This document shows positions 1 to 64,000 of a stretch of DNA of 64,000 nucleotides, in pieces. The DNA is from Chloropicon primus. Lineage: Eukaryota > Chlorophyta > Chloropicophyceae > Chloropicales > Chloropicaceae. How positions within the stretch are numbered: position 1 is the first letter of the stretch; every line of letters begins with the position of its first letter. Position numbers and translations under genes: made by a program. The stretch lies in NCBI GenBank assembly GCA_023205875.1, contig CP060757.1, positions 930,001-994,000 of the forward strand. Direction: 5' to 3'. The notes under the pieces were generated by a model. That model saw only the letters and a list, made by a program, of their open reading frames with translations. It searched no databases and had not been told where the DNA came from.

Positions 1-1307
1 ACATGTGCTCGAGATGCGGCCTGTGTGACACGTACTACGTGGCGAAGGTGAAGGAGGCTTGCGGCTTCATCGGGGACGGGATGTCGCGGATCGACCAGCT
101 CGAGGAACAGGTGCACGGCAGGCAGAGGGACCTCGGGGAGGCGGATGAAGTCACCTTTGGGGTGCACGAGCACATGTCGTTCTGCAAGCTCACGCCTGGC
201 GTGGAGGGCGCGCAGTGGACCGGCGTCGTCACGACCATCGCCGTCGAGATGTTGAGGGCCGGCATGGTCGAGGCGGTAGTGTGCGTCCAAAGCGACCCCG
301 AAGACGAGTTGAAGCCGAAGCCATGCATCGCGATGACGGAAGAGGAGGTGATTGAGGCAAGGGGGGTGAAGCCTTCGCTCTCCCCGAACCTTGAGGTTCT
401 GGCGGAGGTGGAGGCGCGTGGCATCAAGAAGCTCCTCTTCATCGGGGTGGGCTGCCAGGTCCAAGCCCTGAGGAGTGTCGAAAAGTACCTTGGCTTGGAC
501 GAACTCTATGTGGTGGGCACCAACTGCACGGACAATGGCCCGAGGGAGGGCCTCGAGAAGTTCCTCCAAGTCACGAGCGCGAACCCGGATCAGGTCAAGC
601 ACTACGAGTTCATGCAAGATTACCGCGTCCATATGATGTACAAGGACGGAGTGACTGTTGAGAAGGTGCCGTACTTTTGCCTCCCCGCGGACCAGCTCAC
701 CGACGTCATAGCGACGTCCTGCTACTCGTGCTTTGACTACGTGAACTCCCTCGCCGACGTCGTGGTGGGCTACATGGGCGTCCCTTTCGAGGGGCCGGAC
801 GTTCCCATGACCAAGCACTTCCAGTACGCGACGATCCGCAATGAGAAAGGCAGGGAAATCTGGGACCTTCTTCGAGGGACGGAGAGGTTGGTGGAGGAGC
901 CCACCACCAGAGAGGGCGCGCGCCAGGACTTTGTGAAGCAGACCCTGGTGACGGACGACGACGTTCAACTGGGTCGGGCGAAGAGCAATCCGCTGCCGTT
1001 GTGGATCGGAAACATCCTGGCGGATGTCCTGGAGAAGATTGGACCAAAGGGACTCGAGTTCGCCGCCTACAGCCTGGACTACCACGTGCTGAGGAACTAC
1101 TTGCTGGTGTACAGGAGGCTGGGGAGGGAGAAAGCGTGGAGGCACCTGCCAGCCTACGCGAAGAAGATCATCGAGAGCGAGGATTACGAGGCCATCGTCG
1201 CCAAGCAGATTGCAAAGGGAGAAAAGGGGGAAGACTGGGATCTTCTCGATGAGATGGTGTCTGCGTTGCCGGGTGAGATCAGGGACCTTGTGAACAAGGT
1301 CCGCTGA
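1..1307 (+). CDS. HCAR: 7-hydroxymethyl chlorophyll a reductase (5' end outside window)
   Basis: FrhB/F420-hydrogenase beta-like flavo-iron-sulfur protein. The family member HCAR reduces 7-hydroxymethyl chlorophyll a to chlorophyll a with ferredoxin in the plastid, completing chlorophyll b to a conversion. Seen: an N-terminal cysteine cluster (CSRCGLCDTYY), the segment FIGDGMSRI, a central GVGCQVQALR stretch, GTNCTDNGPREG, and a second cysteine pair in SCYSCFDYVNSLADVVVGYMG-type context. The reading frame is open to the left edge and the first Met lies where plant homologues already have the cysteine motif, so the true start and transit peptide lie upstream. The frame ends at 1307. It converges with PEX10, 135 nt away. 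Family assignment is by remembered motif similarity and is strong. Confidence 0.9.
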   Translation, partial: MCSRCGLCDTYYVAKVKEACGFIGDGMSRIDQLEEQVHGRQRDLGEADEVTFGVHEHMSFCKLTPGVEGAQWTGVVTTIAVEMLRAGMVEAVVCVQSDPEDELKPKPCIAMTEEEVIEARGVKPSLSPNLEVLAEVEARGIKKLLFIGVGCQVQALRSVEKYLGLDELYVVGTNCTDNGPREGLEKFLQVTSANPDQVKHYEFMQDYRVHMMYKDGVTVEKVPYFCLPADQLTDVIATSCYSCFDYVNSLADVVVGYMGVPFEGPDVPMTKHFQYATIRNEKGREIWDLLRGTERLVEEPTTREGARQDFVKQTLVTDDDVQLGRAKSNPLPLWIGNILADVLEKIGPKGLEFAAYSLDYHVLRNYLLVYRRLGREKAWRHLPAYAKKIIESEDYEAIVAKQIAKGEKGEDWDLLDEMVSALPGEIRDLVNKVR

Positions 1308-1417
1308 TGGTGGTAGGCAACAAGGCGTGCAAGGCTCTCCTCCCTCTGAAAGCTAATAGATGGTATGTTTAGTTGTACAAAAGACGTTTAGATATCTTAT
1401 GATAGATTGTGCTATTC

Positions 1418-1422
1418 TTACA
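1418..1422 (-). terminator. TGTAA (minus strand) of PEX10
   Basis: TTACA on the plus strand, 21 nt past the PEX10 stop at 1443. Confidence 0.6.
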
Positions 1423-1442
1423 CGCAACGGACTTGGATCCCG

Positions 1443-2417
1443 TCAGATGTGGATATGGTGCATGCACACCAAGTCCCTCGTGTCTGCCCCCGACCTGCAG
1501 AGGGGGCATTCCTCCTTTTGGTTGCACCAGTGGAGTATGCAGGACCAACAGAACACGTGGCCGCATGGGGTTGAAGTTGGGAACTCCACGTTCGAGAGGC
1601 AGAGAGGGCACTTCGCTTCGTGTTCCAGCGCCGCGTCAGAGCTTTGGCTCGCTGGAGCTCGCTCCGACTTTTCCTTGTTGCTGAAAAACTTCAAGTTTCC
1701 CTCGCTGCCCCCTTGCCCATCACTCTCAAGGGACTCTGAAGCGGAGTGCCTCCTCTCCACGTACTTGACGAACTCTGCCAGGATCAGAAACCAGCCCAGA
1801 ATCCTGTAGTGAGGCTGCCTCTCGGTCTTGCTGATCTCGTCGTACGAGAAGAAGGAGACGCGGCTCAGCCTGTAGGCCAGCTGGGGGAACAAGCCGTTGA
1901 GGAAGAAAACGAGGAGGCAGCCCCGCTCTGCGGCCTGCAGAATTCCGAAGAGTGCTGAGGACAGCTCGTAAGAACTGAGCTGGGGCAGAAACCTCCCCCC
2001 AACCAAGCCCCTCAGGCTCCTGTACGCAGGCGTTGCGAGGGACATGATGCCCGTGCTCGAGCTGTAGAGCTTCCCTGCAGAGTAGGGAAGCCCTATCCGA
2101 AAGAGAACGAGCAAGCCCAATCGACTCTTGCTCGGAATCTGGCCGCTCGGGTGCCACATCGGAAGCAGGTCGCAGTCCTCCTGACCCAGCGTCTGGTTCC
2201 TCGAGTTGCGAGCGAGGGCCTCGTAGCAAAGATCCACAATAGCCTCCGCCTCGGCCTTGTAGTTCGTCGCATTCGCTGCGCCCACCACCGCGTTCACAAC
2301 GCCCTCGATTTCTTTGAACAGCAGCTTGCCGTAAGCCTTGTCCTTCTGCAGAGATCGGTAGATCTGTCTCCGGGACGCCAGAGGCAGGTGCGCCAGACCA
2401 CCTCCACCTCCCGCCAT
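1443..2417 (-). CDS. PEX10: Peroxisome biogenesis RING E3 ligase, PEX10-like
   Basis: 324 aa. N-terminal Pex2/Pex12-type helical region (about residues 10-240) with hydrophobic stretches near 85-125 and 155-190, then a C-terminal C3HC4 RING at about 265-305: CPLC, CGHVFCWSCILHWC and CPLCR provide the zinc ligands. PEX10 acts in the peroxisomal membrane with PEX2 and PEX12 to ubiquitinate the import receptor PEX5. The complete RING argues for PEX10 or PEX2 over PEX12; the C-terminal RING and overall length fit PEX10 best. The first ATG (2415-2417) directly starts conserved sequence. TTACA at 1418-1422 is a minus-strand TGTAA signal 21 nt past the stop. It diverges from the LRR/U-box gene with only 124 nt between start codons. 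Confidence 0.88.
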   Translation of the reverse strand: MAGGGGGLAHLPLASRRQIYRSLQKDKAYGKLLFKEIEGVVNAVVGAANATNYKAEAEAIVDLCYEALARNSRNQTLGQEDCDLLPMWHPSGQIPSKSRLGLLVLFRIGLPYSAGKLYSSSTGIMSLATPAYRSLRGLVGGRFLPQLSSYELSSALFGILQAAERGCLLVFFLNGLFPQLAYRLSRVSFFSYDEISKTERQPHYRILGWFLILAEFVKYVERRHSASESLESDGQGGSEGNLKFFSNKEKSERAPASQSSDAALEHEAKCPLCLSNVEFPTSTPCGHVFCWSCILHWCNQKEECPLCRSGADTRDLVCMHHIHI

Positions 2418-2541
2418 CCTTTGTCCCTCACCAACCCACGCCGCTCCCCCTCATATTCTATTTTGCTGCTGCAGGAGGAGGACGTTCAAGAAGATTTACA
2501 TATATCTTGGAGTGGAGGAGGTGGAGGACGGGTGTGTTAGG

Positions 2542-4338
2542 ATGGAGGAGCTCGTGGACAAGGCGGTGGAGAGGGAGGGGATGGTGCTCTGCCTCACACA
2601 GCACGCTCTCAAGCAAGTCCCCGCGAAAGTCTTCAGTCACTTGGGCCTCGTGGAGCTGGACTTGTCGAGGAACTCCATTGTGGAGCTGGCTCCCTCAATC
2701 CAGGTTCTGAAGTCCCTACAAGTTCTTAAGCTGAGTTGGAACGGCCTGACCAACCTCCCGAAAGAGGTGTGCAGACTGAAAAAGCTGAAGATGCTTTACC
2801 TGCAGTTCAACAACTTGACCTTTCTCCCGGAGGACTTGGGAAATTTAGAGAATCTAGCAGTCCTCCAGGCAAACGACAACAAGATACATCACGTGCCCGA
2901 GAGCGTCAGCAAGCTCGGGCACTTGTCCGAGCTGAACTTGGAATACAACCAGATCCAGATTCTCCCGAATACTCTGCACCTGGCCGGCACGAAGAACCCT
3001 TTGGGTCTAGGGGCGCTGAAGCTGAGGGGAAATCCGCTACTTTATCCTTCTCAGGACGTGATCGTGGAAGGAACAAGAGCCGTTCTCGAATTCTTGAGGA
3101 AGCAGTCTGGTGGGCAAACCAGTGGAGTGAGGCGTGGGGGGCAAGAGCCAGCGAAGCTGGAGTCGCCTGAGTGTCTGAAGGCGAAAGGCGGAGTCTCGTT
3201 CTACGTCCAGCACCGAAACCTCAGCAGCAGCGTTCGGAACCTCAGGGGAGGGGAAGAGGAGCAGGGGGGGGACGGCTCCTCGGAGCGGCCTGGGCCGAAC
3301 ACGGAGAAGGACAAGTACGCTTACTTGCATACTGACCTGCACAGGGAGGTGGAAGAGCTCATCGCACAGACGAGAGAAACGTTTTCCATGGAGGGAGGAG
3401 GACCTTCGGACAGATCAAGCAGGCACGAACCGGGAAGTTCTTCGAGCGCCAGAGCAGCAGCAAGCAGCAACAGCAGCAGCGGCACACCTCATGAGTGCCC
3501 GAGTCCAAGCCACAGAAGGGCGTCCCCTGCAAAAATTCACAATGGGAGGACTCTCTTCACGAGTGGTAGTTCGCCAGCAATACCCGAAAGGTCGAGAGTG
3601 GCTGACCTGCGGGTCACTCCCGCGCCGTCGCCAGGAAAGGCGAGCACGGCGTCAGGGCAGGACAATGAAGCGAGGGGTAGGCAAAGCAGCTTTGCGAGGT
3701 CCTTTTACGAGCACGGTGCGTCAAGGCAGCTCAGGGGCATGGACCTCGGGGAATGTATAACGGTGAACGGGAAGCAAAGGAAGGTCGACGCCCAGCCACA
3801 AGGACCGGAAGATGTCAGTCAGCAGGCTGAAGGGGCTCAAAGTTATTCCGAGCGGACCGAACCAGCGGGGGACGCCACACCGGGGGCTCCACCAGCTGTC
3901 ACTGAAGAGGACATTGATATCGTCCACCAGCTCTTGGCGCAGAGAAATCCTGGCATAGCTTATGCCATGAGAGGAATTTTATACCATACCGAGGTCAACG
4001 ACGAGGACGACAATTCGTCGATAGAGGATGAGATGACCCCGGAGTCTCTGAGCAAGCTGGTGGAGGAGGTGAGGGGGTCGCCCAGCACGTCCCCCCCTCG
4101 AGCATCTCCCCGCAAGGACTTGCCAAAAGAATTCTTTTGCCCAATCACTCACGACCTGATGAAAGACCCGGTCGTATTGTCAGATGGCCACACGTACGAG
4201 AGGAAGGCGATCGAGAAGTGGATCAAGCTGGGAAAGACGACCTCGCCCATGACGGGCGTACCCCTCCAGAACATGAGCCTGACCCCCAACTTCACCCTGA
4301 GGAGCATGCTTCAGAACCCAAGCTTCAGAACCGGATAA
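2542..4338 (+). CDS. LRR and U-box domain protein, probable E3 ubiquitin ligase
   Basis: 598 aa from the ATG at 2542; an in-frame GTG 30 nt upstream is not needed. Residues about 12-190 hold roughly six Leu-rich repeats of the SHOC2/PIRL type (LxxLxLxxNxLxxLPxxL, for example LKMLYLQFNNLTFLP). A long low-complexity, Ser/Gly-rich middle (about 200-510) follows. The C-terminus (about 527-598) is a U-box: EFFCPITHDLMKDPVVLSDG, then HTYERKAIEKWI and a TSPMTG loop. U-boxes recruit E2 enzymes; the LRRs would supply substrate or small-GTPase recognition (inference). The U-box occupies the extreme C-terminus, and I do not recall this domain order as a common plant PUB architecture. Single exon. Confidence 0.85.
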   Translation: MEELVDKAVEREGMVLCLTQHALKQVPAKVFSHLGLVELDLSRNSIVELAPSIQVLKSLQVLKLSWNGLTNLPKEVCRLKKLKMLYLQFNNLTFLPEDLGNLENLAVLQANDNKIHHVPESVSKLGHLSELNLEYNQIQILPNTLHLAGTKNPLGLGALKLRGNPLLYPSQDVIVEGTRAVLEFLRKQSGGQTSGVRRGGQEPAKLESPECLKAKGGVSFYVQHRNLSSSVRNLRGGEEEQGGDGSSERPGPNTEKDKYAYLHTDLHREVEELIAQTRETFSMEGGGPSDRSSRHEPGSSSSARAAASSNSSSGTPHECPSPSHRRASPAKIHNGRTLFTSGSSPAIPERSRVADLRVTPAPSPGKASTASGQDNEARGRQSSFARSFYEHGASRQLRGMDLGECITVNGKQRKVDAQPQGPEDVSQQAEGAQSYSERTEPAGDATPGAPPAVTEEDIDIVHQLLAQRNPGIAYAMRGILYHTEVNDEDDNSSIEDEMTPESLSKLVEEVRGSPSTSPPRASPRKDLPKEFFCPITHDLMKDPVVLSDGHTYERKAIEKWIKLGKTTSPMTGVPLQNMSLTPNFTLRSMLQNPSFRTG

Positions 4339-4397
4339 AAAAACTTTGGTGTGCGAGCGATATAAGTTGTATTAAAAAATTCCGTAAGTCTCTAAGG

Positions 4398-5198
4398 CTA
4401 GTCGTCATCAGGAACGGGGCACGTGTAGTTCAGCGCCATCCTTCCACCGTCCGCGTAGAGGGTCTGGCCACTCATGTAGGACGAGAGCTCCGAGGCCAGG
4501 AACACCGCAATGTCACCGATCTCTTTTGGCTGCCCGAGGCGTCCCAAGGGGGTCCTCGAAAGGATTCTCGACAGGGAGTCCTTGTCCAGCGAGTCCAGCA
4601 ATTCGGTCTTGATGCTTCCGGGTCCTATGGCGTTGACCCTGATGTTTTCGGCCGCGAGGGACACCGCCATGTTCCTCGTGAGGTTGTTCACCCCGCCCTT
4701 GGCGGTGTTGTACGCCGTGATGGACGGGATCGCCATGATCGCATTCACTGAGGACATGTTTATGATGCTCCCGCCCCTCCCTGGCTTCGCCTTGTTCTGC
4801 TCCACCATCTGCCTCGCCGCAGCCTGGCCAGTGAGGAAGACGCCCTTGAGGTTCACCCGGATCACCGAGTCGAAGTCCTCCTCGCTCAGGTCCAGGAAGT
4901 TCCCAACCCGCAGGATGGCCGCGTTCGCCACGCAGATGTCGAGGCCACCAAAGTCCTGCACAACCGTCTCGACGGCGTTGTCCACGGACGCCTTGCTCCC
5001 GACGTCACACTTGGTGAACTTGGCCTCGATCCCCTCGCCCGCCAGCTTCTTCTCTGCAGCCTGGCCGAGCTCCTCGTCGATCTCGGCGAGGTAGACCTTC
5101 GCCCCGCTCAAGCCGAGCGCTCGGGCGCAGGCCAGGCCTATGCCCCTGCCCGCGCCCGTCACCATGGCAGACTTCCCCAACAAAAGCTTCGCCGCCAT
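4398..5198 (-). CDS. Short-chain dehydrogenase/reductase (classical SDR)
   Basis: 266 aa, single exon. A Rossmann fold begins at residue 10: TGAGRGIG is the dinucleotide-binding glycine motif, CDV the adenine-ring motif, VANAA replaces the usual NNAG, and the catalytic Ser and YNTAK supply the Ser-Tyr-Lys triad. The C-terminus (FLASELSSYMSGQTLYADGG) is typical of FabG/glucose dehydrogenase-like SDRs. There is no clear targeting peptide: conserved sequence starts within ten residues of the ATG at 5198. Substrate cannot be deduced. It lies in tandem with PDH E1-alpha on the same strand, 190 nt downstream of it. A second SDR at 10198-11122 is only family-related. Confidence 0.88.
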   Translation of the reverse strand: MAAKLLLGKSAMVTGAGRGIGLACARALGLSGAKVYLAEIDEELGQAAEKKLAGEGIEAKFTKCDVGSKASVDNAVETVVQDFGGLDICVANAAILRVGNFLDLSEEDFDSVIRVNLKGVFLTGQAAARQMVEQNKAKPGRGGSIINMSSVNAIMAIPSITAYNTAKGGVNNLTRNMAVSLAAENIRVNAIGPGSIKTELLDSLDKDSLSRILSRTPLGRLGQPKEIGDIAVFLASELSSYMSGQTLYADGGRMALNYTCPVPDDD

Positions 5199-5323
5199 CC
5201 TTCTTGCTCTCTGCTGTCCCTTGTCTTGTCCTCACCTTGGCCCGACCGACTGCTGCTGCTGACGTGGGAGGAGCCTTTTGGTGGGGGGAGAGGGCGTGAG
5301 CTCAAAGTGATGTTCCAAAATAG

Positions 5324-5328
5324 TTACA
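5324..5328 (-). terminator. TGTAA (minus strand) of PDH E1-alpha
   Basis: TTACA on the plus strand, 60 nt past the stop at 5388, between two minus-strand genes. Confidence 0.55.
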
Positions 5329-5387
5329 TTCTTGGGGTGGTGTTAGTTCTTAATGGTCGGTTGAAGTGAACTCGGAGCCCACAGCGC

Positions 5388-6686
5388 TCAAGGAAAGTTC
5401 GGGCTCTGGGAGCCGCCGTCGGCCGCGATTCCAAAGCCGCTGGGGTCCGCAAAAACGTTCTCGAGGAGCTGCTCCTTTCCTGGCCTGGGACTGGCGTCCG
5501 CGAACTCTACCGCCTCCTCCACCTCGTCGTCCACCTGCTTCTCCAGGGCCTTGACCTCCTTCTCGGTCGCGAGGCCTTCCTTGATCAGGTACTCCCTGAA
5601 CTTTGGGATCGGGTCCCTCTTCGCGTAGAACTCCTTCTCCTCCGGCTTCCTGAGCTCGTCGGGATCGGCGAGGGAGTGCCCCCTGTACCTGTAGGTCTCG
5701 CACTCGATGAGGGTCGGTCCGTCGCCCCTCCTGGCGCGGGCGATGGCCTCCTCCGCGACCTTTCTCACCGCGAGGACGTCCATGCCGTCGACGAGGACGC
5801 CGGGCATGCCGAAGGCTGGGCCCTTCTTGTAGATGTAGGGCTCCTTGTCCCCCATGGAGGGCGCGGTGGCCCTGTCGTGCGCCATTCCGATGGCCCACTT
5901 GTTGTTCTCCACGACGAAGAGGCAGGGGAGCTTGTAGAGGCTCGCCATGTTCAGGGTCTCGTAGAACGCCCCGTTGTTGCAGGTGCCGTCGCCGAAGAAG
6001 CTGGCGCAGACCTGGTCCGCGCTCTCGTCCCCCAAGACGTCCCTCTTGTACCTCGCCTGGAAGGCCGCCCCGGCGCCCACGGGGATCCCCTCGCCGATGA
6101 AGGCGAAGCCGCCGAGGAAGTTGTGCTCCGCGGAGAACATGTGCATCGACCCCCCCTGCCCTCTGCAGATCCCGTCCTTCTTGCCGAAGAGCTCCGCCAT
6201 GACCTTACCCATGGGAACGCCCTTGCTCACGGCGTGGACGTGGTCCCTGTAAGTGGAGCACACGTAGTCGTCGGACCTCATCGCGCCTATCACGCCCGTC
6301 GACACGGCCTCCTGCCCGTTGTAAAGGTGGACGAAGCCGAACATCTTCCCCCTGTAGTACATCTGGGCGCACATGTCCTCAAAGTTTCGGCCCCTCAGCA
6401 TGTCCACGTAGATGGCCCTCGCGGCCTCCTTGTCCACCTTGAAGCTCGGGTCGTTCACCACCTTGTCCGGGTTCGAGCCCGAGCCCTTCGGAGACGGGGA
6501 CGAAGACTTGCTCTTGCTCACGGACGCCACGCCGACCACCTTGCCCGACGGCCCCGCCTTCCCGCCCTCCGCCTGAGCCGAGGCCACCACCCGGGACCTG
6601 CTCTTCCAAAGAGGGCGTCCAAACGACGACGCCCTCCTCCGCGAACCGACCACGCCCCTCGGTCCCGACGCCACCTTCCCCTCCAT
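5388..6686 (-). CDS. Pyruvate dehydrogenase E1 component, alpha subunit, plastid type
   Basis: 432 aa from the ATG at 6686; another in-frame ATG lies at 6722. The first ~60 residues are rich in Ser, Arg and Gly and look like a plastid transit peptide. The mature part has the E1-alpha order: the phosphopyruvate-side segment [18 protein letters not shown]-like [15 protein letters not shown], and the thiamine-diphosphate motif [15 protein letters not shown] ending NNKWAIGM. It decarboxylates pyruvate with E1-beta to feed acetyl-CoA to fatty-acid synthesis. Closer to plastid/cyanobacterial than mitochondrial E1-alpha, judged from the lack of the phosphorylation-loop signature YRYHGHSMSDPG (here [13 protein letters not shown]). 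TTACA at 5324-5328 is a minus-strand TGTAA 60 nt past the stop. Confidence 0.93.
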
Positions 6687-6954
6687 CCTCACCGCCCTCG
6701 CACCCGTCCACGTCGTCCTCATTCTCCCCCTTCTCCAGCCGAGCGAGAGAGAACACAACACACACACACCAACGACAGACCGCCCCCCTCTCTTTTCTCT
6801 CGACCGAGCGTTTCCTTCGATGCACGACCGCTCGTTTTTCTCTGCTGCGGAAAAGTGTACGAATGCGAGTGATGCGTGTAATAAAAATAAAGGGGGCCAA
6901 GGCCAGATATTTAGATTTAGGCGAAGAGAACCTTTTGGCAGGACGACGACGAGG

Positions 6955-8007
6955 ATGGAGCTGGCACGAAGGGGTTGTGGAGTGGTGGGCGTGGGGAGGG
7001 TTGCGGTGACGAGGGCGAGCAGGTCGGCGGCGACGTCTTCCTCGTCTTCCTCGACGACGCCCTCTGCGCACGCGCAGGAGAAGGACTACAAGGTTCGGGT
7101 GCTGAGGTACCCGGATGGGTACGAGAGGGTGCTGAGGTACCCCAAGGACAAGGCCAAGAGGAGGAGCGCGGCGAGCGGGACGGTGGCGTCGACGGCCCAG
7201 GTGGAGACGACCCACGCCGACGTCTCCTGGGACATTGCGGGCGCGAGGGCGTCCCCGGAGGTCGCGGAGGCGAAGCCACCGACCCAGCCCGAGGGGGTGG
7301 AGACCTCCAAGGTGGAGGAGGAGGCCGTGGAGGAGGAGTTGGAAGTGGTACGTGGTCTGGTTCTCGTTCTCGTTCTCGTTTGGTTGCGCGGGGCACCAGC
7401 GTGCTCTCTCTCTCTCTCTCTCTCTCTTGCGCGCGCCCCGCTCTCCGTTTCCGCTCTCCGTTTTTTTTGGACTGACTGACACGTGCTCTCTCCCGCTTCG
7501 CAGCCTTCCACGATTCCGGACACGCCCACGGAGCTGCTGCGGAAGCAAAAGTCGGAGGAGTTCCTGCTGTCCAGGAAGCTGGAGTGGGACTACGCAAAGT
7601 CGTCCTTCGAGGTGATGGACAGCTGCCCTTGGGTCGAGCCCAGGCCCCTGTGGGTCCTCGGAACCCTGGACGCGCAAGGGGGGGTCCAGACCTTCACCCT
7701 GCGAACGAGGGTGAGCAAGGACGAACTGGAGGCGGAGATGGAGATGCTCGTCGGGAAGCGCCTCTCGGTTTCCCACCTGACGGACGGGGTCGTCACCTTC
7801 GAGTCCAAGGGAATCGCCGAGCACTTTGCGGAGGAGAACACCACCGCCACCACGGAGCTCTTCGTGTTCGAGGTCGGCTCGCACGAGCTCTTCCAGATGA
7901 CCGCGGACGTCAAGGCCGTCGTGGTGCTGATGAAGAGCAACAAGTCGAACCCCAGCGCCAGGATGCTCGCCACGGTGCTGAGAGACCAGCCGGAGCTCGA
8001 CACCTGA
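6955..8007 (+). CDS. Conserved-looking protein of unknown function, probably organelle-targeted
   Basis: Two exons, 6955-7347 and 7504-8007, phase 0, GTACGT donor and CAG acceptor; 298 aa. The N-terminus is rich in Arg, Ala and Ser with few acids, consistent with a plastid or mitochondrial presequence (inference). VLRYP occurs twice about 12 residues apart near residue 45-60, then an acidic linker. Exon 2 encodes a mixed alpha/beta region with no motif I recognise ([27 protein letters not shown]). The upstream ORF extension starting at 6820 runs through AT-rich leader and is not used. It diverges from PDH E1-alpha with 268 nt between starts. Function unknown. Confidence 0.7.
7404..7427. repeat. 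(CT)12 microsatellite inside an intron
   Basis: Uninterrupted CT dinucleotides within the 156-nt intron of the gene at 6955-8007; they may serve as an extended polypyrimidine tract. Confidence 0.95.
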
Positions 8008-8365
8008 CGAGAGGCGGGTCGTCTGTTCGAAAAACGAAGTATTATGTGCGCCAGCCAGGCCCCACAAAGGAAAAGAAAAAAAGCAGGAAAAGGTCGGGCG
8101 AGAGCTTAGCTGTACACTAGAGTGGTCCGCCACCACGACATGCTCCCTTCAACCCGGCCTGGCCCCCTGCCTCTCTGTTTTTAGGCTTCTAAACCCAAAC
8201 GAAAATTATACATTAGTCAGTTAACTAGAAGTCCTTCCCGCCCAAAGTCGACTTCTGAGTCGAGTCAGACAGCCAGCAAGCAGATCGAAGCCAGGCCAGG
8301 AGGGCGAACGCCGCTGCTCCTCTCGGCAAGAAAGGGGGCGTGGCGTCGCTCGACGGGCCCGGAGA
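8008..8365. other. Intergenic gap, 358 nt
   Basis: Between two plus-strand genes. The first half is AT-richer 3' flank of the unknown gene; the second half (from about 8225) is GC-rich leader of the exonuclease-CPBP gene. No gene or structured RNA recognised. Confidence 0.5.
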
Positions 8366-10141
8366 ATGACCCCATCCTCGCGGTTGGGGGGGCTTCATCC
8401 ACCAACGAAGGGGAGCGGCGTTGGAGCCCGGCCTCGCTGCTGCTGCTGCGAGGGAGGACGAGGGGGGAGGCTCTGTGTTGCCGCAGGGGCGGGGGGCAGG
8501 AGGAGGGCGGGGGCCTCGGGCGACCAGGGGGGTAAAGGGAAGCGCGAGTCCGGGGAGGAGGACGAGTTGACGACATTGCGGCGAACGCCCCGTTCTGTGA
8601 TGCGTTTTCCGTTTCAAAACTTTCAAAACTCTCCCCTCCGAGGGAGAAACGGAAGCACGCCGCGCGAGAAGGCCTGCACAATGCCCTTCGGGGAGAGGCG
8701 GTGGCCGCTCGGTGGGGAGGCCGGGGACGAGGTCGACGTACAGACGACGGCGGACGTGGAGGTGTGCGAGAGGTGGATCCGGGAGTTCAGGGAAAGCGGC
8801 AGGGATTGCGTGGGTTTGGACATTGAGTGGAAGGCGAATACCGTCAAGGGCCAGAGGCCGGAGCCTGTCGCGACGCTGCAGCTCGCGACGGAGACCAGCG
8901 CCCTGGTCCTCCAGGTGCTGTACTTCAGGCCGGGCGAGTGCGCCGGTCTCAGGGATCTCCTGGCGGACGAGACGGTGCTGAAGCTCGGTGTGGGGATCAA
9001 GGGAGACCTGCTGAAGCTGCTGAAAGACTGCAACTTGCACTGCGCGGGGGGCCTGGACCTCAGCAAGCATTTCAAGAGCACGCTTGGTCTCCGCATCAAG
9101 GAAGAGATCGGGCTCAAGCGGCTCGCAAAATTCGTTCTCGGGTTCGACTTGGACAAACCGAAGATGGTTTCGAGGTCGGACTGGTCGACAAGCAGCCTCG
9201 ACGAGGCGCAGATCAAGTACGCCGCCCTCGATGCGGTGGTCGCCTGCAAAATCTTCCAGAGGCTTAGAAGTTGCGACGACTTTGCCCGGTCTGCCATATC
9301 CCTGAGGACAAATTATTACCTGCGGAAAAGCTTTGCGAGCAGGAAGCTGAAGCAGCAAGGCTGGTCAAAACGCCTGCTCGTTTTCGGCTGCGTGTTCCTT
9401 CTCATCTGGTCGCCGTCCCTGGTGCTCGCTGGCTTCATGACGCCGAACCAAGTGCAGAGGGACGTGGTCTGCGCATTCTGGGGCTTGTGCAGCTTGCTGA
9501 AAACGGTTCAATTGTGGGGGACGGAGATGTGCAAGTACGACAAGCCCCTGAGCTCTTACGTGAAACCGGATGCCCAGGAGCTCTTTCAGGGCGTTTTGAC
9601 CGGCACCGCTCTGACGGGCTTGTTCTACCTGGCCCTGTGGTTCTTCGGGTTCGGAACGATCGCTCCCAGCCGTGTCGGTGGCGGGGCGGGCGTTCTCAGG
9701 GCGGCTGGTTTGGGGATTCTTTCCGGCTTCACCAAGGAGCTTTTGTTCAGGGGGGTCGTGCAAAAGGAGCTGGAGAGGGATCTCAAACCCGATGGGAAAG
9801 CGGCCTTGGTGCTCGGCCTGATTTTCGCCTCTGCACACTTGTCCCCGCACGGTTTCGTGGGGCTCGCGCTCCTTTCTCTGTGCCTGAGCGAAGGGAAAAA
9901 AGCTTTCGGGGGCTCCCTCTCGTACTCGATCGGGTTGCACTCCAGCCTCGTTGCGACCACGATGCTGGGCAGCAGTGCGTATGTCCAGACCTACCCTGCC
10001 CCGGTGTGGCTGGTAGGCAGTAGCGGCCAAAGTCCTCTCTTCCTGGAGGGAGCCCTCGGCATCGCTCTCCTGTCCGTGCTGCGCCTGGGCCTGCAAAACA
10101 AGAAGAGAAGGAAGAAGAGAAGGGCGAAGAAAAAGCGCTAG
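8366..10141 (+). CDS. DEDDy 3'-5' exonuclease fused to CPBP-type intramembrane protease domain
   Basis: 591 aa in one exon. Residues about 125-305 form an RNase D/WRN-type exonuclease: D152 and E154 in CVGLDIEWK (Exo I), D214 in GVGIKGD (Exo II), Y285 and D289 in KYAALDA (Exo III), so the DEDDy set is complete. From about residue 335 hydrophobic segments follow (near 336-356, 362-380, 405-428, 440-456, 480-505, 558-575). These carry CPBP/Rce1-like motifs: KELLFR at 457-462 (family EExxxR), FASAH at 487-491 (FxxxH) and H525 (motif 3). The tail is very basic. No stop, frameshift or obvious splice site separates the halves. ATGs at residues 79 and 106 are alternative starts; the first ~100 residues are low-complexity and may be a presequence. 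TGTAA follows at 10163. Biological role unknown. Confidence 0.85.
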   Translation: MTPSSRLGGLHPPTKGSGVGARPRCCCCEGGRGGRLCVAAGAGGRRRAGASGDQGGKGKRESGEEDELTTLRRTPRSVMRFPFQNFQNSPLRGRNGSTPREKACTMPFGERRWPLGGEAGDEVDVQTTADVEVCERWIREFRESGRDCVGLDIEWKANTVKGQRPEPVATLQLATETSALVLQVLYFRPGECAGLRDLLADETVLKLGVGIKGDLLKLLKDCNLHCAGGLDLSKHFKSTLGLRIKEEIGLKRLAKFVLGFDLDKPKMVSRSDWSTSSLDEAQIKYAALDAVVACKIFQRLRSCDDFARSAISLRTNYYLRKSFASRKLKQQGWSKRLLVFGCVFLLIWSPSLVLAGFMTPNQVQRDVVCAFWGLCSLLKTVQLWGTEMCKYDKPLSSYVKPDAQELFQGVLTGTALTGLFYLALWFFGFGTIAPSRVGGGAGVLRAAGLGILSGFTKELLFRGVVQKELERDLKPDGKAALVLGLIFASAHLSPHGFVGLALLSLCLSEGKKAFGGSLSYSIGLHSSLVATTMLGSSAYVQTYPAPVWLVGSSGQSPLFLEGALGIALLSVLRLGLQNKKRRKKRRAKKKR

Positions 10142-10162
10142 AGTTTTGCCACCCGCGCGGCG

Positions 10163-10167
10163 TGTAA
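10163..10167 (+). terminator. TGTAA polyadenylation signal of the exonuclease-CPBP gene
   Basis: Lies 22 nt after the stop codon. UGUAA is the established chlorophyte poly(A) signal. Confidence 0.65.
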
Positions 10168-10197
10168 TTATAATGATACAACGTTCTCATCACTAGT

Positions 10198-11122
10198 TTA
10201 CCAGAATCCCATGGAGCTGTAGCCCCCGTCGACGGCAATAATTTGGCCCGTCACGAAGGAGGCGGCCGGCATCGAAAGGAAAGCGATCACGTCCGCGACT
10301 TCCTGTGGTTCGCCTGTTCTTCCCATGGGCGTCCTCTCCAAAACTTCTCTCTTGTAGCTCTCGTTCTTCAAGACCTCGTTGGCCAGGGGCGTGTTGGTGT
10401 ACCTGCAGGGGAAACGACACGCCGAAGGACACCAGCAAGGAATGGAATGGAATGATGTAGGTCAGCACACGCGTGGTCAAGCAAGCAAGGAAGGGATGGA
10501 TGGATTGGATTGAATTGGATGGATGAAATCATGGCTCGTACCAAGGTGCGACGGCGTTGCACCTGATTCCAAGGGGCGCCCACTCGCAAGCCAGTATTTT
10601 TACCAGCTGATTCATGCCCCCCTTGGACATGCCGTACAACGAGCCTGTTTTCATGGTCGTCGGCCCTCCAGCCACCGACGAGTTCATCACGACGCTCGCT
10701 CTCCCGGACTTCTTCAGCAGAGGCAAGCAGAGCTGGCTCACGTGAAAAGTGGATTCGAGGTTGACTGTCATGAGCTTGTGGTAATCGTCCAGAGAGAACT
10801 CCTCGGTCGGTTTCCTGATGTTGATTCCCACGTTGTTCACGAGAACGTCGAGGTGGCCGAAAGTTTCCCCCACCTTCTCCACCAGCGCCTTCCTTTCCTC
10901 TGGACAGGACAGATCGTACGCACCCCCGTGGACTGCGTACCCCTTGGCCCCCCACGTTTCGAGGCGGTCCTCGACGTCACTCTGGTGCCTCGAACACGTG
11001 AACACTTCCGCTCCGAGCGAACCAAACGCGTCTACCGTCGCCTTCCCTATCCCTTTCGTTCCTCCGGTGACCAGGCACCTCATCCCTTTCATCGTGAACG
11101 CACCTCCACCCTCTCTCGCCAT
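10198..11122 (-). CDS. Tropinone-reductase-like SDR
   Basis: Two exons read on the minus strand, 11122-10542 and 10402-10198; intron 10403-10541 (139 nt, GTACGA donor, TGCAG acceptor, phase 2); 261 aa. Glycine motif [14 protein letters not shown] (NNAG position), catalytic Ser in NSSVAGG, and YGMSKGG supplies Tyr and Lys. The splice joins NAVAPW to YTNTPLAN, matching the substrate-loop region of tropinone-reductase-like proteins, which supports the junction. C-terminal signature [12 protein letters not shown]. An ATG at 11212 would extend the N-terminus by 30 residues; 11122 is preferred because the fold begins soon after. Substrate unknown. Diverges from ATG3 with 190 nt between starts. Confidence 0.87.
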
Positions 11123-11312
11123 CTTGCCCTCACCGATCGCGATCGTCTCCGTCGTCGCGCTCCCCTCCGTCTGTTTCCTTGCTTCGCTCCCAGAGGGGAA
11201 CGACGATTTCATATTCCATTGAGAGCTCCGTCGTTCGTTCGAGACCGGAGAGGGAGAGGGGACGGGAGACGACGACGAGAGGGAAGGAAGACGAGAGGGA
11301 GTGCGAACGAAG

Positions 11313-12667
11313 ATGCATAACTTAAGGCACAACATCCATAACGTGTACAAGTCTGCCGCGGAGACTTTGTTGCCGGTCAGGTCGTCCTCAGCCTTTAAGG
11401 TAAGAGCAAAAAAAATTTGTCCATGCCAAACTCCCTTCGCTTTTGCCGTGATGAGAATGTCCCAGAGCAATGCCCTCGTGTCCGTGGACTGACCAGTTCC
11501 TTTGACTTTCCGCTCCCCGCTGGGTCTGGACGTGTTGCTCGCGCGCAGGAGAAGGGGGTCCTGACGCCGGAGGAGTTCGTAGCAGCGGGGGACTTCCTCG
11601 TGGGTGCTTGCCCAACGTAAGTCGCTTCACCCTTCTCTCTCTCTCCACATCTCTCTCCACGTCTCTCTCTCCGCATCGCCCTCCACCCTCCTCGCCGTGG
11701 TGCTCCCCGCTGACCCTTTTTCTCTCCTCTTTGGCGGCTTTGAAGCTGGTCGTGGGAAGCTGGTGAGGCAGGCAAGAAGCGTCCGTACCTGCCAGAGGAC
11801 AAGCAGTTCCTCGTGACGAGGAACATCCCGTGCCTGTGCCGCGCCAAGGACCTGCTCCAGGGGAAGATGGACGAGGAGATGGTGGAGCTGCAGGAGGGGC
11901 AGCAGGAGGCGGACGCGTGGGTCGCGACAGGTGGTTCGACGAACACGGAAGACATTGAGAAGATAGCAGACATGAGCCTTGGCGACGACGAGCCAAAGGA
12001 AGCGGAGGCCGGCGAGAGTCAGGGAGGCGGCGAGGCCGAGGCGGCTGTGGAAGGAAAGCAGGAGGACCGGGGGGGCGAGGAGAGCGATTCCGATGACATT
12101 CCGGACATGGAGGACTTCGTGGTGGAGGAGGAAGACGATACGGTGACGATCAACCCGAGGACTGCAGTGAGCAGCTCGGACGCGCAGGAGGACGACAACA
12201 AGATTTTGAAGACCAGGACTTATGACATTTCCGTCACGTACGACAAGTACTACCAGACCCCGAGGTTCTGGCTTATTGGATACGATGAGTCCAGGCAGCT
12301 TTTGAAGCCTGAGCTCGCTTTGGGTGAGTCGCCGGCCTGCTTCGGCCCTTTCCCAGCCATCCCCCTTCGCACTTGACTGACGCCGGCCACCTGGTTTTGC
12401 CCTTCTTGTCTCCTCGCAGAGGACGTGAGCGCGGAGCACGCGGAAAAGACCGTGACGATCGACATGCACCCTCACATCCCCCTCTCCTCCGCGTCGATTC
12501 ACCCGTGCAAGCACGCCCACGTGATGAAGAAGCTGTTGGACAATCTCTCCGAGGGGGACAAAGAGCCCAGCGTGGAGCACTACCTGGTCATCTTCCTCAA
12601 GTTCATCGCCTCCATTGTGCCCACAATAGACTACGACTACACCATGGCGGCAGACATCGGGGGCTGA
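11313..12667 (+). CDS. ATG3: Autophagy E2-like enzyme ATG3
   Basis: Four exons: 11313-11399, 11549-11616, 11746-12323, 12420-12667; all introns GT-AG; 326 aa. ATG3 accepts ATG8 from ATG7 and transfers it to phosphatidylethanolamine. Seen: N-terminal amphipathic start, GACPTWSWEAGE (conserved CPTW region across the second intron), an acidic flexible insertion at about 110-180 ending in DMEDF, YDISVTYDKYYQTPRFWL, and the active-site HPC in ASIHPCKHAHVMKKL; C-terminal FLKFIASIVPTIDYDYTM. The splice joins restore family-conserved sequence at each junction. This is the most intron-rich gene here, equal with the homeodomain gene. TGTAA at 12777-12781. Confidence 0.95.
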
Positions 12668-12776
12668 GCACGCGAGACGCTGCTCCCCTTCCAAAAGAAA
12701 AATAATGCCACGGCCACCCAAATCATTCTTCTCCTGAACCAAGGGAGCACCCTCGTGTCGCCGGCACACAACTTAA

Positions 12777-12781
12777 TGTAA
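12777..12781 (+). terminator. TGTAA polyadenylation signal of ATG3
   Basis: 110 nt after the ATG3 stop codon and before the next plus-strand gene. Confidence 0.5.
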
Positions 12782-12906
12782 TCCTAAACACAACCTTCTT
12801 CTTGTTTGAGTCAGCAAGCAACCTCTCATCCATCGCCTGATCTGATTGTGGCCATTTTTTTGGCGCCAAAGGCCAAGACAGATCGTCTCACTTGTCGCCC
12901 AAGGTG

Positions 12907-14970
12907 ATGGTCGGGATGAAGCCCGCACGAGAGAAGGAGGACCCTTACGACTTCGACACCTTCGTGACCAAGGAGAAGCTGGAGAGAGGGCAGCAGGGGA
13001 CCAAGTCAGCGAAGTTGGGACCGCGGGGGAAGAAAGGGCAGGGAAAGAAGGAGATGGTGGTGATGGACTTGGTGGAGGAGGCGAGGACGGGGAGGGAGGA
13101 GGAGGCGACAACGTCGTACGACGCCAAGGGGGGCGGGGAGCGGAGCTCGGTGGTTGTGGTGATCGAGGACGAGGACAACAAGGACGAAGATCAGGTGACC
13201 ATGCTTCTCGACGAGGTGGAGAGGGTGGTGAAGTCGGAGTCCGAGCTGAACGATCTGGATTCCCTCTTCGCTGAGGATGAGGACGAGGGCGTGGCGACCC
13301 CGGCCCCCTCGCGGGCGGCGCCCGCTGAAGACCCAAAGAGCGGTGGCTCCGAGAAGGTCTCGTCGGAAAAGAAGAGGAAGAGGAGAGTCACGTTCTCCGA
13401 CAAGAGCGAGCTCAAGTTCTACGAGCCTGATGTCCAGCCGAAGCAGGAGGCAGAGAAGAGCGCGGACGCCATAGAGTGGGGGGACGAGGTCGAGTTCGCC
13501 CTCGAGGGTTTGAAGTGCTCGCGGTCCACGAGCGTTGCCCTGCGCTCGGCGCAGCAGCTCGTGGTCCTGTGCTCCTCGGTCACGCAGCACGGGTACCTGA
13601 GGGACGACCCAGATATGAGGGAGAGCTTCCTCGAGGGGGCAGCCAAGACAGCCACGGAGGGGTGCGCGCAGGGAGGCCCCGAGAAGTCGTCGTTCGCCAT
13701 GTTCTCGTCCCTGATTCTGCACAACCTCGTCATCAGCTCGAACTGGCGCCTCCCTGAGAGGCAGGTGGCGCCGTTTCTTGACGTGCTTCACAACCTGCTT
13801 CAGTCTGGGATAAAGAGCCTAGAAGCCAGTTCCACGGGAGGCCAGGAGGGCGAGTGCAAGGTCGTCGCTTGCTACAAGAGGCTCAAGTCAGTTTCAAAGG
13901 CCCTCACCCTAGACAAGAGCCTTCCAACGAGCTGCCAGGAATTGGCCTTGCCTCTCATGATCGCCCTGCTGATTCTGAGCCGAAAGGTCAAGGCCCCGGA
14001 GACCATGGAGGACTCCAGTGAGTACGAGGAGATGAAGGCCCGGCTGGTCGACTCGCAAATTTTGGCGGACCTCATCAGAATCATAGTGCTGTGCCATCCC
14101 AAGGAGGAGGAGGCCCCCCGCGGCGGGGGGAAGGGCAACGACTCGGACCTGACCGGCCAGCAGTTTTGGATCCTGAACCACGCGCTCAAGGTTCTGGGGA
14201 GCGCTACTTTTCTGAACGGGCAAAATGTGAGCTTCATCGAGAACACCAAGTTAGACGACAAGGACGGGGGATCGAAGATGCCCTCATTCCTTCTGAGCAT
14301 GGTGGAGGCTCAGTACAATAGCAAGGTGGTCGGGTTCAGAGAGTGCTTGCACGCGTCTCTGAGTGTTCTGCTCAATCTGACGCACGAGAGCAAGGGGTGC
14401 TGTAAAATACTGAGCGGGTCCACAGATTTTTCTGGCTTGGCCAGAATTGTGTCGGACTATCACTACTCAAAAGACCAGGAGAGATCACTTTCAGACCTGG
14501 TGAACCTTGTTCTAGGGCTGCTGATAAACATGGCGGAGAAGGACGCGGAGTCGAGGACCAAGCTGTGCTCCCTTCCCATGGACCGGTTCTCGGAGCACGA
14601 GGCAGTGGAAATAAAGAGCCTGGACAAGAACTTTGTCGACTTCATATTCGTGGTAGCGAGCTTGGGAGAGCAAGCTCAAGGGCAGGACTTGGAGACGGAC
14701 GCAGAAGTCACGGTTGACATGCTGAACTCTTCGAGTCGGAGTGGTCAAAAGTCCATATGCCAGACCTACTCTGCCATCCTCCTCGCCTTTCTCATCACGG
14801 ATGACGCGGTTTTGCGCAAGGGCATCGCAAGGCTGCTTCCAGGGTTCACACTGAAACCCCTGGTTGATGCAGTGAAATCCTTCCTCGACTTCCTCACTTT
14901 CGCGAACGCGCTGACGGAGAAGCAGGGAGATGTTCTGTCCTCGCTGATCGAGAGCCTGAAATCGTCCTGA
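12907..14970 (+). CDS. WAPL: WAPL-like cohesin release factor
   Basis: 687 aa from the ATG at 12907 (a TTG-initiated extension is not needed; a second ATG lies at 12916). The N-terminal 190 residues are charged and low-complexity with a KKRKRRVTFSDKSELKF element. The WAPL helical-repeat domain starts with WGDEVEFALEGLKCSRS and continues to the C-terminus; LLNLTHESKGCCKILS and LVNLVLGLLINMAEKD match conserved WAPL helices as I remember them from plants. WAPL opens the SMC3-kleisin gate to release cohesin from chromosomes. Single exon. It converges on MSH6 with 84 nt between stop codons. Confidence reflects family recognition from motifs without an alignment. Confidence 0.8.
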   Translation: MVGMKPAREKEDPYDFDTFVTKEKLERGQQGTKSAKLGPRGKKGQGKKEMVVMDLVEEARTGREEEATTSYDAKGGGERSSVVVVIEDEDNKDEDQVTMLLDEVERVVKSESELNDLDSLFAEDEDEGVATPAPSRAAPAEDPKSGGSEKVSSEKKRKRRVTFSDKSELKFYEPDVQPKQEAEKSADAIEWGDEVEFALEGLKCSRSTSVALRSAQQLVVLCSSVTQHGYLRDDPDMRESFLEGAAKTATEGCAQGGPEKSSFAMFSSLILHNLVISSNWRLPERQVAPFLDVLHNLLQSGIKSLEASSTGGQEGECKVVACYKRLKSVSKALTLDKSLPTSCQELALPLMIALLILSRKVKAPETMEDSSEYEEMKARLVDSQILADLIRIIVLCHPKEEEAPRGGGKGNDSDLTGQQFWILNHALKVLGSATFLNGQNVSFIENTKLDDKDGGSKMPSFLLSMVEAQYNSKVVGFRECLHASLSVLLNLTHESKGCCKILSGSTDFSGLARIVSDYHYSKDQERSLSDLVNLVLGLLINMAEKDAESRTKLCSLPMDRFSEHEAVEIKSLDKNFVDFIFVVASLGEQAQGQDLETDAEVTVDMLNSSSRSGQKSICQTYSAILLAFLITDDAVLRKGIARLLPGFTLKPLVDAVKSFLDFLTFANALTEKQGDVLSSLIESLKSS

Positions 14971-15054
14971 GAATAACGTGAGTAGACGCGAAACTTGTGT
15001 GCCATAACAATCAATTCTATAACAATCAATTCTGTTAAGTAAAAAGATAGAAAA

Positions 15055-18000
15055 TCAAGCGCTGGACTCGTTCAAGTCTATGACTTCCCTAGCCCTCTCA
15101 AGCACAGTCTCTGGAATGCCAGCCAGCTTGGCGACATTCACCCCGAAGGAGCTCGGGCAAACCCCCTGGCGAATCTTGTAGAGGAAAGTCACCTCTTTCT
15201 TCTCATCCACCTCGCACGCCATGTGCCACAACATGATGTCCTCGTTCTCCTCTGATGCCAACAAGTGGTAGTGCGTAGAGAAGAGACTGAGGCACCTTTT
15301 GTTGATCAGCCACTTCATGACAGCAGCAGCGAGAGCGATTCCATCGCTGGTTGCGGTACCCCTGCCAAACTCATCCAAGACGACCAAGCTGTGTGGGGTA
15401 GCCTGTTGCAGCATGCTGTTGCACTCCGAGAGTTCCACGTTCCAAGTGGACTGCCCTGTGAAGATCGAGTCCCGAGCACCCATCCGAACAAAGATGGCAT
15501 CCATCGGCGTAAGGGTGCAGCTCTCCGCAGGAACATGAGCCCCGATTTGGGCCAAAATGGTCGCAAGGCAGACTTGCCTCATGATCGTGCTCTTTCCTCC
15601 CATGTTCGGCCCAGTCAGCAACGCGAAGCTTTTGTCCCCGCCAAGGTCGAGATCATTTGGCACAAACCCGTCGCCGCACGATGGGTGGGACAAGGAGGAA
15701 GCCTTGAAGATGCCCTGGTCCGCTTCAACGAAAGTTGGTTGGCACCATCCTTCCGCGACCAGGCTCAGGGAACAGAGGACGTCGACCTTGGCGCAAGCCT
15801 CAACCGCCTTCTGCCAAGTCTCGTGATGCTTGCAGAAACCCACCATCAGTCCCCTCAGATATTCCAGAAGGGTCTTCTCGACCTTCTCCTCAGCGAGGGT
15901 CTTCCTTTGCAAGATTTCCCTGAGCTCTTTGGTCTGGTACCTTCGCACCGCGCCCTTGCCTTTCCTCTGGGAGGTCAGCTCCCAAGAGCGAGGGACATCA
16001 GTTTTCTCTGGGACTTCCATTTCGGAATCTTTCACCCAGTTAATCCCCTTGTACACTTCAGCTTTCTCCCTGTTGAGATAGGCACCCAATTCTTCCTCCA
16101 CCTCCTCCACCCCCTCCAAACTTTGGGTGTACGATGGAAAGTTCCGTGGCGTGACTTGGCCATCGCGCTCTGCCTTGGCCCAGTCGAATTCTGATTTCAA
16201 TTCCTCGAGCATGGTCCAGTCCAAGGAGCCGAAGAGCCTTTTCAGTAGCGGGCTTTCCCAGTCCCTCTCGCTCTTCACGCGCTCAACGAGCTCTTTGAGG
16301 TTATCAAACCCCCTAAGAGTGGCCAAAAAGGCTCTCAGCCTCCGCCTGCAGGAGTCCTCGTACAGAACAACCCCCTCCCTCTCTCGGCCACTTCCGACGC
16401 TGCTCGCCGCCATCCTCGTGAGGCTCCTCTCGAGATCTGGAATGCGGCGCAAGCCAGCTTGGAAGTCATCCGCGACACGAGACTTTCGAAGTTCTTCGAC
16501 TGCTTGTTGCCTCGCCACAATCGAACTGATCTTCTTCAGCGGATGCAGGAGCCATTCTCTCAGCATACGGTGCCCTGGGCCCGATGCGCAATGGTCAAGC
16601 TGAGAGAGGAGGGTCCCGTCCTTTGCGCCCTCGCTATTCTCGACGATCTCCAAGTTTGCCAGAGCTGAAGCGTCCAAACGCGCCCCGACCTCGTCATCTC
16701 CCAAGCACGGGATCCCGTCTTTAGGGAGAACCTCGAATTGACAGACGGGCAGGACTGCCTGATCCAGCATCGCTCTCTGCAGGAAGCACACCATCCCTCC
16801 CAGGGCATGCAGAGCAATCGCGTTCTCTGACTTGTTCGCCTCCATGTCTTGCAGCGTTTGGGGGGTTCGCCCCTCCTCAAAGTAGGGGGTTATCTCCTTG
16901 AGGCCCTGGTCCCCGTTCCAGAACTGCTCCTCGGGGATCAGCTCCGTGAATTTCGTGTTCATCAGGAGCTTTTTCAGCATCCCCCTCGTCTCCTTTTGAA
17001 TCAAGACCTCGTCGCTGTTGTTGGACTCCTTCGGGATGATCACCTCCACGGGATTAATCGCTGTCAGGAAGGTGTTGAGCTTGGACCTGGAGGCGTTGTC
17101 TGACAGCTGCCCGAGAATCATCTTTCCCGTCGTCACGTCCACGGCGGAGACCCCGACTTCGACCCTTGCCCCGCCGTCAAAGCACTCGCTCTCCGCGATA
17201 GAGACCACGTAAGAGCACTCCCTCGTGTTTCTCACCATCTCGTAGTCAAAAAGGGTTCCGGGCGAAAGAACCGCCACCTTCTCCCTGTTGACGACGGTGG
17301 CAACCTTCTGGCCCTTTGCCTTCCTCTTGCGGTTCCTCTCCGCCAGCTGCTCGGGAGTCTCCGTCTGCTCCACCACCACGATCTTGTAGCCCTTCCTCGC
17401 CAGCTTCTCGGCGTTGCCAGCATACGCTTTCTCCGGGAACCCGCAATGTGGCTGCTCCCCCTTCATGTACTGCAAGCCGAGGTGCTCCACTCCGATGTGG
17501 GCGTCCATCTCGTACATCTCGTAGAACTTTCCCATCTTGAACAGAAGGACGGAGTCAAAGTTCTCGGACTTGAACGTCCACCACTGTTGCTGGCCCGGGC
17601 TTATCTTTTGCTGCTTGAACCAGCCCTGGGGGATCTGGAGGGTCGAGGGATCGTACAGGGGGTCGCCCCTCTTCCTCCCGCTCGCGTCCTTGATCTTGTC
17701 GGGCTGCAGGAACTTGAACCTCTGGGCCTCCCTTTCAGAGAAATTCCTCCCCCCTTCCTTGTCGAAATCCGAACCCTCCAGCTTCCCGATCATCTTCGCC
17801 TTCGCCCTCTCGTTCGGAGCACCCTGCCTGACCGTGGGCGTCCCCGTCGCCTTTGGCGGCGACTTGAGGGGCGACACGTCCACGACGGTCTGCTTGCTGT
17901 TCTGGCTCTGAGGGGGGGTCCCAACGCTGCTCGCCACCGTGACGGGTGGTTCAACCTTCTTCGCCTGCATCGCCGGCTTTTTCTTTCGGGGCGACCCCAA

Positions 18001-18675
18001 GGCCTCCTCCTCCTCAAGCGAGTCCTCGTCCTCGTCCTCGTCGTCCGAGGCTTCTTGCCCCCCCTCCCCACAGTAGTCCGAGTCGGACCCCAAGTCCTCC
18101 TCCGACATGCTGACATCCTCGTCGTCCTCGTCGTCCTCGGCGATCAGCGCCATCTTCCTCCTCTTCGAGGCTCTGGTCTTGGTCTTCTCCTCCGCCGCGG
18201 CCTCGTCCTTGAGGAGGCCGTCCTCCAGGAACTCATGCCTCTTCTTGCCGAGGGTGACCCACTCTACGTCCCCGTCGTCGTAGTCCACGCGGACCTTCTC
18301 GCCGGCCTTGTTCGCCGCGGCCACCGTTCCCGTGTACCACTCCCGCTCGCTGGACCACCAGACGCGAATCCTCTTGCCGACGCAGTCCGGGGCCTTGGCC
18401 TCCTCGAGCTCGACCTCAGGCACCGCCTCGACCTTCGCCTCCTCCTCGCCGCAGCTGGGAGGATCGACGGCCTTGGCGGCCTTCGCGACGACGAGAGGCG
18501 ACGGTGACGCCTTCCTCTTCGCCGGCTTGGCCTTCGAACCCGTCTTCGAGCTCAGCCCGATCCCCAGCGAGGGGGACTTGGGCTGAGCTCCTGCCTTGGC
18601 GTGGCTCCCGTCGTTCCTTTTCTCCCGACTCGGCGCCGGGGCGAAGAAGGACGCTATCGTTGGTTGTCCCGCCAT
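15055..18675 (-). CDS. MSH6: DNA mismatch-repair ATPase MSH6 with PIP box and Tudor domain
   Basis: 1206 aa from the ATG at 18675 (the frame extends 14 codons to a TTG). Order: PCNA-binding PIP box QPTIASFF at residues 4-11; Tudor domain at about 97-150 (WWSSEREWYTGTV, RVDYDDGDVEWV); acidic linker; mismatch-binding domain with the Phe-Tyr-Glu wedge at about 384-386 (GKFYEMYE); connector and lever; C-terminal ATPase with Walker A TGPNMGGKST at about 1021-1030 and Walker B VVLDEFGRGTAT. With MSH2 it forms MutS-alpha, which detects base mismatches. The Tudor domain is a plant/green-lineage feature; in animals a PWWP domain sits at the same place. Intronless, long for this window. Confidence 0.96.
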   Translation of the reverse strand: MAGQPTIASFFAPAPSREKRNDGSHAKAGAQPKSPSLGIGLSSKTGSKAKPAKRKASPSPLVVAKAAKAVDPPSCGEEEAKVEAVPEVELEEAKAPDCVGKRIRVWWSSEREWYTGTVAAANKAGEKVRVDYDDGDVEWVTLGKKRHEFLEDGLLKDEAAAEEKTKTRASKRRKMALIAEDDEDDEDVSMSEEDLGSDSDYCGEGGQEASDDEDEDEDSLEEEEALGSPRKKKPAMQAKKVEPPVTVASSVGTPPQSQNSKQTVVDVSPLKSPPKATGTPTVRQGAPNERAKAKMIGKLEGSDFDKEGGRNFSEREAQRFKFLQPDKIKDASGRKRGDPLYDPSTLQIPQGWFKQQKISPGQQQWWTFKSENFDSVLLFKMGKFYEMYEMDAHIGVEHLGLQYMKGEQPHCGFPEKAYAGNAEKLARKGYKIVVVEQTETPEQLAERNRKRKAKGQKVATVVNREKVAVLSPGTLFDYEMVRNTRECSYVVSIAESECFDGGARVEVGVSAVDVTTGKMILGQLSDNASRSKLNTFLTAINPVEVIIPKESNNSDEVLIQKETRGMLKKLLMNTKFTELIPEEQFWNGDQGLKEITPYFEEGRTPQTLQDMEANKSENAIALHALGGMVCFLQRAMLDQAVLPVCQFEVLPKDGIPCLGDDEVGARLDASALANLEIVENSEGAKDGTLLSQLDHCASGPGHRMLREWLLHPLKKISSIVARQQAVEELRKSRVADDFQAGLRRIPDLERSLTRMAASSVGSGREREGVVLYEDSCRRRLRAFLATLRGFDNLKELVERVKSERDWESPLLKRLFGSLDWTMLEELKSEFDWAKAERDGQVTPRNFPSYTQSLEGVEEVEEELGAYLNREKAEVYKGINWVKDSEMEVPEKTDVPRSWELTSQRKGKGAVRRYQTKELREILQRKTLAEEKVEKTLLEYLRGLMVGFCKHHETWQKAVEACAKVDVLCSLSLVAEGWCQPTFVEADQGIFKASSLSHPSCGDGFVPNDLDLGGDKSFALLTGPNMGGKSTIMRQVCLATILAQIGAHVPAESCTLTPMDAIFVRMGARDSIFTGQSTWNVELSECNSMLQQATPHSLVVLDEFGRGTATSDGIALAAAVMKWLINKRCLSLFSTHYHLLASEENEDIMLWHMACEVDEKKEVTFLYKIRQGVCPSSFGVNVAKLAGIPETVLERAREVIDLNESSA

Positions 18676-18920
18676 GCTCTTGCTCCCTGAACCCTCTCCC
18701 TCCTCCCTCCCCGACAACGACTTCCTCCCCTTTCCCCCTATCGTTCCCTAACTCCTCCGTCAAGGGCTTGAACAACGAACAAGGAGCCAAAACTTTTTTG
18801 GCGGGAAGCACGAAGCCTCGACAAAACGAAGAAGAGGAAGAGGCCCACCAGCTCTGAAGTGAAGGGGGATTGTTGTTTGGGAAGTACCTTGGTGTGTGCG
18901 TGTGGGGTGGGGGGTTGGGA

Positions 18921-19330
18921 ATGATGGACGGGGACAACAACAGCGAGGACTTTAGTGACAAGTACTCGATCAGCTTTAATCCAGAGTACTGGGTCAAGTT
19001 CAGGCAAAGGTGAGTTTGGGGAATCCAAACTTCAGCACGTGGCGAGTGCTGAAGACCGAAGTTTGTTTTGTTTTGTTTTGTTTTGTTTTGTTTTTCTGTG
19101 CTGACGCCTCTTGCGTGCGCCTCTTGTTTCAGGAGGGGGAACTGCGACCTAGGGGTGGACGTGTCTCCGACGTCGGAGGACAAGCCGGTGAGGCTGGTGC
19201 TGAAGCCGTACGGGGAGTTCTGGAAGAAGAAGCGGTGGTGGAGCAAGGTGGAGCTGTACCCCTTCGACAGGGACCTCAGGGTGTACACCAGGAAGGTGGA
19301 CTATGGCCCGCTCAACCTGCAGGTGAGAAC

Positions 19331-19376
<46 letters not shown>

Positions 19377-19941
19377 CATCAACGTCGCTCGACTTTTCCT
19401 GTGCTGACGACAAACGACGAACTCTTTTTGGCCACTTACTTTCGCCCGGCTCCAAAAGCTGGTTGCCAACCACAACGTTGGGACCATGAGGAGCGGGATC
19501 CACTGGAGAGTGGGGACTAACTTCCTGCAAGGCGGGTCGAGGCAGAAGCTCAAGTACAACCTGTACAGCGACGACGACTTGCAGGCGGACTTGAATATGC
19601 ACTGGAACGCCGAGATCAGCATGCCGAACATGGAAGGGGGCGTCACTGGGTCTGGCGGTCAGATAGACATCGTGACGGGCCACTGCCACCTGGACGTGCC
19701 CCAGATTGACGCGAAGTTCAGGTTCCACGGAAGGAGGAAGAAGGGGAAAGGACAGGGGAAGACGGAGACGGAGGCGAAGGCGCCAGCCGGTCGTGGAACT
19801 CACATCGTCGAGGACGGCGAGTGGCTGTCGAAGATCGCTTCCCAGTACGACACGACCACCGACAAGCTGAGGCAGCTGAACTCGAAGTCCATTGGAGAGG
19901 GCGACCTCATCTTTCCGGGGCAGAAGCTCGTCATCGAGTAA
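18921..19941 (+). CDS. LysM-domain protein with a beta-rich N-terminal region
   Basis: Three exons: 18921-19009, 19133-19322, 19459-19941; 253 aa. The C-terminal ~48 residues form a LysM module: THIVEDGEWLSKIASQYDTT, LRQLNSKS and DLIFPGQKLVIE. LysM binds GlcNAc-containing polymers. The N-terminal ~165 residues are rich in Trp, Lys and alternating hydrophobics (KPYGEFWKKKRWWSKVELYP, GIHWRVGTNFLQGG) and look like a beta sheet or barrel; I do not recognise the family. No signal peptide is visible, which fits a cytosolic or plastid-surface location (inference). Both introns hold simple repeats. A minus-strand TGTAA (19957-19961) beyond the stop belongs to the convergent neighbour. Confidence 0.82.
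19062..19095. repeat. (TTTTG)n pentanucleotide repeat in intron 1 of the LysM gene
   Basis: About six tandem TTTTG copies inside the intron 19010-19132, close to the acceptor, probably acting as its pyrimidine-rich region. Confidence 0.9.
19334..19375. repeat. (GT)21 microsatellite in intron 2 of the LysM gene
   Basis: 42 nt of uninterrupted GT inside the intron 19323-19458, starting 10 nt after the donor. It is the longest perfect dinucleotide run in the window. Confidence 0.97.
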
Positions 19942-19956
19942 AGCGCACATATTTTA

Positions 19957-19961
19957 TTACA
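19957..19961 (-). terminator. TGTAA (minus strand) of the NAD(P)-binding gene
   Basis: Reads TTACA on the plus strand, 54 nt past the minus-strand stop at 20015, in a convergent intergenic space of 73 nt. Confidence 0.6.
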
Positions 19962-20014
19962 AACAAACAAACAAAACGCTAAGAATTCTTTTTCATGTCC
20001 ACTGCTGCGTCGGA

Positions 20015-21015
20015 TCAGAGCACGATCGAATCGAAGGGCACGCTCTCGTGGGACTCGAGCGGCCTCAGGAAAGGGTTTGTGATAAATATCGTGTTCGCAT
20101 CGACGGCCGAGTACGTACTTTGCAGCGCAAGCTTGTCGCTCGCCAGGCAGTTGTGCACGAGGTCGCCTATTCCAGCCGGGGTGATCCAACCGTACGCCAT
20201 GTGGCTGTCGGTCAACGTGGGCTTGCCGACCTCGGAGTCGTCCAAGAGGTCGTTCAGGGGGGCGCAGCGAACGATGAGGTGCTCCAGACCTGACCCAGTC
20301 TCCCCAGACCTCGACTGAAGGTATTGCTGAGGAGAGAAAGAGAAAGAAAAAGAGAGAGTGTGAGTGAGAGAAATACCCTAGACGAGTCAGCCGCGGAGGA
20401 TTTTAGCCGAGCGACTCCACTTCTTACCTCCGCCAGGTACTTGTCCGACATGATTGGCTTCATGGTCTCCTTGGCCGGGCCAGGGAGAGCGTCAGAACTC
20501 TCGCCCGCGCCTATGCTGGAGATGAAAACGTAGGTCACGCCCCCCTTCTCCAGTGCGGCGTCGACGAACACCCTGCTCCTCTCGTGGACCGTCCCGCACC
20601 CCCCGTCCGCGTCGATGCACGACACGATCACCCCCGGACTCGTGTTCGCCACCGCCTCGGAACTCGCGTCGTGGAGGTCCACGGGGAGAGCCCCGAGGGC
20701 ATCGGCATACCTCTTAGCCTTCCCGTTCGACCCACCCACCGTCGCCGAGACGTTCCACTCGTCCCCTTGGGCGAGAAACCTCTTGACGACCTCCACACCG
20801 ACCCTCGAGTCCCCCTCCAGGACGAGGACGTTCGAGCTGCCCGACACAGCACGCGTCGTCACGGCGACCCTCCCACCTCCCCCCCGCCCCAGCACCCAGG
20901 CTTCCTGACGGCCGAATCCCCTCCTCGTGCACGAAGCCTCCCCTCCCCTCCCCCCAACCACCAAGGCTTCCCCCCTCCTCAACCGCCAGCTCAAAGTCGC
21001 GCGCGCCACGTTCAT
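20015..21015 (-). CDS. NAD(P)-binding Rossmann protein (atypical SDR/NmrA-like), probably plastid
   Basis: Two exons on the minus strand: 21015-20428 and 20326-20015; intron 20327-20427 (101 nt, GTAAGA donor, CAG acceptor, phase 0); 299 aa. The N-terminal ~58 residues are Arg/Gly-rich and resemble a plastid transit peptide. NVLVLEGDSRVGVEVVKRFL resembles the GxxGxxG start of an atypical SDR, though the glycine motif is degenerate. FISSIGAG and the SDKYLAE (YxxxE-like) element follow, then IVRCAPLNDLL in exon 2. These match NmrA/HCF244/complex-I-like SDRs in layout. Substrate unknown; no complete catalytic Tyr-x-x-x-Lys is seen, so a structural or redox-sensing role is possible. Minus-strand TGTAA at 19961-19957. 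Confidence 0.75.
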
Positions 21016-21054
21016 GTTTCCAAGCGTTATCTCTCTCTCTCTTGGTTATTTTGA

Positions 21055-21092
<38 letters not shown>

Positions 21093-21476
21093 CACAAACA
21101 GTCTCACGCTACCTTTTGGAAGAGTAAGGCTTACGGGCAAGGGCGGACAGAGGGGCGGAGAGGAGACGAGGGGAGGAGACTCGGCCTTGCACCTTCTTCG
21201 ACGATTTGGATTTCCTTTGTCGAGCCAACCCACCTGGCTAGAGCAGTAAGCTCGAAGCGTCGAAGCGTCAAAGGGGTGGGGGTGTAGGATTGAGAATTGT
21301 TGTGAGGGAGGAGCTTGGCCGTGTGATCAGGGCGCCCAGCGTGGCCATGGACAGCAAGGGGGGCGCGAAAGGCCTGGTTGCGACCCAAAGGTGACGCCTT
21401 TGGAGCGAGTTGATACGAAGAGAGGGTCGCTGCAGAGAAATTCGAAGAAGGGCAACCAGAAGGATAGAGAAAAAAG
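21016..21476. promoter_or_regulatory. Divergent intergenic region, 461 nt, with opposed purine tracts
   Basis: Lies between two start codons. A CT run at 21030-21043 is a GA tract on the coding strand of the minus gene. A (GA) run at 21059-21089 and purine-rich sequence near 21150-21180 favour the plus gene. No ORF there is credible. Confidence 0.6.
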
Positions 21477-22784
21477 ATGTACGTGGAACCCATCACACCG
21501 CTGGGCAGGAGGCCGATACACGTGCTCTCCAAGACGGGAGAGTCGCTACCGATGATGTCCCCCTACGCGCTGGCGACTCCCCAGCAGAACGCTTTCAGTG
21601 AGATGGCCAGCTCGACGCTTCTTACGCCGTTCAAGAAGAAGAAGTACGCGTACTACAGCCCGAGCCACCCGAGGTTCGAGGAGACGGAGAAGAGCACGGT
21701 GCCCAAAACCATTGAGGAGGAGGAGCTTGCGGAGACACCCGTGATTGAAGTCCGGCGGAGGGCCGTCCAGAAGCTGGACATGAAGAAGGCCGTGTCCGTG
21801 CAGAACAAGCTGCTCCAGAACGAGCAGTACAAGACCGAGATGCAAACGAAGCTGCGATTGCAGCTGAGGAAGCAGGAGATGGACCGCCAGAGGAAGTTCA
21901 AGTCGAACTACACCTCTTACAGCACGAGCTTTGCCCGGTCGTCCAACACGTCCTCGATGTCCTACAACAGGAACAAGCCGAGGAACACGGTGAGGGTGAT
22001 CAGGCGGCTGAGGGAGGAGAGAAAGGTGGACAACAGGAACCTCACCCAGGGGATGAGGAAGGAGCTCGCCACGAATCTCGAGCACGCCAAGGAGCAGCTG
22101 AAAGAGTCCAAGCTGAAGACCGCGGAAGTGCAGAGGAAGAACGATATGGAGAACGAGCACTTTGTCTCCGAGGCGAGAATCAAGAGCCAGGAGGATGTCA
22201 CCAACACGGTGCAGGGCCAGAAGATGGTGCACGACGTCCTGAGCTCCTTGGTGCGGTCGGACATGATGTTCGCCAAGCGGTTTCAGAACATGAACAACAT
22301 GCACTTCTCCCAGGTCAAGCAGCAGAGGCAGAAGATGCAAAACAAGGAATACGTCAGGAACAACAAGGAGAGGGTGCAGGTGCAGAACTCCCGGAGCAAG
22401 GCGGGCCACGAAAGGGCACAGGCCGTGATGAGCTCGAGGATGAACAAGCTGAAGAAGGAGACCGAGAGGCAGCACGAGGCCATGAACGCAACGCTCGCGA
22501 ACAGGAAGGAGATCTTGAGGCGGCGGGACCTTGCCCTGAAGGCCAGGATCAAGCACGATTTCGACCTCCACCAGTGCCTCAACCCTGACGCGTTCGTGAC
22601 GACCACGGAGACGGACAAGGAGAAGAGAATTCCTTGGGCAGGGGCAACTTCGAGAAGGATAGACATCTTCAACGACCAGGCGAACAAGAAGCTTCTGCCA
22701 CTGACGCAAGTCGTCTCCGCCAAGGAAGTGATAGAGGACCCTGACTTTTACGACGAGGAGATGAGCGAGATGAGCGAGTTGTGA
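21477..22784 (+). CDS. Coiled-coil protein of unknown function
   Basis: 435 aa, single exon. After an ~80-residue N-terminus containing short motifs (EPITPLGRRPIHVLSKTG, KKKKYAYYSPSHPRFEE) the protein is almost wholly charged helix, rich in Arg, Lys, Gln, Met and Asn (for example LRLQLRKQEMDRQRKFKS), with an acidic MSEMSEL end. No membrane segment or signal peptide. The composition resembles cytoskeletal or axonemal filament proteins and the next plus-strand gene is IFT54, but a flagellar role is only a guess. TGTAA follows at 22819-22823. The 432-codon antisense frame is a codon-bias shadow. Confidence 0.75.
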   Translation: MYVEPITPLGRRPIHVLSKTGESLPMMSPYALATPQQNAFSEMASSTLLTPFKKKKYAYYSPSHPRFEETEKSTVPKTIEEEELAETPVIEVRRRAVQKLDMKKAVSVQNKLLQNEQYKTEMQTKLRLQLRKQEMDRQRKFKSNYTSYSTSFARSSNTSSMSYNRNKPRNTVRVIRRLREERKVDNRNLTQGMRKELATNLEHAKEQLKESKLKTAEVQRKNDMENEHFVSEARIKSQEDVTNTVQGQKMVHDVLSSLVRSDMMFAKRFQNMNNMHFSQVKQQRQKMQNKEYVRNNKERVQVQNSRSKAGHERAQAVMSSRMNKLKKETERQHEAMNATLANRKEILRRRDLALKARIKHDFDLHQCLNPDAFVTTTETDKEKRIPWAGATSRRIDIFNDQANKKLLPLTQVVSAKEVIEDPDFYDEEMSEMSEL

Positions 22785-23222
22785 CCAGTGAGCACTGATC
22801 ATGCTCCCGTCCCATTTTTGTAACATGGAGGATTGCAGATCCACAGCGAATCGTCACCCGAAAGTCGTCAAGTGGTTCCAGGAGAATTCTTAACAACACA
22901 GATGAATCGCCTGTCACAGTGTATTGCGTCCTCTTCCTGTTCTCGCTCAAGCAGGCCCCGCCCTCCCCTCTCTCTCCCCTCTTCTGACTCCCGCGCAAAA
23001 AAAATCGTCAGGCTTGGTTGCCTACTACGAAGGGCGTTGACGACGACGACGACGACGAAAAAAATGGCACGATCTGCCGACTCGAGTGCTTGACGATGAT
23101 CGTCAGGTTCTTCGTCCCAACCTAACGCTTCTTGATCTCGCCCATCTTGCCTGCCCGGCAAGAATTTTCAAATTTTGGTGAGCAAGCGAGACGAGAGAGG
23201 GACGAGCGGGACAAAGGGAAAG
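22785..23222. other. Intergenic gap, 438 nt
   Basis: 3' flank of the coiled-coil gene and 5' flank of IFT54. Contains a short (GAC)n run at 23039-23057. The leader just before the IFT54 start is purine-rich (about 23186-23222). No gene recognised. Confidence 0.5.
22819..22823 (+). terminator. TGTAA polyadenylation signal of the coiled-coil gene
   Basis: 35 nt after the stop codon at 22784. Confidence 0.6.
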
Positions 23223-24670
23223 ATGACCGACGGGGGAGCGTTCTGGGAGCCAACCCAGAGTATACTCCAGGGGGGCGAGAATGTGCTCGTCAGAAAGCCG
23301 AAGCTCACGGAAAACCTTCTAAAGAAGCCGCCTTTTCGCTTCCTGCACGACGTGATTAGCGAGGTGATCCGGAGCACCGGGTTCGCCAAGGACCTTTACG
23401 ACGAGCACGAGAGCAACTCGAAGAACGTGAAGGACAAGGAGAGCAAGGTCGCTTACCTGAACAAGATCATAGATTATGTCTCGGAGGCTTCCGGAACGCG
23501 GGTGCCGGTGAGACCCCTCAAAGTGGTGGCGGGCTTGGAGCCGGAGCTCACGAACCAGTTCCTCCAGGTCTTGGGCAGGGTGGCCTCCTCGGGCAAGGCG
23601 GGCGAAGAAGATGTGACCAAGGAGAAGGAGAACAAGGAGCCCGCCGCGGAGAAGGCCGCAGAGGAAGAGAAGCAGGCCCCTGTCGAGGCGGCCCCGCCGA
23701 AGGAGGAGGAGAAGAAGAGGAAGGTCATGCCACGGCCCGAGTTCGTGCAGCAGGAGGAAAAGACCGAGGGGCCACCCAAGCCGTCGGCTTCCGAGGGAGC
23801 GAGGCCCGAGCAGGCTTCGCTCCCCCCGAGGACGCTCCAGAGGCCCATGAGCGCGAGGAAGGCGCCGCCCAAAGTCAAGTCGAACGTGGAAGACGACTCC
23901 AAGGTGTCCATCATGAGCTCCATGACGTCGGGAGACGACGGGAGGTCGTCGAAGCCCAACCAGGTGGGTACCAAAGGCATCCTGCGGGATGGAGAGAGCG
24001 ACGACGAGGACGACGACGAGGCGACAGAGATCATCATGGGCACGGACGCCGGTCCTGCCAACTTCAATATGCTTGATGCCCCGCAAGGCGGAAAGCTTGT
24101 TAGGGACATCGTAGAGACGGCACAGAACATCCAGAACCTTGACGACGAGAGGAACAGGGCTCAGGGAGCGGATGGAGGCGCGAAGCCCACAGGAATCATT
24201 CTCGGAAGGAGGAGGAGCGTTGCCGCGGAAGCCAGCGCCAAGCCAGTCGAGAAGATGGAAGACATGGAGAAGGTGAGGGGCGCCATTCAGAAGCTCTGCC
24301 AGTCCACAAACCCGTTGGTGACTTCGGTGGAGAACCTCCAGGAAGACGTGGAGCAGATGCTGCGAGAGGCAAAGTACTGGGGGCAGGAGCAGAAGATTTA
24401 TAAGCAGAAGCTCAACGAGGCGAACCAGATGCAGAACGACTTTAACGAGTACAGATATAAGATCCAAGACTTGGAGGAGGAGGTAAGAGACCCCTAGCCG
24501 GTGTTTCCGCACGAGTAGTGCGGATGGTTGACTGACTTTCGACTCGTTTTGCTCCTGGACTGCAGATACAAATTATGCAGTCAAAGATCACGAACATCAA
24601 GGCTCAGATCCTGAGCAACGACAAGAGGTGCATAGACATGCTGAACCTCGCAGTCGGAGGGGTTTTGTGA
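23223..24670 (+). CDS. IFT54: Intraflagellar transport protein 54 (TRAF3IP1/MIP-T3 homologue)
   Basis: Two exons, 23223-24482 and 24566-24670 (intron 83 nt, phase 0); 454 aa. N-terminal MIP-T3 calponin-homology-like domain (about 20-120): KPKLTENLLKKPPFRFLHDV, ISEVIRSTGFAKDLY, NVKDKESKVAYLNKIIDYV, VVAGLEPELTNQFLQVLG match TRAF3IP1 closely. A charged disordered middle is followed by the C-terminal coiled coil (AIQKLCQSTNPLVTSVENLQ, then EDVEQMLREAKYWGQE), completed by exon 2 (SKITNIKAQILSNDKRC). IFT54 is an IFT-B subunit that binds tubulin and is needed to build cilia and flagella. The frame runs 16 codons upstream to a TTG; the ATG at 23223 is used. A gene with such a specialised role implies a flagellate stage. 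Confidence 0.95.
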
Positions 24671-24721
24671 ACTTCTTCTGAGACTAAGCTTGTACTAATA
24701 CATTATCACAAACGAATCGAG

Positions 24722-26137
24722 TTAATTCCAAAAGGTGTAGGAGGAAACCTTCATGAACTTCTTCTTGCCTTCAAGCTCCCTCATCACGGAATGGAAGGCG
24801 TCGCCTGGCTTCGAGGGCTTCTGCCACGCGACCATTCGCCAGACTTTCTCGATTTCCGCCCTCTTCTCCTCGATCGCACTCTGGGGGATCGACCTGAGAA
24901 TCTCGAGTGTCTTGTTCACGTCAGACTCCGCGATCTTCACCGAGAGTTTCTTCCAGTCAAGGCTGTTCTCGTACGGGAACTCGATCTCATCTGCCATGAC
25001 GACTGGAATGCACCCGACCATCATCGCTTGGTAGGCTCTCAGGGTCCAGGGGGACCAGCCCCTCGGGCACAAGCAAAATGTGGATCGCCTCATCATCCTC
25101 TTGTAGCACTTCCTGTTGCAGTCTGGCGTCTGCTCCGCGAAAACGATGTCCTTCTCCCCCTTCAGGAGATTCTCAAGGACGATCCTCAACCCCCTTGAGT
25201 ACGACTTGCCACCCCTGTTGTGTATTGTCCCCTTGAAGAAGGCAAAGATGTCCCGATCCATCTCCTCCTTCTTTAGTTTGCCGCTCCAGAACTCCTCGTC
25301 GGCCTCTAGCCCCGGGATCACGACGTCCTTCCACGTGTTGAACTGCTCGCTCAGGGACCTGTCTCCCTCCGGGGTCAGGAAGATACTCTTCTTTATGTTT
25401 CTCTTCCAGTCCTTGAAGATGTGAGGGCCCCTCGCCCCGGGGAACGTCCAAATGTGGTCCCTTCCTTGAGTCCGATTCCAGTAAGGCGTGTCCTTCACGA
25501 CGATCCCGAGGGCTTTCCTGAACCACCGGTTTGTGTTTGACATGGCGTCCCTCCCGCTCTTCTGGTTCTCCCTGAACAGGTAACACTCGCCGTAGATTGG
25601 GATGTAGAAGAAATCCGCTTCCTCCGGGTCAAGCGTTCTGAGGGGGCTCTTGAGGAGCTCCTCGTGGATTCTGATTTCAGTCCCGTACTGGTCGCTCACG
25701 CACCGCTTCTGGTCACGCTTCAAGTCACTGTGGAACTCCTTGGGGAGGTCATAAATATATACCTTGAAGGTGAAGCCCGTCTTGGGATCCACCTCATTGC
25801 TTTGGCAGGGAGTGCAGTCGTGGCACTTGGGGCAGCTTGGCTCGTGGCACTTCGGGCAAGACGGGCACGTGGGGCTGTTGCAAGGCGGGCAGTCCTTTCC
25901 CCCGGCGGCCTGGGTCGCTCTCCGAGTCACCTCGCTGATCTCTTTCGCAGACTCCTTCCTCACCTTTTCACTGTACTCCTCCCAGCTTATCCGGGCAGAA
26001 CGCTCCTTTTCCGCGACTTCTTCCAGGTGCTGCCAGTACTTGACGTCCTGGTGCAAGTGTATCGACAGGACGAGGAGCAGCGCAACCACTGCCGTGAGAA
26101 GGCACAAGGTCATTAACTTCCAGTTGTCCCCACCCAT
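24722..26137 (-). CDS. Exostosin-like glycosyltransferase (GT47-type), type II membrane protein
   Basis: 471 aa, single exon. Short cytoplasmic N-terminus, one membrane anchor at about residues 8-28 (LMTLCLLTAVVALLLVLSIH), a helical stem, then a cysteine-rich stalk at about 82-112 with repeated CPxC units (CPPC, CPSC, CPKC twice, CTPC). The exostosin domain starts at FKVYIYDLPKEF and includes DPEEADFFYIPIYGECY, a central PGARGPHIF region, and the conserved nucleotide-sugar part CLCPRGWSPWTLRAYQAM followed by GCIPVVMADEIEFPYE. Such enzymes act in the Golgi on cell-wall or matrix polysaccharides or on arabinosides of Hyp-rich proteins; the substrate is not deducible. A Hyp-rich surface protein is encoded at 44538. 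Confidence 0.9.
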   Translation of the reverse strand: MGGDNWKLMTLCLLTAVVALLLVLSIHLHQDVKYWQHLEEVAEKERSARISWEEYSEKVRKESAKEISEVTRRATQAAGGKDCPPCNSPTCPSCPKCHEPSCPKCHDCTPCQSNEVDPKTGFTFKVYIYDLPKEFHSDLKRDQKRCVSDQYGTEIRIHEELLKSPLRTLDPEEADFFYIPIYGECYLFRENQKSGRDAMSNTNRWFRKALGIVVKDTPYWNRTQGRDHIWTFPGARGPHIFKDWKRNIKKSIFLTPEGDRSLSEQFNTWKDVVIPGLEADEEFWSGKLKKEEMDRDIFAFFKGTIHNRGGKSYSRGLRIVLENLLKGEKDIVFAEQTPDCNRKCYKRMMRRSTFCLCPRGWSPWTLRAYQAMMVGCIPVVMADEIEFPYENSLDWKKLSVKIAESDVNKTLEILRSIPQSAIEEKRAEIEKVWRMVAWQKPSKPGDAFHSVMRELEGKKKFMKVSSYTFWN

Positions 26138-26478
26138 CTTTGGCCAAGGAGTGACGCCTAACTAAGGCGGTGCACCTAAAACTCAAGTATCGCAATACAA
26201 GTGCGAGAATTCCCCACGAACAAGCCTTTTCTCGACTTCTCCTCCAGGGCGAGGTCCTTCCGGGCGCTCTCAGTCCTCCCAGGAAAAGCCCGCCATCTCT
26301 CGTATTCGTATGATGATTAAGGGAGAGACAGCCAGAGCCTCAGATCTCATCGCATGAATGCCCATGGGGGTGGCAGGAGGAGGAGGCCAAGCGAAGGGAG
26401 AGCGCGGTCCTTGGGTAAAAAATAATATTAACAGGAATAATGAAAGGACTCTGGCGCGCGTCCTTGCAAGATTGGGTG
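26138..26478. other. Intergenic gap, 341 nt
   Basis: 5' flank of the exostosin gene and 3' flank of the RPAP3/SPAG1-like gene, both minus strand. AT-richer around 26415-26440. No gene recognised. Confidence 0.5.
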
Positions 26479-28512
26479 TCACTTGACGCCGTAGCCCTTC
26501 TTGAGAGAGGCGAGGTCGATATCCTCCCCGCCCGCAGAGGGGGAGGCTTCGGAGAGCCTGGTGAAGAGCTCGCCGAGGCAAACCTTTTGCTTGGAGCTAA
26601 GCATCTTGCTTGTGATGCTGAATCGGTCCGCTTGAGTGAAGGAGGCCAGGACGGTGTGGCAGAAGGTGAACGCTTCGCCCCCCTGGTCAAAGCCTGCGAG
26701 CAGGCCCTCTATGGTGCTGCCGAGGATCTCTGACGTGAAAGCATTCTTGAAGAGCACAGCAAATTTCTCCGGGGGGATCTGGTAGATGTACTTGGCGAGC
26801 TCGGCAGGGTTCTTCCTGATGAATCTAACGTTCGTCTCGAATTCGGTCGACGAATTCGGAACGGGAAGCTGCTGCTTCTGCTGCTGCTCCAGAGTCCTTT
26901 CCAGAGCTTCTTGGATGGACTTTGCTGGGGACTTTGCTGGGGACGCCTTCGCCGGTTTGGGATGCGTTGGCTTCGCCCCGCCCTTGCTGTCCTCGATCGA
27001 GAGGTCTCCCTCAATCTTTTGCCTCAGGATATGAATCTGTTTCACGATGTCGTCCCTGTTCGGAAGCTTGCCCTTAACCTTCTCGTAGTCAGACAGCGCC
27101 TCCTTTATCCGCCCAGCTTCCTTGAACGCCACCGCTCTCCGGTAGGTCGCCTTGATGTTCTTGCTGTCCAGGCGGAGGGCCTTCGTGCAGTCCGAGATCG
27201 CGGAGTTCTGATGCCCCAGCTTCAGGTGCACCTGGGCTCGATTCGAGTAAACCAAGGAGCACTCCTTGCGCTTTATGCTTTCGGTGTACCAGTGCAAGGC
27301 CGCGTTGAGGTCTCCGGAGGCGTAGGCTTTGTTCCCCTTCACTTTGAGCTCGTTCGCTAACGCGTTCTCGTCCACAGAAGGAGATTCTGCCGCAGGACCC
27401 TGAGCCGAGGGACTTTCCCCCCTGCCCCCGTCTTGCCCGACCACGCCCGCCTCTTCCTCCCCGTCCGAGGACTCATCCTCAGAAGAGTCGCTGCAGATCT
27501 CGATCTCGATCTTGGTGCGGCTCTGGGTCTTGGCGGCGGCGGGCTCGCTCCGTTGCACCTCCTTCACCGCTGGAGGCTCGTCGACGATCTCCTCGATCTT
27601 GCCGATGTCTTCCTCCTTGGGTTCTTCGTCGGTGATCTCGACGATCTTGCCGATCTCGTCCTCGTCGATCTCCTCGGCTTCGGCCTCCTCCGAGTCCTCC
27701 GAGTCCGAGACCTCCTCGATCTGGACCTTGGTCACCGTCTGCGGCATCTTTCGTAGCACCCTGTCTCTCATCTTCTCAAGCTCCTTGTTCCCCGGGGCGA
27801 GCCCGAGCGCGGCCTGGATGTCGTCGTAAGCCTCCTCGTACTGCATGAGCTCCATGCGAGCAACCGCCCTTCGCATGAGAACCTTGACGTACTTTGGGTC
27901 TTGCTCCAGGGCTTGGGTGCAGTCCTCGATCGCGCTGTCGTACAGCTTGAGCTTGAGCTTCGCCGCCGCGCGGTTCGCCAGCGTCGCGGCCTTGGGGAGG
28001 AGGTCGATGGACTTGTCGTAAGCCTCGACGCACTCCTTGTACTCTCCCGACTTGAAGAGCTCGTTTCCCTTCTCCTTCTCCCTCTCCGCCATCCACTCCA
28101 CCTCGCTCGCATCAAGACTCTCCTCCACGACCTCCTTGATGTTGTTGGAGCTGCCCTGGGTCACCCCGTCCCGCACGGCGGGGACCTCCTGGTGCGAAGT
28201 CTTGCCCTGCTTACTCGTCTTCAGAGCCCCGAGCTCCGCCTTCCAGGACGTCAGCTCCTCCCTCGCCCTGTTGAGCTCCTCCTCGGCCTCCCTCCTGGCG
28301 AGCTCCTCGTCGTCAGCGAAGGTCCGCGACCCCATCTCGTGCAGCCGAACTCTGGCGGCATCCGCCGTGCTGGGGAAGCCCTCGTCCCTCATGTACTGCT
28401 CGAGCCTGCGAAGCTTCTGGACGTCATCTATCTCCTGTATCTGATCGAAGGTCACCTGGTCGAACTCCTTCTTCTCCTCCAGGCTCGCTGGACCCCTGTG
28501 CTCCACCTTCAT
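26479..28512 (-). CDS. RPAP3/SPAG1-like TPR co-chaperone
   Basis: 677 aa from the ATG at 28512 (the frame extends 14 codons to a GTG). Two TPR blocks: about 150-265 (KEKGNELFKSGEYKECVEAY, KAATLANRAAAKLKLKLYDS) and about 390-510 (KVKGNKAYASGDLNAALHWY, CSLVYSNRAQVHLKLGH), each with the basic carboxylate-clamp residues that hold HSP90/HSP70 tails. Between them lies a very acidic linker. The C-terminus (about 565-670) is an RPAP3_C domain (NVRFIRKNPAELAKYIYQIP, then FAVLFKNAF). RPAP3 is the scaffold of the R2TP complex; SPAG1 works in axonemal dynein assembly. Two TPR blocks plus RPAP3_C fits either. With IFT54 nearby a dynein-assembly role is possible. Confidence 0.87.
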   Translation of the reverse strand: MKVEHRGPASLEEKKEFDQVTFDQIQEIDDVQKLRRLEQYMRDEGFPSTADAARVRLHEMGSRTFADDEELARREAEEELNRAREELTSWKAELGALKTSKQGKTSHQEVPAVRDGVTQGSSNNIKEVVEESLDASEVEWMAEREKEKGNELFKSGEYKECVEAYDKSIDLLPKAATLANRAAAKLKLKLYDSAIEDCTQALEQDPKYVKVLMRRAVARMELMQYEEAYDDIQAALGLAPGNKELEKMRDRVLRKMPQTVTKVQIEEVSDSEDSEEAEAEEIDEDEIGKIVEITDEEPKEEDIGKIEEIVDEPPAVKEVQRSEPAAAKTQSRTKIEIEICSDSSEDESSDGEEEAGVVGQDGGRGESPSAQGPAAESPSVDENALANELKVKGNKAYASGDLNAALHWYTESIKRKECSLVYSNRAQVHLKLGHQNSAISDCTKALRLDSKNIKATYRRAVAFKEAGRIKEALSDYEKVKGKLPNRDDIVKQIHILRQKIEGDLSIEDSKGGAKPTHPKPAKASPAKSPAKSIQEALERTLEQQQKQQLPVPNSSTEFETNVRFIRKNPAELAKYIYQIPPEKFAVLFKNAFTSEILGSTIEGLLAGFDQGGEAFTFCHTVLASFTQADRFSITSKMLSSKQKVCLGELFTRLSEASPSAGGEDIDLASLKKGYGVK

Positions 28513-28836
28513 CCTTCCAATAAACCCTTCTCTCCTGACCCGCGCCACGCACACTCACACACAAGCAAAGCGCGTACCCCAACAGTCGTCCCTCCCTCCG
28601 TGTATGCACTTCCCCTCGTTGCTCCTCGTCCCGCTCCAACTCCAAGGTCTGTCTCGTTTGAATCCTCCCGCTATACGATTTACTTCTGGTACAACCTAAA
28701 ACCTAAACCAAAGCTTTCCGTTTCAGCCAGACGGAGGACGGGCGAGGACGGGCGAGGACGGGAGTTTGTGTTGTTGTTGTTGTGTGTGTGTGAGAGAGAG
28801 AGAGTGCCGTAGGGGAGAGGGAGAAGGTGAGGGAGG
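28513..28836. promoter_or_regulatory. Divergent promoter region, 324 nt
   Basis: Shared by the RPAP3/SPAG1-like gene (minus) and ARMC8 (plus). On the ARMC8 side a GT/TTG run is followed by GA-rich sequence at about 28792-28836 that reaches the ATG. No gene recognised. Confidence 0.55.
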
Positions 28837-30858
28837 ATGACGGTGATGGAGGAGGGACCGAGCTCGAGTGGGGGCGCGATATACGTGCCGCACGAGAGCT
28901 TCGTGCGAAAGCGGGCCGAGGAGGCCGTGGGGGAGCTGAAGGAGGGCGTTGAGCCGGCGAAGAAGAAGAGCACGTTGAGAGCGCTAAGGAACGAGATCAT
29001 CGGGGACCGGACGAAGAAGTTCACCTTCGTGAAGGAGGGCGCGGTGCAGGCCGTGTCGAAGATCCTGAGGGACGCCCTGGCGAAGCCGGCTGGGTTCGAC
29101 GCGACGACGACAGATCTGGTGATACAATCTGCGGCGACGTTGGGGAGCTTCTCGTGCGGCCTGGAGCTCGGAGCGGAGGCCGTGATAGAGAGCGGGGCGG
29201 TGACGGACCTGACGCAGCTGCTGGGGAGCTCCGACACCCGCCTCGTCACGGCTGCGGCGCGGGCGCTGAGGCTCCTGTTCCAGTCGTCGAGGGCCAGCAC
29301 GCTCGCCCCGCTCTCCGACTCGGCGATCCTCCTCCTGATAAAACTGCTGCCGCTCGAGGACGAGCTGACCGCTGGGGTCTCGGCCAGCATCCTGGCCAAG
29401 TGCTGCGAGATCCACGGCCAGCAGGACAGGATCCAGTCCTTCGGCGGGCTCAAGGCGGTCATGAGGTTGCTCCAGTCCAAGCTCAACAAGGTGCAGGAGG
29501 CTGGGATGGAGTGCGTTGCCGCCATGACGAGCGAGAACAAGGAGCTCGCGACGTTCGTGAGCATGGACACGGAGGCCGTCTCGACTCTCCTGAAGCTGAG
29601 CAAGACTGGGAGCTCGAGCACCAAGCTCTTGGCGTGCAGGTGCATCACGAGCATCAGCACTCAGCCCGACGCGCCGGAGGAGATTGAGAAGCTCAGGATG
29701 CACTTGCTTCCGGTCGTGATAAAGCTCCTCAAGCAGGCCTACCACCCCCACGTGCCCCACGTTCTCGCGAGGCTGCTGTACGACAAGCAGAAGCTCCAGA
29801 AGATCGCTTACGATTCGAACGCGGTTTCCATGCTCACGGCTTGGCTTCTGGAGGCGCCCGGGGCGAGCCCGCCTCAGGACCAGAAGTACGTCAAGGAGGG
29901 CCTCCTCACGGCGATTGGCATCATCAGCCTGCACAACGAGGACGCGAGGAGGAGCGTGATCGAGCTGAAGGGCATCCGGACGATCGTGGACGCCTTGAGG
30001 GACGAGGACGAGAGGGTCAGGGCGGCCGCCTGCCTGTGCGCGAAGAGCCTCTCGAGGAGCCGGATGGCGATCAAGAGCAGCCTGTTCGACGCGAAGATCG
30101 ATGGCCCGCTCCTGTCCTTGCTCTCGGACCCCTCGCCCCAAGTCCAGCAGACGGCCTCGGCGACCCTCTGCAACCTCGTGCTGAGCTTCAACCCGATGAA
30201 GGAGAACATCCTGGCGGCCGGCGGGGTGAGGGAGCTCGCCATGCTCTCCAAGAGCATGGACAGCATCCTTCGGCTGCACAGCACGTGGGCGATCAAGAAC
30301 CTCCTGTGCAGGGCCAACAGGCGGATCAAGGAGAGGGTCATGGAGGAGCTCACCTGGCCCCAGCTCCTGACCTTGCTCAACGACTCGGAGCCCGACGTTC
30401 AGATCCAGGCGGTGACCATCGTCAGGAACTTGGTCTTCGGCAAGATGGAGGACATCGAGCCCGTTGTACAGTACAAGAACGGCGAGGTGCTCTCCATCCT
30501 GGAGAGGCTGCTGAGCCCCAGCAGCGGGTCGTCTGCCAAAATCAGGGAGCACGCCATCTACGCGGTCTCCAACATTTGCTCCGGCTCGGACAAGCACAAG
30601 GACATGATCATACAGAGCATGATCTTGAGCTCGGTCTTGCAGTGCCTCCGGGACGAGCAGTCCTCCGAGCTCAGGGTGGCAGCCGCTTGGGTGATCATTA
30701 ACCTGACGTGGAAGGACGCGGACGACGAAGCCTCGGCCAAGGCCAGGATCGAGAGGCTGCGGCAGATGGGCTTCGAGGACCAGCTGGAGTCCATGAAGGA
30801 CGACTCGAGCCTGGACGTCAAGGACAGGGTCGTGGAGGCCTTGCGATCCTTCAAGTGA
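28837..30858 (+). CDS. ARMC8: Armadillo-repeat protein ARMC8 (GID5-like), CTLH/GID E3 complex subunit
   Basis: 673 aa, the same length as the long human ARMC8 isoform as I recall it; single exon. Armadillo repeats run from about residue 55 to the end (LVIQSAATLGSFSCGLELGA, LVTAAARALRLLFQSS, VRAAACLCAKSLSRSR, AVTIVRNLVFGKMED). The last repeat VAAAWVIINLTWKDADDE followed by RLRQMGFEDQLESM is the diagnostic ARMC8 C-terminus. In yeast the homologue Gid5/Vid28 scaffolds the GID ubiquitin ligase and holds substrate receptors. The leader is GA-rich up to the ATG. Very biased codon use gives a 537-codon antisense frame, which is not a gene. Confidence 0.9.
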   Translation: MTVMEEGPSSSGGAIYVPHESFVRKRAEEAVGELKEGVEPAKKKSTLRALRNEIIGDRTKKFTFVKEGAVQAVSKILRDALAKPAGFDATTTDLVIQSAATLGSFSCGLELGAEAVIESGAVTDLTQLLGSSDTRLVTAAARALRLLFQSSRASTLAPLSDSAILLLIKLLPLEDELTAGVSASILAKCCEIHGQQDRIQSFGGLKAVMRLLQSKLNKVQEAGMECVAAMTSENKELATFVSMDTEAVSTLLKLSKTGSSSTKLLACRCITSISTQPDAPEEIEKLRMHLLPVVIKLLKQAYHPHVPHVLARLLYDKQKLQKIAYDSNAVSMLTAWLLEAPGASPPQDQKYVKEGLLTAIGIISLHNEDARRSVIELKGIRTIVDALRDEDERVRAAACLCAKSLSRSRMAIKSSLFDAKIDGPLLSLLSDPSPQVQQTASATLCNLVLSFNPMKENILAAGGVRELAMLSKSMDSILRLHSTWAIKNLLCRANRRIKERVMEELTWPQLLTLLNDSEPDVQIQAVTIVRNLVFGKMEDIEPVVQYKNGEVLSILERLLSPSSGSSAKIREHAIYAVSNICSGSDKHKDMIIQSMILSSVLQCLRDEQSSELRVAAAWVIINLTWKDADDEASAKARIERLRQMGFEDQLESMKDDSSLDVKDRVVEALRSFK

Positions 30859-31043
30859 AAAGCATATATAAAAGTATAAATAAAGAAACCAAAATTGTAC
30901 GTGTTTTGAACGAGAACGAGACCGTTTTCTTCTCTAGAGAGAGTGTCGGTTATTGGCCGTTTTTTGTGGGGCGGGCTGAACGTGGGGCGTGCTGGTCGAA
31001 AACGAAAGTTTGGGGGCCCTGGGAGAGAGAGAGGAGAGGGAGA

Positions 31044-31856
31044 ATGGGTTTGGGAGGTCGCGAGATGGTGCCGGCGGGTTCTGAGGACCAAGAGGAGGCC
31101 AAGGTTCGCGAGCTCCGGGAACGGCTGAGGGCTTTGGGGAGGGAGGTCTCTTGCTGCCTGGAGCGATGCGGCTGCCACCCTGAAACCCAGAAGGTGGGAG
31201 AGCTCCTCCCGGAGCTGGAGGAGCTGGAGGGGGATACCCTGAAGCGCTTCTTGGTCGCGCGCAAGTGGAACGTGGCGAAGGCCGAGGCGATGTACGCGAA
31301 CTTCGTGGAGTACAGGCTGCGCGTGCCGGAGGGCTGCATCGAGGAAAAGGACTGTTCCGTCGGATTAAGGCACAGGAAAACGTTTCTGGTGCCGAAGGTC
31401 GATCGGGGGGGCAACTCAGTGTTCATGACGATCATGCGGCGCCACATCGTGTCGGAGTGCCCCCCGGGCGAGCCGTTCAAGTACACCCAGTTCTCCTTCG
31501 ACAAGATCACGCAGCACCTTCGGCGGAGAGGCATCCAGCAAGCCGTGTTCGTCTTCGACTTCTCTGGGTTCGGGTGGGAGAACCTCGACGCCAGCACGGC
31601 CGCTCAGATTCTGAAGCAGGCCCAGGACTACAACCCAGAGCGTTTGCACAAGGCGATCCTCTACAACTGCCCGCTCCTCTTCTGGGTGCTGTGGAAAGTG
31701 ATAACCCCGCTCATGGACGCCAGGATGAGGAGCAAGTTCAAGTTTTGCTACAGTAGCGACGACCTCGAGGAGCACTTTCATATGGAGCACGTCCCCGTCG
31801 GCATGGGCGGCGAGTCCGAGGAAGAGGACTGGGTCCCCATCGAGCGCGTGACTTGA
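31044..31856 (+). CDS. CRAL-TRIO (Sec14-like) lipid-transfer protein
   Basis: 270 aa, single exon; ATG at 31044 (next ATG at 31065). The N-terminal CRAL-TRIO helix contains DTLKRFLVARKWNVAKAEAM. The lipid-binding domain has VFVFDFSGFGWENL, then QDYNPERLHKAILYNCPLLF and WKVITPLMDARMRSKFKF, the typical Sec14 order up to the gate helix region. These proteins exchange phosphoinositide or other hydrophobic ligands between membranes. A continuous purine run (31021-31043) abuts the start codon. Upstream in-frame codons running back into the ARMC8 gene are not part of it. Ligand not deducible. Confidence 0.88.
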   Translation: MGLGGREMVPAGSEDQEEAKVRELRERLRALGREVSCCLERCGCHPETQKVGELLPELEELEGDTLKRFLVARKWNVAKAEAMYANFVEYRLRVPEGCIEEKDCSVGLRHRKTFLVPKVDRGGNSVFMTIMRRHIVSECPPGEPFKYTQFSFDKITQHLRRRGIQQAVFVFDFSGFGWENLDASTAAQILKQAQDYNPERLHKAILYNCPLLFWVLWKVITPLMDARMRSKFKFCYSSDDLEEHFHMEHVPVGMGGESEEEDWVPIERVT

Positions 31857-31901
31857 CTTGTCCCGATTCGTTATTTTCCGAGAATATATATTACTGCACA
31901 A

Positions 31902-32924
31902 CTAGTTGTTGAACTTCAGGCCAAACCTGCTCACCGAGCTTCCGCTCTGCCCCCTGAGATCCGCGAGCCCGCTCCCGATGCCAACCAAGAAGTGCTTGTT
32001 CGACTCGGCGTTCCTGTCGTGCGCCGCAAAGCCTGTTCCCCCCCTCTGGAGATCCAGCACGTCCTTTGGCGTGACCTTCACGCCCTCGTACGCTCCGTCC
32101 GGCTTGACGAGAGCCTCGTACGTTTTCTTCTTCATCACAGTCCCCGTGGGCTTGATCACCACGAGGGTGTCCCTGTTCGTGAGCTGGTCTCGCAGCACCT
32201 GCGAGGAGGGAGAGGCAGGCGCGGAAACGACAAAAGAGAGAGGTCAGCCGCAGACGGGGTTTCCTCGAAACGGGAGCGTTCTTCGACTTACCGGGTCGAT
32301 GTACTTCTTTGGATCCTCGGGGTCCCTGGTGAAGTGGACCGGAAAGAGGTCCTTCATCTTGAGCTTCTTCCCGGAGGCCGGGCAGCGGCACAGCATGGAA
32401 GGCTTCGCCGCCTTCCTCTCGGCCTCGGGCGTCTTCGAGGGCAGCCAGAAAGACCGCATGTCCGAAGCCTTCTCTCTCTCTTCCCTGGTCGGAGCGTCCT
32501 TGCTCGTCGCGGGCGCGGCCGTCGAGGCCTTTGGGACAGAGCTCAAAGGCCTCGACGAGGATAGACCCTCGTGGTTCTGCCTGTAAAACTCCTCCTTCCT
32601 CGCCTCCTCCTCCGCGAGGGACTCCTCCAGTTTTGACTCCGACTCCGAGCGCTGCTGAGCCTCCCACTGCCTCAGCCTCCTCTTGTTCTCCTTCTTCTGC
32701 TCCAGGAGGTTCTCCAGGATCGCTTGGCGACTGAAGAGAAACCCACCAGGCGTCGAAACCGGCTGGACGCACGGAGCTTGGGTCAGGTTGCAGTCGTAAA
32801 AGTTTCCCTGCGCGTCCTTCCCAAGGCGCTCCTTGACGGTTCCAAACCCCATCGCCTGCCGCTCCGCGTACGTCATGGCCTCGGCGTTCATGCCGCCCGC
32901 ATTCTTCGAGTGTCTCTGTGGCAT
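31902..32924 (-). CDS. NOSIP: NOSIP-type RING/U-box E3 ligase and splicing-associated protein
   Basis: Two exons on the minus strand, 32924-32292 and 32198-31902; intron 32199-32291 (93 nt, GTAAGT donor, phase 0); 309 aa. Begins MPQRHSKNAGG, with the NOSIP-type first half-RING FYDCNLTQAPCVQPVSTPGG and FLFSRQAILENLLEQKKENK; SFWLPSKTPEA, CRCPASGKKLKMKDLFPVHF, and the exon-2 part DVLDLQRGGTGFAAHD complete the family order. Human NOSIP is a nuclear E3 ligase also found with catalytic spliceosomes. Its ortholog is broadly conserved. The C-terminal substitution pattern (exon 2 starting VLRDQLTNRDTLVV) differs from animals, where a second U-box lies, so some domain loss is possible. Confidence 0.9.
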
Positions 32925-33061
32925 CTTTGCGCCCCTCTCCCTCTCCCTCTCCCTCTCCCCCTCTCGCTCTCGCTCCCTCTCGCTGGGGTGGGTGGATCCG
33001 GGTCGGTCGCTTTTGTTTAACGCTCCGCTCGTTGCCTTCTGGGGGAAGAGAGGAGAGGGAG

Positions 33062-34591
33062 ATGAAGAGAGAGGGGCGTTCTTTGGTGTGGCTCTGCACG
33101 ACGATTTCGGTCCTGCTCTTTGCTGAGGGGATCTGGAGACTCGCTGATCCGGGAGTTGGGGTGGACAACGTCGCTTCTTCGAGCTTTCAGGGCGCGAACT
33201 TTATACTTTTCTGCGTCTTCGGTTTGTGCTGCCTGTACTGGCCTGAGAAACCAGCTCCTTCTGCGAGCAAGGACGAGGAGCCGGCTGCTGGAGAGAAGGG
33301 AGTCGTCGGCCTTGACGTTGAGACCCCCGCCGCCAATGGCGAGGGTGCAGAGAGGTGCAAGGAAGAAGATGCACCGGGCGCCAAGCCTCCCAAACGGCAG
33401 ATCACGTACTTGACGAACTTGAAGACGTTCTTGACCTTCATTGTCGTCACGCACCACACCGTGGGCCAGTTCACCAGGCCAGTAGGAGCCGGCCTCTCCA
33501 CCGTCGCCGCCAACTTCCTGTCGCCCGACCTGCAGCCGAAGAGCTCCTTCCTGACAGGTGGATCATGGTTCCAGAGTGTCGATCAGGCGTATTTCATGGC
33601 TACCTTCTTCTTCATCTCCGCTTACTTCTGTCCGAGGAGCTTGGATCGCAAGGGGTTCAAAAAATTCGTCATCGATAAAATCGTGAGACTCGGCGGGCCT
33701 TTCGTGCTCTACTCGGCGTTCCTGGGTCCGCTGTTGTTCCTCATGTGCCAAGCCTACGCGGGTCAGCCGCTCTCTTACAGTTATAACACGGGACCGACGT
33801 GGTTCATCCTGTGGCTGCTGAACTTCAGCATCGCGTACGCCGTGATCGCCCAGTTTGCGCCCACGCTGAAGCTCGGAATGCCGCACCCCTTCGTCTTGCT
33901 GGCGATTGGCGCGGCTCTCTGCGGAGTGTTCTACGGCATGACGGTGGCCTTGGGAGGCTCGGCGTACGCCCCGACTGCTTGGAACTACTTCGGGAGCATG
34001 GTGTTCTGGGCTTACGGACTCGCCATGTACATTCCCTTCTTTGCAGCCGGAGTCCTCGCCGGCCGCAACGACTGGCTCAAGGGCGTGGAGGAGATGCAGA
34101 CCTGGGTCGCGTGGACGTTGCGCGTCGTCTGCGTCGGGTTCTGGACTTTAGTCTTTCTGATGACCGCGGAGTACGCCATCCCGATCCCCTCGATCGAAGC
34201 GAAGCAGTGGGAGCTCGTAATGAATTTGATCCCTCCTGTCTACGCCGTCGCCATGACCCTTGCGATCATGCAGCTCTTCCACCAGTACTTCAATGCGCAG
34301 AGCAGCTTGATGCGCTGGGCTGGTCCGACGGCGTACATCGTTTACGCGATTCACTTCTGGCCCATGAACCTCGTGATGATCACCTTCATCGAGATCATCA
34401 AGGCCGCTGGCGTGCCTGTCGTGTTCGAGGGCCTGGTGTTCTTCAGCACGACCGCCGACGGGGAGCGCAGCCTCCTGCCAGAGGCCTGCATCTGGGGCGG
34501 ATGGGTGATGCTCTTCGTCCTGACTCAGCTCGTCGTTTGGCCCCTTGGCTTCTACGCGCGCAAGGCCCCGGTCCTCGACATGATGTTCTGA
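33062..34591 (+). CDS. Multi-pass membrane acyltransferase (acyltransferase-3 family)
   Basis: 509 aa, single exon, ATG at 33062 inside a purine run. One hydrophobic segment near the N-terminus (SLVWLCTTISVLLFAEG), a second near 40-60, a soluble Pro/Glu-rich loop, then the acyltransferase-3 domain from YLTNLKTFLTFIVVTHHTVG; the His-His pair in VVTHHT is the family's catalytic-site signature. At least eight further membrane segments follow (for example FMATFFFISAYF, WFILWLLNFSIAYAVIAQF). Family members O-acetylate or acylate sugars and lipids at membranes. Closest in style to bacterial OatA/OafA-type domains; substrate not deducible. Diverges from NOSIP, 137 nt between starts. Confidence 0.87.
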   Translation: MKREGRSLVWLCTTISVLLFAEGIWRLADPGVGVDNVASSSFQGANFILFCVFGLCCLYWPEKPAPSASKDEEPAAGEKGVVGLDVETPAANGEGAERCKEEDAPGAKPPKRQITYLTNLKTFLTFIVVTHHTVGQFTRPVGAGLSTVAANFLSPDLQPKSSFLTGGSWFQSVDQAYFMATFFFISAYFCPRSLDRKGFKKFVIDKIVRLGGPFVLYSAFLGPLLFLMCQAYAGQPLSYSYNTGPTWFILWLLNFSIAYAVIAQFAPTLKLGMPHPFVLLAIGAALCGVFYGMTVALGGSAYAPTAWNYFGSMVFWAYGLAMYIPFFAAGVLAGRNDWLKGVEEMQTWVAWTLRVVCVGFWTLVFLMTAEYAIPIPSIEAKQWELVMNLIPPVYAVAMTLAIMQLFHQYFNAQSSLMRWAGPTAYIVYAIHFWPMNLVMITFIEIIKAAGVPVVFEGLVFFSTTADGERSLLPEACIWGGWVMLFVLTQLVVWPLGFYARKAPVLDMMF

Positions 34592-34689
34592 ACGGTCTTT
34601 GTCTAAGCAAGTTGTTTTTCTCACAAAAGGTGTTGGTGTGTTAACAATAATCAGCTCCAAAAGAAAACGCCCCCCCCCCCGGCCAATAA

Positions 34690-35367
34690 TCACTGCGCCT
34701 GCGACGGGCTCTCCTCCTCCTCCTGGGCGGCGTTCTTCAGGTCGAGCGCCGTGTAATGCAGGGGCCTCAGGAACGCCATGTAGTACGGCAGTCCGAACAA
34801 GGCGAGAGCCATCTGCCCCCTCGCTTGCTGCTGGGAGAAGCCCAGCACCTGCTGCGGGGTCAGGGCGATGAACTCCGAGCCCTCCACCCCGAGAGCCGAG
34901 TCGTTGGCGCTGCCGTCCTCCGCGACGGCGTCCTCCTGGGGCCCCAGGGCCGGCACCTTGTTCTCCCGCAGGAACCTCTTGTGCAAGAACCCCCCCACCA
35001 CGTGCACCTCCTCCGCCTCCTGCCGCTTCTCCAGCTCCTTGCATATCGCGCCAAGGACCTCGGACTTGGGCGGCACCGAGCACAAGTACTTGTTCTCCCC
35101 CGCGAGGAAGGGGGCCAGCTCCACCCTCCCCCTCGCGCCGGACCCCGTGTACCCGAACGTCTCGAACTTTCCCGTCTTCGAGTTCGTCAAGCCCACGAGA
35201 TTGCCCTTTATCTGAGAGCTTCGCCACTCCGGCGTCAGCTCCTTCATCTTCCGCCCGATCTGAGTCATCGTCTTCCGCTTCGTTTGCAACAGGAACACAA
35301 GGCCATCCTCCTCGAACTTCAGGAGGTTGAACAGGTCCCGAACCTTCGCCGCGCGTGACTTCACCAT
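34690..35367 (-). CDS. Protein of unknown function, 225 aa
   Basis: Single exon, ATG at 35367 (a GTG 8 codons upstream is not needed). Starts MVKSRAAKVRDLFNLLKFEE, then a basic stretch TKRKTMTQIGRKMKELTPEW, a glycine-rich segment and a hydrophobic C-terminal helix-like part (MALALFGLPYYMAFL) ending in an acidic tail. No recognised domain. Codon use matches its neighbours. It converges with the acyltransferase (98 nt between stops) and diverges from the ten-cysteine repeat gene. Treated as a real gene because the frame is long, has an ATG and no competing plus-strand frame has better features. Confidence 0.65.
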   Translation of the reverse strand: MVKSRAAKVRDLFNLLKFEEDGLVFLLQTKRKTMTQIGRKMKELTPEWRSSQIKGNLVGLTNSKTGKFETFGYTGSGARGRVELAPFLAGENKYLCSVPPKSEVLGAICKELEKRQEAEEVHVVGGFLHKRFLRENKVPALGPQEDAVAEDGSANDSALGVEGSEFIALTPQQVLGFSQQQARGQMALALFGLPYYMAFLRPLHYTALDLKNAAQEEEESPSQAQ

Positions 35368-35664
35368 ATCGCCGTGCTCGAACAAATACACCCCCCGAAC
35401 ACCGCCCCCTGCAGCCGTCTAGGGCCGTCGTCGACGACGAACGAGCAAAAAAAAAAAAGTAGAAGTCAGAGCTCGGTCTCCTGCTGCTTCGCTGAAAGAC
35501 GAAAGATCCAAGTCCAAGGAAAAGTGAAAAAATTCTACCTCCGAGAAGCTCGAGTCGGGCGTTACGCGTTACGCCGGCGGGCCCCCTGGCCATGGCACAT
35601 ACGCGCGCGACGGGAAGCCGGAGACGACGCACGCACGTAACGGTTCATCCTCATCGTCATCACC

Positions 35665-37359
35665 ATGGTGCCCCGCTATGTGCTGCTCGCGCTGTGTTCC
35701 CTCACCCTGGCCGTCGTCGCCGTGGGGGGCACGCGCGTGGCGAACGAGCTCGCGCACGACTTGCGGGGGAGCTACTACGGTTCGTACTCGGAGGCGGGCG
35801 GGGGGGAGGAGCAGGACGAGCCGTTCTCGCTGCCGAGGTCCTCGAGCCCGGGCAAGAGCACGGCCGGCACGGCCGTGCTTTGCCTGTGCTCGTCCGAGTC
35901 AGTCGGCCCCCCGTCGATCGACGAGGCGGGGGACTACAAGTTCCTCGTGGACGGGGTCCTGGCGTTCCTGCAGAACGACAAGATCGGCCAGCGGTACGCG
36001 CTTCGAGGCGAGATCCGGTGCGAGTTGACCCCTCAGGAGAGCTTCTTGGCCCACGCGTCCGGGGAGCGCCTGTGCCACTACGTGAGCAAGGGGGCGGGCG
36101 GGGAGTACGACGTGAGCCTCGCCCTGGACGTGGCGAGAGGAGTTCCCTCGGGCTCTGGCCACGCGGCCTTCTTCAACATCTCGAGCGACGCGAACGGGGA
36201 GTACACCGGCCACATCGGGAGCAAGCTGTCCGCCCTGGACTCGGTGTGCGACGATATCGCTTGCAGGATGAGCGTCACGAGGAACTACGTCGTGGAAACG
36301 GGGACCGGGGAGGACGAGAGCGAGGATGACGACGACGCTCTCTCGGCTCCCTCGGCCCCCTCGGCCCCCTCGGCTCTCCCGGGGGTGCAGCCCACGGTGG
36401 TGGTGGAGGAGGAGGATCAAAGCGCGGCGCAGGTCGGAGGCTCGTACGGCGCGGGAAGGGACGGGTCCGTGGCCCAGAACCGGGTGGGCAAGCTGAGGTG
36501 CGGGGGAACCACGCCGAACTTGGGAGCTTCCAAGACGCCGGATTGCGGCGACCAGGGCTTCTGCATGGACGAGGTCACGGGGGCGGCGTGCTACTGGGAC
36601 TGCAACCCGGGCTGGTGCTCGTGCACCTCGGGAACTTGCTTCGATGCGGAGGGAAGGTGCACCGTTCCGTCCACGTACCCCGCGGCGAACGGCTACCAGT
36701 CCACCTGCTCCTACGGCGACGGCGTCGGCGGCGGATCACCCGAGGCCAAGAGGGAGGTGAAGGAGATCAAGCCGACCGAGACTCCCGCGGAAGCCGTGCG
36801 CGTCGCGTTCCACGCGGGTCGCGATGGGGCGACGCCCCCGAACAGGGTCGAGAGCCTAAGATGCGGCGGGGAGAAAGGGAGGCCAAGCTGCGGCGACATG
36901 GGGTTCTGCCTCGATGAGAAGACGGGGGAGAGGTGCTTCTGGGACTGCGATCCGGGCTGGTGCTCTTGCAACTCCGGAGCCTGCTTTGACTTCACCGGCA
37001 GGTGCACCGAGTCCGCGACCTACCCAGAGAGCAACAACTGGCAAGCCACCTGCGAGGCGACGGGCCAGCCCCCCGAAGGCGGGTCTGATATTTCGGACAT
37101 GTACACCTCGGGCAAGGATGGGGCCAGGCCACCCAACCGGGTTGGAAAGAGGAGGTGCGGCGGGGAGAAGGGCAAGCCCGACTGTGGGCTCCAGGGCTAT
37201 TGCATGGGCGAGGAGACTGGGGAAGCGTGCTACTGGGACTGCGAACCGGGCTGGTGCTCTTGCACCTCTGGCAGTTGCTTTGATGAGCTCGGAAGGTGCT
37301 CTATTCCAGCAAGCTACCCCGAGTCAAACAATTGGCAAGCCACCTGCCCATTCTATTGA
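35665..37359 (+). CDS. Secreted protein with three ten-cysteine repeats
   Basis: 564 aa, single exon. Signal peptide at residues 1 to about 22 (VPRYVLLALCSLTLAVVAVG). Residues ~50-215 form a first domain with scattered cysteines that I do not recognise. A Ser/Pro/Glu linker precedes three tandem repeats of about 80-85 residues at 264-348, 385-463 and 483-561. Each starts G[RK]DGxxxxNRV, carries ten cysteines in fixed spacing around CYWDC-PGWCSC-SG-CFD, and ends in a TC. Ten cysteines suggest five disulfides per module in an extracellular place. No membrane anchor. Family unknown to me. TGTAA at 37393-37397. Confidence 0.85.
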   Translation: MVPRYVLLALCSLTLAVVAVGGTRVANELAHDLRGSYYGSYSEAGGGEEQDEPFSLPRSSSPGKSTAGTAVLCLCSSESVGPPSIDEAGDYKFLVDGVLAFLQNDKIGQRYALRGEIRCELTPQESFLAHASGERLCHYVSKGAGGEYDVSLALDVARGVPSGSGHAAFFNISSDANGEYTGHIGSKLSALDSVCDDIACRMSVTRNYVVETGTGEDESEDDDDALSAPSAPSAPSALPGVQPTVVVEEEDQSAAQVGGSYGAGRDGSVAQNRVGKLRCGGTTPNLGASKTPDCGDQGFCMDEVTGAACYWDCNPGWCSCTSGTCFDAEGRCTVPSTYPAANGYQSTCSYGDGVGGGSPEAKREVKEIKPTETPAEAVRVAFHAGRDGATPPNRVESLRCGGEKGRPSCGDMGFCLDEKTGERCFWDCDPGWCSCNSGACFDFTGRCTESATYPESNNWQATCEATGQPPEGGSDISDMYTSGKDGARPPNRVGKRRCGGEKGKPDCGLQGYCMGEETGEACYWDCEPGWCSCTSGSCFDELGRCSIPASYPESNNWQATCPFY

Positions 37360-37392
37360 CGGGCGCAACCGAACCGCTCTCACAAGTAACTC

Positions 37393-37397
37393 TGTAA
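37393..37397 (+). terminator. TGTAA polyadenylation signal of the ten-cysteine repeat gene
   Basis: 34 nt after the stop at 37359. Confidence 0.6.
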
Positions 37398-37446
37398 TTC
37401 ACACACCATCACCATCATCATTGTAGCTGGAACGACAGCTCGCAAA

Positions 37447-39465
37447 ATGAGGAGGGGGGCGTCGTCGTCGTCGTCGTCGTCGAGGTGGCGGACGTCGAGA
37501 CAGGCGGAGCCCTTGAGTGCGAGCGAGGATGAGGACGACGTCGACTACGTGTTCCTCGGCACGCCCCTGGAGCACGAGAAGGAAAGCGACGCGCGGAGTG
37601 GACGAAGGAAGAGGGCGGACCCCGCGGTGACGAGGCACAAAGCCGTGTGGGATCAGGTTGCAACGGATGAGGAGGGGAGGCGGAGGTTTCACGGCGCTTT
37701 CACCGGGGGATTCAGTGCCGGTTACTTCAACACCGTCGGCACGCCGCAGGGGTTCACCCCGCAGACGTTTGTCTCCAGGTAAGTGGGCCGCTTCGGGGTG
37801 TGGGTTTGAGAGTGGTGGCTGATCTGACAGGGAGTGAACTCTCCGTTTTCCGCCGTTTCTAGCAAGGGAAAGCGCGCAGCGGTGGACGACAGGACGAGGG
37901 AGCAGCAGGTGGAGGACTTCTTGGACGAAGACGAGCTGGAAGAGCGCAAGCGGAGGAGGCTGGACTCCACGAGGGACTATGACACTTTTGGGGGGCGGGC
38001 CGCAGAGGAGGCCCAGGAGCTGGCCCAGTTCGAGCTGCGAAAGAAGGGTGGGGCGAGCGCTATCCCGGGGGGGCCCTTGCTGATGGACGCCATGATCAAG
38101 CCGGTCTCGGACTCCATCGGCATTCGCATGCTGCTGGCCCTGGGTTGGAGGCGAGGCAAGGGCGTCGGACGCAGAAGCCGGGTCGATCGTCCCGCCACTC
38201 AAGCGGAGGTGGCCCGGGCCACCGACGATCCCGGCGCTCTCGCGAAGCACCTGGAAAGCGTGGCCAACACGCCAATCTACGTCAAACAGCCCAAGGACAA
38301 CACCTTCGGCCTGGGATACGACCCGTACAGGCGGGCGGCAGAGTTCTCGGAGAGGCGGAAGAAGAAGGGAGTGGAAGGGTCTCGGGGGGACTCCAGGATG
38401 GGTCTGGGCGGCATCGGGTTTGGCGTCTTCGACGAGGACGACGAGTTGAGGGTCGATGATGTTTACGGCGACTCTAAGGGGGACTACAATTTCGAGATCG
38501 TCGAAGAGGAGGAGGAGAAGCAGGAGGAGTGGTCGCAAGGGCCATCCGCTTCTGGTTTCGGGAAAGGGCATCGCCTTTCGAGCGAGGAAACGGGGGGGGT
38601 TGAGGGGTTTGAGCACGGGGGCCGCCTTGAGAACAGAAAGGACTTCAAGTGGTTTCGCCCCCCCGTGGTTCCCGGAGACTTCAAAGGGCTTCACGTGATA
38701 AAGGGCAGCAAGAAGGGGGAGGGGGGAACTGGGAAGACGCCGCCGCCCAAAGCGGAACCGCCCAAGGACCCCGGGGTTATGAAGACCATTCACTCCCTTG
38801 CTGCCTACGTCGCGAGAAATGGTCCACAATTCGAGGCCCTCGCGAAGGAGAGAAACGCCTTCAATTCAAAGTTCAACTTTCTCCAGGGCGGGGTGGGTTG
38901 TGCCTACTATAAGTGGAAGCTGCACGAGGAGAAGGAGAAGGCAGCCAAAGTTGCCAAGTCGAACAAGCCCGCCGCGCCAAAGGTCCCAGCAAGGCCATCG
39001 GTGGCGAGCTACATTGCGAACCCCAACATCTCGTCCCAGGTGAACGCGCCGAAGAAGGAATTCCTCATGCCCCAAGCGCAAGTCGCCGGTCTGCACTATC
39101 CAGCAGCACCAGCTGAGACGGAGCCCAAGGCGGTCGACAGAGATCTGGTGCCCGTGCGGTCGGAGCAACTCTGGCAGCCGGAGTACCTGCTCTGCAAGAG
39201 GTTTGGAGTGAAAGATCCGCACAAGGGCCAGGTGATATCTACGAGCCAGAGAGTCGCTGAGTTCCAGCAACCGGTGGTGGCGCAACAAGCAGGGATGCAT
39301 CGCGAGGTTTCTTCTCTCGTCGTCCCCGAGGCAGATCAGGCGGGGGCAGGCAAGGGGGACAAACAGGAGTACGTCGAAAAGCCCTTTGAAGTCTTCAAGG
39401 CAATCTTCAGTGACTCCGAAGAGGACCCAAAGGCCCTTGCGGATTCTTTTCTTGCTTCTCTATAA
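37447..39465 (+). CDS. TGH: G-patch splicing factor TGH/GPATCH1-like
   Basis: Two exons, 37447-37778 and 37863-39465 (intron 84 nt, GTAAGT donor, TAG acceptor, phase 2); 644 aa. N-terminal TGH/DUF1604 region: [10 protein letters not shown], then [20 protein letters not shown] and [10 protein letters not shown], spliced to a [10 protein letters not shown] acidic block. The G-patch is at about 195-235 ([18 protein letters not shown]). Near residue 450 a SWAP/Surp-like segment contains [11 protein letters not shown]. In Arabidopsis TOUGH acts in pri-miRNA processing and splicing; human GPATCH1 joins catalytic spliceosomes. Sequence continuity across the junction (SR to SKGKRA) supports the splice. 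TGTAA at 39492-39496. Confidence 0.92.
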
Positions 39466-39491
39466 GTATCAATATTATTCTATAACAATCT

Positions 39492-39496
39492 TGTAA
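39492..39496 (+). terminator. TGTAA polyadenylation signal of TGH
   Basis: 27 nt after the stop at 39465. Confidence 0.55.
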
Positions 39497-39519
39497 AACA
39501 TTCTAGTAAAACCTCTAAC

Positions 39520-42471
39520 TTACACTTTTGTCCCACCACCACGGGAGGCGTCCATCGGCAACTGTATGGCGACGTGTCCCTTGGGTGAGTGTATTTCTTG
39601 GTAACCGTCGTAGCCGTTTCCTCTTCCGAACTCGTTTGTCGAGTCCGACAGCATTCCCAGAGAGATGGTCTTCCTCTGCCTCATTTGGGGACCTTTCATC
39701 ACGTTCGGCAGCGGCAGCTGCATGTTTGCCAGCGGAGTTTTGGGGCTTGCCAGGCCAGGTTTCCCGCCATCAGGAAAATTCTCTTCTTCGTCTACTCTCT
39801 CGAGCAAGGAGGCGTACGACCTCGTCTTCCCCGAGCGCATGTACATGGACGCGGAGTAATTGGAACTTCCAAAGTCACCGAGATCGTCGTCGGGGGGCTT
39901 TGGCGATTTCATGACCTTCGTCCACACCGTTCTGTGCCTGTCGGAGTACCTCATGTAGATCGTGAGGCATGAGATCAGGAAGAAGATGCCGCCCACGATC
40001 AAGTACCCGCTGTACATGGTGTCTTCGTCCACCTCCATCACCTGGTCCTCGTAATTGTCTTCCGAGTCACTTTCGCCGTCCGACAAATCTGCGACCTCGT
40101 CTCCCTCCTCCCCTTGCTGATGATGACGCGCTTCTTGGTGGTCATACCCCTCGTACTCCTCGTAGACACCACCCCTCTTCTCCGTGTCCACAGTAACCAT
40201 CTGCTCGTACGGTATGAGCTGCGGCTTGATCTTGGAGCAATCCTCGCCAATCCTATCGTGATTGCACAGGCAAACCCCCTTTTTGCATGTGCCAGCCCCG
40301 CTGCAGTCGTTTGGGCACTCCACCACGACGTCGTAGTCGATCCGGAATTTGCCCACCACCCAGCTCATTTCCGTCGTTGCTCGGGCTGCCCTCGCGGGCG
40401 TGCTCTCGATTTGGTTGTGCTGCCACAGAAGCTCTATCCTGCTGATGTGAAAGTCCTCCCGTCCGAGAGGGAGCTGCAAGTGACACGATCCTTCCTCTTT
40501 CCTTGGGGAATCGTCAGAGAACCTTTCCATCGTCCTGTTGTTGTACACGACCACCGCAATGTCTTTGCACGAGAAGTTCGAGGGCAACGCCACCCTCCCC
40601 CCATCCACTGTCAAGTCTTCCATCGTAATGGCCAGCTGGAAGTGGGTGCTCGGCCTTGGCTGCTGGTCAGGCACTTCGAACGTTTCACGCACGTTCAAAG
40701 CAGACCACTGGTAGGGCACAAGGCTGATGTACCGTCCCTCATCAAGCTTTTCACTCGCGGCTGTCGAGAGGTGGTACCCGCACGAGATGCCCGCGAAGCC
40801 TGGGTGGCACTGGCACACGCCCTTGTAGCAGAAGCCTTGCCCATTGCAGTCGTGCTTGCACAGACTTTTGCTCTTCTCAGCTGCAATGGTGTACATCGAA
40901 GACCCTCTGGACTGAACCCCCAACCACAAAACTTGATCCTGAGACTTCAGAGGCGGGGAGAGAGAGAGCACAGCCCTCGTTCCAAATGACACTGCTTCGT
41001 GCAACAGGTGGGACTGGTCCGTGGGGATGACCCCCCTTTGCAGGTACACCGACATCGCTTCCGTCGTCGTGTTCTTGACCCCACCGTGAATAATGTTCTC
41101 CACTGTAATCTCGAGATTCTCCGAAAAGTCTTTCGGGACCACGATCTTGTGGTACTTCATTCCGCCGTTCTGCGCCAGGGAGAATCCTTGCGCAGGCAAG
41201 TGTGCCTGGACCCCGCGCTCCAACCCGTCTCTCCCCCCTCCCCCCACCGCGATGGGCAGGTCCGGGCTTGCCTTGTAGCAATCAGAACCGGTGAATTCGT
41301 TACGGCAGAAGCACTTGCCAATCTCAGCGTTGCATTCCCCGTTCAAGCTGCACCCGTGTGGGCAATGCTCGACCGCTTTTGTCTCCAGGACGTAGTTTGC
41401 TTCCAGCCCATCGCCCAAAATCCCAATGAACCAGGCAAAGGGCCCAGGCTTCTCGATCTTCAGGACGCACTCCGCGCTGCTCGCGTCGCTTATTTGCTGC
41501 TTGCTGATGCTGCAGGTGTGCTCGTAACGATCGGCGACCTTGCTCGCACTCGTCAAGGGGACTTCGGACTTGTTCACCACGAGGTGGACTTTCTTGCCCA
41601 CCGAGTTGCCATGCGAAAAGGAAAGGATCTTGAGCGTGACTTGGAAGGTGCCCGTGGAGTGCATCTGACTCAAAAAGTAGTGCCGCCAGGCGTCCTTTCC
41701 CACGTTTCCTGGAACCTCGGAATTCGCTTGAATCGGCAACGACCTGCTGCTTTGACTTTCCTCGCACTTACTTCCTTTGGAGCCTGGCTTGCAGCAGCAC
41801 CTGTCCCTGAGGCACACGCCCCTCCCCGAGCAGGAGTCGCTGCAGAGCCCCAACGGGGTTTCCACCCCAATTGCAAAGTACTCATCTTTCCCACCAGAAC
41901 GGATGCCAACAGTCCAGGTAGATCCCTGAGGCTCGTCGACTCGGAGCTCCAGCTTGTTGCTGCGGGAGCAGGCCGTCTTCGGCAGACACCTTGACTTGAA
42001 ATTCGACTCATCTGGCAGGCCCTTCCTGTCGTCATTCACGAACATGGCCAGCTGCGACCTGAGCTCAAGACCCTCGTTGGCCCCGTGGAACGACACGTTC
42101 GCCAAAGCGAGCAGCTCGATTTTCAGGTGGCCTGGATTGCTGCCCGCTATGTTGACCGTGAAGTACCTCCAAGACTTGCTCGTGATATGACCCGTGTAAC
42201 TTCCTCCCGGCTTCAGCATAACGACATCGCTCACAATAGCGCAATTCTCTCCGGCATAACCGAACAGGCAATAGCACTTCCCCATGATGCAGTGGCCTTT
42301 GTTGCCGCAGTTGCTCGGGCACACGTACTCCTCCCTCCGCCTCACCAAGCTGTCCTCCTGGCTCACAATTTCGAGGCAGCTGGCTCTCCCAAGCCAGCAC
42401 AGGGAGGCAAGCACGAGGAGCGCCCACGCCTGGGCGCTCCCGCGGCTCACCTTGGGCCGAAGAAACTCCAT
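39520..42471 (-). CDS. Type I membrane protein with five EGF-like repeats
   Basis: 983 aa from the ATG at 42471; the 21 codons upstream begin at a TTG and are left out. Signal peptide at about 10-32 (AWALLVLASLCWLGRASC). Five tenascin-type EGF modules of CxxxCxxxGxCxxGxCxCxxGxxGxxC form: CPSNCGNKGHC, CSDSCSGRGVC, CPHGCSLNGEC, CKHDCNGQGFC and CPNDCSGAGTC. They are spread through the ectodomain and separated by ~140-180-residue beta-rich segments resembling pre-peptidase C-terminal-like domains. An acidic juxtamembrane stretch precedes the single membrane helix (about 820-843). The cytoplasmic tail is ~140 residues, Ser/Tyr-containing, with no kinase domain. Probably adhesion or sensing at the cell surface (inference). 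Confidence 0.87.
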   Translation of the reverse strand: MEFLRPKVSRGSAQAWALLVLASLCWLGRASCLEIVSQEDSLVRRREEYVCPSNCGNKGHCIMGKCYCLFGYAGENCAIVSDVVMLKPGGSYTGHITSKSWRYFTVNIAGSNPGHLKIELLALANVSFHGANEGLELRSQLAMFVNDDRKGLPDESNFKSRCLPKTACSRSNKLELRVDEPQGSTWTVGIRSGGKDEYFAIGVETPLGLCSDSCSGRGVCLRDRCCCKPGSKGSKCEESQSSRSLPIQANSEVPGNVGKDAWRHYFLSQMHSTGTFQVTLKILSFSHGNSVGKKVHLVVNKSEVPLTSASKVADRYEHTCSISKQQISDASSAECVLKIEKPGPFAWFIGILGDGLEANYVLETKAVEHCPHGCSLNGECNAEIGKCFCRNEFTGSDCYKASPDLPIAVGGGGRDGLERGVQAHLPAQGFSLAQNGGMKYHKIVVPKDFSENLEITVENIIHGGVKNTTTEAMSVYLQRGVIPTDQSHLLHEAVSFGTRAVLSLSPPLKSQDQVLWLGVQSRGSSMYTIAAEKSKSLCKHDCNGQGFCYKGVCQCHPGFAGISCGYHLSTAASEKLDEGRYISLVPYQWSALNVRETFEVPDQQPRPSTHFQLAITMEDLTVDGGRVALPSNFSCKDIAVVVYNNRTMERFSDDSPRKEEGSCHLQLPLGREDFHISRIELLWQHNQIESTPARAARATTEMSWVVGKFRIDYDVVVECPNDCSGAGTCKKGVCLCNHDRIGEDCSKIKPQLIPYEQMVTVDTEKRGGVYEEYEGYDHQEARHHQQGEEGDEVADLSDGESDSEDNYEDQVMEVDEDTMYSGYLIVGGIFFLISCLTIYMRYSDRHRTVWTKVMKSPKPPDDDLGDFGSSNYSASMYMRSGKTRSYASLLERVDEEENFPDGGKPGLASPKTPLANMQLPLPNVMKGPQMRQRKTISLGMLSDSTNEFGRGNGYDGYQEIHSPKGHVAIQLPMDASRGGGTKV

Positions 42472-43245
42472 TGTCCTGGATTGAACCCACCACCGGACAC
42501 AGGATCCTGTTCCTCCTCCTTCAAAACTTTTCAAACATTTATCTTCGCCAGGAAGAGAACACAGGGATGCCCTTTAATTCATTCCCTTCATCTTGGTTCC
42601 ACTCCCAGTCCACCAAGGTCCCACCTTTGCTTCCACCTTTGCGGGCTTTGTCCCCGAGTCGACCGACGCGGCTCCACAGACCGTCGGCCTCCAGGAGCAA
42701 ATCAAGACAGCACGCGTGGCCCCTTGGGTGACTCATCAAAAACAAAATAACTTCTTCATTTGTGAAGTTAGAAGATCACGAGAGGAGCGGGTTCTGGATT
42801 CTTTCTCCTTCTTTCTCTTTCTTTCTTTCTCTCTCTCTCTGTGTGCTTGTCCTTTACTCGCTCTTTTGCGATCACCACCATTGTCTTTGGCCACAGCCAG
42901 TCGGGACGAGGGCAGCGTTCGTGTTGGTACCACGGCGGAGAAGGGAAGGGCTAAGGCCACCAGCGCGCAAGATTTAGGTCGTAGAAGCAATCGTGCCCGT
43001 TCGAGGAGAGCAGTGAAAGCGGGGAAAAAAGAGACTGTGGAAATGATCAAAGCACGGCGAGGAAGGACTTGTCGTGGAGTGAAGTGAAGTGCTCTGATCT
43101 ATTATACGCTCGTGTTAATGATCTATCATATTCATATCTCTGCTGCAACAAAGTGCAATATTCTATCATATCACACCGAAGATGCAAAGTTCTGCTTTCG
43201 ACAAAGGACAACAAGAGCCTCGCACGCGAGACCTCTGCAGCCTTT
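42472..43245. other. Intergenic gap, 774 nt
   Basis: 5' flank of the EGF-repeat gene and 3' flank of the small secreted gene (both minus strand). Contains a CT/TTTC-rich tract at about 42800-42842. Open frames here are low-complexity and have no credible protein. This is the largest gene-free stretch in the window. Confidence 0.5.
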
Positions 43246-43830
43246 TTACTTGGCCTCCTGACCAATCAAGAGCTGGTTGAGGGCAGTGCCAACCTGGACA
43301 CCGCAGTCTCTGTAGCTCTGAGACTCCCAGTCGGACACGGCAGTCTGAATCTCGTTGAGGATGTCAACTCCGTTAATCAAGAGGTCCTTTCCGACGTGGT
43401 AGGCGAAAGCGGCAGGGGTCTTGAACTCGGAAAGGACATGCAAGATGCTCTCAACGTCGTTAATGGCGCCCTGGCAGTCGGTGATGGCGGTGGAGACCTC
43501 GGTGAGAGACTCTCCGATGAGTCTGATGCCCTCCTTGACACCTCTGACGCTCTCCTCCTTAATGTCCTTCACGGCCATGTCAAGGTCGTCGTACACCTGG
43601 GTGATATCGGACGCGCACTGCTTCAGGTTTGGGTACTTCTCGTACTCGAAAAATCCTTGGATGAGACCCTCGAAGATGTCGAAGGTGACCTCCCACTTCC
43701 AGCTGGCCTCGAGCTTCTGGTTCAAGGCCAAAGCAGAGTGCTCTGGCCTCACCTTTGGCTCCGTGCGGACTGCCGCGACGGACTGCACGGCCACAAGAGC
43801 GGCCAAAACGCCAACAAGATACTTGTTCAT
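43246..43830 (-). CDS. Small secreted helical protein
   Basis: 194 aa from the ATG at 43830; 21 upstream codons rich in Arg/Glu are excluded. Clear signal peptide (NKYLVGVLAALVAVQSVAAV), then a mature region of about 170 residues with few cysteines (CASDI, DCQGA, DCGVQ), predicted by eye to be a helical bundle: FEGLIQGFFEYEKYPNLKQC, VYDDLDMAVKDIKEESVRGV, VESILHVLSEFKTPAAFAYH. I do not recognise the family, although similar small secreted bundles occur in protists. It lies between two other surface-protein genes. The 418-codon antisense frame (43069-44325) lacks such features and is rejected. Confidence 0.78.
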   Translation of the reverse strand: MNKYLVGVLAALVAVQSVAAVRTEPKVRPEHSALALNQKLEASWKWEVTFDIFEGLIQGFFEYEKYPNLKQCASDITQVYDDLDMAVKDIKEESVRGVKEGIRLIGESLTEVSTAITDCQGAINDVESILHVLSEFKTPAAFAYHVGKDLLINGVDILNEIQTAVSDWESQSYRDCGVQVGTALNQLLIGQEAK

Positions 43831-44537
43831 CTTCAGTTCTGCGGTTTTATATACTCTTTCCTCGCGCTGGCGCTCTCTCTGTCGCTCTATCACTACTTGT
43901 CACTTGAACCTCGCACAAACGCCGTTTTACTCTTTCTTTTTTTTGTCCTGTCTCCCCTAAAACTGCTTGCCAGTCTACGTTCATCACCAGTTACCTTGCC
44001 AGCACATCAAGTCCTTCTATCCTTCACGAAGGAAAGTTTCATTAAGGAAATCCTAAAACAAAAAGACGGTGAGTGGAGGAGGACTTGTTCTGGATTCTGG
44101 ACCTGGGATTCAGTTCATGACTTACAGGACTCCTCTCTCCTCTCCCTCCCTCGACAGATCTTTTGCTCTTTTGCATCTTTTGCTCGCCAGTGGTCCCAGG
44201 TTGGACAACCTTCCCGAGACTTGCTTTGGAGGAAGTCCAAACGTGCTGCGCTGCTCTGTTTGCGCTGCACAAGGGTCCTGCTTGTCCTCGGACTCCGGCT
44301 CAGATCCCGGGGATCCTCGGAGTGAGAAAAGGTGCTTGTCGTCCTTCGAACCCGGACCTCCAGGCAGTGACCAGGCAGTGGTGCTGGAGAGAGGGGAAGG
44401 GGCCACCAAGGACAGGGGTGAGAGCGACGAGGGCAATTGCGGGGGTGAATTGAGGCCGAGATCGCACCAATAAACCTTTCTCTCTTCAGCTGGTCCCTGC
44501 TTTCTCGTGTTGTGCGAGTCTGACAGAGGACAGCAAG
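43831..44537. promoter_or_regulatory. Divergent intergenic region, 707 nt
   Basis: Between start codons of the small secreted gene (minus) and the proline-rich surface gene (plus). Unusually long for this genome. AT-richer around 43900-44060. No gene supported. Confidence 0.5.
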
Positions 44538-46633
44538 ATGGCTTTCCAATGCAATCGGGACTCGATGGCAAAGGTGGTTCTTTTGTTTTTGGTGACGATC
44601 CTCTCGCTCGGTAAGTCTCCGGGCTCGATGATTGGTCCTTTTCTCGTGCTGACTTTGCGTGAATTGGCTCTCTAACCCGGTGCACAGGTACCGAAGGCCT
44701 TGGCTTCGGACGGTTTGGTCTTTTAGAACCCGACGAGGCTCCAAGATTCCAGATCTTGGATAGGATGACACAACAAAGGAACTTGCAGCAGGTCGATTGG
44801 AGCTGGCCAAGCTCCACTTCTTCTGGTCACGTGGAAGGAGGGGTCGATCGTTCTTTCTACGGCTTTTATGGCGTGCTCGCAGAATTCGACGACCTGTTCG
44901 AAGAGTCTCCGTCCGACCCACCGCCTGCACCTTCACCTTCACCTTCACCTTCACCGACTCCACCACCGCCACCGCCATCTCCTCCGCCACCGCCACCACC
45001 ATCTCCACCGCCACCGCCACCAATAGCACCATCGCCAGAACCAACACCATCGCCTCCGCCACCGCCGTCTCCACCACCACCGCCAATCACACCATCCCCT
45101 CCACCACCGCCACCGCCATCTCCTCCGCCACCGCCACCGCCACCACCATCTCCACCGCCACCGCCACCGCCATCCCCCCCTCCACCGCCATCCCCCCCTC
45201 CACCAACACCTCGGGTCACCGTGTCGGCAAGAGCTATTGGGACCGGCCCACTCACGAGTTGCGACTATGTTGTTGTCACCCTACCTAACGGTAGCGTTGA
45301 TCCAGCCTACGCGAGTGGCAAAACAGGTCCCAAGGGAGAATTGAGCTTCCAGGTCCCCACAACACACATAGAGGCCAAGGCGATGGAGATCACGATCGGA
45401 GGGAACATTGGCTGTGTCGACGAGTTCACCGGGCAGCCGCTTTCCGGGGAACTCACCTCGGTCTTCCCCTCGAACATCACCGCCTCGCAGGACGGCGGGC
45501 TGTCCTCAAGGCGAATGCTCTCGAATGACGCCGTTGTTGAGGTGGTTGTGACTCTGCTGTCATCGGTGACGAGGAATTGGCACCGATTCCACAACTATCC
45601 TCCCGCGAAAGGAATCGAAGAAATCGATGGGTACTCGTCAACTTTCTTCGGGCTCGAGCCTTCGGCGACGACGACGCGATTCGATCACATTGACGCCCTG
45701 GCGAACGACTTGAGCAAGACGATTGCTATGGGCGTGATGTCGAAGATCGCCAAGGTCGACACGTTGATCAAGCTGGGGGGCGGGTATCTGAAAGCAGAGG
45801 CCGCCCAATTGGGGCTGCCCAAGGTGACGACGGGCGATGCCATCGACTTCATGTTCCAAGCTCTTGCCTATTACGGCTACCAATCAAAGGCTGGGCACTT
45901 TGGGGAGGAGAACGGCTTAGCATTCGATTTCTCTAAAACGTTTGGTGCAAAGAAAGTCCTCGAGCAAGCGATTGGCATAATGTACCCCCCCAGGAGGAGA
46001 AGGAGCCTCCATCAGACGAAGGACGACGTGCTGAACGCCTTGACGGACGTGATGCTCGTCATCTTCGACAGCATCGAGACCAGCGGGGCGGGATCGGACG
46101 CCAAGAGAGCCCTGGAGGAGATTACAAAGGTCACGATAGCGGTCGAGACAGGAGTCTTGAGGGAGGTCGAGGACTTGACTTCTGGGGTCTTGAGTCCCAC
46201 CGCGTTCCTGGAGGACAACACGAAGCAAAGGATCCGGGCAAAAGTCGAGGCTGTGGCGGTTCCAACCACGCTGAAGGAGGCGCTTGACGACGCCCTTGGC
46301 GTCCCCGAGCCCCGAGCCCCGAGCCCGGAGGTCAACGAGGAGCCCAAGACGTCCTCGAAGGACGACACCGGGATGATCCTAGGAATCGTGTTCGGCGCCC
46401 TCGCGGGGGGCCTGCTCATCGCGTGCGTAGTCGTCGTCTCCGCGAGGCGCGCCAGGAAGAGCAGGACAACCGAAGACAGCTCCCTCCCCATGACGATCGA
46501 TCTCTCGGACCAGCTGTACACGCCCTACAGCAAGAAGAAGAAGGACAAGAAGGGCAGGAAGTACGAGCCGGCGGGGTCCTCGTCCCTGGAGATGACGGGA
46601 CTCCGGGACTCGCAGGCCTCCGCCCTGGCCTAG
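44538..46633 (+). CDS. Proline-rich (extensin/pherophorin-like) type I surface protein
   Basis: Two exons, 44538-44610 and 44688-46633 (intron 77 nt, GTAAGT donor, CAG acceptor, phase 1); 672 aa. Exon 1 encodes the signal peptide (AKVVLLFLVTILSLG), so the start would be missed without the intron. A polyproline rod of SPPPPPP units (about 100-200) follows; such rods are hydroxylated and arabinosylated in algae. The rest of the ectodomain (about 200-580) is unlike the classic pherophorin C-terminal domain; it contains LLSSVTRNWHRFHNYPPAKG and a dibasic RRRRS site. One membrane helix (about 587-612, GMILGIVFGALAGGLLIACV) and a Lys-rich cytoplasmic tail close the protein. Cell-wall or plasma-membrane anchoring role inferred. 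Confidence 0.87.
44917..45214 (+). repeat. Polyproline-encoding low-complexity repeat
   Basis: CCA/CCG/CCT and TCT/TCA triplets encode SPn units. Many interruptions and synonymous changes make it imperfect at DNA level. Confidence 0.95.
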
Positions 46634-46736
46634 GGAGGGAGGAAGCCCGGCGCCCGAGAGTGGTCTCCGCCGAGGGGTCACACACCCAACATGATGTACA
46701 CCTAGAGGCATTGTATACGTAAGTAGCATATTCATT

Positions 46737-46741
46737 TTACA
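46737..46741 (-). terminator. TGTAA (minus strand) of the minus-strand LHC gene
   Basis: TTACA on the plus strand, 42 nt past the stop at 46783. Confidence 0.6.
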
Positions 46742-46782
46742 AGTAGTTGTTATAAACTCTCTTCTTTTGTGTGTGCCTAGCT

Positions 46783-47669
46783 TTAGAATGGGAGGGGCCT
46801 GAAGTCCTCGGCGTCCTCGCTGTCCGAGTCTCCGAAAACGTTGAAGGCCTCGATCACCATCGGGAGCAGGCAGAGGAACACGACGAAGAAGGTGAACTCG
46901 AGCCCGACCTTGGAGGTGTAGATATTCTGGTGGGCCGGGTCCGCGATGTGGTCCTTGAAGCAGGCGATGGGCCCCTTTCCCCTGACGGCGTACTGGGAGC
47001 AGAACCCGAGGAAGGCGAGCATGGCGAGCCTTCCGTTCTTGAGCTCCTTCAGCTTGGTCTCCTCCGTCTTCAGCTTGAGGGGGTCGAAGGGCGCCTTTCC
47101 CAGGAGGGAGCACTCCCCCGTCTTCTGGAAGTTCTTGATCCTAAAGTACTCGAACACGCCCATGACGATGACCTCGGTGCCGATCAGGGTCTTGGTCGAG
47201 ATGCCGTAGTCCACGGTCGCGGCCTCGATGAAGTTGGGCAGGCCAGCGGCCTCGGTGAAGAGAATCCCCACCACCGCGGCCATCGCCCACCTTCCGTTCA
47301 TGAGCTCGGCCTCGCGGTAGTACTCCACGAGCCCCTCGTTCTGGCCGAGCCTCAGGGGGTCGAAGCCGTAGTCCCCCATCATGCTCCCGTCCAGGTACTT
47401 TGGCGCCTTGGCCCCGGGGTACCACAGACTGTTTTGGTTTGAGCAGCGGGGGAGGGGGGGTTCACGGGGGGAGGACGGAGGACGGAGGAGGGAGGGGTCA
47501 GCGTCCGGCAAGGGCGAAGGGCGGTTCGATCCAATCGTCACTCTCACTCTCTCACTTACGGTCTGTCCTTTCCGGCTCTGGCGACGACGGCCCTTGCAGG
47601 CCTCGTGGCCAGCAACCGCCGGCTCGACGAGGTCGTCCTCGCCATCCTCTGGCTCACGCTCATGTTCAT
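46783..47669 (-). CDS. Light-harvesting chlorophyll a/b-binding protein, LHCI (Lhca) type
   Basis: Two exons on the minus strand, 47669-47560 and 47428-46783; intron 47429-47559 (131 nt, GTAAGT donor, CAG acceptor, phase 2); 251 aa. Exon 1 is a plastid transit peptide (basic, Ser/Arg/Ala-rich, ending ARAGKDRP) and joins to LWYPGAKAPKYLDG, which is the canonical mature start of Lhca proteins; this fixes the splice. Helix B has EAELMNGRWAMAAVVGILF, helix A has ELKNGRLAMLAFLGFCSQYA, with the Glu-Arg ion pair and chlorophyll-binding Asn, His or Gln ligands. The third membrane span ends VVFLCLLPMVIEAF. It delivers excitation energy to photosystem I. Head-to-head with the next LHC gene. Confidence 0.94.
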
Positions 47670-48057
47670 CTCCAACAAAGCAAGCTCTCTCCACAACAGC
47701 AGCAGCAGTTTCACGAAAGGCAAAGTCCCTCTCTCCAGCTCTCCGCTCGCTCGTCGCTCGCCTTCTCGATCTCAGAGATCCCGATGATCCCGCCCGACGC
47801 TCGACGGGAGACCGAACGCCTTTACAGTCGAATCTACTCCAATCTTTCGGTCGTTCGTCGAATGCTTGGGGATAGTCGTCACGGCGATCGGTGATTCGCG
47901 AAACGAGATAAGGCACGGGAACCAATAAGAGCGGGGTCACATGACCCGACGTCCAGGAGAGGAGGAGCAGCCGAAGGGAGTGTGTGTGTGTTGAGCCTTA
48001 GCCTTAGCCTGTTGATCGCGATCGATTGGAGCAGGTCTTGTTGTGGTCTTGAGGAGA
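47670..48057. promoter_or_regulatory. Bidirectional promoter region of two LHC genes, 388 nt
   Basis: Separates the ATGs of two light-harvesting genes read away from each other. Co-regulation by light is inferred from gene content; no known element is claimed. Confidence 0.6.
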
Positions 48058-48750
48058 ATGAACAGCAGCGTGAAGTTGAGCAAGAGGGTGTCTTGCCTTC
48101 CCGGTAGGGCGGCGAGGCCGCAGAGGACGGTGTCTGCCCGCGCGGGGGCGGACAGGCCCATGTGGTTGACGGGGTCGAAAGCCCCTGCCCACTTGAACGG
48201 GAGCATGCCGGGCGACTACGGGTTCGACCCACTCGGTCTCGGCGTGGACGCGGGGAAGCTGAAGTGGTACCAGGAGGCGGAGCTGATGAACGGGAGGTTC
48301 GCCATGATCGGAGCGGCGGGCATCCTCGGCGCGGAGATCCTCGGAGTGAACACCACGGACCTGACCTGGTACGAGGCGGGCACCAAGGAGTACGAGATTC
48401 CCTTGGCGCCCCTGGTCGCGATCCAGGCCGTCGTCATGGGCTTCCTGGAGATGAAGAGGTACCAGGGCTGGAAGGAGTACGGGGTCACGGGGCTCGGGAA
48501 CGACTTCCCCTTCGACCCAGCTGGACTGGCGAAGAAGGACGCGGACACGATGAAGCTCAAGGAGGTCAAGAACGGGAGGCTCGCCATGGTCTCCTGCTTC
48601 GGATTCGCGGCTCAGATGGCCGCCACGGGAGTCGGACCGGTCCAGAACCTCACCGACCACCTCAAGAACCCGGCCGCTAACAACATCATCGGCAGCGTTT
48701 TGACGATTCAGGACCACCTGCCCGACCCAGGCTTCGCCCAGGTCTCTTGA
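48058..48750 (+). CDS. Light-harvesting chlorophyll a/b-binding protein, LHCI (Lhca) type
   Basis: 230 aa, single exon; ATG at 48058. Transit peptide about 30 residues (SVKLSKRVSCLPGRAARPQR) then RPMWLTGSKAPAHLNG and the signature PGDYGFDPLGLG. Helix B EAELMNGRFAMIGAAGILGA; DLTWYEAGTKEYEI loop as in Lhca2-like proteins; helix A EVKNGRLAMVSCFGFAAQMA; C-terminal amphipathic helix LTDHLKNPAANNIIGS. Shares the family fold with the divergent neighbour but is shorter, lacks its intron and differs in the middle, so the pair is not a recent tandem copy. TGTAA at 48810-48814. Confidence 0.94.
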   Translation: MNSSVKLSKRVSCLPGRAARPQRTVSARAGADRPMWLTGSKAPAHLNGSMPGDYGFDPLGLGVDAGKLKWYQEAELMNGRFAMIGAAGILGAEILGVNTTDLTWYEAGTKEYEIPLAPLVAIQAVVMGFLEMKRYQGWKEYGVTGLGNDFPFDPAGLAKKDADTMKLKEVKNGRLAMVSCFGFAAQMAATGVGPVQNLTDHLKNPAANNIIGSVLTIQDHLPDPGFAQVS

Positions 48751-48751
48751 A

Positions 48752-48775
48752 AAAGAGAGAGAGAGAGAGAGAGAG
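48752..48775. repeat. (GA)n run just after an LHC stop codon
   Basis: GA-rich simple repeat starting within a few nt of the stop at 48750, in the 3' untranslated region. Confidence 0.85.
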
Positions 48776-48809
48776 GCGCGCGGGCGCCCCGCACCCACTT
48801 TAAACACAT

Positions 48810-48814
48810 TGTAA
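48810..48814 (+). terminator. TGTAA polyadenylation signal of the plus-strand LHC gene
   Basis: 60 nt after the stop at 48750. Confidence 0.65.
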
Positions 48815-48877
48815 TACAAACCGAATCCTTATTAAAGCCCTTGCGTGCTCTCTTTTTTTGGTGTTGTTGTTAATTTA

Positions 48878-48882
48878 TTACA
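48878..48882 (-). terminator. TGTAA (minus strand) of RPT6
   Basis: TTACA on the plus strand, 35 nt past the RPT6 stop at 48917. Confidence 0.65.
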
Positions 48883-48916
48883 GAAACGAACAAAATAATG
48901 GTTTGCTTTCGTTGTT

Positions 48917-50107
48917 TTACTTCCACAGCTTCTTCAGACTCATGTTCTTGTCGCTGTCCTTCTTCATCACCTTCGACACGGCCATCTCGAAGTCCTCCTG
49001 CGTCACGTGAACCCTCCTCTCCCTCAAGGCGAACATGCCGGCCTCCGTGCAGCACGCCTTCATCTCTGCCCCGGAGGCCCCCACCATCTTGTCGGCGATC
49101 GTCTTCAAGTCGATCCCCCTCATCAGGTTCATCTTCTTGCTGTGGATCTTCAGGATGTCGAACCTCGAGCTCTCGCTTGGGTTCGGGAACTCGATCTTCC
49201 TGTCGATACGCCCGGGCCTCAGGAGGGCGCTGTCCAGGATGTCGATCCTGTTCGTCGCCATCAGGACCTTGATCTTGTTCGTGGCCTCGAAACCGTCCAG
49301 CTGGTTCAGGAGCTCGAGCATGGTCCTCTGCACCTCACTGTCCCCGCCGCCGGAGCCTCCCTCCATCCTGGCGCTGCCGATGGAGTCCACCTCGTCCATG
49401 AAGATGATGGAGGGGGCGTGCTCCCTCGCCATGACGAAGAGCTCGCGAACCATTCTGCTTCCCTCGCCAATGTACTTTTGCACCAGCTCCGAGCCGCTGA
49501 CCCTGATGAAAGTGCAGTCCGTGTGGTGGGCCACGGCCCTCGCGAGCAGCGTCTTCCCCGTTCCGGGGGGCCCGTACAGGAGCACGCCCTTGGGCTGGGC
49601 GATACCCAGGCTGTCGAACAGCTCCGGGTGCTTGATCGGGAGCTCGATGACCTCCTTGATCTCCTTGATCTGCTGGTCCAGGCCTCCGATCATGTCGTAC
49701 GTCGAGTCCGGCACCTTCTCCACCTTCATCAGGCTCACCAGGGGGTCCACCTTGGTGGGCAGGATGTGGTGCAGCACGTAGCTGTCGTTCCTCAGGGCCA
49801 CCCTCGCCCCCGTGACCACGTCGTTTATGTCGATATTCTCATCAATGTCCACCACGTACTTCCCCTCCGGGTGCACCTTCACCAGGACCTTCTTCTTTCC
49901 CATGACCTTGACGACCTCGCCGACGTAGGACCCGGGCTCCTGCAGGACCTGGAGCTCCTCCTTCAGCAGGCGGACCCTCGAGTTCAGCTCGTTCCTCTGA
50001 GCCTCCAGGCGCCTCAAGTTGTTGCTCTTGTCCCTCACCTGGATCTCGAGGGACTCTATCTTCGTCTTGTAGTAGTCCTTCAGACCATCTCCCGTCTTCA
50101 CACCCAT
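48917..50107 (-). CDS. RPT6: 26S proteasome regulatory particle ATPase RPT6
   Basis: 396 aa from the ATG at 50107; the in-frame leader upstream is GA-repeat-encoded Arg/Glu and is excluded. N-terminal coiled coil (about 10-60), OB fold ([20 protein letters not shown]), then the AAA+ module: Walker A GPPGTGKT, Walker [12 protein letters not shown], sensor ATNRID, arginine fingers in [12 protein letters not shown]. The C-terminal MSLKKLWK is the RPT6 (PSMC5) type tail. It is one of six ATPases that unfold substrates and open the 20S gate. The 5' flank has CT repeats on the plus strand (GA on its own strand). Confidence 0.96.
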
Positions 50108-50219
50108 CGCGACCCTTCCCTTCCGCTCCCTCCCCAGCAAAAACCCTCTCTCCCTCGCCCTCTCTCGCCCTCTGCCTCCGTCCCCGACCGACCAAAGAGA
50201 AGAAGAAGTTCGTGCTTCC

Positions 50220-50251
<32 letters not shown>

Positions 50252-50401
50252 CTCTCCTCTCTGTCTCAAAGTTCAAAACCAAGAGAACCCGAGAGAGGTG
50301 TAAACATTTGAGGTTTAGTGTGTAAACACTTGAGGCTGAGGCTGAGGGGATGAGATGAGATCAGCGGCGCGAAGGCGAAAGGGAGAGAGAGAGAGAGAGA
50401 G
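50108..50401. promoter_or_regulatory. Divergent promoter region of RPT6 and DapL with strand-switching purine tracts
   Basis: CT repeats at 50216-50263 (GA on the RPT6 strand) are followed by GA repeats at 50377-50402 on the plus strand, which touch the DapL start codon. The polarity change occurs within this 294-nt region. Confidence 0.7.
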
Positions 50402-51727
50402 ATGAAGGGAGTGAGGGTGCAGGCGAGGGGGAGGGCTGTTGTCGGAGGGAAGGGGAGGGTCGCGAGGGGGGCCACGAGGCTGTCCGCGCTGTCGTCGGAG
50501 ACGACGACTGGCGTGAAGCGGAACCCGAACCTGGCCAAGCTCGGGGCAGGGTACTTGTTCCCTGAGATTGGGAGGAGACGCAGGGAGCACCAGGAGAAGA
50601 ACCCGGATGCCAAGATCATCTCCCTCGGGATCGGGGACACGACGGAGCCCATCCCGAAGGTGATCACGGACGCCCTGCAGGGAGCGGCCGCGGGGCTGAA
50701 CACCAAGGAGGGGTACTCCGGGTATGGCGCGGAGCAGGGCATGGGAGGGCTCAGGGAGAAGCTCGCCGACAGGTTCTACGGGGGCTTGGGGATCGGGAGC
50801 GACGAGGTCTTCGTCTCCGACGGGAGCAAGTGCGACATTTCGCGGATGCTCATGCTCTTCGGGGCGGACACGTCCATCGCGGTGCAAGACCCCGCCTACC
50901 CCGCCTACGTCGACTCGAGCGTCATCATGGGGGCCACCGGAACCCTGAACGAGGAGACGAGCCAGTACAAGAACATCGTTTACATGGACTGCCTCAAGGA
51001 GAACGGGTTCTTCCCAGACCTGTCGAAGGTCGGGAAGACTGACCTCATCTTTTTCTGCAACCCCAACAACCCCACCGGGGCCTGCGCCTCGAGGGAGCAG
51101 CTCCAGGCCCTCGTCGACTTCGCCAAGAGGAACGGGTCGATCATCGTCTACGACGCGGCCTACGCGATCTACATCGAGGACGGCAGCCCCAAGTCGATCT
51201 ACGAGATCGAGGGGGCGGACGAGTGCTGCATCGAGACTTGCTCGTTCTCCAAGTACGCGGGATTCACCGGTGTGAGGCTCGGCTGGACGGTGGTGCCCAA
51301 CAAGCTCAAGTTCTCCGATGGAACCCCCGTGAACAGGGACTGGAACCGCATCATGACGACCTGCTTCAATGGCGCGAGCAACATCGTGCAGGCCGGCGGA
51401 CTGGCCTGCGTGACGGACGACGGCTTCGATGCCATGATGGGCCTCGTGACTTACTACAAGGAGAACTGCAAGCTGATCAGGGAATGCTTTACTGAGATGG
51501 GGTTCGAGGTTTACGGCGGAGTCAACGCGCCCTATGTCTGGGTCGGGTTCGAAGGAAGGCCGTCGTGGGACGTCTTCGCTGAGATTCTGGAAAAATGCGA
51601 CCTTGTGACGACCCCAGGAAGTGGTTTCGGACCATCGGGTGAGGGATTTGTAAGGGTGAGCGCCTTTGGCAACAGGGCAGACGTCGAAGAGGCCATCATG
51701 CGCCTGAAGGATGTGTACGGAAAGTGA
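50402..51727 (+). CDS. DapL: LL-diaminopimelate aminotransferase, plastid
   Basis: 441 aa, single exon. The N-terminal ~35 residues (Arg/Val/Gly-rich) look like a plastid transit peptide. Conserved body: [84 protein letters not shown], and the PLP-lysine segment [15 protein letters not shown]. It converts tetrahydrodipicolinate and glutamate to LL-diaminopimelate, a single-step route in lysine synthesis used by plants, green algae and some bacteria (Arabidopsis AGD2). Purine run up to the ATG. Convergent with the phosphatase gene, 73 nt between stops. Confidence 0.95.
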
Positions 51728-51800
51728 GATCCGCCAAAGAGGATAAAACTGATTTTGTTTAAGGACGGTTTGCTTTATGTTGCCTCCTACCTCGGGGAAT

Positions 51801-52910
51801 TCAGAAAAGATTTCCACTGGGGTCTTGGTACAACAGACTGTAGTCCCTGTCATAGGCTTCCAGCTCCGGGAGTTTCTTCAGGCTGCGGAACGTTTTCGTG
51901 ACTCCCAGCACGAGGAGGAATTCTCTGGTCTCTCCCCCCTGCTTGATCTCCTCGGTGGGCAGGCTCTGGTCGAGCTCGTACTTGAAAAGCTTGGCGATCA
52001 AGCCGCGACTCCCCTCTCTGTGCTCCTCCAGGGATCTTGAGCCGTGCCAGACAAACATTTTTTGCTCCCCCTCCACCACGAAGACGCCCCTCGGGTCCAG
52101 CAGCTTGACGGTCCTGGACTTGACGTGCTTCAAAACAAGCAGCTTGGAGTCCATCCTGGAGAAGGGCGCGATGTTGTACATGGCACGCTCCCGCGTGTGC
52201 GATGATGCCGCCACCTCAAGCTGCTTCTGCCAGTGTAGAAGCTGGCAGGTGAACCCTATGTTGGGGTTGGTCACCCGACGGACAGCTTTTACCCCCTGAA
52301 AAGCTTCCTCGTACGAGACCTTTTTCGTGTGCATGATGAACGAAATGCAGAGAGCAGCTGACCTCGATATTCCCTGCGTGCAGTGCACCAGGACCTTGCC
52401 CGACTCTGCGTGCGCTGCCTCGATGAAGTCGAAGACGTGGTAAAGCACCCTCCCGATGTCTTGGTTCGGGCTGTCCTCCAAGTACAGCGTCAGGTACTTC
52501 AGGCCCTTGTCCTTGTGATACTCCCCGCAAGTGAATCCGACGCAGTTGACGATGTGGGTTATGCCGTTCTCCACCAAAATCTCGTGCATCTTCGCGACAG
52601 TGTCGCCCGACATGAAGAGCGAGGGCGCGACTTCGCTGCACTCTCTCTCGTACAACCGAATCTTGTTTCCCCTCTCCAGGCTGAGCGAGTTCTCGTTGCT
52701 GGAGGAGCTGAGGTCCAAGGCCTTCACCGCGGGGGATGCTGGCGAGCGCTGGTCTGGCACCATCAAGCTCGTGTCGATCGTCAGGCTCTTCCCGGGGAGA
52801 GTCAGGTTCTCCGACCGGCTCCTCGTGAAGATGGTCTTGTTCAGCTGGACCGGCTCCTTCTCGGACTTATCCTGGAAGGACTTGTGAGGAAAGAGCGCGG
52901 CGTGCTCCAT
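51801..52910 (-). CDS. MKP1-like dual-specificity phosphatase with gelsolin-like C-terminus
   Basis: 369 aa from the ATG at 52910; codons further upstream start at a GTG and are excluded. A ~85-residue N-terminus is followed by a DSP domain (about 85-215): SEVAPSLFMSGDTVA, THIVNCVGFTCGEYH, and the catalytic loop HCTQGISRS with Cys177 and Arg183, then CQLLHWQKQL. After it come ~130 residues with a gelsolin-like element (LLDPRGVFVVEGEQKMFVWH and GSRSLEEHREG). Plant MKP1, which dampens MAP-kinase stress signalling, has this DSP-plus-gelsolin order, but is longer. This protein lacks plant MKP1's long C-terminal tail. Confidence 0.88.
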   Translation of the reverse strand: MEHAALFPHKSFQDKSEKEPVQLNKTIFTRSRSENLTLPGKSLTIDTSLMVPDQRSPASPAVKALDLSSSSNENSLSLERGNKIRLYERECSEVAPSLFMSGDTVAKMHEILVENGITHIVNCVGFTCGEYHKDKGLKYLTLYLEDSPNQDIGRVLYHVFDFIEAAHAESGKVLVHCTQGISRSAALCISFIMHTKKVSYEEAFQGVKAVRRVTNPNIGFTCQLLHWQKQLEVAASSHTRERAMYNIAPFSRMDSKLLVLKHVKSRTVKLLDPRGVFVVEGEQKMFVWHGSRSLEEHREGSRGLIAKLFKYELDQSLPTEEIKQGGETREFLLVLGVTKTFRSLKKLPELEAYDRDYSLLYQDPSGNLF

Positions 52911-53406
52911 CTTGCTTCGCGCTGCACGCACTCCTCGAACCTCGGATTCCGAACAAACCACTCGAGCCTCTTCCTTTTCTCCAGACTCTTCGGTCACTAC
53001 TTCATCCAGCCCTCTCTCAACAGCCCTCTTACTCTCCTTCTGACATACTCCCCAGGTGGTTTCCCGCGTCCTCCTGCGAAACGTTTCCAGACCTCGCAGA
53101 CCTCCCCCCCTCTCGTCTCCCCTCAGCTTCCACGCCCTCCCTCCAAAGCACACCACACCGCACCACACCTCCCTCTCGTCCCTCTCCCTCTCCCTCTCCT
53201 CTCCAAACCCCTCTCCTCTACCGTCCGTCGCCTCCCCCCGATCGCCAAAGCTGTCCCTCCCTCTTCCCCCCTCGACTCAACTCAATCAATCGTACAATGC
53301 CGAGGACGCGTCCCCCCCCAAAATAGAAACATCGAAATCGAAAGGGAGGAGAGAGAAGAGAGAGAGAGAGAGGCGCTGGCGCCCTGGTCCGTGGAGAAGG
53401 AGGAGG
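52911..53406. promoter_or_regulatory. Divergent intergenic region, 496 nt
   Basis: Between start codons of the phosphatase (minus) and uL29m (plus). CT-rich at 53168-53205 and GA-rich at 53340-53373 (polarity switch as in other divergent gaps). Long frames here are low-complexity shadows. Confidence 0.6.
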
Positions 53407-54000
53407 ATGCTGCGCAAGTGCTTTGCGTTGGTGGGGGGGAGGGAGGTGTTGAGGCCGGGGTCGGAAGTGGTTCGGAGGCTGGGTGGGAACTGGGCCGGCG
53501 CGGGAGAGGGCGAGTTGGAGGGGAGGGCGGCGAGGAACCTGAGCAGCGAGACGGAGGCCTCGAAGAATGTCGCGGTTCAGGAGGGGGGCGTGGGGAATCC
53601 CGGGGCCGAGGACGGGCCGAGGATACCCGCGACGAGCACGACGGGGAACCCGGACCTCGACGATCTCTTCGGCCTGGATATGTACAAGTATGGACTGAAG
53701 GAGTACAGGGAAGAAACCCAGAAGAGGGCGTATGGAAGGTCGTGGGAGGCGAAGGAGCTGCGGCTCAAGTCGTTCGAGGACTTGCACAAGCTGTGGTACG
53801 TGCTGCTCAAGGAGCGGAACTGCCTGGTGAGCGAGAGGCACAGGTTGAACTCCCAGGGCCTGATAATGCCGCAGAAGAATAGAATAAAGAAGGTCAAGCA
53901 GTCCATGGCGCGCATCAAGACGGTGTTGAGAGAGAGAGCTCTGGGCATGGAGGACGAGGAGGACCGGAAGGAGGCCGAGGCGATCATCGATGCCAAGTAA
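53407..54000 (+). CDS. Mitochondrial ribosomal protein uL29m (MRP-L47)
   Basis: 197 aa, single exon. A basic N-terminus (LRKCFALVGGREVLRPG) fits a mitochondrial presequence. The L47 signature follows: RSWEAKELRLKSFEDLHKLW, YVLLKERNCLVSERHRL, then the basic IKKVKQSMARIKTVLRERAL. The first match is diagnostic for the mitochondrial form of L29, which sits near the exit tunnel of the large subunit. The start at 53407 follows GA-rich leader; the upstream in-frame extension is non-conserved. TGTAA at 54041-54045. Confidence 0.92.
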   Translation: MLRKCFALVGGREVLRPGSEVVRRLGGNWAGAGEGELEGRAARNLSSETEASKNVAVQEGGVGNPGAEDGPRIPATSTTGNPDLDDLFGLDMYKYGLKEYREETQKRAYGRSWEAKELRLKSFEDLHKLWYVLLKERNCLVSERHRLNSQGLIMPQKNRIKKVKQSMARIKTVLRERALGMEDEEDRKEAEAIIDAK

Positions 54001-54040
54001 TTAGCACATTTATTCTTCTCCGCTCATCTAGCCCTTGCCT

Positions 54041-54045
54041 TGTAA
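54041..54045 (+). terminator. TGTAA polyadenylation signal of uL29m
   Basis: 41 nt after the stop at 54000. Confidence 0.65.
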
Positions 54046-54235
54046 TACAAAGAACGACGAACTTGGCTGGCTCCTTTCCCTTGGTCGATTTTCCTGGAAA
54101 GCAAAAGGCTGATAGAGCCGGCCGCCGGTTGGGGAGAAAACCTGCAAGGAGGGGCGGAGGAGGGCGACGAGGGTGAGCGAGCCTTTGTGAGCGAGGGAGA
54201 AGCGTTGTGCGGGAGAAGGAGGGGAGGGGGTGACC

Positions 54236-55372
54236 ATGGCGAAGCGTTCCGCGGAGAAGGGTGCGGCGCAGACCCCGCCCGGGAAGCGCACGCGGACGAC
54301 GAGGCAGTCGTCGCGGAACAAGAAGACTGCTGGAAAGGAGGAGAAGCCCAAGGAGGTGGTGTCCTCCTCGAGGCAGGTCGTGGCGGTGGAGAAGTCCAAG
54401 TCGAAGGGGAAGAAGGACGTCGTCCCTCGGGACAGGGGCGCGGAAGTTGTCGCGGTGCAGTCCACGAGCGACTCGGAGAGCAACGTAATTTACATCGGGC
54501 ATGTCCCTCACGGTTTCTTCGAGAACCAGATGAGGGACTATTTCACCCAGTTCGGGGACGTGACTAAGGTGAAGGTTTCCCGCAGCAAGACGACCGGCAA
54601 GTCAAAAGGCTTCGCGTTCGTCGAGTTCGAGTCGCACGAGGTCGCCAAAATCGTTGCGGAGACCATGCACGATTATCTCATGTTCGGACAGAAGCTGGTT
54701 TGCAAGCTGGTTCCTTTGGAGGAGCTCCACCCCCACACGTTCAAGGGCACCAACCAGCGCTTCAAGCAGATCCCTTGGAGGAAGATTGAGAGCGAGAGGC
54801 ACAACAAGGAGAGGACAAAGGGGCAGGAGGCTAAGAGAAAGAGCAAGCTCGCGCACAAGGATGAGAGAAGGCAGCAGAAGATCAAGGACGCGGGCATTGA
54901 CTATGAATTTGATGGGTATGCCTTGAAACCATCCTCGAAGAAGAATAAGTCTTCCGCGAAGAAGAAGCTGGCAGTGAAGAAGACGGCGATTAAGAAGACG
55001 CCAGCGAAGAAGGCGGCAGTCAAGGAGACGCCAGCCAAGAAGACGCCAGCCAGGAAGACGGCTGTCAAGGAGACGCCAGCCAGGAAGACGCCAGCCAGGA
55101 AGACGCCAGCCAAGAAGACGGCAGTGGAGGAGACGCCAGCCAGGAAGACGCCAGCCAAGAAGACGCCAGCCAAGAAGACGCCAGCCAAGAAGGCGGCAGT
55201 CGAGGAGACGCCAGCCAGGAAGACGCCAGCCAAGAGGGCGGCAACCAAGGAGACGCCAGCCAAGAAGGCGCCAGCCAAGAAGGCGGCAGTCAAGAAGACG
55301 CCAGCCAAGAAGACCCTCCCGAAGATCAGCCCGAGAAGGACAAGGTCCAAAACGAGAGCGCAAGCAAAGTAA
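54236..55372 (+). CDS. NIFK/Nop15-like nucleolar RRM protein with histone H1-like tail
   Basis: 378 aa from the ATG at 54236, single exon. Basic N-terminus, then one RRM at about 83-160: RNP2 VIYIGHVP and RNP1 KGFAFVEF; FFENQMRDYFTQFGDVTKVK is typical of NIFK/Nop15. After the RRM the family segment KLVCKLVPLEELHPHTFKG and FKQIPWRKIESERHN follows. Nop15/NIFK act in 60S ribosome maturation in the nucleolus. The C-terminal ~135 residues are a Lys-Thr-Pro-Ala-Lys repeat (TPAKK, TPARK, AAVKE) resembling the tail of linker histone H1, encoded by a 15/30-nt minisatellite. TGTAA at 55385-55389. Confidence 0.88.
   Translation: MAKRSAEKGAAQTPPGKRTRTTRQSSRNKKTAGKEEKPKEVVSSSRQVVAVEKSKSKGKKDVVPRDRGAEVVAVQSTSDSESNVIYIGHVPHGFFENQMRDYFTQFGDVTKVKVSRSKTTGKSKGFAFVEFESHEVAKIVAETMHDYLMFGQKLVCKLVPLEELHPHTFKGTNQRFKQIPWRKIESERHNKERTKGQEAKRKSKLAHKDERRQQKIKDAGIDYEFDGYALKPSSKKNKSSAKKKLAVKKTAIKKTPAKKAAVKETPAKKTPARKTAVKETPARKTPARKTPAKKTAVEETPARKTPAKKTPAKKTPAKKAAVEETPARKTPAKRAATKETPAKKAPAKKAAVKKTPAKKTLPKISPRRTRSKTRAQAK
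54961..55311 (+). repeat. Coding minisatellite, 15-nt units encoding (K/R)KTPA
   Basis: About twenty-odd copies of a unit close to AAGACGCCAGCCAAG, with AAGGCGGCAGTCAAG-like variants every few units, all in frame. Confidence 0.93.
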
Positions 55373-55384
55373 GCAGGGTGGTGA

Positions 55385-55389
55385 TGTAA
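55385..55389 (+). terminator. TGTAA polyadenylation signal of the NIFK-like gene
   Basis: 13 nt after the stop at 55372. Confidence 0.6.
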
Positions 55390-55396
55390 CACGTTC

Positions 55397-55401
55397 TTAC
55401 A
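55397..55401 (-). terminator. TGTAA (minus strand) of COMMD10
   Basis: TTACA on the plus strand, 25 nt past the COMMD10 stop at 55426. The two convergent genes each have a TGTAA within 53 nt. Confidence 0.65.
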
Positions 55402-55425
55402 AGATCAGAGAGCTCGCACTCGCAC

Positions 55426-56025
55426 TCACGACAGAGCGTCAAGTTGACTCTGGATTTCTTCAAAATTATTGTACAACTTCTCGAGATCCTTCCTATCGAG
55501 CTCAAATGTCAAGGCCTTCTTCTTCTCCTCGTCCCTGGACTGGTCCAGCAGGTGGAGGTCCAGCACCGCCTTGGGACAAATTTGTTCAACACTTGGGTCA
55601 CTTCCCTTGACCTGCAAGTGAACCCTCCAGTCCACCGACTCCAAGCTCGCGGGCGCACCAAAACCTTTCTTCTTGATCCTCCTGAGAACCTCCTCTCGCT
55701 TCCGCTTCCAAGCCGTCCCAAACGCCAAGCAGTGCTGCTCCGCGACCCCGACCTCTTTCAGGCCAAGCGCGAGGTCTTCCTCCGTCGCCTGAACCTCGAG
55801 GGCCTTGCTGAAAACGAAGGTGCACAGCCTCACAATTGTCCCGGCCTCGCCTTCGCTCAAACCAAACTTTGTCGCGAACACCTCCATCTCCTCGCTCGTC
55901 AAAACTTCGTTCTCTGTGTGAAGCTTCTCCACTGTCCGCTCCAGCAAAGGATACAGTTTTTGAGGGTCGTTCGCATTCACGGCGCCGACGCCTGCATCGA
56001 AAGCTTCCGTCTTTCTGAACTCCAT
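55426..56025 (-). CDS. COMMD10: COMM-domain protein COMMD10
   Basis: 199 aa, single exon, similar length to the animal protein (about 200). N-terminal helical domain (LYPLLERTVEKLHTENE), a middle helix bundle, and the COMM domain from about 130 (LESVDWRVHLQVKG). The ending DLEKLYNNFEEIQSQLDALS corresponds closely to the animal COMMD10 C-terminus as remembered. COMMD proteins form the ten-member ring of the Commander complex, which recycles membrane cargo from endosomes. Presence suggests an intact Commander pathway. ATG at 56025 gives a full-length protein. Confidence 0.9.
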   Translation of the reverse strand: MEFRKTEAFDAGVGAVNANDPQKLYPLLERTVEKLHTENEVLTSEEMEVFATKFGLSEGEAGTIVRLCTFVFSKALEVQATEEDLALGLKEVGVAEQHCLAFGTAWKRKREEVLRRIKKKGFGAPASLESVDWRVHLQVKGSDPSVEQICPKAVLDLHLLDQSRDEEKKKALTFELDRKDLEKLYNNFEEIQSQLDALS

Positions 56026-56381
56026 CGTCGCAACCTCACCTCAAGGTCCCTCTCGCCCCCTCAAGGTCCCCAGCTCGAGCTCTCCCTCGAGCTCGCCAGG
56101 TGGACAGCCTACAAGCCGACAGAAATGTCCGAAAATCTTGGCTTTGTACGACAACAGGAGGAGAGGAGGGGAGATGGGCGTTACTTGGCTGATGGAGCGT
56201 TTTTCTGCGCGAGCCAAAGTGGTGAGGGGGCAGCGCCAGCAGAAACCAGTGGGGAGGACCTCGCCGAGTGCCTGCGACGAGAGCCACCGAGAGCGACAAG
56301 CCCCGGATCGACCTTTGGCTTGGAAAGAAGTAGTTGCTCTGTGTTTGTCTCAGCGGTGTAGTGGGGGCGAGGCCGTCCAAG
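56026..56381. promoter_or_regulatory. Divergent intergenic region, 356 nt
   Basis: Between COMMD10 (minus) and the homeodomain gene (plus). No clear purine polarity switch and no gene recognised. Confidence 0.5.
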
Positions 56382-57520
56382 ATGAAGTTGAGAAGGAGAA
56401 CGAAACAAGAGTGCATAAGGGAGTCGAGTATGAACGTCGTGACTGCCCCGTCTGATGTGAAGCAACTTGATCCAGGTAGGGCACTGATCTCGCATACCGA
56501 GTCTCCAAGGCTGACTCGTGCTTTTTGACTCTCTCTCTCCCTCCCCTGTTGACACCGCAGCCGTGGGCAACGTTTCAGGAGCATCAAGTTCCAACGTGAT
56601 TGTTAACCCCGTGGATACCCTAGGGACACCATGGAGCGCCCGCGAGAGTAACGTTGGCGACAGCGTTGTCGAGCCACTTCCCTTTCCTGCTTTCATGGAA
56701 CCTGTAGTGGTGATGAGCAGTAGCGACACGTGCAGCCTCGACCAGGACAGGCACTTGACGCCAGAAGGCAGCGACCTGGCGAGCAACGTGAGCGAGGACA
56801 CGAAGACTGTTGTTGATGAGGTAAGTTTCCCCGTTGCTGCTTTGCCTTCTTGCCCTCTTACCCCCTCCTCTAACTATTTTCCTCGCCTACCTGCCCTCGC
56901 TCCTCAGGCGCACATCAGGTTGAAGCTCTCCAAGCAGATTGACAAGCTGCCTGAGCCTTACAAGAGCAAGATGAAAGCGCTGTGCCAAGAGAAGGAGAAG
57001 GAGCAGTCAGAGATCAAAGCCAAGATGGAAAGGGTCACGCTGAGCGCCGATGGCATGAGGCAGCCATTCTTGTCCATCGAAGACCAGAAAAGGTGGACGA
57101 AGCAGAGCGACGATCTCGTGAAAGCTACGCTCGAGAAGTGCTTGCACATGCTTCAGCAGTTGAAGCGGAACACGAACAAGGTGGCCCCTGAAAAAGATCC
57201 GGATGTGCTAAGGACTTGGCTCCACGATCACTTCGACAATCCGTATCCCACGTCCGCGGACAAGGACAAGCTCGCAGAGCAGTCCGGTTACACGAAGAAG
57301 CAAGTTACCAATTGGTTCATCAATGCTCGCGTGCGTTTGTGGAGGCCCATGATTCTCCAATCAGAGAAACAAATCGTGCATAAAACCAAAAAGGGAGGCC
57401 CAAAGGTATGCTTTCGTCTTTTTATTCCTTCGTACAGGTTGGTTGGTAATCTCTCTCTTTCTTCGGCTGACTCCTCGCTTCACTTGCTGCAAGTAGGGTA
57501 AAAAGGTCAGGGCCAAGTGA
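56382..57520 (+). CDS. TALE homeodomain transcription factor, BEL class
   Basis: Four exons: 56382-56475, 56561-56820, 56908-57405, 57497-57520; introns 85, 87 and 91 nt, all GT-AG; 291 aa. An in-frame ATG at 56430 is an alternative start. After a ~115-residue acidic N-terminus a helical region ([20 protein letters not shown]) precedes the three-residue-extended homeodomain at about 215-275: [16 protein letters not shown] has the TALE Pro-Tyr-Pro, and recognition helix [17 protein letters not shown] has the WFINxR core plus the RLWxPM end typical of BEL proteins (KNOX would have RxRxWK). The last exon adds GKKVRAK. In Chlamydomonas the BEL partner GSP1 pairs with KNOX GSM1 after gamete fusion to start the zygote programme. 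Confidence 0.88.
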
Positions 57521-57657
57521 GTATCTGGCTCTTTGCCTTCATTCGTTTCCTGGCAGGCGGCGCCCCGACCCTTGGCTTTTGCCCGCCTAAGCTTTTTTCC
57601 ACCAGCGCCCGTCGTTGCGGTTAAACTTTTGTTCACCAGCAGATCTTTTCATACACG

Positions 57658-58107
57658 TCAGTTCTGAAGTATGCTGATGGTCGAGCTCACGATCAATGGA
57701 ATGCTCTCAATCACAGCGCAGCATATCCCGGCGGAGCACGCCACTGCTAGACCAAGGCTTCGAGTGCGCGCCACGTCGTTCTCCTTCCCAGGTGCGCCCG
57801 CCTTCCCTTCGACGTCGACGCCCTTGTTGGTGGCGAGGTTGGGTTCCGTGGCAGCGGCATCGCCAACGACTTCGACCGACCTCACGTTTTCGGACTTGGA
57901 TTCGAGGCTCCCCTGAGCACGGCTCTCTGAGGGCTGCTGCGTGACGTTCTCGTTCCTCACCGCGAGCACCCTTGCCCTTTCCTCCTCCTCCCTCCTCCTT
58001 TCCTCCTCCTGGATCTTCTTCTTCATCCTTTTCTTCTTCTTGGGATTGATCCTCCTCAGCATCTTCTTGAAGGGGCTCACCTTCTTCTTCTCCTTCACTT
58101 CCTCCAT
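57658..58107 (-). CDS. Small basic protein with C-terminal hydrophobic segment, unknown function
   Basis: 149 aa, single exon. The N-terminal 50 residues are almost all Lys, Arg and Glu (KKKKRMKKKIQEEERRREEE), which is nuclear-signal-like or coiled coil. A polar linker follows, then a hydrophobic segment at about 117-145 (GLAVACSAGICCAVIESIPL and on) near the C-terminus, so a tail-anchored membrane protein is possible. No homologue recognised. It diverges from the NAD(P)HX dehydratase gene with 95 nt between starts. It could be a chance frame, but the ATG, length and hydrophobic end favour a gene. Confidence 0.6.
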   Translation of the reverse strand: MEEVKEKKKVSPFKKMLRRINPKKKKRMKKKIQEEERRREEEERARVLAVRNENVTQQPSESRAQGSLESKSENVRSVEVVGDAAATEPNLATNKGVDVEGKAGAPGKENDVARTRSLGLAVACSAGICCAVIESIPLIVSSTISILQN

Positions 58108-58202
58108 CCCTCGCCCTCCTCACAACAACAAACACCTTCCTCCAGTTTCCAAAGGTGCTCCCTCTCGTCAGCTGTCAACTTGCTTTTGAACAGGAGGCGA
58201 GG

Positions 58203-59141
58203 ATGTCGGTGAACCACGGAGCGTTGCTTGGAAGGGCACGGAAGCTTGTTCCGAGGCTGGGAGGGGAGCTTGCGGGTTACAAGGGGCAGGCTGGGAAGGT
58301 GGGCGTTTTCGGCGGCTGCACGGAATACACAGGCGCGCCGTACTACGCAGCAATAGCGGCACTCAGGTGCGGGGCGGACCTGTCTCACGTGTTCACCACC
58401 CGAGGTGCCGCGACGGTTATCAAGACGTACAGCCCGGAGCTCATCGTGCACCCGTACCTGTACGAGTCCGAGGATCTCGGGGGTGAGGCGGAGGCCCGGG
58501 GAGACGCCGAGCTGCCCGAGCGGGCCGTCGAGAGGGTCTGCGAATGGCTGCCCAAGCTGTCTTGCTTGGTGGTGGGGCCCGGTCTGGGCCGCGATCCCGT
58601 GGCCCTGTCCACGGCGGAGAGGGTGATGCACAAGGCCATGCAAATGAACGTGCCCCTGGTTGTCGATGCCGACGGTCTGTGGGTGTGGAACAGCCCCTCC
58701 TTCGACCCGAGGCCGTTTGCAGAGAAGGACCAAGCCGTAGTCCTCACTCCCAATGCCGTGGAGTGCAACAGGCTTCGAGCGAGGTATGGCACGGACCTGG
58801 GGGGCGCGTTGGGGGAGAATATTGTCGTGATCGAGAAGGGCGAGCACGACCAGATCAGGGTGGGCGGAGGCCCCGCCACGGTCGTGGACACGGAGGGAAG
58901 CCCGAGAAGATGCGGAGGCCAAGGGGACGTGCTAGCTGGGTGCGTTGCGACTTTTCTGTCGTGGGGTAGGAAGGCGGTGGGCACCGAGGGTGACCCTAGC
59001 TGGAAGACCGCGAGCGCCTACGCCGGAGCGAGGCTGACCCGCTCGGCATCCAAGGCAGCCTTCGCGAAGCGTGGCAGGGCGACCTTGTGCACCGACCTGG
59101 TCGAAGAGATCGGACCCGCTTTCTCCGCGCTCTTCGACTAA
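58203..59141 (+). CDS. NNRD: ADP/ATP-dependent NAD(P)HX dehydratase
   Basis: 312 aa, single exon, ATG at 58203; the GTG extension upstream is not used. Ribokinase-like fold: KVGVFGGCTEYTGAPYYAA, AALRCGADLSHVFT, VVGPGLGRDP, LVVDADGLW, VLTPNAVECNRL, and the phosphate-binding RRCGGQGDVLAGCVATFL, which is the family's GGxGDxLxG signature with the catalytic Asp. It repairs hydrated NADH and NADPH together with an epimerase. Eukaryotic type (CARKD). No strong targeting peptide. Confidence 0.94.
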   Translation: MSVNHGALLGRARKLVPRLGGELAGYKGQAGKVGVFGGCTEYTGAPYYAAIAALRCGADLSHVFTTRGAATVIKTYSPELIVHPYLYESEDLGGEAEARGDAELPERAVERVCEWLPKLSCLVVGPGLGRDPVALSTAERVMHKAMQMNVPLVVDADGLWVWNSPSFDPRPFAEKDQAVVLTPNAVECNRLRARYGTDLGGALGENIVVIEKGEHDQIRVGGGPATVVDTEGSPRRCGGQGDVLAGCVATFLSWGRKAVGTEGDPSWKTASAYAGARLTRSASKAAFAKRGRATLCTDLVEEIGPAFSALFD

Positions 59142-59165
59142 CACAGAGACGGGGGTCCCTGGGTG

Positions 59166-59226
59166 GTCGAGTCGAGTCGAGTCGAGTCGAGTGTGGCTTG
59201 CTTTGTGTGTATATATATATATATAT
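59166..59226. repeat. (GTCGA)5 followed by a (TA)n run
   Basis: Five perfect GTCGA units (59166-59190) and a TA run at 59210-59226, in the 3' flank of the NNRD gene. Confidence 0.92.
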
Positions 59227-59262
59227 GTATGAAATAAACCAATAAACGAACAAAGACCAGGT

Positions 59263-59830
59263 TCACTCGGTCTCGGTAAGGTTCGTCGGAACCACCTCGT
59301 CGCCAGCGCTGCTTGGGAGGAGAGCGGCAGCAGGAAGAGTCAGTGGGCGCGCAAGAGAGAATGGCGGGTTGAGAGGGTGTGCCTTACCCGAGTTCGATGA
59401 CGTCCTCCCCGGTCCATAACACGTCCTCAATCGTCGTGTTTTGGCTCACCAAGAGCTCATCTCCCGCCTCCTCCGTCAGAGGGGGGAGGAGGGAGTCCGG
59501 CATCTCCTCGCGCCTCGCACGCATTCTTGCGAATATCTCCTCGCGCCTTGAGCGCGCCTCCTCGCGCATCCCCTCGCGCCTCGCAAGCGCCTCCTCGCGC
59601 CTCTCCTGGATTCTCTGCCGTGCTCTCGCCCTCCTGTCCTGCAAAGCTTGACGCCGGTCATCAATGGCGTCCGGCGAACGCTCGTTCTGTCCGTAGCACC
59701 CGGGGGCCGTGGCAGTACCGAGAGCGAGGCAGATCAGCAGCGACAAGGAAACAACCCTCCTGTGGAACGACGACATCGCGAGAGAACCCTTGCGCGGCCT
59801 TGGTGCTGTTTTTCCATTCTCCCCCTCCAT
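59263..59830 (-). CDS. Small secretory or membrane-targeted Arg/Glu-rich protein, unknown
   Basis: Two exons on the minus strand, 59830-59388 and 59308-59263 (intron 79 nt, GTAAGG donor, CAG acceptor, phase 2); 162 aa. A second ATG at 59776 would start directly before the hydrophobic stretch (VVSLSLLICLALGTATAP), which ends in a likely signal cleavage site. The mature part is a charged helix of RREE-type repeats (RARQRIQERREEALARREGM), then an acidic tail. The exon-2 end is VVPTNLTETE. Function unknown; the splice is inferred from consensus sites, with less support than in known families. Confidence 0.62.
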
Positions 59831-60077
59831 TCTTCCTTAAATTCTTCACAGCGTTAGCTTCTAGGCAACGCCGGCGGAGACGGCTTGGAGGAGGAGGCTG
59901 TACTGAAGGGAAAGGAGGTTGTTGTTGTCTGGGTGCCCCACACGTCCAGGCCCGTTCTCTCTCTCTCTCTCTCTCTCTCTCAAGGGGTTTTAGAGAAGAT
60001 TAGTTTGTACTGTACAAACAGGAAAGCATGGGTTGCAGTCCACAGGTTTAGTCCTTAGCGTGAGATGAAATCGAACG

Positions 60078-61229
60078 TCATACGTGAACCTTCCTGGGTT
60101 CGGAGAACTCCTTTGACGGCCTGAGGGGCGGCTTGATGTTCACCACCATGACGGTCATGTTATCGCAGCCCTTGCCTACTCCAGCGGTGTCCGGCGCCAG
60201 ACAATAATCGCAAATCTCTTCACAAATCTTCTGCAGCGGCAGCTTGCCATTCCTCTCCCGAACAAAGTCGACCGCCTCCTGGTTTGTCATCACGTCCCAT
60301 ATTCCATCGCAGGCCAGGATGATGAACTCGTCGTCCTTGTGCAGCCTGCACGAGAAGATCTCCGGGAAAGCGGTCACAGCGTGCTGCCTGGGGTTGAGAT
60401 CCCTGTTTTGCTTGTACTCCATGTCCCCCAGGGCTCGGCTCAGGTTGAGGCTGCCGTTGACCCTTCCGTCCGTCACGAACCCGCCCGCCCTTTGGATCCT
60501 GTCGGCCTCGTCGTGGTCGAGGGGCTTGTGGTCCCTGGACATGGCGACGGCTTTGCCCTTCCGGCAGAAGACGCACCGGCTGTCGCCAGCGTTCGCGACG
60601 ATGATTTCGTCCTTCACGACCACGGCGACGACCGCGGTGCAGCCCGCCGAGGGGCCGACCAGGTTCCTCTCCCCCGCGTCGCTGCCCATCGCCACGGCCT
60701 CCGCCAACGTGTCGACGGCGTCGTCGTCGAACCGGATGTCGTCGTCGCCCTCCTCGCCGGTCTTATTCATTCCCTGCCTGAACCCCATAAGGAGCTGCTT
60801 CACCTGGGCCTGGGCGTCCCTCATCTGCTCCCCGTCCTCGCCGTCGGCGTCCAGGGGGTTCCTGTCCGGCCTCTTCGCCAGCTGGTTGAGCTCCTTGTAG
60901 CTGGACTCCTTTCTCATGAGGTCGTCCATCCCCAAAAAAGTCTCCGCAAGGGACTCCGCCATCTTCCCCTCCTTGAGCCCCTTCGAGCCCTTCCAAACTT
61001 CGAGCAGGTGCCTCGAGCAGAATTGGGCGACCTCCCTCCCCCCGTGGCCGTCGAACACGCCGTATATCCCCGAGAACTGGTGCTCCGTCTTCGCGTCCAA
61101 GCAAGCGAGGTGCGCGTCCTCCATATCAATCCTCCACCCCTGCATGGAGGAGACCCCGTACTCAAAGTACTCGTTCTCCCCCGTCTCTCCGTGCTTCTCC
61201 GTGATTGGAGCACTCATGTAAGCACCCAT
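60078..61229 (-). CDS. PP2C-type protein phosphatase
   Basis: 383 aa, single exon. The N-terminus MGAYMSAPITEKH has Gly2 in a myristoylation-like context. All PP2C metal and phosphate motifs are visible in order: RIDMEDAHLAC, YGVFDGHGG, GCTAVVAVVV, NAGDSRCVFC, MSRDHKPLDHDEADR, ALGDMEYK, ILACDGIWDVMTNQEAVDF, DNMTVMVV. An acidic insertion (about 118-180, GEDGEQMRDAQ and EEGDDDIRFDDDAVD) lies between the second and third motifs, as in the PP2CG (PPM1G) subgroup. PPM1G acts in splicing and chromatin. The 5' flank carries a long CT tract on the plus strand (GA on its own strand). Confidence 0.94.
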   Translation of the reverse strand: MGAYMSAPITEKHGETGENEYFEYGVSSMQGWRIDMEDAHLACLDAKTEHQFSGIYGVFDGHGGREVAQFCSRHLLEVWKGSKGLKEGKMAESLAETFLGMDDLMRKESSYKELNQLAKRPDRNPLDADGEDGEQMRDAQAQVKQLLMGFRQGMNKTGEEGDDDIRFDDDAVDTLAEAVAMGSDAGERNLVGPSAGCTAVVAVVVKDEIIVANAGDSRCVFCRKGKAVAMSRDHKPLDHDEADRIQRAGGFVTDGRVNGSLNLSRALGDMEYKQNRDLNPRQHAVTAFPEIFSCRLHKDDEFIILACDGIWDVMTNQEAVDFVRERNGKLPLQKICEEICDYCLAPDTAGVGKGCDNMTVMVVNIKPPLRPSKEFSEPRKVHV

Positions 61230-61708
61230 GGCGGCCTCTCCTCTCGTTCGACGCCTCCAAAAAGAAAATCCCCCGCTTCCAGCTGGCAGATCGAGTGGCC
61301 CTTCTTATCTGGCACCTCGAAACTCGGAGTGCTTCTTTCTCGCACCGCTCACGCAACACCCGCACGAAAAACCTCAAGCCGCCGTTGCAACCCGAAGCCT
61401 CTTTCCCTCTCCCCTCTCTCCTCTCCCTCTCTCCCTCTCTCCCTCTCTCTCCCTTTCTCCTCTCTCCTCCGACCTAAAGACAAGCCACCTCCGCTCCAAA
61501 CTCACGACGCGGACCAACCGCCTTCTTTCTACGGCGCCAAGTCAAGTCAAGTGCTGCGAATAGTGTAAAAAAAATACATCTCAATCTGAATGCAGCCACG
61601 AGGCCTTCGCCTTCATCTGTCGGGGCGGGGCGGCACTCATCATCATGGGCGTGGTGCACCTGGGCGTGCGTTGAGGGGACCGCCTCGGATCGATCGACGA
61701 CGACGGGG
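61230..61708. promoter_or_regulatory. Divergent intergenic region, 479 nt
   Basis: Between PP2C (minus) and the SMYD-like gene (plus). CT-rich at about 61402-61471 (GA on the PP2C strand). No gene recognised. Confidence 0.55.
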
Positions 61709-63298
61709 ATGGACGAGGGTTCCAGCAGAGCGCAGTCCGTCCAGGAGGCCCTGTCCGAGGCCTCCGACTCTCTGCTCCGGGTGGAGGTGAGGGCCGGGAG
61801 GGGCAGGTGCCTGGTCGCGGAGAGGCCGGTGAGGAAGGGGCGAGTTGTGCTGAGGGAGATGCCCTACGCCTCCGTCCTGAACGCGAACAAGGTCGGGACG
61901 CACTGCGACTACACGTTCAAACCGGGGGGGGGCAAGCTCCTGCGGTGCTCCAGGACCAAGGTCGTCAAGTACTTGGATCGGGAGGCCCAAGCCGGGGCGT
62001 GGAAGGCCTACTTTCGGGACGAGTGCAGAGTCGCGTCGAAGATGATGGAGGAGAAGGGCGAGGAGTTCTACTCGAGGCTCTGCATGAGATCCACCCTGCG
62101 GCTCGTCTGCAGAATGTACTGGACTAGGAAAGCGCGGTCCCCCCTGCAGTGGACTCTTGTGTCTCAGCTGCACAGCAACTGGGAGACGAGCTCGGACGCG
62201 GTGAAAATGACGTGGGCCGAGTCCGCGGCCCACGCCCACCAGATCCTGAAGCTGACCGAGGACTCCGCCCCGAGCGTGAAGGAGTTGTGCGCCATGTTCG
62301 CGGCGGTGTCGTGCAACAACCTGATGGTTCAAGACGACTACAACGAACCGGTGGGGTTTGGGATCTACCCCCTCGCCTCGATCACCAACCACTCGTGCAC
62401 GCCCAACTGTGTCCAGGCTTTCTCTGGCAAGAAGCTGTCCCTGATGTGCGTTCGAGACATCCGGGCGGGGGAGGAGATCACGATATCGTACGCGGACTTG
62501 TTCAGCTTGCACTCGGAGAGACGTGCGACTTTGCTTTCGGGATACGGCTTTGACATCGACGCCCGAACAGGGGGGGAGGCGGTGGGGGCCGTGGTCAGTG
62601 CGAGCCCCCTGGTGGAGGCTTTTCGGGCCGAAGGGGACCCCCCGGGGAGCGGCGGGGTCCCAAAAAGCCTCGTGAGTGACGGCGAGGCCACCTTTACCGA
62701 GATTCGAGTGGCGGGTGGGAGGCACGTGGGAAGGGGATTCACTCAGATCGACGAAGAGGTTGGTGGCTCGGAGGGGGGTCAGAAAGCTGTGTGCTCGTTC
62801 GCCAGCAAGGACCACGCCCGTGCAGCAGGACTGGTTCTGCACCAGATCCAGGAGGGGCTCACGCGGTCCGAGCAGCTGCTCAACCAAAGCAAATTTCGGG
62901 AGGCTCGCGAGGCGGTGACAAAGGCGGTCAAGCAGTGCGAGGGGTCGGTTGTGGACGGCTGCGATGTGCAGCTCAGTGAGCACCATATTTTGCGTCTTCG
63001 GGGTCTTCACCTTTTGAGCCACACTGCACTGTTTCTCTCCGACTTTGAGACGGCCCTGAATGTAGGAAGAGAGCTCGCCGAGCCCTTCTCCAGGCTCTAT
63101 CCTAACCCGTGGCCAAACCTGGGCTTCCACCTTTCGATGCTGGCAAACTTGGAGGCTGATCCCAGCCTGGGCGGGACCAAAGAACAAGCGATCGCGCGTG
63201 CGAGGGAGGCCGCCGCTATCCTGGAGGCGACAACCCCGAGATCCAATGTCACTAGGCTCCAGATGGAAGCCTTGGTGCGGGAAGCCGCTGGGCGATAA
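61709..63298 (+). CDS. SMYD-like SET-domain protein with degenerate MYND region
   Basis: 529 aa, single exon. Split SET domain: first part about 20-50 (RVEVRAGRGRCLVAERPVRK), then the MYND position at about 65-110 with few of the expected Cys/His ligands (HCDYTF, LLRCSR, FRDEC). The second SET part has GFGIYPLASITNHSCTPNC and IRAGEEITISYADL, which bind S-adenosylmethionine and the target lysine (NHSCxPN and the ExxISY elements). The C-terminal ~200 residues are helical as in the SMYD TPR-like domain. Lysine methyltransferase of histones or other proteins; target unknown. TGTAA at 63345-63349. Confidence 0.87.
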   Translation: MDEGSSRAQSVQEALSEASDSLLRVEVRAGRGRCLVAERPVRKGRVVLREMPYASVLNANKVGTHCDYTFKPGGGKLLRCSRTKVVKYLDREAQAGAWKAYFRDECRVASKMMEEKGEEFYSRLCMRSTLRLVCRMYWTRKARSPLQWTLVSQLHSNWETSSDAVKMTWAESAAHAHQILKLTEDSAPSVKELCAMFAAVSCNNLMVQDDYNEPVGFGIYPLASITNHSCTPNCVQAFSGKKLSLMCVRDIRAGEEITISYADLFSLHSERRATLLSGYGFDIDARTGGEAVGAVVSASPLVEAFRAEGDPPGSGGVPKSLVSDGEATFTEIRVAGGRHVGRGFTQIDEEVGGSEGGQKAVCSFASKDHARAAGLVLHQIQEGLTRSEQLLNQSKFREAREAVTKAVKQCEGSVVDGCDVQLSEHHILRLRGLHLLSHTALFLSDFETALNVGRELAEPFSRLYPNPWPNLGFHLSMLANLEADPSLGGTKEQAIARAREAAAILEATTPRSNVTRLQMEALVREAAGR

Positions 63299-63315
63299 GC
63301 CCTTGTGTACATAAC

Positions 63316-63340
63316 GACAACAACAACAACAACAACAAAA
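63316..63340. repeat. (CAA)n trinucleotide run
   Basis: About seven tandem CAA units in the 3' flank of the SMYD-like gene. Confidence 0.85.
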
Positions 63341-63344
63341 CCTT

Positions 63345-63349
63345 TGTAA
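63345..63349 (+). terminator. TGTAA polyadenylation signal of the SMYD-like gene
   Basis: 47 nt after the stop at 63298. Confidence 0.6.
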
Positions 63350-63569
63350 TTATTCAATCCTCTCTCCCTCTCTCTCTCTCTCTCTTCTCGCTTGGCCTGA
63401 GCCAATCGATCCGCCTGTTCCCTCATCCCCCCGTGGCACTGGGATGGGATAGCGTCGCGCCAAACCCTAACGCAAAGCAGGTGTATAACGCTCGAGAGCG
63501 AGCCGGGGCTCGGGAGAAGAGGAGGGGACTCGGACTCGGACTCGGACTCGGTTCCGCCGGACAAGCGCG

Positions 63570-64000
63570 ATGAGGGGCGACAAGAAGAAGGGGCCCTTAA
63601 AGAAAGGCTTCGACCCGTCCCAGCTGGAGGAGGGTTCGATCGTGTCCGTGAACGGTGAGGACGAGGACATTTACATCGCGGAAGTCTTGGAGTTTGAGAG
63701 CAAGGGAGGGCCCCAAGTGAAGCTGAGGTGGTTTTACAAGCCCGAGGACGTCGTTTACGGCCGGCAAGTCTGGCACGGGAGCAAGGAGCTCTTCAAGCAG
63801 ACCCAGGTGAGCGACTGGAACAGCGTCCACAGCGTCACGGGTTTTTGCAAGGTGCACACTCTGGAGGAGTACCAGGACCTGGACCTCGTCGAGGAGGACG
63901 ATTACTTTTGCAGGCAGGCGTACAAGCCGAACTCGGGCGAGTTCGTGCCCGACATCGTGCCCGTGTTCTGCGTGTGCGAGACGCCGTACAATCCCGACAG
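63570..64000 (+). CDS. BAH-PHD chromatin reader, EBS/SHL-like (3' end outside window)
   Basis: 143 codons before the window ends. ATG at 63570. A BAH domain begins at about residue 20 (EEGSIVSVNGEDEDIYIAEV) and contains LRWFYKPEDVVYGRQVWHG, TGFCKVHTLEEYQDL and DDYFCRQAYKPNSGEFV. The final visible residues CVCETPYNPD match the first zinc-ligand pair of the PHD finger in the plant proteins EBS and SHL. Those proteins read H3K27me3 through the BAH domain and H3K4 methylation through the PHD. The BAH part is complete; the PHD lies beyond the right edge. Confidence 0.9.
   Translation, partial: MRGDKKKGPLKKGFDPSQLEEGSIVSVNGEDEDIYIAEVLEFESKGGPQVKLRWFYKPEDVVYGRQVWHGSKELFKQTQVSDWNSVHSVTGFCKVHTLEEYQDLDLVEEDDYFCRQAYKPNSGEFVPDIVPVFCVCETPYNPD

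What the first reader, a model, noticed from the sequence alone, without database searches (positions are those of the whole stretch)
8366..10141. Fusion of a DEDDy nuclease with a CPBP-type membrane-protease domain
One uninterrupted 591-codon frame holds a complete RNase D/WRN-type exonuclease (D152, E154, D214, Y285, D289) followed directly by a multi-pass domain with CPBP/Rce1-like motifs (KELLFR, FASAH, H525). I know each family separately but do not recall this fusion. If real, it would place a nuclease on a membrane (plastid, ER or nuclear envelope), perhaps for RNA or DNA turnover at that membrane. It is the best candidate here for an undescribed system.
Basis: partly seen in the sequence, partly recalled or inferred. 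Interest (0 to 1): 0.8.

Follow-up and report, generated by a model that had tools for sequence, protein, structure and literature searches.

The report
Nuclease fused to dead membrane-protease domain
A tiny marine green alga makes one protein in which a nucleic-acid-trimming enzyme is joined to a membrane-embedded domain of cyanobacterial type whose protease site has lost its key residue, so the domain probably just holds the nuclease on a membrane.

Summary
ORF 8366-10141 (591 codons, Chloropicon primus) joins a DEDDy 3'-5' exonuclease (PF01612, E 4e-17) to a CPBP/Rce1-like membrane domain (PF02517, E 3e-9). A second C. primus record (P0001) and five unnamed environmental proteins (P0002-P0006, 47-64% identical) have the same order; a sixth (P0007) keeps the nuclease with an eroded second half. 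All five catalytic residues are identical in 8 of 8 rows, 7 distinct proteins.

Best reading: an EXD2/WRN-type exonuclease held on a membrane, probably in the plastid, by a non-proteolytic CPBP anchor or scaffold. My searches, which were capped, found the fusion only in this lineage and no published description. Location, topology and substrate are untested.

The parts
8366..8680 (+). N-terminal leader, residues 1-105; alternative starts M1 (8366), M79 MRFPFQ (8600), M106 (8681, start used in the NCBI record)
   Evidence: poorly conserved (mean pairwise identity 0.21 for residues 1-78 and for 79-123)
8735..9274 (+). DEDDy 3'-5' exonuclease domain, residues 124-303 (PF01612 match 132-301)
8819..8827 (+). 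ExoI D152 and E154 (DIEW)
   Evidence: identical in 8 of 8 rows (7 distinct proteins)
9005..9007 (+). ExoII D214
   Evidence: identical in 8 of 8 rows
9218..9232 (+). ExoIII Y285 and D289 (YAALD)
   Evidence: identical in 8 of 8 rows
9275..9361 (+). basic linker, residues 304-332, between the two domains
   Evidence: residues 304-338 mean pairwise identity 0.47; residues 300-332 hold 8 K/R and 2 D/E
9362..10135 (+). CPBP/Rce1-like membrane domain with eight long helices, residues 333-590 (PF02517 match 444-527)
9734..9751 (+). KELLFR, broken EExxxR motif: K457 in place of the catalytic Glu
   Evidence: E in 118 of 118 other relatives; K,E,Q,E,Q,E in the six fusions
9824..9838 (+). FASAH, FxxxH motif with H491
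   Evidence: H in 6 of 6 fusions and 118 of 118 relatives
9938..9952 (+). H525-SSL-V529, HxxxN motif with Asn replaced by Val
   Evidence: V in 6 of 6 fusions and 83 of 118 relatives, N in 7 of 118
10094..10138 (+). polybasic C-terminal tail, residues 577-591, 12 of 15 K/R
   Evidence: sequence

Best explanation
The gene encodes a membrane-tethered DEDDy 3'-5' exonuclease. Its N-terminal half is a WRN/EXD2-type exonuclease with all five catalytic residues, which should trim the 3' ends of RNA or single-stranded DNA with two metal ions. Its C-terminal half is kin to stand-alone CPBP-type membrane proteins of a cyanobacterial family. In C. primus this half should not work as a glutamic intramembrane protease, because the water-activating Glu is Lys. 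It serves as an eight-helix anchor or scaffold that holds the nuclease, through a conserved basic linker, on a membrane. That membrane is most likely in the plastid, with the nuclease on the stromal side. Shown here: the fusion, its conservation, the intact nuclease site, the changed protease site, the predicted fold and the cyanobacteria-type kinship. Inferred: nuclease activity, substrate, absence of proteolysis, topology and plastid location.
Against: Topology: the review seen in passages (PMC12067869) places both termini of MmRce1 on the lumenal side; carried over by homology, that would put the nuclease on the wrong face, against the charge argument. That argument rests mainly on linker and tail, since the inner even loops hold only 3, 1 and 0 K/R. 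A hydropathy scan alone marks about four strongly hydrophobic stretches, so eight helices rest on the models. The second Glu (E458), Arg462 and His491 are invariant in the six fusions, and 3 of 6 fusions (plus fragments P0011, P0012) keep both Glu residues, so the domain may do more than anchor. The Asn-to-Val change is common in the relatives (83 of 118) and cannot be read as decay after fusion. No convincing transit peptide: three possible starts give different N-termini and no predictor was at hand. Plastid descent versus later transfer from cyanobacteria is not resolved; none of the named relatives is a stand-alone algal or plant protein, but 99 of 118 are unnamed. The full-length model is weak (pLDDT 51-63) at model residues 41-90, which include D152 and E154.
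Confidence: 0.55

Rival explanations
1. Bifunctional enzyme: in the lineages that keep EExxxR the CPBP half is an active intramembrane protease coupled to the nuclease, for example releasing it or clearing proteins of the same ribonucleoprotein, and C. primus has lost that activity.
For: P0002, P0004 and P0006 keep both Glu residues, H491 and H525. All 118 other relatives keep the first Glu, and 117 of 118 the H525 position.
Against: C. primus, P0003 and P0005 lack the first Glu; HxxxN is HxxxV (RxxxV in P0005) in all six fusions; P0007 has no detectable PF02517.
Confidence: 0.2
2. EXD2-like cytosol-facing nuclease: the CPBP half anchors it in the mitochondrial outer membrane, ER or nuclear envelope, and it works on cytosolic or nuclear RNA or DNA.
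For: The best sequence match among solved structures is EXD2 (E 7.8e-17, nearly tied with WRN at 2.3e-16), and human EXD2 has been placed in the mitochondrial outer membrane, with a single N-terminal transmembrane segment (PMC5876329, passages). The annotated 486-aa start carries no clear transit peptide. The C-terminal KKKR fits the dilysine ER-retention pattern, and P0003's end the KxKxx form (patterns recalled).
Against: The CPBP half is closest to a family with cyanobacterial names, not to the other CPBP genes of C. primus. The C-terminal pattern is not shared by P0002, P0004, P0005 or P0006.
Confidence: 0.3
3. Annotation or assembly artefact: two genes that only look like one frame.
For: None found. 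No RNA data were available here.
Against: No stop in 591 codons, no splice needed, a second C. primus record and five relatives with the same join and a conserved linker.
Confidence: 0.02

Closest known systems
EXD2 and WRN exonuclease domains (DEDDy, PF01612)
   Different: EXD2 has a single N-terminal transmembrane segment (PMC5876329); WRN is joined to a helicase (molecule names); here the anchor is a C-terminal eight-helix CPBP domain.
Stand-alone CPBP proteins, most of 270-300 aa, with cyanobacterial names (Richelia, Scytonema, Anabaena and others)
   Same: Align along the CPBP half and group with it.
   Different: No nuclease domain listed; first Glu of EExxxR kept in 118 of 118.
Rce1 type II CAAX protease (MmRce1, 4cad)
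   Different: Catalytic Glu140 position is Lys; Asn231 position is Val; 13% identity.
SpdC, CPBP scaffold of the SagB hydrolase (6u0o)
   Different: Two separate proteins, bacterial, acting on peptidoglycan.
BCM1/BCM2 of Arabidopsis
   Same: CAAX-peptidase-annotated chloroplast membrane proteins described as scaffolds, without CAAX protease activity in a yeast test (PMC7083845, passages).
   Different: No nuclease is mentioned in the passages seen; sequence relation to this family was not tested here.

Membership tests
DEDDy 3'-5' exonuclease (PF01612) | Profile match over the curated cut-off | tested here: met
   62.9 bits against 23.6
DEDDy 3'-5' exonuclease (PF01612) | D-E-D-Y-D catalytic residues | tested here: met
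   D152 E154 D214 Y285 D289, 8 of 8 rows, 7 distinct proteins
DEDDy 3'-5' exonuclease (PF01612) | Exonuclease activity | not testable with these tools
   needs purified protein
EXD2 orthologue | Closest relative is EXD2 rather than WRN or another DEDDy group | tested here: inconclusive
   EXD2 and WRN nearly tied by sequence, WRN leads by fold, a Riccia protein with a dsRNA-binding domain is 38% identical; no exonuclease tree was built
CPBP/Rce1-like fold (PF02517) | Profile match and eight-helix fold | tested here: met
CPBP glutamic intramembrane protease (catalytic) | First Glu of EExxxR | tested here: not met
   K457; E in 118 of 118 other relatives
CPBP glutamic intramembrane protease (catalytic) | His of FxxxH and His of HxxxN | tested here: met
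   H491 and H525 in C. primus
CPBP glutamic intramembrane protease (catalytic) | Asn of HxxxN | tested here: not met
   V529, but V is common in this family (83 of 118)
Plastid protein | Transit peptide or measured plastid location | tested here: inconclusive
   start codon unsettled; only residue composition counted

The most novel reading that the evidence does not exclude
A previously undescribed plastid-membrane 3'-5' exonuclease in which a cyanobacteria-derived intramembrane protease was turned, at or after gene fusion, into a dedicated membrane seat for a nucleic-acid-degrading enzyme, with the protease Glu lost about twice while the nuclease stayed under tight constraint. It would be an organelle RNA- or DNA-decay site fixed at the thylakoid or envelope.
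Probability: 0.35. Interest if true: 0.7.

Novelty: new variant of a known kind. Interest (0 to 1): 0.5.

Why it matters
To my knowledge (recalled, not searched) few 3'-5' exonucleases are integral membrane proteins, and the location of human EXD2 is disputed between mitochondrial outer membrane and matrix (PMC5876329, passages). A natural fusion that welds such a nuclease to a multi-pass membrane domain makes the question 'what does a DEDDy nuclease do at a membrane?' directly testable in one lineage. If the CPBP half is confirmed inactive, it adds a case of a CPBP domain serving as scaffold rather than protease.

Tried and rejected
Assembly error or two genes: rejected because of P0001 and relatives P0002-P0006. 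CPBP half as a recent duplicate of another C. primus CPBP gene: rejected, no significant tblastn match to L001, L002, L003 or L005 (best E 0.62). Reading the Asn-to-Val change as post-fusion decay: rejected after one search showed Val in 83 of 118 relatives. Profile searches of PDB sequences with the CPBP halves gave nothing meaningful, so the fold comparison was used. NCBIfam gave only weak partial matches far under the curated cut-offs. Paper searches listed no description of the fusion (15 of 71, 15 of 137 and 10 of 587 papers listed); one search matched no paper. MRFPFQ as a recurrent presequence or promoter motif: one exact hit in the genome. I built no exonuclease-family tree, and did not fetch DNA of the environmental relatives (metagenome scans were capped at 0), so no dN/dS was computed.

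Full report
Where it is. The window belongs to the green alga Chloropicon primus: P0001, the NCBI 'ribonuclease H-like protein [Chloropicon primus]', is identical to the window protein from M106 on at 485 of 486 residues. The window lies on contig C4 of a 17.58-Mb, 20-contig assembly; the published genome has 20 chromosomes and 17.40 Mb (PMC6731263, passages).

The observation. ORF 8366-10141 on the + strand is open for 591 codons. Pfam places DNA_pol_A_exo1 at residues 132-301 and Rce1-like at 444-527, both over cut-off. Long frames also occur on the other strand here, so the domains, not the length, carry the case.

Is the fusion real? A search of 5.8 billion proteins returned 7 proteins. 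P0001 is the same gene. P0002-P0006 carry both Pfam domains, at 47-64% identity. P0007 carries only the exonuclease by Pfam, with an aligned but eroded C-terminal half. A second search with a 7-row profile returned these 7 and three exonucleases without a listed CPBP domain. Both searches scored only the roughly 8000 candidates sharing most words, so fusions elsewhere could have been missed. The linker is conserved (residues 304-338, mean pairwise identity 0.47 among six fusions).

In the genome, 1 of 5 CPBP places and 1 of 6 PF01612 places found are this gene (such counts are lower bounds), so the fusion appears to be single-copy. Read by eye, three of the other CPBP genes (L001-L003) show EExxxR, FxxxH and HxxxN in full. 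L005 shows EExxxR in a frame with an in-frame stop inside the match.

The protease site. [quoted passage not shown] mutation of Glu141, His227 or Asn231 also impairs function (PMC12067869, passages). The position of Glu140 is K457 here. It is K, E, Q, E, Q, E in C. primus and P0002-P0006, and E in 118 of 118 other relatives. The three losses need at least 2 changes on the quick tree and all fall in the 8-row fusion clade (hypergeometric p 1.8e-4, ignoring relatedness). H491 is kept in all six fusions. H525 is R in P0005, and R in P0007 where the alignment is gappy. V529 replaces Asn in all six, but also in 83 of 118 relatives, so that change probably predates the fusion, and the whole family may differ from Rce1 in mechanism. 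E458 and R462 are invariant. Protease activity of the Rce1 kind is therefore very unlikely in C. primus, while activity in P0002, P0004 or P0006 is not excluded.

Topology and place. Residues 300-332 hold 8 K/R against 2 D/E, 12 of the last 15 residues are K/R, and the odd loops hold 1 K/R in all; the inner even loops hold 3, 1 and 0. By the positive-inside rule this puts both ends, and so the nuclease, on the cytosol/stroma side. Against this, the review passage places both termini of MmRce1 in the lumen, so topology is open. Hydropathy alone marks only about four strong stretches. The plastid is preferred because the anchor is of cyanobacterial type, but the N-terminus gives no firm signal.

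Mechanism. I commit to a membrane-tethered exonuclease with a non-proteolytic CPBP anchor or scaffold (0.55). Precedents for CPBP scaffolds are SpdC with SagB (PMC10581084, passages) and BCMs (PMC7083845, passages). The precedent for a membrane-bound DEDDy nuclease is EXD2 (PMC5876329, passages).

Novelty. Both domains are known; their fusion is a new architecture confined, as far as these capped searches reach, to one lineage. The listed results of paper searches, the empty search 57, and term searches in two Chloropicon genome papers gave no description of it.

Noticed in passing
window 10529-11470 (- strand): Neighbouring gene, convergent with the fusion gene: a short-chain dehydrogenase (PF00106, E 2.6e-44).
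   Followed up: no
window 11813-12664 (+ strand): Two open pieces matching Autophagy_act_C (PF03987, E 7.1e-15 and 3.6e-23), best stretches at profile positions 39-119 and 126-193: probably one ATG3/ATG10-type gene with an intron.
   Followed up: no
window 8600: MRFPFQ recurs at a Met in P0003 and P0005 (2 of 6 relatives) although the sequence around it is not conserved; single hit in the genome. Likely true start or a conserved leader motif.
   Followed up: partly
P0007 residues 68-76: MGNALRRSR just before the exonuclease resembles an N-myristoylation start (recalled motif) in the one relative whose CPBP half is eroded; a second way to the membrane is conceivable.
   Followed up: no
L005 (G000:C20:6646-9999): Another CPBP gene whose frame has an in-frame TAA within the domain match: intron or pseudogene.
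   Followed up: no
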